Below, piece after piece: positions 1 through 34,798 of a stretch of DNA of 34,798 nucleotides; position 1 is the stretch's first letter; every line of letters begins with the position of its first letter. Source of the stretch: Verrucomicrobiota bacterium. Lineage in GTDB: Bacteria > Verrucomicrobiota > Verrucomicrobiia > Limisphaerales > JACDHS01. The notes under the pieces are model-generated. The model did not search any database. It was not told the origin of the DNA and worked only from the letters and a program-made list of their open reading frames with translations. The translations under genes were made by a program, and so were the position numbers. Location of the stretch: positions 1 through 34,798 of the forward strand of contig JACDHS010000046.1 in assembly GCA_013820875.1 (NCBI GenBank). Direction: 5' to 3'.

Positions 1-195
1 GCCGACTGTTTAGATTATCCCGACGCTCTGCGCCGAGGCTTGCCCATCGGTTCCGGGATGATCGAATCCGGACATCGCCATGTCCTTCACGCCCGCCTCA
101 AAAAGGCAGGAACAGCCTGGTTGCAATCCCACGCAGATCAAATCGCTCACCTCCGCGTCCTCAGAGCCAATCTCCTCGGTGTCTTTTATCCATGA
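1..195 (+). CDS. Transposase C-terminal fragment (probably ISKra4-like), cut by window edge
   Basis: The reading frame is open from base 1 to a TGA at 193-195 and gives 64 residues, so only the C-terminus is in the window. The segment IGSGMIESGHRHVLHARLKK followed by AGTAW resembles the conserved C-terminal block of ISKra4-type transposases (GSG.(I/V)ES...RLK..G..W), which includes the catalytic Glu of the DDE fold; the Glu is present here at residue 22. It ends 24 bases from the stop of a convergent ISAs1-type transposase, so two elements abut tail to tail. The family assignment rests on a short motif. Whether the gene is intact upstream cannot be judged. Confidence 0.55.
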   Translation, partial: ADCLDYPDALRRGLPIGSGMIESGHRHVLHARLKKAGTAWLQSHADQIAHLRVLRANLLGVFYP

Positions 196-219
196 GTCAA
201 CGGGCCACACACTGCAAAT

Positions 220-2049
220 TCACGAATTCGTTAAAAAGCTGGGTTTACGGGCGTGGAGAGAGCGAATGGCATAGCGATGATGTTCTGCATTCATGGCGCT
301 GAAGAAGTCAGTGGTGGTTTTGTGCTGGGGTTTTTTCTGACGGCTGCGCCAGTGGATGAACAAACTGTTGCTGAAGCGGCGGAAGATTCCCATGACGCGC
401 ATGGATTGAGGAGCGCGCACGCGGCATAGGTCATCGAGATGGGAGACATCGAGGCGCTGGTGCAGGCCATTTTCGATGCCCCAGGCGTCCCGGTTTTCCT
501 TGAGCCATTGGCTGGCGTTGAGTTCTTCGGGCGGAAGGCTCGTGATGAGGGCCACGGTTTGGGGGCGATGGTGGCGCAAGTTTCGGCGCAATGACGCAAC
601 TTGCTCGACGCAGGGGAAGTCTACCTGTTCGGCGCTGGCGACCGCTGAGCGCAGTGTGCGCACCTCGAAGTGGCCTTTGTTGAACTCACGGCTGCCCGCC
701 AGCGTTGGCGTGGTGTCCTGAGGGAAAAAAATGGCCGTCGGAGCGGAAACAAGTTTTTCGATATTGGCCTTCACTGTGGGCTGGTTGTCTTTGGCGGTGA
801 ACAGGTAGTCAGCGCCATGTTCAAGAACCAGTTCATGGGCGCTCTGGTCCTGGGTGTGGAGGGCATCGAGACTGACTCTGCGCCCGTCCAGATCAAGCTT
901 TTTGAACAACTCGCGGGCAACGGGGATCTCATTGGTTTTGGTGTCGACGATGGCGCTGCCCAGGAAGTGCTGGCTGGGAACGGTCACGGCGGTGAGCACG
1001 GAATGACCGCCGCCGTGCCGGGGCCGCTTTCCGTCCAGGACGATCAAATCTTTAATCGGAGCAGTGCCGCGAATCTGGGTTTGTATTTGCAAAAACATCG
1101 TCTCCAGTTCGTCGCCGTTGAGATGTTCCATCATTCGACAAAAGGTCGGCTGGCTGGGCGCGGGATAGCCGTCGGGCTGGCGGCGAACACCCAGAGCGTG
1201 GCGTTGTCTTTGGCTCAAGCCTTTGGCGAATTTGGCCAGATCTTTTTGTCCCCGGGGCGCACCACAGAGATGGGCCAGCAGAGCGATTGCGACCAAGCTC
1301 CAAAGTGGATAGATTCCGATGCGCTGACGGTAATCGGACAAGCCCTTGAGATGCTCCACCATGGAACGGATTTCCTCCGGGCGCTGAGTGCTGCGCGGGT
1401 GGGTTTTAGCCTCCACCATGAGCAGCGCGGGTTTGAGTTTTTCGGCTTGAAGGCTGCGCCGGGCGTTTTTACACAGTTCCCGCGCGAAGAGCCGCTTGGG
1501 TTTGTTGTGCTGGACATAAAAATCGCGACGCACCCGGCCGAACCCATCGGTCGCGCCCAGTTCCTCCCATCCGTTGGCCGTGTAGACGGTGCCGCAAAAT
1601 TGTTCAGGATCGACAAACGTTTCGACCAGCACGACCGGATGCCCATAGCGTTCCTGCCAATCAGCACTGAGCCGATCCAGCGTCAGACGCAACGAACGAG
1701 ATCCCAGATTGGGGAACGTTTTGTGCGGCAGCAGCAGGAAACGGCAGTTGTTCACCACCAGTGGCAAGCGCCGACGGCGTTGCTCTTCGCTCCAACCGAT
1801 CCACTTGTCACGCGAACGCAATCGACGCGACGCCGCGCAAAACACCAACACCCCCAGCCAATCGCCCTCAGAATCAACGATGGTATAGAAGAGTTGCTCA
1901 CCCACCGCCTGGACATCGTCCAAGTAATGATGTTCGGCCAGCAAACGGTGCGCTCGGGCCTTGGTTGTCGAGCATGGAAGCAGTTCAGATTTAACCTCTC
2001 TCAGAGAAACTAAAGCGCCTGATTGCGCCGTATGATTGGTCTTCGACAT
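220..2049 (-). CDS. ISAs1-type transposase with N-terminal DruA-like (DUF4338) domain
   Basis: This 609-aa protein has two parts. Residues about 15-205 match the DUF4338/DruA pattern: AEHHYLDD, LGVLVFCAASRRLRSRDKWI, VVNNCRFLLLP, ERYGHPVVLVETFVDPEQF and ANGWEELGAT. Residues about 228-312 look like the DDE_Tnp_1-associated helical domain (HLKGLSDYRQ...). Residues about 330-570 are the DDE nuclease of the ISAs1 family, with candidate catalytic residues D339 (IVLDGK), D395 (SLDALHTQ) and E526 (GIENGLHQRLDVSH); the usual HW before IEN is AWG here. The frame is uninterrupted, so the enzyme may be active. I could not find terminal inverted repeats or a target duplication on either side. DruA is otherwise known from the Druantia anti-phage system, but no other Druantia gene is nearby, so transposition is the likely role. 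ATG start at 2049. Confidence 0.88.
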   Translation of the reverse strand: MSKTNHTAQSGALVSLREVKSELLPCSTTKARAHRLLAEHHYLDDVQAVGEQLFYTIVDSEGDWLGVLVFCAASRRLRSRDKWIGWSEEQRRRRLPLVVNNCRFLLLPHKTFPNLGSRSLRLTLDRLSADWQERYGHPVVLVETFVDPEQFCGTVYTANGWEELGATDGFGRVRRDFYVQHNKPKRLFARELCKNARRSLQAEKLKPALLMVEAKTHPRSTQRPEEIRSMVEHLKGLSDYRQRIGIYPLWSLVAIALLAHLCGAPRGQKDLAKFAKGLSQRQRHALGVRRQPDGYPAPSQPTFCRMMEHLNGDELETMFLQIQTQIRGTAPIKDLIVLDGKRPRHGGGHSVLTAVTVPSQHFLGSAIVDTKTNEIPVARELFKKLDLDGRRVSLDALHTQDQSAHELVLEHGADYLFTAKDNQPTVKANIEKLVSAPTAIFFPQDTTPTLAGSREFNKGHFEVRTLRSAVASAEQVDFPCVEQVASLRRNLRHHRPQTVALITSLPPEELNASQWLKENRDAWGIENGLHQRLDVSHLDDLCRVRAPQSMRVMGIFRRFSNSLFIHWRSRQKKPQHKTTTDFFSAMNAEHHRYAIRSLHARKPSFLTNS

Positions 2050-2240
2050 CCCGTAGCGTGAAAAACTTTGCGCGCAATGTTCAGCACCTTCTACTAAGTC
2101 GCTCTTGGAAAGAGCTTATCTCGCCCAGCGGAATTATCCGTGCTCACCACGAATTGCGCCAAAAGTTTTGTTACCCGGGGTGGGGAGTAAGAGAGGAGAA
2201 AGAAATACGTTGTGCAGAAGTGATTGTTACCGTGGCTTGA

Positions 2241-3099
2241 ATGGACAAAACTATGAGCCAGAGGACACGAGTAGAAGTATTGACGAAGTTGCGGCGGCGT
2301 TATGAAAAGGCCGGCGCTGAGTATAAACGAAAGCTGCTGGATCAAGCGCAAGAGTTGCTGGGGTATCATCGCAAAGCGGCGATCCGGGCGTTGCGTGGGC
2401 CTACGGGGCCGCGGATTATCACCGGTCGCCCGGTGAAGTATGATTCTGGGGAGCTGCTACCGTGGCTGAGTCCGATCTGGGCGGCGACGGACTATGCCTG
2501 CGGACAGCGCCTGGTGGCGATGTTGCCGGAGTGGATACCTGCCTACGAGCAACACGAACGGCGACTGCCGGAGGAAGCGCGTGAAAACCTCTTGATGACC
2601 AGTAGTCGGACGCTGGACCGATTGTTGGAACCGTTGCGGGTTTCAGAGAGGCAGACGCTCGCTAACGAAGCCTGGGACGTTGCTGCGACAACAGATTCCG
2701 ATTCGCGGGAGCGTATGGGAAGAAGGCAAGGCGGGTTGGCTGGAAGTGGATACAGTGGCGCTATGCGGAGGGAGCGTGGCAGGAGAATTTGTCTGGATGG
2801 TGGACGGGGTGGATTACGCGACGACATGGGTGGAAGTGCGAGCGATGTGGGGGCGGGGTCAGGCTGGAACATTGGAGGCATTGCGCGATGTCGAAGCCAG
2901 CTTACCCTTCGATCTACTGGGGCTGGATAGTGATAATGGCGGAGAATTTCTGAATCATCACGTGATGAGTTGGTTGCAGAAGCGACCTCGACCGGTATTC
3001 ATGACGCGGAGCCGGCCTTACAAAAAGGACGACAATCCGGCGGTGGTGGATTTGATCAACATGCTGGTCAAGGGAGCCTACGGGCAGTTGCTTACTTAG
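2241..3099 (+). pseudogene. Degenerate rve-type (ISNCY-like) transposase, frameshifted and truncated
   Basis: Frame one runs from ATG 2241 and encodes a helix-rich N-terminus (LLGYHRKAAIRALRG, then RPVKYDSGELLPWLSPIW and SRTLDRLLEPLR). Homology then jumps to the +1 frame near 2640-2655, where RGRRSLTKPGTLLRQQIPIR is read at about 2647-2706. That frame continues with the integrase core: GWLEVDTVALCGGSVAGEFV contains the first catalytic Asp and LLGLDSDNGGEFLNHH the second. After MTRSRPYKKDDN the usual HVEQKNW block, which carries the catalytic Glu, is absent; unrelated residues lead to a stop at 3097-3099. One frameshift plus loss of the Glu segment makes this a dead element. The exact frameshift base is not certain. 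Confidence 0.8.
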
Positions 3100-4004
3100 T
3101 GGCAGGTTTTGCGTAACCACGTGAGCGGTTCGTCGACCAATTTGTTCTGTTTTGTCAAAACCCTGACTTCTGCCTTCCGCAATTCCTCACCAAGCCCGGT
3201 ACGTGCGTGTTGCTATTTGGCATCCATAAATTTCTCGGATTTGATTTTTGCGGCAGGTTCAAAAGCTTCTTCCGGACAAATTGTCGAAAAATAAGGGATT
3301 TTTCACTTTAGGTCGCCGGAAACGTGGGCAACACAGTGTGTTGGCCACTTTGAAACGCCAGCAACGGCGTCCGCACGGTGTGTTGGCCACTTTGAAACTC
3401 CAGCAACGACGTCCGCATAGTGTGTTGGCCACTTTGAAACTCCAGCAACGACGTCCGCACAGTGTGTTGTCCACTTTGAAACTGCAGCAACGGCGACCGC
3501 ACAGTGTGTTGTCCACTTTGAAACTGCAGCAACGACGACCGCACAGTGTGTTGTCCACTTTGAAACTGCAGCAACGACGACCGCACAGTGTGTTGTCCAC
3601 TTTGAAACTGCAGCAACGGCGACCGCACAGTGTGTTGGCCACTTTGAAACTGCAGCAACGACGACCGCACAGTGTGTTGTCCACTTTAAAACTGCAGCAA
3701 CGACGACCGCACAGTGTGTTGCCCACTTTAAAACTGCAGCAACGACGACCGCACGGTGTGTTGTCCACGTTCCGGGGGACTCAATTTGGCGGGCGCGGCA
3801 AGTCCCTTGTGATCTGCTCGATCCCGACACCATCCACCTTTGAAACGGCAGTTAACAGCCGCAAAAAAGCGCGAAGCCGGGGCGTTCCCGGAACCGCCGG
3901 TCTTTGTGAGCCTTCAACCTGAAAACCGCATTTGGAATGACTATAAAAAATACAAAAGCAATTTTACACTTTGATCCTGGCGCTTTGAACCTTAAACAAT
4001 CCCC
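3100..4004. other. Gene-free stretch around the 42-bp array
   Basis: Apart from the tandem array, I see no gene, hairpin terminator or promoter that I can support here. Long open frames cross the array on both strands, including one from about 3248 to 3922, but they owe their length to the stop-free repeat and start at a weak TTG without a ribosome-binding site. The left part (3100-3331) follows directly after the dead transposase and the right part (3778-4004) leads into the membrane protein gene at 4005. Confidence 0.6.
3332..3777. repeat. 42-bp tandem repeat (minisatellite), ten full copies plus a partial one
   Basis: Full units begin at 3332, 3374, 3416, 3458, 3500, 3542, 3584, 3626, 3668 and 3710; an eleventh starts at 3752 and loses similarity after about 17-20 bases. 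Most units begin CACAGTGTGTTG, carry CACTTTGAAACTGCAG in the middle and end in ACGACGACCG. Units 1-3 differ from the rest (CGCCAG or CTCCAG instead of CTGCAG, and GTCCG instead of GACCG), while units 5 and 6 are identical, so the array has a diverged left edge and a homogenised core. The unit is a multiple of three and free of stops in several frames. On the + strand it reads HSVLSTLKLQQRRP over and over. A possible decayed extra unit lies at about 3834-3865. There are no variable spacers. Confidence 0.95.
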
Positions 4005-4661
4005 ATGCCCAAATGGGCCAAGTTCATCATCGCATTTCTGCTGCTGCCGGTCTGTTTCGGCGCGCTCAAGACACTTTGGCTGGTGCTGAAGGCTTCTGAA
4101 AGCGCGGATACCTTTTGGGCGATAATGCTGGCAGGGGCCGCTTGTTGGGTGGTGATCTTCTATCTGCTGCCTAAACCGATGTGGGTTTACGTCTTCGGCC
4201 ATGAACTGACGCATGCGGTCTGGACCTGGCTCTTTGGCGGCAGAGTCAAAAAGTTCAAAGCCAACGCCAAGGGCGGACACGTAGTTGTCACGAAACACAA
4301 TTTTCTCATCGCTCTTGCCCCTTACTTTTTTCCGATTTACGTCGCGCTGCTGGTGGCTATTTTTGCCATTGGACACCTGATCTGGAACTGGAAACCGTTC
4401 GAAATGTGGTTTCATCTGCTGATCGGGGCGGCTTATGCCTTCCACGTGACGCTCACATGGCACATTTTGAAGACCCGCCAAAGCGACATCACCCAACAAG
4501 GCTACTTTTTTTCCAGCGTAATCATTTTCCTTGGCAACATTGGGGTATTGATCGTCGGCCTGCCGTTGTTAACCGCAAAAGTGCGTCTGTTGACGGCAAT
4601 GGAATGGTGGTTCCGCTCCACCGCCGATGTATTAAATCGGATTGGAAATTTGTTTTCGTGA
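4005..4661 (+). CDS. Integral membrane protein with HExxH motif, putative M50-like metalloprotease
   Basis: The protein has 218 aa and about five or six hydrophobic segments (roughly residues 7-27, 38-55, 100-123, 136-152, 168-190). HELTH at 66-70 sits at the end of a hydrophobic stretch (VYVFGHELTHAVWTWLFGG), which is the usual place of the zinc-binding HExxH in site-2-protease-like (M50) enzymes. A later H146, then QSDITQQGY with D161, could provide a third ligand; this is inference. The context gives little help, because the gene stands alone between the minisatellite and a PTS-type gene 158 bases downstream. No Shine-Dalgarno sequence precedes ATG 4005. An inactive relative or another zinc-binding membrane protein is possible. 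Confidence 0.7.
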   Translation: MPKWAKFIIAFLLLPVCFGALKTLWLVLKASESADTFWAIMLAGAACWVVIFYLLPKPMWVYVFGHELTHAVWTWLFGGRVKKFKANAKGGHVVVTKHNFLIALAPYFFPIYVALLVAIFAIGHLIWNWKPFEMWFHLLIGAAYAFHVTLTWHILKTRQSDITQQGYFFSSVIIFLGNIGVLIVGLPLLTAKVRLLTAMEWWFRSTADVLNRIGNLFS

Positions 4662-4819
4662 AGTTTCCTTGTTAATGGCTATTAGTTAAACCACGAAACA
4701 ACAATAATCGGAATTTTTGACCAGAAATCTGTGGTCGAATTGCGTACAGTGGAAACCAAAAATGAATTGCTTCTTGAAATGACGTTTCACTTCAGGCGAA
4801 ATGCACGAACTTTGTCCGT

Positions 4820-5296
4820 ATGAATCTGGCTGATATTCTAAACCGCGAGCAAATTGTCCCCGATTTGCAGGCGACCAATCGCTGGGAAGCCATTGACGAG
4901 TTGATCAATGTCCTCGTCACCACTGGAAAAATCCAACCCGAACATCGGGAAGCCATCGCTGCCGTCGTTAAAAAGCGCGAAACGTCGATGAGCACCGGAA
5001 TCGGTTTCGGTATTGGAATTCCACACGCTTCGACTGACCTTATTAATGAAGTGGTCGGCGCCTTTGGGCGATCCCGACCCGGTGTGAACTTCGATGCGCT
5101 CGATAATCAACCGGTCAACCTCGTCATGCTCTTTCTCGTTCCTCAAGGTCAGTTTCAGAAACATCTCCACACCCTCGCCAACATCGCCAAGCTCCTTCAC
5201 AACAAAGAATTTCGTCAGGCCCTCGAACAATCGCCTGATGCCGATGGAATGGTGAAGATCGTCAAGGAACATTCCGCGGCTTCGACGAGGAAATAA
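4820..5296 (+). CDS. PTS EIIA domain protein (fructose/nitrogen-type, PtsN-like)
   Basis: At 158 aa this is a single EIIA type-2 domain (PF00359), the normal length for PtsN-like proteins. The phospho-accepting His is H69 in GIGIPHAST. Other family marks are the RE(T)SMSTGIGFGIGIPHA block and LVMLFLVP with QKHLHTLANIAKLLHN downstream. No EIIB or EIIC transporter gene adjoins it, so a regulatory role (nitrogen-type phosphorelay) is more likely than sugar import. ATG 4820 has no obvious Shine-Dalgarno sequence. The gene is followed by 163 non-coding bases and then argS on the same strand. Which regulator or transporter it talks to cannot be read from the sequence. Confidence 0.9.
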   Translation: MNLADILNREQIVPDLQATNRWEAIDELINVLVTTGKIQPEHREAIAAVVKKRETSMSTGIGFGIGIPHASTDLINEVVGAFGRSRPGVNFDALDNQPVNLVMLFLVPQGQFQKHLHTLANIAKLLHNKEFRQALEQSPDADGMVKIVKEHSAASTRK

Positions 5297-5360
5297 GTGG
5301 TTGGGTTTACTGGATGCGTGAAAACGGTCGAGTAGCCGGGTGCCAACTTGCTTGAATTCG

Positions 5361-5400
5361 TTTTCTCCCTCACCCTAGCTTCTCCCGCTGGGAGAGGGAA
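5361..5400. repeat. Short dispersed-type repeat with hairpin before argS
   Basis: A CCCTCACCCTAG stretch is followed by TCTCCC (5381-5386), loop GCT and GGGAGA (5390-5395), a perfect 6-bp stem inside a CCCT...AGGG frame. The style (CTCACCCT...CTCCC...GGGAGAGGG) is that of the short GC-rich palindromic repeats scattered between genes in many bacterial genomes. An in-frame ATG at 5400 at the edge of this element extends the argS reading frame but is probably not the start. Confidence 0.5.
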
Positions 5401-5459
5401 TGCGCACGTTCAGCACTCAATGTTTTCCCTTTGCGTTCTTTTGCGGCTATTTAAAAATT

Positions 5460-7220
5460 GTGATTCACAAACTTCTCGAAACTCGTTTGCAACAGGCTGT
5501 CCTGGCAGTCCTGCCGGAAGCCAATGTCGCGAACGTCCTTGTCCGCCCCTGTCCCGATGCACAATTTGGCGATTACCAAAGCAACGCCCTGATGTCGCTC
5601 GCCAAGGAGCGGAAGATGAATCCCCGCCAACTCGCGGAACAGGTCAAAGCCAGGCTCGACGTCGCGGATCTGTGCGAGTCGATGGAAATTGCGGGGGCCG
5701 CCTTCCTCAATTTTCGTATCAAAAACTCTGCCATTGCCGAAATCCTTGAGGCAGCGGCACGCGGGGAACATTTGTTTTTTCAAAAAACCGATCAACCACG
5801 CACGGTGGTCGTTGATTTCAGTTCGCCGAATGTGGCCAAACCGATGCATGTCGGCCACATCCGTTCGACCATCCTCGGCGATTCCATCGCGAGCGTGCTT
5901 CGTTTACTCGGGCATGAGGTGGTGACAGACAATCATATTGGCGATTGGGGCACTCAGTTCGGAAAGCTTCTAATCGGCTGGAAACATCACCTCGACCGGG
6001 AAGCGCTCAAACGGGATCCAATCGGCGAGATGGAGCGACTCTACAAATTGGTCAACTCCGCTTCCGACGCTGACGAAAAAGTGCTCGAATCCGCGCGTCA
6101 GGAACTTGTTAAGCTCCAAAGCGGTGATGAGGAGAATTTGCGCATCTGGCGGGAGATGATCGCTTTGTCACAGCATCAATTTGATGAAATCTATGGGCGG
6201 CTCGGGGTGAAGTTCGATCATGCGCTGGGCGAAAGTTTTTATAATCCCTGGCTTAAGGAGGTCGTGAGCGAACTGCTCGAAAAAGGAATCGCCCGTGAGA
6301 CACAAGGTGCAATCGGCGTTTTCTCCGAGGGTTCATTGGCGCAAAAGGAAGATCCGTTTCTCACCCAGCGCGAAGGCGAGTGGCAGGATAACCCTTGCCT
6401 GATCCAAAAGAGCGATGGCGCGGCGAATTATGCCACGACCGATCTTGCTACCTTGAGATACCGACTGGAGACATGGCATCCGCAGGAAATCGTTTATGTG
6501 ACGGACGGTCGGCAACAGCTTCATTTCCGGCAACTGTTCGCGACATTCCGGCGTTGGCATCCGGAAGTGCAGATGAAACTGGCGCATGTCTGGTTCGGTT
6601 CCATTCTCGGTGAAGACGGCAAACCCTTCAAAACGCGTTCGGGGGACACGGTGAAACTCGCTGAACTGCTCAATGAAGCCGAAGAGCGCGCCTTGAAAGT
6701 TGTTTCAGAGAAGAATCCCGAGCTGAGCGACGCCGAGAAGAAAGAAATCGCGAGGATCGTCGGCATTGGTTCGGTAAAATATGCCGACCTGCAACAGAAC
6801 CGGCAGAGCGATTATATTTTTTCTTGGGACAAGATGCTTTCCCTCCAGGGCAACACTGCGCCTTACCTGCTATACGCTTACACCCGGGTGCGCAGCATTT
6901 TCCGCAAAGCCGGTGAGCAGGACGCGAGCAAATTAGCGCAAAACGTGAGCCTCAGTCATCCAGACGAACTGGCACTCGCGAAACACCTGCTGAGCTTCGG
7001 CCTGGTGTTGGAAGCTGCCGCCGATGAATACCGCCCGAATTTTCTTTGCACCTACCTTTATGACCTGTCGGGTCATTTCGCCCGCTTTTATGAAAGTTGC
7101 CCGGTGTTGAAATCGGAAGAACCGCAACGCAGTTCGCGCCTGGTGCTTTCGGACCTCACCGCGCGGGTGCTGAAAGAAGGTTTGCAGTTGCTCGGAATCG
7201 AGACAGCGGAACAGATGTAA
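5460..7220 (+). CDS. argS: Arginyl-tRNA synthetase
   Basis: Class I aminoacyl-tRNA synthetase charging tRNA-Arg. With the GTG at 5460 the protein has 586 aa, the usual length, and begins VIHKLLETRLQQAV like other ArgS proteins. The frame is open further upstream to ATG 5400, but those 20 residues derive from a repeat and resemble nothing in the family. In order: N-terminal Add-1 domain (about 1-85), catalytic Rossmann domain with SSPNVAKPMHVGHIRSTILG (HIGH motif as HVGH at about 130-133), the GKPFKTRSGD segment in place of KMSKS, and the C-terminal anticodon-binding DALR domain ending LGIETAEQM, a typical ArgS tail. Arginyl-tRNA synthetases often lack a canonical KMSKS, so this is not a defect. 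Confidence 0.96.
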   Translation: MIHKLLETRLQQAVLAVLPEANVANVLVRPCPDAQFGDYQSNALMSLAKERKMNPRQLAEQVKARLDVADLCESMEIAGAAFLNFRIKNSAIAEILEAAARGEHLFFQKTDQPRTVVVDFSSPNVAKPMHVGHIRSTILGDSIASVLRLLGHEVVTDNHIGDWGTQFGKLLIGWKHHLDREALKRDPIGEMERLYKLVNSASDADEKVLESARQELVKLQSGDEENLRIWREMIALSQHQFDEIYGRLGVKFDHALGESFYNPWLKEVVSELLEKGIARETQGAIGVFSEGSLAQKEDPFLTQREGEWQDNPCLIQKSDGAANYATTDLATLRYRLETWHPQEIVYVTDGRQQLHFRQLFATFRRWHPEVQMKLAHVWFGSILGEDGKPFKTRSGDTVKLAELLNEAEERALKVVSEKNPELSDAEKKEIARIVGIGSVKYADLQQNRQSDYIFSWDKMLSLQGNTAPYLLYAYTRVRSIFRKAGEQDASKLAQNVSLSHPDELALAKHLLSFGLVLEAAADEYRPNFLCTYLYDLSGHFARFYESCPVLKSEEPQRSSRLVLSDLTARVLKEGLQLLGIETAEQM

Positions 7221-7307
7221 GTCAGGCGCAAGCAACGTGCCGCCAGCGTCTCGCTTTTGGTGCAACTGGTTTTGGTCTCCAAAAATAGTCAATCCTGGGG
7301 ACGTCCT

Positions 7308-7334
7308 GCGGGAATTTGCCCCGCCAAATTCCGC
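7308..7334 (+). other. Hairpin between argS and the fur-like gene
   Basis: GCGGGAATTTG (7308-7318) pairs with CAAATTCCGC (7325-7334) with one bulged G and a 6-base loop. No T-tract follows, so it is not a textbook intrinsic terminator. It ends five bases before the putative -35 box of the next gene, so it may mark the end of argS transcription or a protein-binding site. Function is inferred. Confidence 0.45.
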
Positions 7335-7338
7335 TGCG

Positions 7339-7366
7339 TTGACTTGCCGAAAAGCTAAAATATACT
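7339..7366 (+). promoter_or_regulatory. Putative sigma-70 promoter of the fur-like gene
   Basis: TTGACT (7339-7344), a 16-base spacer and TATACT (7361-7366) make a near-consensus promoter. A transcript would start around 7372-7375, on top of ATG 7373. Either the message is leaderless or translation starts at ATG 7412, which follows a purine-rich AAAAGAGAGA stretch. Confidence 0.6.
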
Positions 7367-7372
7367 GCACGC

Positions 7373-7846
7373 ATGGCATTGCCGGAGAAGTTTGCTGCAA
7401 AAGAGAGATTTATGAAGTTTCTTGAAGAAAAGAACCTTCGTATCACTTCGCAGAGACGCGCCATTGTGGATACCGTTTTTGAAACGGAAGAACATTTCAC
7501 CGCCGAGCAACTTCTCGATTGGTCGCGAAAAAAAGATCAGTCAGTCTCTCGCGCCACAGTTTACCGTACACTGCCATTGTTGACCGAGAGCGGCCTGGTC
7601 CGGGAAATGGATTTCGGCAAGGATTTCAAATTTTACGATCCGAACTACGCGGATCACCCCAATCACAACCATATCATTTGCCAGGATTGCGACAAAATCG
7701 TGGAGTTCGAGAGCGAGAAAATCGCCAAGATCGAAGACGAGATCACCCATAAGCTCGGATTTTCCGTTAAAACGCAACGACTGCAGATTACCGGAAGTTG
7801 CGACGAATTGAAGAAGCTGGGTGCCTGCACGAAAAAGAGTTGTTAG
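7373..7846 (+). CDS. Fur-family transcriptional regulator
   Basis: A 157-aa Fur-family repressor of metal homeostasis genes. It has the winged-helix N-domain (NLRITSQRRAIVDTVFETEE and SRATVYRTLPLLTESGLV), the hinge YDPNYADHPNHNHIICQDCD with the His cluster and CxxC, and a C-terminal metal-binding tail ending GACTKKSC. The gene faces the tonB-exbD-exbB-receptor block, with stops 60 bases apart, and two promoters there carry the same palindrome, so it is the obvious candidate regulator (inferred). The start is uncertain: the promoter position and the purine-rich stretch favour ATG 7412 (144 aa), which still keeps the whole DNA-binding domain. Whether it senses iron, zinc or peroxide cannot be told. 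Confidence 0.9.
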   Translation: MALPEKFAAKERFMKFLEEKNLRITSQRRAIVDTVFETEEHFTAEQLLDWSRKKDQSVSRATVYRTLPLLTESGLVREMDFGKDFKFYDPNYADHPNHNHIICQDCDKIVEFESEKIAKIEDEITHKLGFSVKTQRLQITGSCDELKKLGACTKKSC

Positions 7847-7906
7847 GGACAGTGGATCGAGTCTTCTCCCGTCCGAAAAGGTTCTTTATCGGTGTTTTCT
7901 ATCTAT

Positions 7907-8692
7907 TCAAGGCTGCTTCAGCACAAACCAAAAAGGAGCCTGCGCTTTGGAGTTCACTGGTCGGTTGTTGATGTAGGCGGGACGCAGCCGACTGCGTTGT
8001 GCTGCCGCCAATGCAGCCTGATCGAGTAGCGAATGTCCGGAGCTTTCATGGAGTTCCACTTTATCCACTTTTCCAGACGCATTGATGTAGAAGTTGACAA
8101 CAACTTTTCCCTCCTGTTTAAGACGCCGCGCCTCGAGGGGATAAATCGGTTTCACCTGTTTGAGGTAAGCAGCCTCAATTTCCGGTGTGGAGGCGGATCC
8201 ACCTTTACCGACTCCGATCGCATGTCCTTCGGTCGCGCGCAGATTATGCCCCGGCAGCGGCATCTCCGCAGCGGAAGCAATCCGAGGCAGGCGGTTTGTG
8301 GATTCCACTATCGGCTTCTCGATCGGAGCGACGATGGGCGCAATTTCCTGAGGGACTAACACCTGGTCCTCTGTGGCCACCACAATGGGCATCGGATCGG
8401 GTTCGATCGCTAATTCCTCCGGCGGTTCAGGGACTGGTTCAGGCACAACTTCTTCTGGTGGTGGAGGCTCGATCTCCTGGTGGGGAACCTCTGCTGGAAG
8501 AGCGGCAGCGATTGACGCCGGTTGAATGGTTGTAACTTCCATCAGTTGCGGCGGCGCGGGTAACAGGTCCACTTCAACGTATGTTTCGCTTTTTTGCGGT
8601 GCGATTTCCGCCGTGGATGATTTGAAGCCAAACAACAGGAACAGATGGCAGATCAATGCTGAAGCGAATGCGATGATGGAATCACGGTTCAT
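7907..8692 (-). CDS. tonB: TonB-type energy transducer
   Basis: A 261-aa periplasm-spanning protein that passes proton-motive energy from ExbB/ExbD to outer-membrane receptors. It has one N-terminal membrane helix (about 6-23) with S11 and H16, a long Pro/Glu/Val-rich linker (about 30-165, for example EPPPPEEVVPEPVPEPPEEL), and the C-terminal TonB domain (about 180-258) with VKPIYPLEARRLKQEGKVVV and the SSGHSLLDQAAL helix. It lies 18 bases downstream of exbD in the same direction and closes the exbB-exbD-tonB operon. The spacing S-x4-H differs by one from the S-x3-H of E. coli TonB. Confidence 0.92.
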   Translation of the reverse strand: MNRDSIIAFASALICHLFLLFGFKSSTAEIAPQKSETYVEVDLLPAPPQLMEVTTIQPASIAAALPAEVPHQEIEPPPPEEVVPEPVPEPPEELAIEPDPMPIVVATEDQVLVPQEIAPIVAPIEKPIVESTNRLPRIASAAEMPLPGHNLRATEGHAIGVGKGGSASTPEIEAAYLKQVKPIYPLEARRLKQEGKVVVNFYINASGKVDKVELHESSGHSLLDQAALAAAQRSRLRPAYINNRPVNSKAQAPFWFVLKQP

Positions 8693-8710
8693 GGCACTTC
8701 ATCTCACATC

Positions 8711-9133
8711 TTACGGAGCCGCAGACGACTTGGGCCTCGTTTCAATGGCAACTTTACTGATACCGAGTTTTCGAACGTCGTCCAATACCGCTATGGCATG
8801 TCCGAGGTACGATTTCTCGTCGCCGTTGATGAAGATTTTTGGGTCCAGGTTTTCTTCCTTAAATTTGCGGAGTTTTGCTATGAGTTGGTCGGGAGAGACC
8901 GATTCTTTGTTAAAGAAAAGGCTGCCATCCTCGGCAATGGTGATGGCGGCGTAATCCTGACGGTCTTGCGGAACACTGGTGGAGGCAACGGGCAGGTTTA
9001 CCGGCACGCTCTGCATCTTCACCATGGAGAGCGACACCATGACGAAGGTCGCCAAAAGAAAGAAAACGATGTCAATCAGCGGAATAATTTCTATCCGCGC
9101 CTTCTTTCTGGAACGTGGTGAAGGGATGGTCAC
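8711..9133 (-). CDS. exbD: ExbD/TolR-family biopolymer transport protein
   Basis: At 140 aa this is the usual ExbD size. A basic cytoplasmic start (PRSRKKARIEI) leads to one membrane helix, IPLIDIVFFLLATFVMVSLS, carrying the proton-path Asp at D21. The rest is the periplasmic domain (SVPVNLPVAS..., then DGSLFFNKESVSPDQLIAKL and ending KVAIETRP). Its start overlaps the exbB stop by 4 bases, so translation is probably coupled, and tonB follows after 18 bases. It works with ExbB as the motor for TonB. Confidence 0.93.
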   Translation of the reverse strand: MTIPSPRSRKKARIEIIPLIDIVFFLLATFVMVSLSMVKMQSVPVNLPVASTSVPQDRQDYAAITIAEDGSLFFNKESVSPDQLIAKLRKFKEENLDPKIFINGDEKSYLGHAIAVLDDVRKLGISKVAIETRPKSSAAP

Positions 9134-9762
9134 GATATTTCTTTCTTAAATGCGCATTCGGTCTTTCCACGCCTCATCAGCAAAAGTTCCAAATGCGAAG
9201 CCGCATCCTCAATTTCATGGCGCGCTTCCTCCAGGCGGGAGTTGAGATAGTTAAATGGAATGAGGGCGAGAATGGCTATTGCCAAGCCAAAGCCCGTTGC
9301 GATCAGGGCTTCGGCAATTCCGCCTGTGATGGCGGTTGGAGCTCCCAGTTCGCTTTCACCCAGGAGCCCGAAGGCGTGAATCATTCCTGTGACGGTTCCC
9401 AGCAGACCGAGCAAGGGAGCCAAAGTGATAATGGTGTCGAGAGATCCTAATCCCCGATTGAAGCGTTTCAATTCCAAATTGGCGGCCCGCAGCAGCGCGT
9501 GAGAAAGCGACTCCTCGCGGTGTTGCAGCGCATACCCCAGCGTGCGAACCACAAAGTCATTGCTGTTCTGGCTCGCCTGAATGGCGCCCGGAATATCGGG
9601 CCTTTCAACGGCGGACAAAACTTTGCCCACCAAATCGCGGTCGCGCCGGCTTTTCTCCCGAACAATAAAGATCAATCGTTCGACCACCACCATCACGGCC
9701 ACAAATGAGGTGATCAGCAAAGGCCACATAATCGGACCACCTTTAACAAATATTTCGATCAT
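9130..9762 (-). CDS. exbB: ExbB/TolQ/MotA-family proton channel protein
   Basis: A 210-aa inner-membrane protein with three hydrophobic segments: about 10-32 (GPIMWPLLITSFVAVMVVVE), about 110-132 (LDTIITLAPLLGLLGTVTGM) and about 145-170 (ITGGIAEALIATGFGLAIAI). The LLGLLGTVTGMI...F and GIAEALIATGFGLAIAI blocks are the MotA/TolQ/ExbB signature. It is the first gene of exbB-exbD-tonB and has its own promoter upstream, overlapped by a palindrome shared with the receptor gene. TolQ is the alternative assignment, but the adjacent TonB and receptor favour ExbB. Confidence 0.93.
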   Translation of the reverse strand: MIEIFVKGGPIMWPLLITSFVAVMVVVERLIFIVREKSRRDRDLVGKVLSAVERPDIPGAIQASQNSNDFVVRTLGYALQHREESLSHALLRAANLELKRFNRGLGSLDTIITLAPLLGLLGTVTGMIHAFGLLGESELGAPTAITGGIAEALIATGFGLAIAILALIPFNYLNSRLEEARHEIEDAASHLELLLMRRGKTECAFKKEIS

Positions 9763-9787
9763 AATCTCCGGGAATAATTCATTCTCT

Positions 9788-9833
9788 TATTAAGAATGAG
9801 TCTCAATATTGAGCGGGCAACTGGGTGCGTCAA
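9788..9833 (-). promoter_or_regulatory. exbB promoter with overlapping palindromic operator (Fur-box candidate)
   Basis: Read on the - strand, TTGACG (9833-9828) and AATATT (9810-9805) are separated by 17 bases, a good sigma-70 promoter. On the + strand 9788-9808 is TATTAAGAA, a centre TGA, then GTCTCAATA: a 21-bp imperfect palindrome with 7 of 9 arm positions matching. It shares its right arm with the site in front of the receptor gene. A repressor bound here would cover the -10 box. The Fur identity is inferred from context. Confidence 0.6.
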
Positions 9834-9857
9834 AACCTTTTTTGCTGTTTTACAGCA

Positions 9858-9887
9858 CAAAAATGCCGCCGACGTTGGTCGGCGGCA
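9858..9887 (-). terminator. Intrinsic terminator of the TonB-dependent receptor gene
   Basis: TGCCGCCGAC (9864-9873) and GTCGGCGGCA (9878-9887) form a perfect 10-bp stem with a 4-base loop. On the - strand the stem is followed by TTTTT (9863-9859). It lies 18 bases past the receptor stop and separates receptor transcription from exbB. Confidence 0.88.
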
Positions 9888-9904
9888 CAAGGAGGGTCTG
9901 CCTG

Positions 9905-12088
9905 TTAGAACGAGAACGAGAGACCTGCGTAATAGTTTCTGCCGTAAGCGGGATCAATTCCATCACTGCGAATGCGGGCGTAGTAATCTTCGTTAAAAAG
10001 ATTGTTGATGCCGCCGATCAAACTGAGGTGATCCTTGTATATTTTCACTTCGGCTGTGAGATCCCAGACCATGTAGGCGGGAATTTCACGACTACTAAGC
10101 CCGGTTGTGTTGCTGTCATCAGCAAAATGATCGTCAACAAATGTCCCGAGCAAGGCCACTTTCGCGCGGTCCTGCCAACGATATATGGCGCCCGCACGCA
10201 GGATGTAGCCTGGCGTGTATTGAGGCTCGCGACCATCGGCGGCTCCACCATGGATTTTACCGTGCATCAGGGAGACATTCCCGTAGAGCGAGAATGAACC
10301 ATAGCGTTCACCGTATGTTGCGGAAGCGGTTTCGTCATAAAGCCCGATCAAGTCCAGTTCAACCGCTGCATCCCAGCCGTAGGTGATCGTGCGTCCGACA
10401 TTGCGCAACACGTCCGTGGCGCCGACTCGCGCGGTGCCAAGTTTATTATCCAAATCAATGAGGAACAAACTGGTGTCGAAGGTCAGCCAGGGAGTGGGAA
10501 GCCCGCGATAGCCGACTTCATAGTGCCAACCGCCGGAGGCCTCAATGTCTCCGATCACCACCGTGCCCGGGTTGGGCACAAGCGATTCAGTGAAGATCAC
10601 GGGACGATAGCTTTGCGAAACGTTGGCGTAGAGTTCAGTGGCTTTGGGCAATTGATAAGCCACTCCAAGGCCGAAGAGCGGCACGATTTCCAATTCGTCG
10701 CGAGTGCGTGAATCCTGGAACGCTCCTGTCGTGGAACTGAAATTTTCGGTTCGAACTTTTTGATTGATATTTTCCAGGCGGAAACCGGGTGTGACTGACA
10801 ATTTGTCGAAAACGAAACGATTTTCTGCAAAAACCGATCCGTAGATAACATCGCGATTGCTGGATCGGGTGAGAATACCGGTTTCAGCATCTGGTGTCTG
10901 ACCACGTTGTTCTGTGCGTGGCGAATCCACGAGATAAAGCATCACACCACCGGCGAGGGTATGTTTGTTTCCGAAGGCTTCCCAATCGTGGCGCAAACGA
11001 GCTTCTGCGCCAAATGTATAGAATTCCTGCAGTTCGATGTCGTTGCGACTTGCGTCCGCTCCTGTGGGAAAACTGCCGAAGTTGCTCGCGGCACTATTGC
11101 GTTGGCGTTTGCTGAAACGTGAATAATAACCGCCCCATGATTTCACCGAGAGCTTGGTTTCTTCAGAAAAATCGCGTTCGTAAGTGAGCGATGGGATGTA
11201 GCGTTCCAACCGGAACCTGTCATGGAGACGGGTCGATTGATTGCGATCCTGGTTGTAGTCGGCAAAACCGGGAGCGGAGTTGAGGCTGAGACCGCCTGGT
11301 TCACCGTGTTCTTCTTCATAAACATCCATATTGAAGATCCAACGCCTGTCAGTTTCCTGATCGAGCACTAGTTTTAAGCTGCCACCGTAGAGTGCATAAT
11401 CGCTGTTTGCATGGCGAAACCCATCGCTTTGACGATGGTTGAAATAAGCGAGGTATCCCAGGCGTCCGGTCGTTCCATCGACGGCATTGTACGTGGAATA
11501 AAGGGAGTCTGAACCGAAAACGTGTTGGCTGCGTAAAGCAAAGGGACGATCTGCGCGCGGCATGTAGGTGACAAAATTAAACGCGCCACCCGGCTGAGGG
11601 CCATACATCAGGGAACCACCGCCGCGAATGAACTCCACCCGGTCCACCACATCCAGTGGCGGAGTATAATACGCTTCAGGATAACCAAGCATATCTGCGT
11701 GGATTGGGATTCCGTCTTTCATCACCTGCATGTATTGCATCCGATGAGGTTCTCCAATGCCACGGTAGCCGATGCTGACCAGCGGACTGCTTTCTTCGCT
11801 GTAGAGCAGGCCCGGGGTCAATGCGAGCGCTTGCCGATAATTATTACCGTGAACTTTGGGCAACGCATCGAAATCGAGGACGGTCGCCTTTTTGCCTGAA
11901 AAAATTTCAGTTTGCCTGACATCCGGCAGGAAGGTGGGTTGGACAATTTCGGAGTATTCAGGTTCGGCGTGAACCACCACGCCGGGCAGTTGGGTCGGAG
12001 CAGTCTGGGCTGTAACGCCCTGTGCCAGGGTTAGCAGCAGCGCGCCGCTTATCGAAGTTAAGGGGAAGTGAATTGATCGTTTTTTCAT
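9905..12088 (-). CDS. TonB-dependent outer-membrane receptor (probable iron/siderophore uptake)
   Basis: A 727-aa receptor with a signal peptide (about 1-27, ending GVTAQ), a plug domain (about 45-165) with the typical LTPGLLYSEESSPLVSIGYR, GIPIHADMLGYPEAYYTPPL, VEFIRGGGSLMYGPQPGGAF blocks, and a 22-strand barrel ending in the aromatic NYYAGLSFSF. The tail NNLFNEDYYARIRSDGIDPA is characteristic of siderophore-type receptors of the FecA group. It has its own promoter with a palindrome over the -10 box and its own terminator. The neighbouring exbB-exbD-tonB genes supply energy and the Fur-family gene lies at the far end. The substrate is inferred to be a ferric chelate; other ligands such as cobalamin or sugars cannot be excluded. 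Confidence 0.92.
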   Translation of the reverse strand: MKKRSIHFPLTSISGALLLTLAQGVTAQTAPTQLPGVVVHAEPEYSEIVQPTFLPDVRQTEIFSGKKATVLDFDALPKVHGNNYRQALALTPGLLYSEESSPLVSIGYRGIGEPHRMQYMQVMKDGIPIHADMLGYPEAYYTPPLDVVDRVEFIRGGGSLMYGPQPGGAFNFVTYMPRADRPFALRSQHVFGSDSLYSTYNAVDGTTGRLGYLAYFNHRQSDGFRHANSDYALYGGSLKLVLDQETDRRWIFNMDVYEEEHGEPGGLSLNSAPGFADYNQDRNQSTRLHDRFRLERYIPSLTYERDFSEETKLSVKSWGGYYSRFSKRQRNSAASNFGSFPTGADASRNDIELQEFYTFGAEARLRHDWEAFGNKHTLAGGVMLYLVDSPRTEQRGQTPDAETGILTRSSNRDVIYGSVFAENRFVFDKLSVTPGFRLENINQKVRTENFSSTTGAFQDSRTRDELEIVPLFGLGVAYQLPKATELYANVSQSYRPVIFTESLVPNPGTVVIGDIEASGGWHYEVGYRGLPTPWLTFDTSLFLIDLDNKLGTARVGATDVLRNVGRTITYGWDAAVELDLIGLYDETASATYGERYGSFSLYGNVSLMHGKIHGGAADGREPQYTPGYILRAGAIYRWQDRAKVALLGTFVDDHFADDSNTTGLSSREIPAYMVWDLTAEVKIYKDHLSLIGGINNLFNEDYYARIRSDGIDPAYGRNYYAGLSFSF

Positions 12089-12103
12089 GTCGCGATCCCT
12101 TTT

Positions 12104-12147
12104 TATTGATACCGAGTCTCAATAGCAAGGGGGAATATTGTCTTCAA
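12104..12147 (-). promoter_or_regulatory. Receptor promoter with overlapping palindromic operator (Fur-box candidate)
   Basis: Read on the - strand, TTGAAG (12147-12142), a 17-base spacer and TATTGA (12124-12119) form a sigma-70 promoter. On the + strand 12104-12124 reads TATTGATAC, centre CGA, then GTCTCAATA, a 21-bp palindrome with 7 of 9 arm matches. Its TATTGA half is the -10 box itself. The same right arm GTCTCAATA occurs at the exbB promoter. Confidence 0.65.
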
Positions 12148-12194
12148 CAATAATTCTTTTGACCTTCGCAGAGTGGGAGTTGGAGCGTTGAATT

Positions 12195-12722
12195 CTATTT
12201 TGCTTCAACGTTCCGCAGCGACATAAGGAAGAAAACAAGGACGGCCACGGTTGCAAAAACGAACATGGCCGAGGTCGGTATGGCCAGCCAGTCGAGGGAT
12301 TCTCGCGCCAGTTTTGTTCCACCTATTCCAGGAGCCCGGAAACCCGCCCACATCCAATAAATGGAATAACCCAGTCCACCGATACCCAACGCCGCGCTGG
12401 TAATCATCCGGCTTTTGGCTGACGCGCGGCAAAATGCGAGAAGAATGCTTAAAGCCAGGGCCGTGGTGCCCATGGCTCCGGCGTGCAGATGGGCGCGCTG
12501 CATATAAACCCAGGATTTATCCAGCACAGTTTTAATTTTGGCGGCATCGTTTTCGTAAACCGTTGCAGCCACCGCATTGGCTGAATCTTTCAATCGGCCT
12601 TTCACCGCGTCTTCTCCTGCGCCAAAAATGAAGCCCAACGAGAAACCAAACAACAAAGTGACGATGGAAAAAATGATTCCCATGCTCATGGAACGGATGT
12701 TTGCGGAGACCGAGTCGCTCAT
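12195..12722 (-). CDS. Four-helix membrane protein of unknown function next to the receptor gene
   Basis: I do not recognise this family. From ATG 12722 it has 175 aa (a TTG at 12731 adds three). Four hydrophobic segments are visible: GIIFSIVTLLFGFSLGFIFG, GAMGTTALALSILLAF, MITSAALGIGGLGYSIYWMW and IPTSAMFVFATVAVLVFFLM. Between helices 1 and 2 lies a soluble stretch with ENDAAKIKTVLDKSWVYMQR and two His in AHLHAG at the start of helix 2, which could bind a metal or haem; that is speculative. It lies 106 bases upstream of the receptor gene on the same strand, but the receptor has its own promoter. A role in metal uptake is suggested only by position. Confidence 0.72.
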   Translation of the reverse strand: MSDSVSANIRSMSMGIIFSIVTLLFGFSLGFIFGAGEDAVKGRLKDSANAVAATVYENDAAKIKTVLDKSWVYMQRAHLHAGAMGTTALALSILLAFCRASAKSRMITSAALGIGGLGYSIYWMWAGFRAPGIGGTKLARESLDWLAIPTSAMFVFATVAVLVFFLMSLRNVEAK

Positions 12723-12765
12723 GCGCGACAAAGTAAAAGGTGGGAATCGAAATTAGCCAGTGAAA

Positions 12766-13068
12766 TCAGGCCAATAACTGCCGCGCTCGATCAGAAACTT
12801 CCTTCTGGATCTTTCCTTTGAATGGAAGAGCCGCGAATGGAAGGTCCAGACGGATGTCCACCGTGCTGGGTTGTACTTCCATTGAGCCTGCTACCGCTAT
12901 TCCCATCGCACGAAAGCCAAAATCATTGCGATTATCGGTCCAATTCTCCCGCAAATCCGAAGCCTGGTTGCCAAACTTGCTTTTGGCATCTGCAATAAGC
13001 CCCTGAATCCGACGTTTGGCTTCGTCGGTTCCCAATTGATGTGGCACTGAAACGTTTACGCTTGGCAT
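12766..13068 (-). CDS. Polyhydroxyalkanoic acid system family protein (PF09650-like)
   Basis: A 100-aa protein whose pattern matches the small family often labelled putative polyhydroxyalkanoic acid system protein: VNVSVPHQLGTDEAKRRIQG, a long helix (LIADAKSKFG), then NRNDFGFRAMGIAVAGSMEV and the ending LPFAALPFKGKIQKEV. The fold is a small alpha/beta domain related to START-like or BON-like proteins. No PHA synthase gene is in the window, so storage-granule function is not supported by context. It starts at ATG 13068, just beyond the atpC terminator, and may be co-transcribed with the membrane protein 43 bases downstream. Confidence 0.75.
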   Translation of the reverse strand: MPSVNVSVPHQLGTDEAKRRIQGLIADAKSKFGNQASDLRENWTDNRNDFGFRAMGIAVAGSMEVQPSTVDIRLDLPFAALPFKGKIQKEVSDRARQLLA

Positions 13069-13095
13069 GATGAACTATAGCGCGTGTGCAGAAAT

Positions 13096-13120
13096 AAAAA
13101 AGCCGCCCGAAGGCGGCTTT
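13096..13120 (-). terminator. Intrinsic terminator of atpD-atpC
   Basis: AAAGCCGCC (13099-13107), loop CGAA, GGCGGCTTT (13112-13120) form a perfect 9-bp stem. On the - strand the loop is the very stable TTCG and a run of T (13100-13096) follows. It lies 22 bases past the atpC stop. Confidence 0.92.
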
Positions 13121-13142
13121 GTGAAAGGGATAACTTTGAAAA

Positions 13143-13553
13143 TTACGGGCGTTGGCGGCGTTTCACTTTTAATTGCGCCAGGGACTGGGCAAGAGCAGCA
13201 CTGACCATTGCGGTTTCCTCGTCGTCGAGCTTTTCAGCGAGACGCGCTTCAGCGCGTTTCCGCGCTTCTTCCGCTTGCGCTTCGTCAATGTTCTCGGCGC
13301 GAATCGCCATGTCGGTCAAAACCGCCACATGCGTTTGCGTGATCTCAACAAAACCTTCACCGACCGCGAGATGAAATTCCTGCCCGTTTTTGCGGACGGC
13401 AATTTCACCCGGCACAATTTGCGTCATGAGCGGAACGTGCATGGGGAAAATTCCCATTTCGCCTTCCACACCCGGCAACGTGACCATATCCACTTCTTCG
13501 GAATAGGTCTTTGCCTCCGGAGTGACAATTTCAAGTTTAAGTGTCGCAGCCAT
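13143..13553 (-). CDS. atpC: F1Fo ATP synthase epsilon subunit
   Basis: A 136-aa epsilon subunit, part of the central rotor stalk, which couples rotation to catalysis and restrains ATP hydrolysis. The N-terminal beta-sandwich (about 1-85) has LEIVTPEAKTYSEEVDMVTL and PGVEGEMGIFPMHVPLMTQI, with GEIAVRKNGQEFHLAVGEGF after it. The C-terminal helical hairpin (about 90-136) is rich in Ala and Glu (DEAQAEEARKRAEARLAEKL). It follows atpD by 72 bases on the same strand and ends before a strong terminator. Confidence 0.95.
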   Translation of the reverse strand: MAATLKLEIVTPEAKTYSEEVDMVTLPGVEGEMGIFPMHVPLMTQIVPGEIAVRKNGQEFHLAVGEGFVEITQTHVAVLTDMAIRAENIDEAQAEEARKRAEARLAEKLDDEETAMVSAALAQSLAQLKVKRRQRP

Positions 13554-13625
13554 TTCTTTAATTACATCGTCGAATGGTTACAGGTTGTATGGTTTACCAA
13601 TTCAACATCGCAACGATTCAACTGA

Positions 13626-15155
<1,530 letters not shown>

Positions 15156-15220
15156 TTAAAGAGGCGGCAATTTAGGGGCGACCCTTCCAATGTGTCAAGG
15201 TGTAGAATGGGAAATTTGCA

Positions 15221-15961
15221 CTACTTCTTTGCCTCTTTAATCCGTAAATCCTTGAACATGGCGGTCATTGGCGGGCCGACGTGAACCTGGAAAGCGATGA
15301 CACCATCCTTCGCTCGCTTGGCTTCACAATTATCCGTCACATCCACGGTCTGATGGCCATTGATGAAATGTTGCAAGTGGTTTCCCTTCGCAATCACCAC
15401 ATACTCATTCCAATCCTCTTTCTTGATCGCTGCCTGGATTTCCTCGGATTTGCCGACCGATCCAGTCACTTCCTTTTTGCAATCCGCGTTCCAAACCACC
15501 TTTTCGCCACGTTCCGCCATTATGCCGCGAGTCATCTTTTCTTCGTAAAGAATGCCGGAATATTTCGGTCCGGCTTCAAAGTCAGCCTGGTAACCGCCCA
15601 CTACCCAATTCTTCTCGTCGAGAATCTTACTGCGATATTGAACGCCGGAATTTGCCGCCCCCTTGTCGTTGTTCGGAATTAACTTATAGGAGAATCGCAG
15701 CTCGAAATCGCCCGGGGTGCCATTGGTCCAGATCAAAAAGGTGTTCTGCTTGATCGGATTGGCGGCGGTTGTTTGGCCAACGATCACCCCATCTTTCACA
15801 GACCAGAGCTCAGGGTTACCGGTCCAGCCCTTTAGGTTCTTGCCGTTGAATATCTTCTTAAAGCCCTTTCCCGGTTTCTCAGCCTTATCCTGGGCGCCGG
15901 CGACTAATGTCAGGCCCAGCAGGACCGATCCAATTAAGCTTAATCTTTTCATAAAGTCCAT
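15221..15961 (-). CDS. Secreted DUF1080 protein (3-keto-disaccharide hydrolase-like)
   Basis: A 246-aa exported protein with a signal peptide (MKRLSLIGSVLLGLTLVAGA). The single jelly-roll domain shows the DUF1080 marks: FKKIFNGKNLKGWTGNPELW, NSGVQYRS, VGGYQADFE, GILYEEKMTRGIMAERGE, EWNEYVV-like DWNEYVVIAKGNHLQHFING and GVIAFQVHVGPPMTAMFKDL. Characterised members hydrolyse 3-keto-glycosides. The next gene upstream encodes a TIM-barrel sugar epimerase-like protein 32 bases away on the same strand, which fits a keto-sugar pathway. It ends 140 bases before atpD. The substrate is inferred from the family. Confidence 0.88.
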   Translation of the reverse strand: MDFMKRLSLIGSVLLGLTLVAGAQDKAEKPGKGFKKIFNGKNLKGWTGNPELWSVKDGVIVGQTTAANPIKQNTFLIWTNGTPGDFELRFSYKLIPNNDKGAANSGVQYRSKILDEKNWVVGGYQADFEAGPKYSGILYEEKMTRGIMAERGEKVVWNADCKKEVTGSVGKSEEIQAAIKKEDWNEYVVIAKGNHLQHFINGHQTVDVTDNCEAKRAKDGVIAFQVHVGPPMTAMFKDLRIKEAKK

Positions 15962-15993
15962 ACTTCCAAGTTATGCGCATCACGCTTCACCAC

Positions 15994-16839
15994 TTACAGC
16001 AACGTCTTCTTCAAAAACTTCACACCTTTCACCGCAATCTCTTCCCGTGTCGGTTCCATGCGACGCCAGATGGAGGCGGCTTTGGCAATGACTTTGACGT
16101 CGGTAGTGAACGATTCAATCACAACATCACCTTGATATTTAATCGCTTTCAACGCTGCGGCAATAGGAGCCCAATCAATGTGATCGTTCCCCGGGGTTCC
16201 GCGATCACTGCCGCAAGCGTGGAAATGGCCCAGGTGTTTGCCGGCTTTGCGAATGGCTTTGCCTTGATTCTTTTCCTCCACGTTCATGTGAAAGGTGTCG
16301 AGGAGAAGCTTCAACGCGGGACTGCCAACCTCATCAATCATTTTCAAACCTTGATCAACGGTGTTGATGAAATCGGTTTCATAGCGGTTCAGTGGTTCTA
16401 GGCAAATAACGACACCCCGCTTTTCGGCATATTTGCACAACCCCTTCAGATTCTTCACCACCGCTCGCCATTGCTTCTGATATTCCTTCTCAGGAACGGC
16501 ATCCGCACGACCAACGGCAGAATAAACCGGGCCAGCGACCGTTAAACAGCCAAGCTCCACCGCTTGATCCACCAGTTTGGTCAGGTAAGTCAATCCCGTC
16601 TGTTGCTGTTCCGGCGTGCCGCGCAGGTCGCGATCCGGCCCGAGGCAGGCACAAACGGAACCGCACACCAGCTTGTTTTTTTCCAATTCCCGTTTCACAT
16701 GGGCCGTATCAATGTGTGACGGATCTTCAATTGGAATCTCAATCGTCTCAAAACCCCATTTCTTGAATTGCGGAAAAAGTTTGGTGCTGTCGTCGGTGAA
16801 AGGAGACGTAAAAAGAAATGTGTTAATACCGAGTCTCAT
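15994..16839 (-). CDS. TIM-barrel sugar isomerase/epimerase, D-tagatose/psicose 3-epimerase-like
   Basis: A 281-aa protein of the xylose-isomerase-like (AP endonuclease 2) family. The metal- and substrate-binding pattern matches ketose 3-epimerases: CLEPLNRYETDFINT, LLLDTFHMNVEEKN, LGHFHACGSDRGTPGNDHID and VVIESF supply the Glu, Asp, His and Glu ligands. Such enzymes interconvert ketoses at C3 or act on keto-sugars. It is the first gene of a pair with the DUF1080 hydrolase, so it may process the released 3-keto-sugar (inferred). The first bases of the gene (TGAGACTCGGTAT) repeat 13 bases of the receptor operator; this may be chance. Confidence 0.85.
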   Translation of the reverse strand: MRLGINTFLFTSPFTDDSTKLFPQFKKWGFETIEIPIEDPSHIDTAHVKRELEKNKLVCGSVCACLGPDRDLRGTPEQQQTGLTYLTKLVDQAVELGCLTVAGPVYSAVGRADAVPEKEYQKQWRAVVKNLKGLCKYAEKRGVVICLEPLNRYETDFINTVDQGLKMIDEVGSPALKLLLDTFHMNVEEKNQGKAIRKAGKHLGHFHACGSDRGTPGNDHIDWAPIAAALKAIKYQGDVVIESFTTDVKVIAKAASIWRRMEPTREEIAVKGVKFLKKTLL

Positions 16840-16900
16840 AAGTGTGTGCGAGAGGCTAGTCGAACAAGATGAACTGTCAAAACGAATTGCGGAATGAAAC

Positions 16901-17719
16901 TCATTTTTTGAACGGATTCTTCTTCACCTTTTTCCCGGAAAGCTTCGGCAGGATCCCAGGAAGTTTCGGCAGCAAAAATGGGGCAATCACCAGGTAAATC
17001 CAACCGACGGGAATGTGAAGCGCGTAAAGGATCAGGAAGCGGATCAGGTCCAGTGCACCACTGCCGTAGAGGAGGATCGCACCAGCGGCGAAGAATGCTC
17101 CCGGCAATTGGGCGGCGCAGGCGAGTTTCCAACTATCAAACCCGTTCAACTCCCGATCGGCATAGAATGCGATCAATTTTGGCACCCACATATAGATCAA
17201 CCCCAGCACTCCCCACGAGACAACCAACTTCAGCATCGTGAACAAGCCTGTTCCCGCCAGCAGCATCGGTTCCCATGCCCCCCAGCGCGGCTCGACAGAC
17301 TTGCGCGCCAGGGAAATGGTCCAACCGGCGGGATATGGAATTTCAACACATCCGATCAACGAACAGAGTTTCAGTTCGGTGGAACCCATGCGGATTTGCA
17401 AATCACCAATGCCCGCAAACGGGTTGTCCACGGATTCCACGCCAATGGAGAGGAATCGATTTTCCGCGAGAGCGCCCGGTTGAAGCCCCTGCAACTGTTG
17501 CTGCGAAATCTTGGCGTCATCCGGCAGCTTTTGGAACGCACCGAGAATGACCGGTGAATAGCAGACGGCAAGAAACCAGACGACACAGGCAGCGACGATC
17601 AACGCGCTGATGAGTTGAACGATGATCAGGCGGTTGGTTGAGGCCCGGGTAAATCGCGCCACGCCGCGAGGAGTGAACGGTTGCCAGGGTTTGGGTTCTG
17701 GAGTTGCCGTTTGACTCAT
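16901..17719 (-). CDS. Multi-spanning membrane protein of unknown function
   Basis: I do not recognise this 272-aa protein. A hydrophilic Pro-rich start (SQTATPEPKPWQPFTPRGVA) is followed by a first helix (IIVQLISALIVAACVVWFLA), then a soluble loop of about 85 residues (from about 60 to 145) that would face the periplasm, and three or four further helices (for example LFTMLKLVVSWGVLGLIYMW, LPGAFFAAGAILLYGSGALD and IPVGWIYLVIAPFLLPKLPG). The tail is strongly basic (KLSGKKVKKNPFKK). The architecture recalls Yip1- or RDD-like membrane proteins, but no diagnostic motif is present. It lies 61 bases upstream of the epimerase gene. Confidence 0.72.
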   Translation of the reverse strand: MSQTATPEPKPWQPFTPRGVARFTRASTNRLIIVQLISALIVAACVVWFLAVCYSPVILGAFQKLPDDAKISQQQLQGLQPGALAENRFLSIGVESVDNPFAGIGDLQIRMGSTELKLCSLIGCVEIPYPAGWTISLARKSVEPRWGAWEPMLLAGTGLFTMLKLVVSWGVLGLIYMWVPKLIAFYADRELNGFDSWKLACAAQLPGAFFAAGAILLYGSGALDLIRFLILYALHIPVGWIYLVIAPFLLPKLPGILPKLSGKKVKKNPFKK

Positions 17720-17773
17720 CGTTTAGTGTTCGCACCAGCCTGTGTTTAGCGCCTACCTGAAAAATAGGTGGAG

Positions 17774-17822
17774 CCAGCCCGTTTTCGCCAGCAACCTGCC
17801 GCCGAAAAGTCCGGCGGGCTGG
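17774..17822. other. GC-rich inverted repeat after the folD cluster
   Basis: CCAGCCCG (17774-17781) is matched by CGGGCTGG (17815-17822). Inside, CCGCCG (17799-17804) pairs with CGGCGG (17812-17817), an alternative stem that partly overlaps the outer one. It lies 33 bases past the last gene of the minus-strand cluster and could end transcription, but no T-tract follows directly. Confidence 0.45.
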
Positions 17823-17854
17823 TAACCGCCGGGACGGGCTCGACCCTGTTCCAC

Positions 17855-18289
17855 CTACGGCTGGGGAGCCGATGCTGTTTGAGTCTGCGCACCTTGAGGC
17901 GGCGGAACAACAGCTACCACAAATGGGAAACGAATCTTCAGGATGTCATCGACAAGGACTTCCACGTAGTAAGTCCCCGCCGCAGCGAATTGAACACCGA
18001 ATACATTCACGTTGGTGGATGGCAAAACAGCTTCCTTCAATTCAAAGCGCATCTCGCCTTTCACCAGGACGGTCTTTTGGTCGGGGCCGAGGATGCGAAC
18101 CGTTTCCTTAAACTGGCCCACGCCAGAGTGCCAGCGGTTGAACAGGCAAAGCCGACCATTCACCGGAACCTGCGGAACGCGGATCACGTTGATCACGCCG
18201 ATCAGGATGAAATTGCCGTTGGCTTCCTGGCGGACATCTTCGCACAGGAGCGAACTTTGGAGATCAGGGAGGATTCGTGTAGCTTGCAT
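17855..18289 (-). CDS. DUF6941-like hypothetical protein
   Basis: A 144-aa protein beginning MQATRILPDLQSSLLCEDVR. The run LLCEDVRQEANGNFILIGVI, followed by FNRWHSGVGQF and an ending like GTYYVEVLVDD, fits the small all-beta family DUF6941, which has no known function. The last 15 or so residues (PPPQGAQTQTASAPQP) are a low-complexity tail. It begins three bases after the folD stop and is the last gene of the coupled cluster. There is no signal peptide, so it is probably cytoplasmic. The family name is from memory of the pattern. Confidence 0.7.
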   Translation of the reverse strand: MQATRILPDLQSSLLCEDVRQEANGNFILIGVINVIRVPQVPVNGRLCLFNRWHSGVGQFKETVRILGPDQKTVLVKGEMRFELKEAVLPSTNVNVFGVQFAAAGTYYVEVLVDDILKIRFPFVVAVVPPPQGAQTQTASAPQP

Positions 18290-18292
18290 AAA

Positions 18293-19180
18293 TTATTTCG
18301 TGGCGAGTTCAGCGGCGCGAACGGTGTTTTGCATGAGCAACGCGATCGTCATCGGACCAACGCCACCGGGGTTGGGGGTAATCTTGCCAGCGATCGGTTG
18401 AACGTTCGCAAAATCAACATCGCCCACCAAACGCGAACCGCTCTTGGCGGTTGGATCAGCGATGCGATTGACCCCAACATCCATCACCACTGCTCCGGGT
18501 TTCACCATGTCGGCTTTTACAAATTCAGCGGAACCGAGTGCCGCAACAATGATGTCCGCGCGCCGACAATGTTCGGCGATGTGGCGGCTTTGGGAATGGC
18601 AGACCGTCACGGTCGCATTCGCATTCTTGTGCTTTTGAATCAAAATCGCGGCCATCGGCTTTCCGACAATGTTTCCGCGACCAAGGATCACCACTTCCGC
18701 GCCGGAGATACTCACATTTGAACGAATCAACAGTTCGTGAACACCGGCCGGTGTGCAGGGGAGAAAGCCGCTGGTATCGCCGAGCATTAGTTTCCCGACA
18801 TTCACCGGATGGAATCCATCCACATCTTTCTGCGGCAGAACCGTGGAATAAATTTTTGTCTCGCTGATGTGTTTCGGAAGCGGTGCTTGAACCAGGATGC
18901 CGTGAACGTTGTTGTCAGCGTTCAACTGTTCGATTAACGCGAGCAGTTCGTTTTCCGTGGTGGTTTCAGGGAGAACTGTTGTCTGCGAATGGATGCCGAG
19001 CCGAGCGCTCGTTTTTTCCTTCATCCCGACATAAACCTTCGAGGCGGGATCTTCTCCCACCCGAACGAACATCAGGCCGGGTTGAATCCCGCGCGCTTTC
19101 AGAGCGGCTACCCGTTGGGCCGTTTCGCCATGGATCTGCTCGGCAATGGCGCGTCCATCAATGAGATTGTCCAAAGCCAT
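18293..19180 (-). CDS. folD: Methylenetetrahydrofolate dehydrogenase/cyclohydrolase
   Basis: A 295-aa bifunctional enzyme of one-carbon metabolism that oxidises 5,10-methylene-THF to methenyl-THF with NADP and then hydrolyses it to 10-formyl-THF. The catalytic Y-x3-K is Y50/K54 (KVYVGMKEK). Other marks are ILVQAPLPKHI, PQKDVDGFHPVNVGKL, the cofactor loop ILGRGNIVGKPMA and the C-terminal ITPNPGGVGPMTIALLMQNT. The length is normal. Its ATG overlaps the stop of the upstream SH3 gene by one base (TAATG), and the DUF6941-like gene follows after three bases, so the genes are probably translated together. Confidence 0.96.
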   Translation of the reverse strand: MALDNLIDGRAIAEQIHGETAQRVAALKARGIQPGLMFVRVGEDPASKVYVGMKEKTSARLGIHSQTTVLPETTTENELLALIEQLNADNNVHGILVQAPLPKHISETKIYSTVLPQKDVDGFHPVNVGKLMLGDTSGFLPCTPAGVHELLIRSNVSISGAEVVILGRGNIVGKPMAAILIQKHKNANATVTVCHSQSRHIAEHCRRADIIVAALGSAEFVKADMVKPGAVVMDVGVNRIADPTAKSGSRLVGDVDFANVQPIAGKITPNPGGVGPMTIALLMQNTVRAAELATK

Positions 19181-20220
19181 TACTGCTGCAGATCGATGAC
19201 CTCGACGTTAATCACTGGCGTTCTTTTCCAACGCTTGTCCATGAACTCTTCGCCCGTGACCATCACTCGACGCCCCACATACGGCACCAGGTCCAGATCG
19301 GGAACAGCCTGCATAGGTTTGCCGTCCTCGACCACTTTCATGGTTTCAGGCGAGTGGAGATAGTTGATCATTTTACCACTGTCGATGCTTTCCAGTTCGA
19401 AATAGGTCGGCGACTGAATGTTGCGAGCGCGACGAACGATGCCTTCCCGTGTGACGACGCGTTTGACCAACACTTCTTCGGGCGCAGGCGGCGGGCTGAC
19501 GATGACCGGCGGAGCGGGTTCCGCAATAATTACTGGCACCGGTTCGTCAATGGCCAGGGCTGGTTCCGGGTCAGCAATGATCGGTTCGGCTGGCACGGCA
19601 ACAATTTCCGGTGCAGGAGGGGGTTCGGGCGCCGGTGCCGGAGTCGGCTCGGGGGCGGTTTGCGTTTCAATCAAGTCGGCGGCAACAAAAGCAAATGCGG
19701 CGGCCGGCGCTTCGATCTGTGTCCAATTACCCCTGGTGGTAAGAATAGTTACGGTGGCTCCCTTGTTTAATCGACCGAGGATGCTGTAATTCTCACCAGC
19801 GCCCCCGCGGAAATTCAAGCGATTAGCCTTCACGGTTTTGCTCTGGGAATCAACGTAGTCCGAGAACACCCAGACCGGAGTGTTGGCAGGTAACGAAATC
19901 CTGAACCAGTTGGTCGGTTCACCTTTTGCGGGCTTCGTGCGCGTGATTTCTTCGAGGATGGTAACAGTGTCGCCCTTTTGCAGTTTAACCAGCACTTCAC
20001 CGAGAAATGAAGGGCGTCCGCGGACGTTCACATTTGCATCTTTCACCATGCCACTGGCGATCGGCGAATAGGTAACCTCCGAGGTCGCCTCGTCCACTTC
20101 TCCGTCAGAAAGAATTTTGCCCGCTGCAGCAGCTTGAGGCGGGATGAGCGAAACAGCCTGGATCGACGCACCCCCCGCTATCAACAGCGCGACGACCAAT
20201 AAAAGACCTTTGGTAATCAT
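19180..20220 (-). CDS. Exported bacterial SH3-domain protein
   Basis: From ATG 20220 the protein has 346 aa and starts with a signal peptide (MITKGLLLVVALLIAGGASI). The frame is open further upstream, but that part lies inside the preceding gene and would hide the signal. Two SH3b domains follow: about 55-125 (ANVNVRGRPSFLGEVLVKLQ...WVFSDYVDS) and about 130-185 (NRLNFRGGAGENYSILGRLN). A Pro/Ala/Glu linker (about 190-250) leads to a C-terminal OB-like domain (about 255-346) with TYFELESIDSGKMINYL. The role is probably cell-envelope binding (inferred). Its ATG overlaps the TGA of the pseudouridine synthase gene (ATGA), and its stop overlaps the folD start. Confidence 0.88.
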   Translation of the reverse strand: MITKGLLLVVALLIAGGASIQAVSLIPPQAAAAGKILSDGEVDEATSEVTYSPIASGMVKDANVNVRGRPSFLGEVLVKLQKGDTVTILEEITRTKPAKGEPTNWFRISLPANTPVWVFSDYVDSQSKTVKANRLNFRGGAGENYSILGRLNKGATVTILTTRGNWTQIEAPAAAFAFVAADLIETQTAPEPTPAPAPEPPPAPEIVAVPAEPIIADPEPALAIDEPVPVIIAEPAPPVIVSPPPAPEEVLVKRVVTREGIVRRARNIQSPTYFELESIDSGKMINYLHSPETMKVVEDGKPMQAVPDLDLVPYVGRRVMVTGEEFMDKRWKRTPVINVEVIDLQQ

Positions 20221-20993
20221 AATTTTTCTGAGAGTAGAGATTTTATCTCCGATTCTGTCAATGTCCGCCATTTACCGGTCGGCAATTCGCCGAGTTTGAT
20301 TTTTCCAATCTTCACCCGTTGCAATCGCTTTACTTCGATTCCCTGAGACTCGAACAATCGCCGGACCTCGCGGTTTTTGCCTTCAGTCAATTCCAGTTCC
20401 ACGACACTTTCACGCTTTGTTGCGGAGATGATGCGGACTTTCTGCGCAATCAGCTTTTCACCCTTATCCATAAGCCCTTTGGTGAATTTGGTGACGAGCG
20501 GTGGTTCGACTTTCCCCGCGACCAGCGCTACGTAAATTTTGGAAACACCGTAGCGCGGATGAGTCAGCTTGAGGCAGAAATCGCCATCGTTGGTGAGAAA
20601 AAGCAGCCCTTCACTGTCGTAATCGAGTCGGCCGACCGGGAATAGATTGCCCCATTCCTTCGGTAACAGGTCGAAAACAATAGCGCGATCATCTTCGCCT
20701 TCCGGCTTGCGAGTGGTGAGAAAGCGGCGGGGTTTATTGAGAACGATGTAATGTTTCCGTTTGGCTTTGACCGGCTTGCCATCCACCGAGACACGGTCGT
20801 GCATCGGATCCACCCGAGTCCCCAAAAGAGTAACCGTGTCACCATTTACGGTAACACGGCCATCGAGAATGATCTTTTCAGCGGCACGACGCGAGGCAAC
20901 CCCGGCATCGGCAAGAAATTTTTGTAAGCGTGTTTTCAAAGTTCGAATCGCGAGTTTCGGTTTCCGAACCAGCGGCAGGTATCCTACAGCCAA
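20217..20993 (-). CDS. rluB: 23S rRNA pseudouridine synthase (RluB/RsuA family)
   Basis: The protein modifies uridine in rRNA to pseudouridine. It has the N-terminal S4 RNA-binding domain (TRLQKFLADAGVASRRAAEK, KIILDGRVTVNG), then the catalytic domain with LNKPRRFLTT, the active Asp in PVGRLDYDSEGLLFLTNDGD and ELTEGKNREVRRLFES. Rsu-family substrate choice cannot be fixed from sequence alone, so RluB is a likely but not certain symbol. The longest frame (258 aa) begins at TTG 20993; a TTG at 20939 gives 240 aa and a start (KTRLQKFLADAG) more like the family. It overlaps the SH3 gene by 4 bases. Confidence 0.9.
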   Translation of the reverse strand: MAVGYLPLVRKPKLAIRTLKTRLQKFLADAGVASRRAAEKIILDGRVTVNGDTVTLLGTRVDPMHDRVSVDGKPVKAKRKHYIVLNKPRRFLTTRKPEGEDDRAIVFDLLPKEWGNLFPVGRLDYDSEGLLFLTNDGDFCLKLTHPRYGVSKIYVALVAGKVEPPLVTKFTKGLMDKGEKLIAQKVRIISATKRESVVELELTEGKNREVRRLFESQGIEVKRLQRVKIGKIKLGELPTGKWRTLTESEIKSLLSEKL

Positions 20994-21026
20994 ATTCGTG
21001 ACACGTCATTCGCCATTCGTCGTTTG

Positions 21027-21182
21027 TTACGCGTCCGGCTTGGTCTTACGCAGACCGATGACGCGATCTCCGTCTTTCCACTGAGCCCGTTTCTTGAGGA
21101 CGGCGACACGTTCAAAACGCTTCAATACATTGCGTTTACCGCCCAAGGCAGCGCTTGCTTTCAAACTGGGATGCTGTGACAT
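21027..21182 (-). CDS. Small basic protein of the Chlamydia/Verrucomicrobia type
   Basis: A 51-aa, strongly basic protein: it starts MSQHPSLKASAALGGKRNVL, continues KRFERVAVLKKRAQWKDGDR and ends VIGLRKTKPDA. This matches the family described as a small basic protein of Verrucomicrobia and Chlamydiae (TIGR04137, from memory), thought to be linked to ribosomal genes. It is preceded by AGGA eight bases before the ATG, one of the few clear Shine-Dalgarno sequences in the window. It lies 33 bases upstream of the pseudouridine synthase gene on the same strand, so it may lead the cluster that runs to 17855. The gene is supported by its sequence although very short. Confidence 0.85.
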   Translation of the reverse strand: MSQHPSLKASAALGGKRNVLKRFERVAVLKKRAQWKDGDRVIGLRKTKPDA

Positions 21183-21484
21183 AAAATTCCTATAATCGTT
21201 CCACGCCCAAAAAGAGCGGGCAGTTTTTCTACCACGAGATTTTCTAAATGCAACTGGTAATTGGGTAAAATCCAGGACTGAGGGATCAAAAACGACAGCA
21301 ATTCCTTCGGCCTTTATCTAAAACCGCCTTTCCCGACGATGGTTCCTGAGAACTGTCCCACGAGAAACCTTTCTTCAGAAAACTGCAATCCTACTGAAGA
21401 CGATGAAAACCTTTCGCTCAGGCAAAACCGTTGCAAAACAGCTACTTACAAGGAATCATAGGGGGCATCCACCCCTCATGGGCA

Positions 21485-21553
21485 TGTCTGCGGCTCCGAC
21501 CGAGTGACCATCCAACGTTAAATGGTGTGTCTGCGCGGACTGACCGAGTGACC
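21485..21553. repeat. Two imperfect direct repeats
   Basis: TGTCTGCGGCTCCGACCGAG (from 21485) and TGTCTGCGCGGACTGACCGA (from 21528) both run into GTGACC. Their spacing is 43-44 bp, close to the 42-bp period of the tandem arrays but not equal. The copies are related but diverged. Confidence 0.6.
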
Positions 21554-21601
21554 CTAAATCCGGCAGTTCAATACCGCTAATCTACGCTAATGACCGCTAA
21601 T
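21552..21601 (-). repeat. Dispersed repeat, inverted partial copy
   Basis: The reverse complement of this stretch begins ATTAGCGGTCATTAGCGTAG and ends AACTGCCGGATTTAGGG. It matches the second half of the copies at 21651-21729 and 22284-22363 with few differences. With the nearest copy it forms an inverted repeat with arms of about 50 bp. Confidence 0.75.
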
Positions 21602-21650
21602 AAGAGAGGGATTGCGAGAAAGACCGCTTGAAAGTCGAACCACCTGTTGA

Positions 21651-21729
21651 GTGAAGTCTTTGTTTCGCATAACACTTCTCCATTAGCGACTATCAGCGAA
21701 GATTAGCGGTTCAACTGCCGTTTTTAGGG
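21651..21729 (+). repeat. Dispersed repeat of about 80 bp, copy 1
   Basis: It runs from GTGAAGTCTTTG through CACTTCTCCATTAGCGACTA and GATTAGCGGTTCAACTGCCG to TTTTTAGGG. It is a direct partner of 22284-22363 and the inverted partner of 21552-21601. A short third fragment, GATTCGCGGTTCAACTGCCG plus TTTTTAGG, lies at 22215-22242. Confidence 0.75.
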
Positions 21730-21784
21730 TGACCTTCCGAAGCCCAAATGTCGGCATTGAACCTTATTCCGGCAGTTGAATTTC

Positions 21785-21818
21785 AACGCAGAGGCGCAAA
21801 GAGGCAAAGGCGCAGAGG
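21785..21818. repeat. AACGCAGAGGCGC-type low-complexity repeat
   Basis: The stretch begins AACGCAGAGGCGCAAAGAGG and ends AAAGGCGCAGAGG. This GCAAAGAGGC/GCAGAGG style of purine-rich repeat is familiar from intergenic regions of many bacterial genomes (from memory). It follows GGCAGTTGAA, the reverse of the TTCAACTGCC motif in the dispersed repeat. Confidence 0.5.
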
Positions 21819-22029
21819 ATTTATGCTTTTTACCTCATTAAAACACCTCATCTAAAAGGTGAGTGCCCGGGCTCCGCACCGCACAGCGGTCATCGACTCT
21901 GTAGTTCTGGTTTCCCGAGGAGACGAATTTGGACTGCGGTGGCAAGCGAAGCGCGACACCGCTTTCGGACGCACAATGCGGGGTTTTCAATTTCTGGTGC
22001 TTAAATGCGCCCGAAAGCGCTGTCTTTAA

Positions 22030-22145
22030 GATCATCCGGACGTGGGCTTGAGACCATCCAGGCCGTTTCCGGATGATCCGGAAGTGGGCTTGAGACCATC
22101 CAGACGGTTTCAGGATGATCCGGAAGTGGGCTTGAGACCATCCAG
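22030..22145. repeat. Second 42-bp tandem array, nearly three copies
   Basis: Units start at 22030, 22072 and 22114; the third breaks off after 32 bases. Each begins GATGATCCGGAAGTGGGCTT (first copy GATCATCCGGACGTGGGCTT) and continues GAGACCATCCAG. The last 12 bases vary slightly between copies. On the - strand the unit reads WMVSSPLPDHPETV. The sequence is unrelated to the array at 3332, but the period is the same. Confidence 0.9.
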
Positions 22146-22283
22146 CCCACGTTCCGGGCGTCTCTAAGCAGAAAACCCCTTATTTTTCGATAGTGTAGTT
22201 TTTTGACCACCTGCGATTCGCGGTTCAACTGCCGTTTTTAGGTTGAAAGACGTCGTGAGACGATTCATCCAAAAAAGCGAATG

Positions 22284-22363
22284 GTGAAGCCCATGGTTTC
22301 CCTCAACTACTTCTCTATTAGCGATTATCAGCGCAGATTAGCGGTTAACTCCGGTTTCTAGGG
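22284..22363 (+). repeat. Dispersed repeat of about 80 bp, copy 2
   Basis: It runs from GTGAAGCCCATGG through CTACTTCTCTATTAGCGATT and CAGATTAGCGGTTAACTCCG to TTTCTAGGG, a diverged direct copy of 21651-21729. Confidence 0.72.
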
Positions 22364-22581
22364 TCTGCTGAAATATCTGTGTCTGTCTGTGGTTTCCCTT
22401 CTTTCCTAGTTTTTTAACCGCCGGATTCAGGCTTTTTCCAGTTGTAAGTCAGGTTGCATCTATGTGTTACACGTAATTCCGGAGGCAAATGCGCTTGCTT
22501 CACCTTTCCTCATCTGTTTTTTTGCCACGCGAAATTTTTTATTGAGAGAAAATTAAAAAGTTTTGTCGAACACACACACAT

Positions 22582-22896
22582 ATGTCCTCGTTAAAATATT
22601 CTGTCGGAAGTGCTAACCGTTATTCGGCCAAGAACATGGCAAAACCAGTCAACTTCATGTGCAATGCGCCGGATGCTGGCGAAGTGTTTCTGATAGGTGA
22701 TTTCAATGATTGGACCCCGGATGCCCAACCGATGGCGAAGCAGATCGATGGTCATTGGATAGTTCAGATCGATTTAAACCATGGCTATCATCATTATCAG
22801 TTCCTCATTGACGGCAAACCGACTCTCGACCCACGCGCCCAGGGAATTGCCCGTAATGAGAAGAACGAAAAAGTTTCGCTCCTGGCGGTGAGTTGA
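22582..22896 (+). CDS. Stand-alone glycogen-binding (CBM48/AMPK-type) domain protein
   Basis: The 104-aa protein is essentially one CBM48/E-set domain. VNFMCNAPDAGEVFLIGDFN, DWTPDAQPM, GHWIVQIDLNHGYHHYQFLI and DGKPTLDPRAQGI match the glycogen-binding domains of AMPK beta subunits and branching enzymes, including the W of NDW and the YQFLIDG loop. A basic N-terminus of about 20 residues (SSLKYSVGSANRYSAKNMAK) precedes it. No catalytic domain follows, so it is probably a carbohydrate-binding or scaffold protein; the partner is unknown. ATG 22582 follows an AT-rich stretch and five CA repeats and lacks a Shine-Dalgarno sequence. Confidence 0.85.
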   Translation: MSSLKYSVGSANRYSAKNMAKPVNFMCNAPDAGEVFLIGDFNDWTPDAQPMAKQIDGHWIVQIDLNHGYHHYQFLIDGKPTLDPRAQGIARNEKNEKVSLLAVS

Positions 22897-23277
22897 ATTT
22901 CAGGCGGGGATTTGCCCGCGAAACACGCGAAAAGAAGAGGGCGGCAAACCTTTGCCCGGGGCTTTGGCGCTGCGATAGCGTCCGGCATCGTTCTCCCTTT
23001 GGTGATGGCGACAGGTCAAGGCATGCGTGATTAATGCGGGTGAGAACCTGTTCCCCTCTCCGGCCAAACAAGATGCGCTATCCACTCGGGCAGCAAAGCC
23101 GCCTATACGGTAGAACTGTGCTTCCAGCCTGTTCCCGCCTCTCCCCCTCGCGTGGTTCGTGGGCCAACTCTTTTCCATTCTTCTTTGCCGGGATCGGGAT
23201 TTTGAAAATTAAACGAACATTTGCCTTAAAAATAACGTCGGCTATTTTAAGTCGCTTTTTCGAAAGGCAAATCCGGA
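22897..23277. other. Intergenic region with repeat-like GC-rich stretch
   Basis: No gene is supported here. The middle holds GC-rich sequence such as GCCTCTCCCCCTCGCGTGG that looks like the dispersed CTCCC-type repeats. The last 60 bases turn AT-rich and form the nested hairpin listed separately. Confidence 0.55.
23219..23272 (+). other. Nested hairpin directly upstream of the lipoprotein gene
   Basis: ATTTGCC (23219-23225) can pair with GGCAAAT (23266-23272). Within it TTAAAAATA (23226-23234) pairs with TATTTTAA (23243-23250) with one bulge. The outer stem ends three bases before GGAG and six before the GTG start at 23278. It could gate ribosome access or be a protein-binding site; no known riboswitch class is recognised. 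Confidence 0.45.
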
Positions 23278-24378
23278 GTGAAACAGGCTAAATTTTTATC
23301 GAGTTCCAATCTTTTTCTTTGTGCAGGGTTGCTGAGCGCAGTCGTCATCGGCTGCGGCAAGGAAGAAATCAACGTCTATACCGCTCCCAAGGATTCGGCA
23401 GCGCCGCCTGCCTACTCGGCCGCAGAATCAAGGACTTCACCCAATAACGCGGCCATTACGGCGCCACCCAAACCGCACGTCACATGGAAAACGCCGGCTG
23501 ATTGGGAAGACCTGGCGCCAACCAGTATGCGCGTGGGAAATTTTTCCATCACGGAGGGCGAACAAAAAGCCGAAATGGCGATTCTACCTTTCCCTGGTTC
23601 CGTTGGTGGTGAATTGGAAAATGTAAACCGGTGGCGTGGAGAGGTTGCACTGGATCCAGTCACCGACAAGGAACTTGAAGTGGAAGAAGTGACGATCGGG
23701 CCTGTGACAGGAAAACTTTACGATTTGATCGGCCCGAAATTCAGCACCGTCGCAGCCATCCTGGAAAAAGATGGCACGAGCTGGTTCTTCAAAATGCGCG
23801 GCGACAAGGAATTAGTGGCAAAGAACAAGCGTGTCCTGGTCGATTTTCTTAAAACTATCGAGTTCGCCGCTCCTGAGAAGCAACAAGCCCACATCGCAAT
23901 AGCGCCTTATGCCGAAGAAGAGGATGAGGACGACAACTCCGGGCAGGATCAAGGCCCGAAATGGCAAACACCAGCGCACTGGAAAGAAGGTCCGCCGAAA
24001 CAGATGGTGGTGAAGAATTGGGATATCGCTGGCGCTGACAATAAAACCGCGAATATCGCGATCAGCAGTTTTCCGGGCGAAGTCGGCGGAGTGGTGCAGA
24101 ATGTAAACCGCTGGCGTGGACAAATTGGTTTGCCTCCGATGACCGAGAACGAAATCCGCGATGCCATTAAAGTAATGGAAACCAGCGACGGGCAAAGTGA
24201 AGCTCTTTATGTGGATTTTACTGGCAAAGACCGGTCAGGGCAGCCGACCCGCATGATTTCTGCAATTGTTCCGCAGGGCGGCGATACCTGGTTCTACAAG
24301 ATATTGGGTGATATCGCTGTGATTGAGCGGGAAAAAACAGCGTTCCTGAAACTGGTTCAGACCGCCAATTATCATTAA
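23278..24378 (+). CDS. Lipoprotein with internally duplicated domain
   Basis: A 366-aa exported lipoprotein: signal region and lipobox VVIGC put the lipidated Cys at C26. After a Pro/Ala-rich linker come two copies of one domain, about 70-200 and about 228-360. The copies align well: WKTPADWEDLAPTSMRVGNF against WQTPAHWKEGPPKQMVVKNW, ILPFPGSVGGELENVNRWRG against ISSFPGEVGGVVQNVNRWRG, and TSWFFKMRGD against DTWFYKILGD. I do not recognise the domain and would not assign a function. GTG 23278 is preceded by GGAG. It ends 55 bases before the ResB gene, on the same strand, so a link to cytochrome c assembly is possible but unproven. Confidence 0.85.
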   Translation: MKQAKFLSSSNLFLCAGLLSAVVIGCGKEEINVYTAPKDSAAPPAYSAAESRTSPNNAAITAPPKPHVTWKTPADWEDLAPTSMRVGNFSITEGEQKAEMAILPFPGSVGGELENVNRWRGEVALDPVTDKELEVEEVTIGPVTGKLYDLIGPKFSTVAAILEKDGTSWFFKMRGDKELVAKNKRVLVDFLKTIEFAAPEKQQAHIAIAPYAEEEDEDDNSGQDQGPKWQTPAHWKEGPPKQMVVKNWDIAGADNKTANIAISSFPGEVGGVVQNVNRWRGQIGLPPMTENEIRDAIKVMETSDGQSEALYVDFTGKDRSGQPTRMISAIVPQGGDTWFYKILGDIAVIEREKTAFLKLVQTANYH

Positions 24379-24433
24379 TGAACGTTTGTTCAAAGCAGAT
24401 GCACGCACCGTCTCCCGGCCAACACCAGATTAC

Positions 24434-25702
24434 ATGTTAAGACGCCTCCTCAATTTTTTCAGTTCACTTTGGCTGACCGTCGTCCTTTTGGCGCTGGCCC
24501 TGGTGCTCGTATTTATCGGCACACTGGCGCAGGTCAAACTCGGCCTATACGTTGCGCAGGAAGAATATTTCCGCAGCTTCTTTGTCTGGTGGCAACCGGC
24601 CGGCACCAACTTCAAACTTCCGGTGTTCCCCGCCGGTTGGTTGCTCGGCACTTTGTTGTTGGTCAACCTGCTGGTCGCGCACATAAAACGATTTAAACTT
24701 TCATGGAAGAAAAGTGGCATTCTACTGATTCATAGCGGTTTGATTTTCCTGCTCGTCGGGCAGTTCCTGACGGAAGTTTACCAGGTCGAAAGTGTGATGC
24801 GCATTTCAGAGGGTGGTTCGAAAAATTTCAGCGAAGATTCGCGCAAGAATGAGTTGGCCATCATTGACGTAACGGAAGCGGCATCCAATAAAGTGATTTC
24901 CATTCCCGAATCGTTCCTGCGTCAGGGCGAAGAAATCCGTCATCCGGAACTGCCGTTTGCCATTCGCGTGAAGACTTACTTTGAAAACTCCACGCCTACT
25001 GGGAAAATGGACGATACACCCGGGAAAATCAGTTCCACTCATGGCATAGGAAAGCGTCTGCAGTTTGCGCCGATGAAAATCACCGCGACGATGGACGACG
25101 ATAATAAGCCGACAGCTCTCGTGGAGATTGTTGGTGGAAATGAAACAACCGGCGAATGGATTGTTTCAACATGGCTCAATAGATATCCGTGGTTCGAGAG
25201 TTTGAATGCACAGATGGGCAGCTTGCTGGAGGGCGAACTGGAGAAACCACAAAGTTTCACCTATGCGGGGCGCAACTATGAAATCGCCTTGCGAGCGATC
25301 CGTTATTACAAGCCTTACACCGTGACGCTGCTCGAAGCGACGCACGATAAGTATCAAGGCACAGAGATTCCCAAAAATTTTTCAAGCCAGGTGCGCATCG
25401 ATAATCCGAAAAAAGGTGAGCAACGCGAAGTGTTGATCTACATGAACAATCCGTTGCGGTATGAAGGCGAAACCTATTTCCAATTCCAGATGAATGCGGA
25501 GCCGGGAATGAAATCGTCAGCCTTTCAGGTGGTCCGGAATCCCGCCGCGATTACGCCGTATGTTTCCTGTACGCTGGTGGGGGTTGGAATGATCGTTCAA
25601 TTTCTCATGCACCTGGTCGCGTTTGGCCGTCGCCGGAATAAAGCAACTCCAACCCGCGTCGTTTCAGAACCCAATCCGGTCGACGTAGGAGGTGCGCGAT
25701 GA
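24434..25702 (+). CDS. Cytochrome c biogenesis protein ResB-like
   Basis: From ATG 24434 the protein has 422 aa; an upstream TTG at 24386 would add a stretch without family features. It begins MLRRLLNFFSSLWLTVVLLA and has three N-terminal helices (about 10-30, 60-80 and 92-112) and a C-terminal helix (YVSCTLVGVGMIVQFLMHLV). Between them is a large periplasmic domain with the ResB-type MNNPLRYEGETYFQFQM segment near the end. ResB (Ccs1) works with CcsA to deliver haem to apocytochrome c on the outer face of the membrane. The ccsA gene follows after 61 bases, supporting the assignment. Confidence 0.88.
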   Translation: MLRRLLNFFSSLWLTVVLLALALVLVFIGTLAQVKLGLYVAQEEYFRSFFVWWQPAGTNFKLPVFPAGWLLGTLLLVNLLVAHIKRFKLSWKKSGILLIHSGLIFLLVGQFLTEVYQVESVMRISEGGSKNFSEDSRKNELAIIDVTEAASNKVISIPESFLRQGEEIRHPELPFAIRVKTYFENSTPTGKMDDTPGKISSTHGIGKRLQFAPMKITATMDDDNKPTALVEIVGGNETTGEWIVSTWLNRYPWFESLNAQMGSLLEGELEKPQSFTYAGRNYEIALRAIRYYKPYTVTLLEATHDKYQGTEIPKNFSSQVRIDNPKKGEQREVLIYMNNPLRYEGETYFQFQMNAEPGMKSSAFQVVRNPAAITPYVSCTLVGVGMIVQFLMHLVAFGRRRNKATPTRVVSEPNPVDVGGAR

Positions 25703-25763
25703 GTTCGGTTACGATGAGCAACCCAATCCCACAAGGGTTGTGTAACCCCTTTGGAAATTTATC

Positions 25764-27677
25764 ATGAAACGCGCTTTGCCCTGGATTTTACTTTTTGTGT
25801 TTGCGCTCGTCGCGTTGTCGGGATTGCGTCCGGCCAAGCCTATAGAAGGTTTCAACGTTGCCGAGTTTGGACGGTTGCCCGCTTTGCTGAATGGCCGTGT
25901 CCAACCGCTCGATTCCGTGGGACGCAACGCACTGCTCAGCATGAGCGGAAAGTCAGCGGTTCGCACCGAAGACAAACAGACCCTCAGTTCCTCCGAATGG
26001 TTGCTGGAAGCGATGACCCGTCCGGAAGCCGCCGACACCCGCAAAATATTCCGTGTGCAACATCCGGATCTCGAAGGAATGTTTGGCACGCAAAAAATCG
26101 GGCTGGAACATCATTCCTTCAATGATCTGACCAACCACCTTGGAACCATCGAGGAACAGGCGCGGAATATCCGGCGAGCAGAGTTTGAGAAAAAATCGGA
26201 TCCGCAAACGCGCACACCGTTCCAGAAGGATTTGATGCATCTCTACAACAGTGTGGTGCGGTATCATCAGATCAAAAACACATTAGGCCCGGAAGGCTCG
26301 CGTGATTTTGCCCGGGAAGTGGATGTGTTCCAGCAAACGATCGAACCTGCAGTGACGGCGCTGCGCCAGATGAATGTCGGGGAGGAATACGATCAATCTG
26401 ATATCAAATTGCTCGCCGCATTTCATAAGCGTTACACCAACGTTTCAATGTATGCCTACGCCATGATTGTTCCGCCGCAGACAAGCGAGCCGCGCGACGG
26501 CTGGAAGAACATCGGCGCCAGCCTCATGGAAACAATCCTCACGCACGAGGTACACCCAGCGGTGACAAACATCACTGCGATCTATTCCGCGTACGCGCAA
26601 AATGAGCCGGAGCAATTCAACCAGGCGCTGGCAAATTACAAAGTCTGGCTGCAATCCAACAACCTCCTGTCCGAAATGAAGAAGGGGCGGCAAGAATTTT
26701 TGTTCAACCGGGTGGAGTTCTTCTACAAGTCGATCATCATCTACGTTGCGGCGCTGCTGCTGGCGGGCGTTTACTGGATTAACCGCTCTGAGGCGTTGCG
26801 CAAGTCTGGGTATCTTCTGCTGATCCTCGCGTTTGTTATTCAAACCATTGGACTGGCATTCCGAATGTACCTGGAGGATCGACCACCTGTAACGAACCTC
26901 TATTCCTCGGCAATCTTCGTCGGATGGGGATCAGTTTTCCTTGGCATCATCCTGGAAAGAATTTTTCGAGATGGCATTGGAACGTTTGCCGCAGCGAACG
27001 TTGGATTCATCACATTGATTATTGCGCACCATCTGTCGCTGAGCGGCGATACAATGGAAATGCTGCGAGCTGTGTTGGACACCAACTTCTGGCTGGCGAC
27101 TCATGTGGTGGTGATCACCATTGGTTATTCTGCCATGTTCCTGGCTGGCTTGCTGGCTATCGTTTATATCTTTCGAGGTTTCTTCACCAAAGCGTTGGCA
27201 GCGGAAACCGGCAAATCGCTCTCCCGCATGGTGTATGGAATCATTTGTTTTGCGGCGCTCTTCAGCTTCGTCGGCACCATTCTCGGCGGTATTTGGGCGG
27301 ACCAATCCTGGGGACGCTTTTGGGGATGGGATCCTAAAGAAAACGGCGCTCTGCTCATCGTTATCTGGTGCGCCATTATTTTGCACGCCCGCTGGGGCAA
27401 ATTAGTGAATGATCGCCAACTGATGGCTTTGGCGGTGTTCGGCAATGTCATCACGAGTTTCTCGTGGTTCGGCGTGAACATGCTCGGCATCGGATTGCAT
27501 TCCTACGGCTTCATGGACGCGGCGTTTTTCTGGCTGTCGCTCTTCATCTCAAGCCAGATGTTGATCATTGCCGTGGCACTGTTGCCGGCAAAAATGTGGA
27601 AGAGCTTTGGCAACGGTGGTCAAACCAGCCAACCCTCCGCCCCGCCGGACAAGCCGACAGAAGCGTCGGCGGTTTGA
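25764..27677 (+). CDS. ccsA: Cytochrome c synthase CcsA/ResC type with long N-terminal extension
   Basis: A 637-aa membrane protein. The N-terminal half (about 1-330) has one start helix (ALPWILLFVFALVALSGL) and a large periplasmic region with EFGRLPALLNGRVQPLDSVG, a motif often seen at the N-terminus of fused CcsA proteins. The C-terminal half (about 335-615) has seven or eight helices and the tryptophan-rich haem loop WGRFWGWDPKENGALLIVIW. Histidines in HHLSLSGDTME, NFWLATHVV and GLHSYG are the likely haem ligands. It acts with the upstream ResB-like protein. Length and N-terminal part resemble CcsA of Bacteroidetes-type systems. No thiol reductase gene is nearby. Confidence 0.92.
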   Translation: MKRALPWILLFVFALVALSGLRPAKPIEGFNVAEFGRLPALLNGRVQPLDSVGRNALLSMSGKSAVRTEDKQTLSSSEWLLEAMTRPEAADTRKIFRVQHPDLEGMFGTQKIGLEHHSFNDLTNHLGTIEEQARNIRRAEFEKKSDPQTRTPFQKDLMHLYNSVVRYHQIKNTLGPEGSRDFAREVDVFQQTIEPAVTALRQMNVGEEYDQSDIKLLAAFHKRYTNVSMYAYAMIVPPQTSEPRDGWKNIGASLMETILTHEVHPAVTNITAIYSAYAQNEPEQFNQALANYKVWLQSNNLLSEMKKGRQEFLFNRVEFFYKSIIIYVAALLLAGVYWINRSEALRKSGYLLLILAFVIQTIGLAFRMYLEDRPPVTNLYSSAIFVGWGSVFLGIILERIFRDGIGTFAAANVGFITLIIAHHLSLSGDTMEMLRAVLDTNFWLATHVVVITIGYSAMFLAGLLAIVYIFRGFFTKALAAETGKSLSRMVYGIICFAALFSFVGTILGGIWADQSWGRFWGWDPKENGALLIVIWCAIILHARWGKLVNDRQLMALAVFGNVITSFSWFGVNMLGIGLHSYGFMDAAFFWLSLFISSQMLIIAVALLPAKMWKSFGNGGQTSQPSAPPDKPTEASAV

Positions 27678-27715
27678 CTATTGAAAGAAGCGTTGCGTTC
27701 ACCTACGTTTGGCCT

Positions 27716-28192
27716 ATGACATGGCTCGATTTGTGCAACGACCAAAGGCTCCAGGATTTGCCATTCAAGATTGAGCTCAATCGTTTTGGTAAAATTGAAA
27801 TGAGTCCAACGAGAAACTGGCACGGCTTTTTCGCGGCAAAAATAAATCAGTTGCTCGGCGAATTGATGGCGAATGGTGAAACGATCGTTGAATGTGCGGT
27901 TGAAACTGAAGATTCCACCAAGGTCGCGGATGTCGCATGGGTAACTCCGGAAACCTTTGCCATCGTGAAAGATGAATTCAGTTGTTCCGTAGCCCCGGAA
28001 ATCTGCGTGGAAGTTTTGTCGCCAAGTAACCAAACAGCCGAGATGGAATTCAAAAAACAGCTCTACTTGCAAGCGGGCGCAAAGGAATTCTGGGTTTGTG
28101 ACGAGAAGGGGCGGTTGCAGTTTTTCAATGCAAGCGGGAAACTGCCCCAGTCGGTGCTTTGTCCACAATTCCCCGGGGTGCTGGAGGTTTGA
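27716..28192 (+). CDS. Uma2-family (DUF820) PD-(D/E)xK nuclease-like protein
   Basis: From ATG 27716 the protein has 158 aa. The frame is open farther upstream to 27464, but that part lies inside ccsA in another frame and is only a shadow. The Uma2 pattern is seen in RFGKIEMSPTRNWHGFFAAK, VADVAWV (catalytic Asp), EICVEVLSPSNQ (Glu) and YLQAGAKEFWVCDEKGRLQF. The family is widespread in Cyanobacteria and Verrucomicrobia and its function is unknown; a restriction-like nuclease fold is known. It sits between ccsA (38 bases) and secA (93 bases) and its job there is not evident. Confidence 0.85.
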   Translation: MTWLDLCNDQRLQDLPFKIELNRFGKIEMSPTRNWHGFFAAKINQLLGELMANGETIVECAVETEDSTKVADVAWVTPETFAIVKDEFSCSVAPEICVEVLSPSNQTAEMEFKKQLYLQAGAKEFWVCDEKGRLQFFNASGKLPQSVLCPQFPGVLEV

Positions 28193-28285
28193 ACTGCTGT
28201 GACTTACTCTTTCCAAACTCATTGCTTACCCGTTTCCTTTTGACAAGCCTAGCCCATCCCGTACCGTTCGCTTCTACGCACTAAA

Positions 28286-31200
28286 ATGATTAGTTACATT
28301 TTCAAGAAAGTCATCGGATCCAAAAACGAGCGCGAATGTCGCAAGATTCGCAACGCGATCGTCCCGAAGATCAACGAGCTCGAGCAACAGCTTCAATCGG
28401 TTTCTGACGACGTCCTGCGTCAAAAGACTGCCGCGTGGAAAGAGGAACTCTCCAGGATCGAAGACAAAGACGAACTCGCGCGGCGGATTAAAGAGATTTT
28501 GCCCGAAGCTTTTGCCGTCGTTAAAAATGCCTGCCGCCGTCTCTGCGGCACGGAAGTGGACGTGCGCGGTCACATGTTGAAATGGGAGATGGTGCCGTTC
28601 GACGTGCAGTTGATCGGTGGCTGGGCGCTCCATAATGGCCGCATCGCCGAAATGGCGACCGGTGAAGGTAAAACACTTGTGGCAACCGGGCCGGTGTATC
28701 TGAATGCACTCACCGGACGCGGTGTTCACGTGGTGACGGTCAACGATTACCTCGCGCAACGTGATTCCGAGTGGATGGGCGCGGTTTACAAATTTCTCGG
28801 CTTGAGTGTCGGTTGCATTGTTCACGATCAATCGCCCCAGGTTCGCCGCGATCAATATCGGTGCGACATCACTTACGGGACGAATGCTGAGTTCGGCTTC
28901 GATTACCTGCGCGACAACGGCATGGCGACCAGCGCCGAAGAACAGGTCCAGCGCGGACATTATTTCGCAATCGTTGACGAAGTGGATTCCATTCTCGTCG
29001 ATGAAGCGCGCACGCCGCTGATCATCAGCGGTCCCGCCGTTGTTACTTCGAACAACGAAATCTTTGTCAAGTACAAGCCCGTCGTTGAAGGCCTTGTGCA
29101 TGACCAGGAACGCCTCTGTAACCGCTTCCTTTCTGAAGCGCAGGACCTGCTCAAGAAATTGCACCCGGAAGATGGTTCAAGACCGGAAAATCCAGAAGTC
29201 CTGGAAAGGGAAATTGGGCTTCTACTCTACCGGACGAAGCTCGGCCTCCCGCGATCCGAGACTTTTGCGCGCATGTTGGAAGACGTGGAGAATATCCGGC
29301 TGATGAACACAGCGGAACTCAAACTGCACGCGGACCAATCGAAGAAAGAATTATACGCGGAAAAAGAAGCGTTGTTCTTCGCGATTGATGAGAAGAGTCA
29401 TGACGCCGATTTGACAGAGAAAGGCCGTAGTCGTTTGCATCCTGATGATCCCGATGCATTCTTACTGCCTGACCTCACGATCAAGTACCAGGAAATCGAT
29501 GCGCGCACCGATCTGGATGCCCGGCAACGCTTGGAATTAAAGGCTGGTCTGCAGAAGGAATTCGAAGCCAGGGCACAGCAGATCCATGCGATTTCGCAGT
29601 TGCTCAAGGCTTATTCCATCTACCTGAAAGACGTTCAATATGTCGTGCAGGACAATAAGGTCATCATTGTTGATGAAAACACTGGCCGGTTAATGACGGG
29701 CCGCCGCTGGAGTGACGGTTTGCACCAGGCTGTCGAAGCGAAAGAAGGAGTGGAACTCGAGCGCGAAACGCAAACGCTTGCGACGATCACGATTCAGAAT
29801 TACTTCCGGATGTACACCAAGCTGGCCGGTATGACCGGCACGGCGGAAACGGAAGCCAGCGAATTCTACGACATTTACAAACTCGGCGTGCTCGTCATTC
29901 CCACAAATCGACCGATTTTACGGAACGATAAAAACGATTCCGTTTACAAAACGAAACGGGAAAAGTTCAACGCGGTTCTCAAGGAGATCACCGAGATTCA
30001 CAATCAAGGCCGCCCCATTCTCGTCGGCACAGTTTCGGTGGAAACGAGCGAGCACGTCGCGCGCATGTTGAAAAAGGTGGGCATCATCCACTCGGTTCTC
30101 AACGCGAAATATCACGAGCAGGAAGCTGAAATTGTCGCGCGCGCCGGTCAAAAGGGTGGCGTCACGATCGCGACGAACATGGCAGGTCGTGGAACCGACA
30201 TTAAGCTCGGCTCCGGCGTCGCGGAAATCGGCGGCTTGCATGTCATCGGAACGGAACGTCACGAATCCCGCCGTATCGATCGCCAGTTGCGCGGTCGTTG
30301 CGCGCGCCAGGGCGATCCAGGCTCATCGCACTTCTTCATTTCGTTGGAAGACGATCTGATGCGCCTTTTCGGTTCGGATCGCATCAGCAAAATGATGGAG
30401 AAGATGGGCTTTGAAGAAGGCCAGGAGCTTGAGCACTTCATGCTCAATAAATCCATTGAGCAGGCGCAAAAACGTGTCGAGGGTCACAACTTCCAGATTC
30501 GTAAACGCACGCTCGAATATGATGACGTGATGAACAAGCAGCGCGAAGTCCTTTACGGCTTCCGCAACGAAGTCATCAACTCGGATGATGTTCGCGACCG
30601 TTTGTTCGACATCATGGAAGAGGTTGTGATTTCCAAAGTCGAGCAATTCACCACGCCTGATACAGCCCCAGGCGATTGGACTCTCCGCGGTTTCACCGAC
30701 TGGGTGAATATTAATTTTCCGCTCGGCATTCCTGAAGAGGAAATCATTAAAGCGGCGAATGACGGTAAGGAAACTCCCGTGCCGGGATCTGTCTTTGACG
30801 GACTTAGTCCTGCGCAATTCGCAGTCTGCCATTTCATCATTGAGAGCGTTCGCAAAGCCTACGACGTAAAGATCAGTTTCGAACAACCGGAGGCGATCAA
30901 ATCGATCGAACGTTATACCATCTTGAGCGCCATCGATCGTTTATGGCAGGAGCACCTGTATTCAATGGACAGCCTGCGCAGCAGCATTGGCTTGCGCGCT
31001 TACGGACAGAAAGATCCGCTCATCGAATACAAGGCGGAAGCGTTCACCATGTTCTCGGAATTGATGGTGAACACCAAAACGGAGATTTGTCACAACATCT
31101 TCCGTAGCGCTTCAAGCCTGATGGCATTTGAACAGTTCCTGCACAATATGCCCAAACGCACGGTTCACCAGTCCAGCAGCGCCTTCGGGGGACCTGCGGC

Positions 31201-31408
31201 CACCGGTAGCAACGCGACTGCGACCATGACTTCGGGAACCGGTTCGTCAGGCGCAATGGTGGGTGGCGGCAATCAAAGTGACATGGTCAGCGAAGCGGTG
31301 GATGCCGTGTCAAAAGCGAAACCGGTTCGCATGGGGCCAAAAGTCGGACGCAATGATCCTTGTCCGTGCGGAAGCGGCAAGAAGTTCAAACAGTGTTGCG
31401 GCAAATAA
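28286..31408 (+). CDS. secA: Protein translocase ATPase SecA
   Basis: A 1040-aa motor that pushes preproteins through SecYEG. Visible marks: Walker A MATGEGKT (GEGKT at 126-130), YGTNAEFGFDYLRDN, the DEAD-type VDEVDSILVDEARTPLIISG, GRLMTGRRWSDGLHQAVEAK, TNMAGRGTDIKL, GTERHESRRIDRQLRGRCAR and RQGDPGSSHFFISLEDDLMR. The C-terminus carries the zinc motif CPCGSGKKFKQCC, which binds SecB or ribosomes. It is about 140 residues longer than E. coli SecA (901); extra helical sequence is found at about 300-440 (for example SRLHPDDPDAFLLPDL), as in other long SecA proteins. Start is ATG 28286, without a clear Shine-Dalgarno sequence. Confidence 0.97.
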   Translation: MISYIFKKVIGSKNERECRKIRNAIVPKINELEQQLQSVSDDVLRQKTAAWKEELSRIEDKDELARRIKEILPEAFAVVKNACRRLCGTEVDVRGHMLKWEMVPFDVQLIGGWALHNGRIAEMATGEGKTLVATGPVYLNALTGRGVHVVTVNDYLAQRDSEWMGAVYKFLGLSVGCIVHDQSPQVRRDQYRCDITYGTNAEFGFDYLRDNGMATSAEEQVQRGHYFAIVDEVDSILVDEARTPLIISGPAVVTSNNEIFVKYKPVVEGLVHDQERLCNRFLSEAQDLLKKLHPEDGSRPENPEVLEREIGLLLYRTKLGLPRSETFARMLEDVENIRLMNTAELKLHADQSKKELYAEKEALFFAIDEKSHDADLTEKGRSRLHPDDPDAFLLPDLTIKYQEIDARTDLDARQRLELKAGLQKEFEARAQQIHAISQLLKAYSIYLKDVQYVVQDNKVIIVDENTGRLMTGRRWSDGLHQAVEAKEGVELERETQTLATITIQNYFRMYTKLAGMTGTAETEASEFYDIYKLGVLVIPTNRPILRNDKNDSVYKTKREKFNAVLKEITEIHNQGRPILVGTVSVETSEHVARMLKKVGIIHSVLNAKYHEQEAEIVARAGQKGGVTIATNMAGRGTDIKLGSGVAEIGGLHVIGTERHESRRIDRQLRGRCARQGDPGSSHFFISLEDDLMRLFGSDRISKMMEKMGFEEGQELEHFMLNKSIEQAQKRVEGHNFQIRKRTLEYDDVMNKQREVLYGFRNEVINSDDVRDRLFDIMEEVVISKVEQFTTPDTAPGDWTLRGFTDWVNINFPLGIPEEEIIKAANDGKETPVPGSVFDGLSPAQFAVCHFIIESVRKAYDVKISFEQPEAIKSIERYTILSAIDRLWQEHLYSMDSLRSSIGLRAYGQKDPLIEYKAEAFTMFSELMVNTKTEICHNIFRSASSLMAFEQFLHNMPKRTVHQSSSAFGGPAATGSNATATMTSGTGSSGAMVGGGNQSDMVSEAVDAVSKAKPVRMGPKVGRNDPCPCGSGKKFKQCCGK

Positions 31409-31559
31409 AACGCCTGCATGTATTCATCATCCGTCGTGCCTGCGCCAAATTTTCGAGATACGTCTGAAGAGCACCCGTCGTCGTTCTCAAGCTGGAAAAG
31501 TTAACTTGCGCCGCTTTCCACGGAAGGTATTTCATGCCCATGACAGAGGCGAGTTTGGT

Positions 31560-32828
31560 TTACTCTGCAACAGCCCGATAAAAGCGTTGGGAAGAATGGG
31601 TGGAGGTTAGGTCCACGTAAGTATATGGCGAGTTCGGCAGAGTGATATATGCCTGCAGCATCCAATTCGTCGGCGTCAGTTGGTCTGCATACTCGATGCG
31701 GTATTTACGTCCGACTTCGCCCTCGATCAGGAAGCCGGCAAAGAGTTCCGGGTCCAGGACAGCCGCTTGTGCAGGGGGCGGGGTGAAGCTGGAAAGGATG
31801 TTGTCGAAACCATACGAACCGGCAGTGAAACGGACCTGCCGGATATCCGCACTGCCTCGCACAAAGCTCCAGGGTGTGGATAATCCTTCGCCGGCTTCCG
31901 GCGTATTTTTCGTGATTATCAATTGGGAAAGCATGTTCGTTCCATTATCGCTATACGCAGTCAGGGTGACCTGGTCTCCGCCGTCGACGTCGAAGACAAA
32001 GCCACTGACACGGGAAACCGGGCTGCTGAAATCCATAATGATGGTCTGGGACGTGCCCGGAATAGAATCATCGGCAAGGAAGAAATCTCCAAAATCATTG
32101 GCGCGCGGGTCGGACGGGCTGAGCTGATCATAGAGAGTTGGGTTCACATTACTGACGTTGAACACGGCCTGCGGAGGGCCTTTGCGGGCGATCGCGGGAA
32201 AACCACCATTGAGAAGGCGAAAGCTGATGCCGAACTGCGCTGCAAATTGGTTCGAGATTGTCATCCCTTCCCATGGTGTGCCACCGGGAACTGTTTCGAA
32301 ATCCAGGAGGATCGTGCTGGGATTCCGGGGATACTCGACAACGTAGCCGCGCGCGTAATTCGTTGCGTTCTGGGCAAGGTCATTCCAGACACTCGCGATG
32401 GTCGGTCCGCCGCCCAGTTGAATACGATCTTCGTTGCCACCGTTATTGTTGGGTTGGGCAGCAGCCCAATTCTGAAACACAAAAGGTTCGCCTGTTACCC
32501 ACGCCCAGCCTCCACCCGGCTCGGTTGAACCGGCTGGTTGGAATCCACCAAGCCAGGGTCCGTATCCGACATGCCAGAGGTTGGTGCGCTCGGCCGCCAG
32601 GGCGAAAACAAAATCGTTCTCGGCAGCGCTCGTAATGGTAGCCAGGTAGCCGCCCCGGTTTGTTGCCGACAAACTTGCCTTGCTCCAGGTCACACCGCCG
32701 GGCACTCCTATGACTTCATAATAATGATCGTTTCCACCTTGGGCGGCTGGCCAATGCACGATTTGCGCTATCCCTTGAGCGACGGTGGAGAGCAAAATGA
32801 GTCCGAAAAGCAGGCGAATGACTTTCAT
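31560..32828 (-). CDS. Secreted C-type-lectin-like protein with C-terminal verrucomicrobial domain
   Basis: A 422-aa protein with a signal peptide (MKVIRLLFGLILLSTVAQGI). Residues about 28-170 look like a C-type lectin fold: WSKASLSATNRGGYLATITS, WLGGFQPAGSTEPGGGWAWV, TGEPFVFQNWAAAQPNNNGG and NEDRIQL are CTLD landmarks. A beta-rich region (about 175-345) contains MDFSSPVSRVSGFVFDVDGG. The C-terminus (about 365-422) has GFLIEGEVGRKYRIEYADQL then TPTNWMLQAY, a small domain that I recall from many secreted Verrucomicrobia proteins. It probably binds carbohydrate outside the cell (inferred). No enzyme motif is visible. Confidence 0.78.
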   Translation of the reverse strand: MKVIRLLFGLILLSTVAQGIAQIVHWPAAQGGNDHYYEVIGVPGGVTWSKASLSATNRGGYLATITSAAENDFVFALAAERTNLWHVGYGPWLGGFQPAGSTEPGGGWAWVTGEPFVFQNWAAAQPNNNGGNEDRIQLGGGPTIASVWNDLAQNATNYARGYVVEYPRNPSTILLDFETVPGGTPWEGMTISNQFAAQFGISFRLLNGGFPAIARKGPPQAVFNVSNVNPTLYDQLSPSDPRANDFGDFFLADDSIPGTSQTIIMDFSSPVSRVSGFVFDVDGGDQVTLTAYSDNGTNMLSQLIITKNTPEAGEGLSTPWSFVRGSADIRQVRFTAGSYGFDNILSSFTPPPAQAAVLDPELFAGFLIEGEVGRKYRIEYADQLTPTNWMLQAYITLPNSPYTYVDLTSTHSSQRFYRAVAE

Positions 32829-32888
32829 TGGCGGTTAAAGATTTACGATTGGAGAGAATGCCAGCTTACGTTGCTGATAACAACGCGT

Positions 32889-32907
32889 AAAGGGGTCATA
32901 CCCCTTT
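32889..32907 (-). terminator. Possible terminator hairpin after the response regulator
   Basis: AAAGGGGT (32889-32896), loop CAT, ACCCCTTT (32900-32907) form a perfect 8-bp stem five bases past the response-regulator stop. No T-tract follows on the - strand, so termination is plausible but not certain. Confidence 0.45.
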
Positions 32908-32911
32908 ATGA

Positions 32912-33334
32912 TTAACTGGAGGGCTTTTCCAGATGAGCGCAAAGAATCTCTCTTAAAGCATCGGATCCAGGAGGCTTTACCAAGTAGCAGTTTGCGCCGA
33001 GCTGTTTCGTCCTTTCTCGATCACGGGCTTCTGGGGATGAAGTAAGAATGATAATCACACAATCTTTCAAGCATCCTTGTTCACGAACCCAGGCAAACAC
33101 TTCAAAGCCGCTCTTGTACGGCAATTTTAAATCCAGGAATACATACGTAGGAATAGGATACAGCGTGCGTTCACTGTATTTTCCGGCTCCTGCAAGATAA
33201 TTAATCGCTTCCTGCCCATCGCTGGCCAGGTGCAAAGGTGCAGTGATGCCCGCTTCTTTAAGCGCCCTTCGCATGAAGAAGACATCGTCCTCGTTGTCTT
33301 CCACCAGAAGGATGGTTCCGCAAGTAGCGCTCAC
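32912..33334 (-). CDS. CheY-like single-domain response regulator
   Basis: From GTG 33334 the protein has 140 aa, all receiver domain. ILLVEDNEDD holds the acidic pocket, D68 in YVFLDLKLPYKSGFEV is the phospho-acceptor, and ILTSS and LVKPPGS supply the conserved Thr/Ser and Lys. There is no output domain, as in Rcp1-type regulators that pair with phytochrome-like kinases. The frame is open to TTG 33364, but GTG 33334 has GGAGA seven bases upstream and overlaps the kinase stop as GTGA, so it is the better start. It is co-translated with the kinase gene. Confidence 0.9.
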   Translation of the reverse strand: MSATCGTILLVEDNEDDVFFMRRALKEAGITAPLHLASDGQEAINYLAGAGKYSERTLYPIPTYVFLDLKLPYKSGFEVFAWVREQGCLKDCVIIILTSSPEARDRERTKQLGANCYLVKPPGSDALREILCAHLEKPSS

Positions 33335-34671
33335 AATGATTCTCCTGCTCGCAAGCGAATCCAAAATTTACTTCCATTGACTCCGTCCGATTCGACACCA
33401 ACCTGACCATCCATCCGCTTCAATGCTCTGCTGACAATCGCAAGCCCGATCCCTGTCCCGCTGTATTTGTTCTCTGGATGAATGCGTTCGAACATCCCGA
33501 AAATTTTCCCCTGATACTCAGGTGGTATTCCGATACCGTTGTCCTCGAACCAGACCCGCACGTGCGAACCTTCCGTTTGCGCATGGATACGAACTTTTGG
33601 AGTGACTCCGTCAGGCACAAATTTCGTCGCATTCGTCAGAAGATTTGATATCGCCTGGGTGAGAGATGGTTCATGCCCGATGACCGACGGTAGCGGGCTC
33701 ACTTCGATTTCAGCCTCGGAAGATTGCAAGTCGGGATATTGTTCGATGACCTCATGCACCAGCTTCGTAAGACAGACGGTTTGAAGTTCCATTTCGGCTC
33801 GCGCCACCTTGCTGAACGTCAGCACGTCCAGAATCAATTTGTCCATTCGTTCACCGGCTCGAACAATCTTACTGAGAAAATTGCGACCTTCCTCATCGAG
33901 TCGCTCGGCGTAATCGGCGAGTAACGTTTGTCCGTAGCCGCGCATGGCTCGCACGGGAGCTCGCAGGTCGTGTGAAACGCTGTAAGAGAATTCCTCCAAC
34001 TGTGCGATGGCTTCCTGTAACGAGGCAGTTCGTTCCGCCACCGCTCCTTCCAATCTTTCCTCTGCCAGTTTCTGGTGATCGATGTCTGTGCTGGTTCCGA
34101 ACCACCGAATGATATTTCTCTCGGCATCTCGAATGCACAACGCCCGACCGAGATGCCATCGATAGTTATTTTCACCAGGGAATTTGAATCGGTACTCGAT
34201 CTGGTAGTCTCTGCCCGTTCGCACCGAATCATACCAACTATCCAAAGTCCTCTGCCGATCGTCTGGATGCAAGATGGGGAGCCAGCTTTGATCCCCAAAA
34301 TCCCCTTCTCTGGTGCCGGTCAACTCATACCAACGGCGGTTATAATAATCCAGAGTGCCATCCGGTCGCGAGGCCCATACAATCTGTGGCATGGCATCGG
34401 CTAATTCGCGGAACAGCGATTCGCTCTGCCGCAACGCTTCTTCAACAGCCACCCGCTGCCTGATTTTCCCGGTCAGTTCCTGAATCTTCTCGTTCAGAAT
34501 AGTAAATTCGGCCACCGCCTTTTGCTGTGGCTTCAAACGAAGCAAAATGAGAGATGTTTCGTGCGTGTTCGTTACAGTGGCTGCAGCACCTTCGCAGCGA
34601 AAAACCTGCAGGCCTTCGGGGGCGGAAAAAGACAATGAACCGATTACAAAACTGCGATTTTTTGCGCACAA
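33331..34671 (-). CDS. Soluble PAS-domain sensor histidine kinase
   Basis: About 446 aa if the TTG at 34671 is the start; no better start codon is found, and an in-frame stop lies 27 bases farther upstream, so the gene is complete. An N-terminal stretch of unknown nature (1-50) and a coiled coil (about 50-90, KAVAEFTILNEKIQELTGKI) precede a PAS/PAC domain (about 88-205; MPQIVWASRPDGTLDYYNRR, YRFKFPGENNYRWHLGRALC). The HisKA helix holds H234 (FSYSVSHDLRAPVRAMRGYG), followed by the ATPase domain with NLLTNATKF, FEDNGIGIPPEYQGKIFGMF and GTGIGLAIVSRALKRM. There is no membrane helix, so it senses in the cytoplasm. Its partner is the overlapping CheY-like gene. Confidence 0.88.
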   Translation of the reverse strand: MCAKNRSFVIGSLSFSAPEGLQVFRCEGAAATVTNTHETSLILLRLKPQQKAVAEFTILNEKIQELTGKIRQRVAVEEALRQSESLFRELADAMPQIVWASRPDGTLDYYNRRWYELTGTREGDFGDQSWLPILHPDDRQRTLDSWYDSVRTGRDYQIEYRFKFPGENNYRWHLGRALCIRDAERNIIRWFGTSTDIDHQKLAEERLEGAVAERTASLQEAIAQLEEFSYSVSHDLRAPVRAMRGYGQTLLADYAERLDEEGRNFLSKIVRAGERMDKLILDVLTFSKVARAEMELQTVCLTKLVHEVIEQYPDLQSSEAEIEVSPLPSVIGHEPSLTQAISNLLTNATKFVPDGVTPKVRIHAQTEGSHVRVWFEDNGIGIPPEYQGKIFGMFERIHPENKYSGTGIGLAIVSRALKRMDGQVGVESDGVNGSKFWIRLRAGESL

Positions 34672-34798
34672 TTCTACATAGTGTCTGGCGGGAAACTAAT
34701 TTGAAGTTGACTGGCATTGATTGGGGTGAGGATTGAGGGGAGTGAATGTTGGAGATGAAGATGAAGCTTTTCGAGGGATTGGACGTCTGAGAGTGCAA

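Follow-up and report, generated by a model that had tools for sequence, protein, structure and literature searches.

Our analysis of the window (the whole stretch of 34,798 nucleotides, from a Verrucomicrobiota bacterium) points to an insertion sequence whose transposase carries an N-terminal GNAT domain of the Mom type, probably a DNA-modifying one, a reading to which we give a probability of about 0.5. The fusion on which it builds, of a DruA domain to an ISAs1 transposase, is confirmed. The open reading frame at 220-2049, which the sequence-only reading had reported without its strand, is real and encodes one protein of 609 residues on the minus strand, ending 220 bases short of the contig end (Table 1). 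The DUF4338 pattern which that reading had seen in the N-terminal part was recovered by a profile search against Pfam (PF14236 DruA, residues 34-176, E 1.1e-26, 94 bits against a cut-off of 27), with a match that spans only profile positions 65-226 of 297. The rest of the protein is, as had been proposed, an ISAs1 DDE transposase (NCBIfam NF033564, residues 253-563, E 2.5e-37, 129 bits against a cut-off of 70) with an intact triad of acidic residues (D339, D395 and E526), and Pfam also places a DDE_Tnp_1-associated region at residues 232-321 (E 3.7e-11). These E-values, together with relatives of the same architecture in other genomes, exclude a chance match. The genome of the window has a single DruA match and a single ISAs1 match, both in this gene.

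Table 1. Features of the element in the window (positions in the window; residues in the 609-residue protein).
Feature	Position	Strand	Remarks
Probable insertion sequence	210..2142	minus	1933 bp, ends uncertain; homology to the ends of L015/L067
Transposase gene	220..2049	minus	609 aa; DruA/Mom-like domain and ISAs1 DDE transposase
DruA (PF14236)/Mom-like GNAT domain	1435..1968	minus	residues about 28-205
Mom-equivalent residues of the domain			H41, Y42, R103, N114, S117, D147, Y156
DDE_Tnp_1-associated region	1087..1356	minus	residues 232-321
ISAs1 catalytic region	361..1293	minus	D339, D395, E526
Homopolymer tract TTTTTTTCCC	722..731	minus	place of the frame change in all late-site relatives; in frame in the window copy

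The Mom protein is described as a GNAT enzyme that acylates adenine at N6 (PMC7824862), and DUF4338 has been called a GNAT domain in a paper that leaves Mom unmentioned (PMC10853773). Using profile-profile comparison, 36 transposon DruA domains matched 11 Mom proteins with 97.7% probability (E 2.2e-12 over 159 columns), and a repeat with a second DruA alignment gave 96.4%; the DruA profile found no solved homologue by sequence alone. A structure predicted for residues 1-216 (pLDDT 61.5 from five sequences, hence of moderate confidence) had Mu Mom (PDB 8bv8) as its best PDB match with two different aligners (Foldseek E 3.6e-6; second aligner Z 13.5 over 169 residues). This predicted structure has the GNAT fold: the matches that follow Mom are mainly GNAT acetyltransferases, and of the 999 chains, 852 aligned at Z 5 or more, with Mom and GNAT enzymes in the leading places and a number of large pre-ribosome proteins interspersed. 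The correspondence extends to the active site, as H41-Y42, R103, N114, S117, T144, D147, G153, Y156 and A158 of the window protein align with H48-Y49, R101, N111, S114, S136, D139, G146, Y149 and A151 of Mom. Mom S114, the partner of S117, is the residue altered in PDB 8bv8, which is described as "inactive mutant S124A" (the alignment has Ala in place of Ser). The constellation of the Mom family (His, Arg, Ser, Asp, Tyr) is thus present in the window domain, and it is kept across 83 transposon-borne domains (His in 80, Arg in all 83, Ser in 82 with one Thr, Tyr in 82, and at the Asp position Asp in 68 and Glu in 13). The transposon domain is therefore homologous to Mom and shares its constellation. 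The differences are also clear: the window domain has the motifs RDxxIGW and E[TS]FVD, which differ from Mom, and it scores 18.2 bits with the Pfam Mom model (PF25680), under the cut-off of 27.1 (locus L005 reaches 26.1 bits). Mu is a transposing phage whose Mom is a separate protein under phage control, whereas the window domain is fused to a transposase.

The likeness to DruA of the Druantia system, which had been put forward from the sequence, proved distant when the profile check was run. The PADLOC DruA model gave the window protein 16.6 bits over 52 residues, as against 360 bits for a DruA1-type protein (L055) from the same phylum. Classic DruA proteins (PADLOC PDLC00001/2; 378-426 aa, one of them in a longer frame) belong to the same Pfam family and have a VG..LRY, RDxxIGW and G/S..Y motif in common with the window domain. 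In the seven that we aligned (L137-L139, L161-L164), Gly replaces the Mom Ser in every case and Val replaces the Arg in five, while the Tyr and the RDxxIGW Arg are retained; His and Asp were not seen, in an alignment of distant sequences where gaps are uncertain and where an HW in three of the classic proteins could be a displaced His. As the Mom residues are kept in the transposon domains and several are lost in classic DruA, the transposon version is Mom-like and only distantly Druantia-like. Among ten proteins neighbouring the window element, none matches a defence model, and membership of the domain in Druantia is rejected on PADLOC scores, neighbourhood and residues. Druantia DruA may descend from a transposon module of this kind. 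Two loci on the Druantia side deserve separate mention: L055 (1178-4837, minus strand, genome G282) encodes a 1220-residue protein with a DruA1-type domain and an SspF-like part, an architecture close to the DUF4338-DndF fusions mentioned in PMC10853773, and in L164 the classic DruA gene (2541-3872, plus strand) overlaps a next gene that reads like a sacsin-type ATPase (LLQNAEDEGA), the two perhaps forming a defence pair.

The fusion is recurrent. PF14236 is present in 41 of 387 genomes of the window phylum. Two other phyla, which we reached via an Acidobacteria locus and a Desulfonatronum locus, have it in 22 of 247 and in 35 of 247 genomes, with classic DruA counted in. Assigning partner classes by the transposase downstream of the DruA domain, we found in the window-phylum set 33 domains fused to ISAs1 (multiple copies counted), 8 fused to a Tn5-like and 1 to an IS701-like transposase, 6 directly ahead of IS66 TnpC and 1 ahead of another DDE_Tnp_1 gene; for 11, mostly fragments, no transposase was found, and 12 more were cut by contig ends. 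Nearly all intact domains of this phylum with enough downstream sequence are thus fused to, or stand directly before, one of five transposase kinds. The same partners were found again in the two other phyla, where IS66 is the commonest, and in total the domain has transposase partners in at least four phyla. A profile search of genome contigs with a narrow alignment gave four loci. Among plasmids the domain was matched in one species, and the fusion is also found on a gammaproteobacterial plasmid pair. Phage or viral carriage is rejected: two scans of viral contigs yielded no relative, and phage records matched the transposase part only. The proposal that DruA is a module of mobile elements therefore stands as regards its recurrence beside or fused to five transposase kinds, but not as regards the Druantia protein, to which the likeness is distant. 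The IS66-linked genes encode about 300 residues, of which roughly 110 form an N-terminal extension, and lie directly before TnpC (L003, L007, L011, L035, L045 and L070 in the window phylum; L136, L142, L143, L151-L153, L155, L158-L160, L177 and L178 in the others), so that they are apparently accessory genes of IS66 elements. In the limited literature covered, we found no account joining DruA with IS66 or with Mom, and none of a DruA-ISAs1 fusion, an absence that does not prove novelty; RefSeq already lists a fusion from Candidatus Thiodictyon syntrophicum, labelled simply "ISAs1 family transposase".

The relationships of these proteins were also examined in trees. In the transposase tree, the DruA-ISAs1 elements are united in a single supported group, separate from nine canonical ISAs1 transposases; of the 29 rows in the group, 25 have DruA and 4 lack it, some of the latter at contig ends. 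The nine canonical transposases lack the domain, so that the case named by the sequence-only reading as one against it, a general ISAs1 domain, was not upheld and is ruled out. The DruA-domain tree separates the versions fused to ISAs1 from a single clade (100/99) of those with Tn5-like, IS66, IS701-like and IS4-like partners, and the trees indicate that partners were swapped only a few times. The nearest relatives of the window (L067, L015 and L068) are all from Verrucomicrobiota or the same class. The element shares with canonical ISAs1 (NF033564) its DDE transposase and DDE_Tnp_1_assoc region, and its relatives have the terminal repeats and target duplications (9-10 bp) of a family defined by terminal inverted repeats and an 8-10 bp target duplication; both are clear in L067, L015 and L120/L121. 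It differs by an additional N-terminal domain of about 200 residues, by its place in a separate clade and by the split of its relatives over two frames.

This split is a consistent property of the clade. In 23 of 23 other DruA-ISAs1 elements for which both halves were found (a few of them with further damage), DruA and the first DDE part share a frame, and the remaining part, which includes the catalytic Glu, is in another, whereas the nine canonical ISAs1 transposases are unsplit. Of the 17 elements in which the overlap between the frames was measured, 16 have a single homopolymer tract (C/T, T or A) within it and the other has T3C6; tracts occur at 6.6 per kb in the overlaps versus 0.21 per kb elsewhere in these genes (about 30-fold). 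Four elements (L010, L020, L069 and L092) shift earlier, between the two Asp residues. Tracts of C followed by T mostly need a -1 change and those of T followed by C need +1. In the latter group the tract is preceded, at a distance of 0-4 bases, by hairpins, which are perfect in L101 and L105; their enrichment versus other positions in the same genes is modest, with fractions from 0.25 to 0.009 which, combined by hand using Fisher's method, give about 0.002. The downstream frame is unlikely to be translated separately, since a start codon between the tract and the conserved part is missing from 14 of 20 late-site elements. The classical ribosomal site C_CCT_TTT fits L026, L052, L067, L102 and L104 but mismatches the register of L029, L046, L053 and L051; these misfits, and shifts in both directions, favour transcriptional slippage as the probable cause of the frame change. 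A similar case is known from an IS630-type element of Roseiflexus, where a T5C5 tract with a hairpin directs a one-base-deleting transcriptional slippage (PMC5009743), and DDE_Tnp_1 transposases with frame changes in both directions have been described, with transcriptional realignment favoured (PMC3711429). The Roseiflexus element resembles L101, L105 and L100 in its T-then-C tract, 5' adjacent hairpin and +1 change; it belongs to another transposase family, and in many DruA-ISAs1 relatives, by contrast, the tract is C-then-T, the change is -1 and hairpins are not enriched.

Split elements have moved. Candidatus Thiodictyon syntrophicum (pTs417/pTs485; WP_216644545.1 and WP_100917962.1) has the same DruA-ISAs1 architecture as the window, in two frames annotated as two unrelated genes instead of the single frame of the window copy, and its two copies are flanked by different 10-bp target duplications (cctcgcaggc and gataccctgg). 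Genome G048 has four identical split copies, of 1906 bp where complete. In this genome, L048, L049 and L050 are identical 1906-bp copies with clean inverted repeats, CAAGGTAACTT, and, unlike in other relatives, no target duplication is visible. In genome G375, two copies (L015 and L040) that are 99.3% identical have tracts of C10T7 and C7T5; the tract may be unstable or phase-variable, or the difference may come from an assembly error.

Among the DruA-ISAs1 fusions found in this analysis, only the window copy is in frame: it keeps the TTTTTTTCCC tract, without a notable hairpin, yet reads through it where 23 relatives are split. The copy may have escaped control permanently, or it may represent one of the states through which an unstable tract passes. 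At position 210, its left end, CACTGCAAATTCAC, has the place of the 3' repeat of L015/L067 with 4 mismatches; it pairs at 9 of 12 positions with the right end, CACGGATAATTC (minus strand, from 2142), which is 93 bases upstream of the ATG, a distance of about 92 in L015. We looked for a target duplication at these ends and found none, and with the imperfect ends this means that the copy may no longer be able to move. Further along the window, remnants of another transposase, broken over two frames, lie at 2241-3099 (weak integrase-core match, E 0.0097), which places the element within a cluster of mobile-element remnants. A 42-bp unit is repeated 10.8 times at 3314-3768 (93% matches; open in several frames on both strands), and another 42-bp unit, of different sequence, 2.8 times at 22030-22145. 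PADLOC defence models had no match among ten neighbouring proteins of the window, most of them in the first 12 kb.

Base modification by the domain has one main rival, a GNAT fold without catalysis that binds transposon ends or dimerises, which we consider unlikely though far from negligible. Such a module would fit the N-terminal place, the usual site of DNA-binding domains in many transposases, its presence in unrelated transposases, and the classic DruA proteins that keep the fold without the Mom residues. However, the 83 domains hardly vary at the His, Arg, Ser and Tyr positions, a constancy that would be needless for pure binding, and the ends of ISAs1, Tn5-like and IS66 elements are quite different, which argues against the reading of specific ends. 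An active acyltransferase could also have a substrate other than DNA, such as tRNA or a protein, be it a host factor or the transposase itself, and the folds next after Mom are indeed polyamine, antibiotic and protein acetyltransferases; we regard this as improbable, since sequence profiles and structure alike put Mom first among the matches and every partner is an enzyme that handles DNA. It is very improbable that the domain is a Druantia DruA defence gene which travels on a transposon and guards the host against phage. The name of the Pfam family speaks for it, but the 16.6 bits over 52 residues, the ten neighbours without a defence-model match and the differences of classic DruA at the Ser, Arg, His and Asp positions all speak against it.

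For the frame split, the alternative is that the relatives were inactivated by indels at unstable homopolymers and that the window copy is the normal intact form. Homopolymers are hot spots for indels, the two G375 copies differ in tract length, and both the window copy and L094 are in frame. This scenario is nevertheless quite unlikely given that all 23 other DruA-ISAs1 elements are split while the nine canonical ones are not, that both frames are open with tracts concentrated in the overlaps (6.6 versus 0.21 per kb), and that identical split copies moved recently.

In the mechanism that we propose, the domain would be an active acyl-type transferase that, during binding of the transposase, modifies a DNA base, most likely adenine, either in the transposon or in its target. 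This modification would mark or protect the transposon ends or the intermediate and so aid transposition; we found no literature tying base modification to the transposition of DruA elements. In the wider clade, the full-length protein would be made only through a frame change at the tract, probably by transcriptional slippage, which would hold transposase levels low, while in the window copy both transposase parts are already in one frame. A broader reading, for which we see clearly less than even odds, is that a widespread set of transposons, from at least four DDE families, has its own Mom-type base-modifying enzyme, fused to or beside the transposase, and that Druantia DruA is a derived branch in which catalytic residues were lost.

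If the domain modifies DNA, transposons would chemically alter bases while moving, which to our knowledge is known for no described bacterial insertion sequence. This would account for the keeping of the same module by unrelated transposases, and the unexplained DruA of Druantia would gain a biochemical ancestry that is testable at defined residues. The frame split, for its part, would add ISAs1 to the families with programmed frame changes, for which a 2016 review named IS1, IS3, IS5 and IS630 (PMC5009743).
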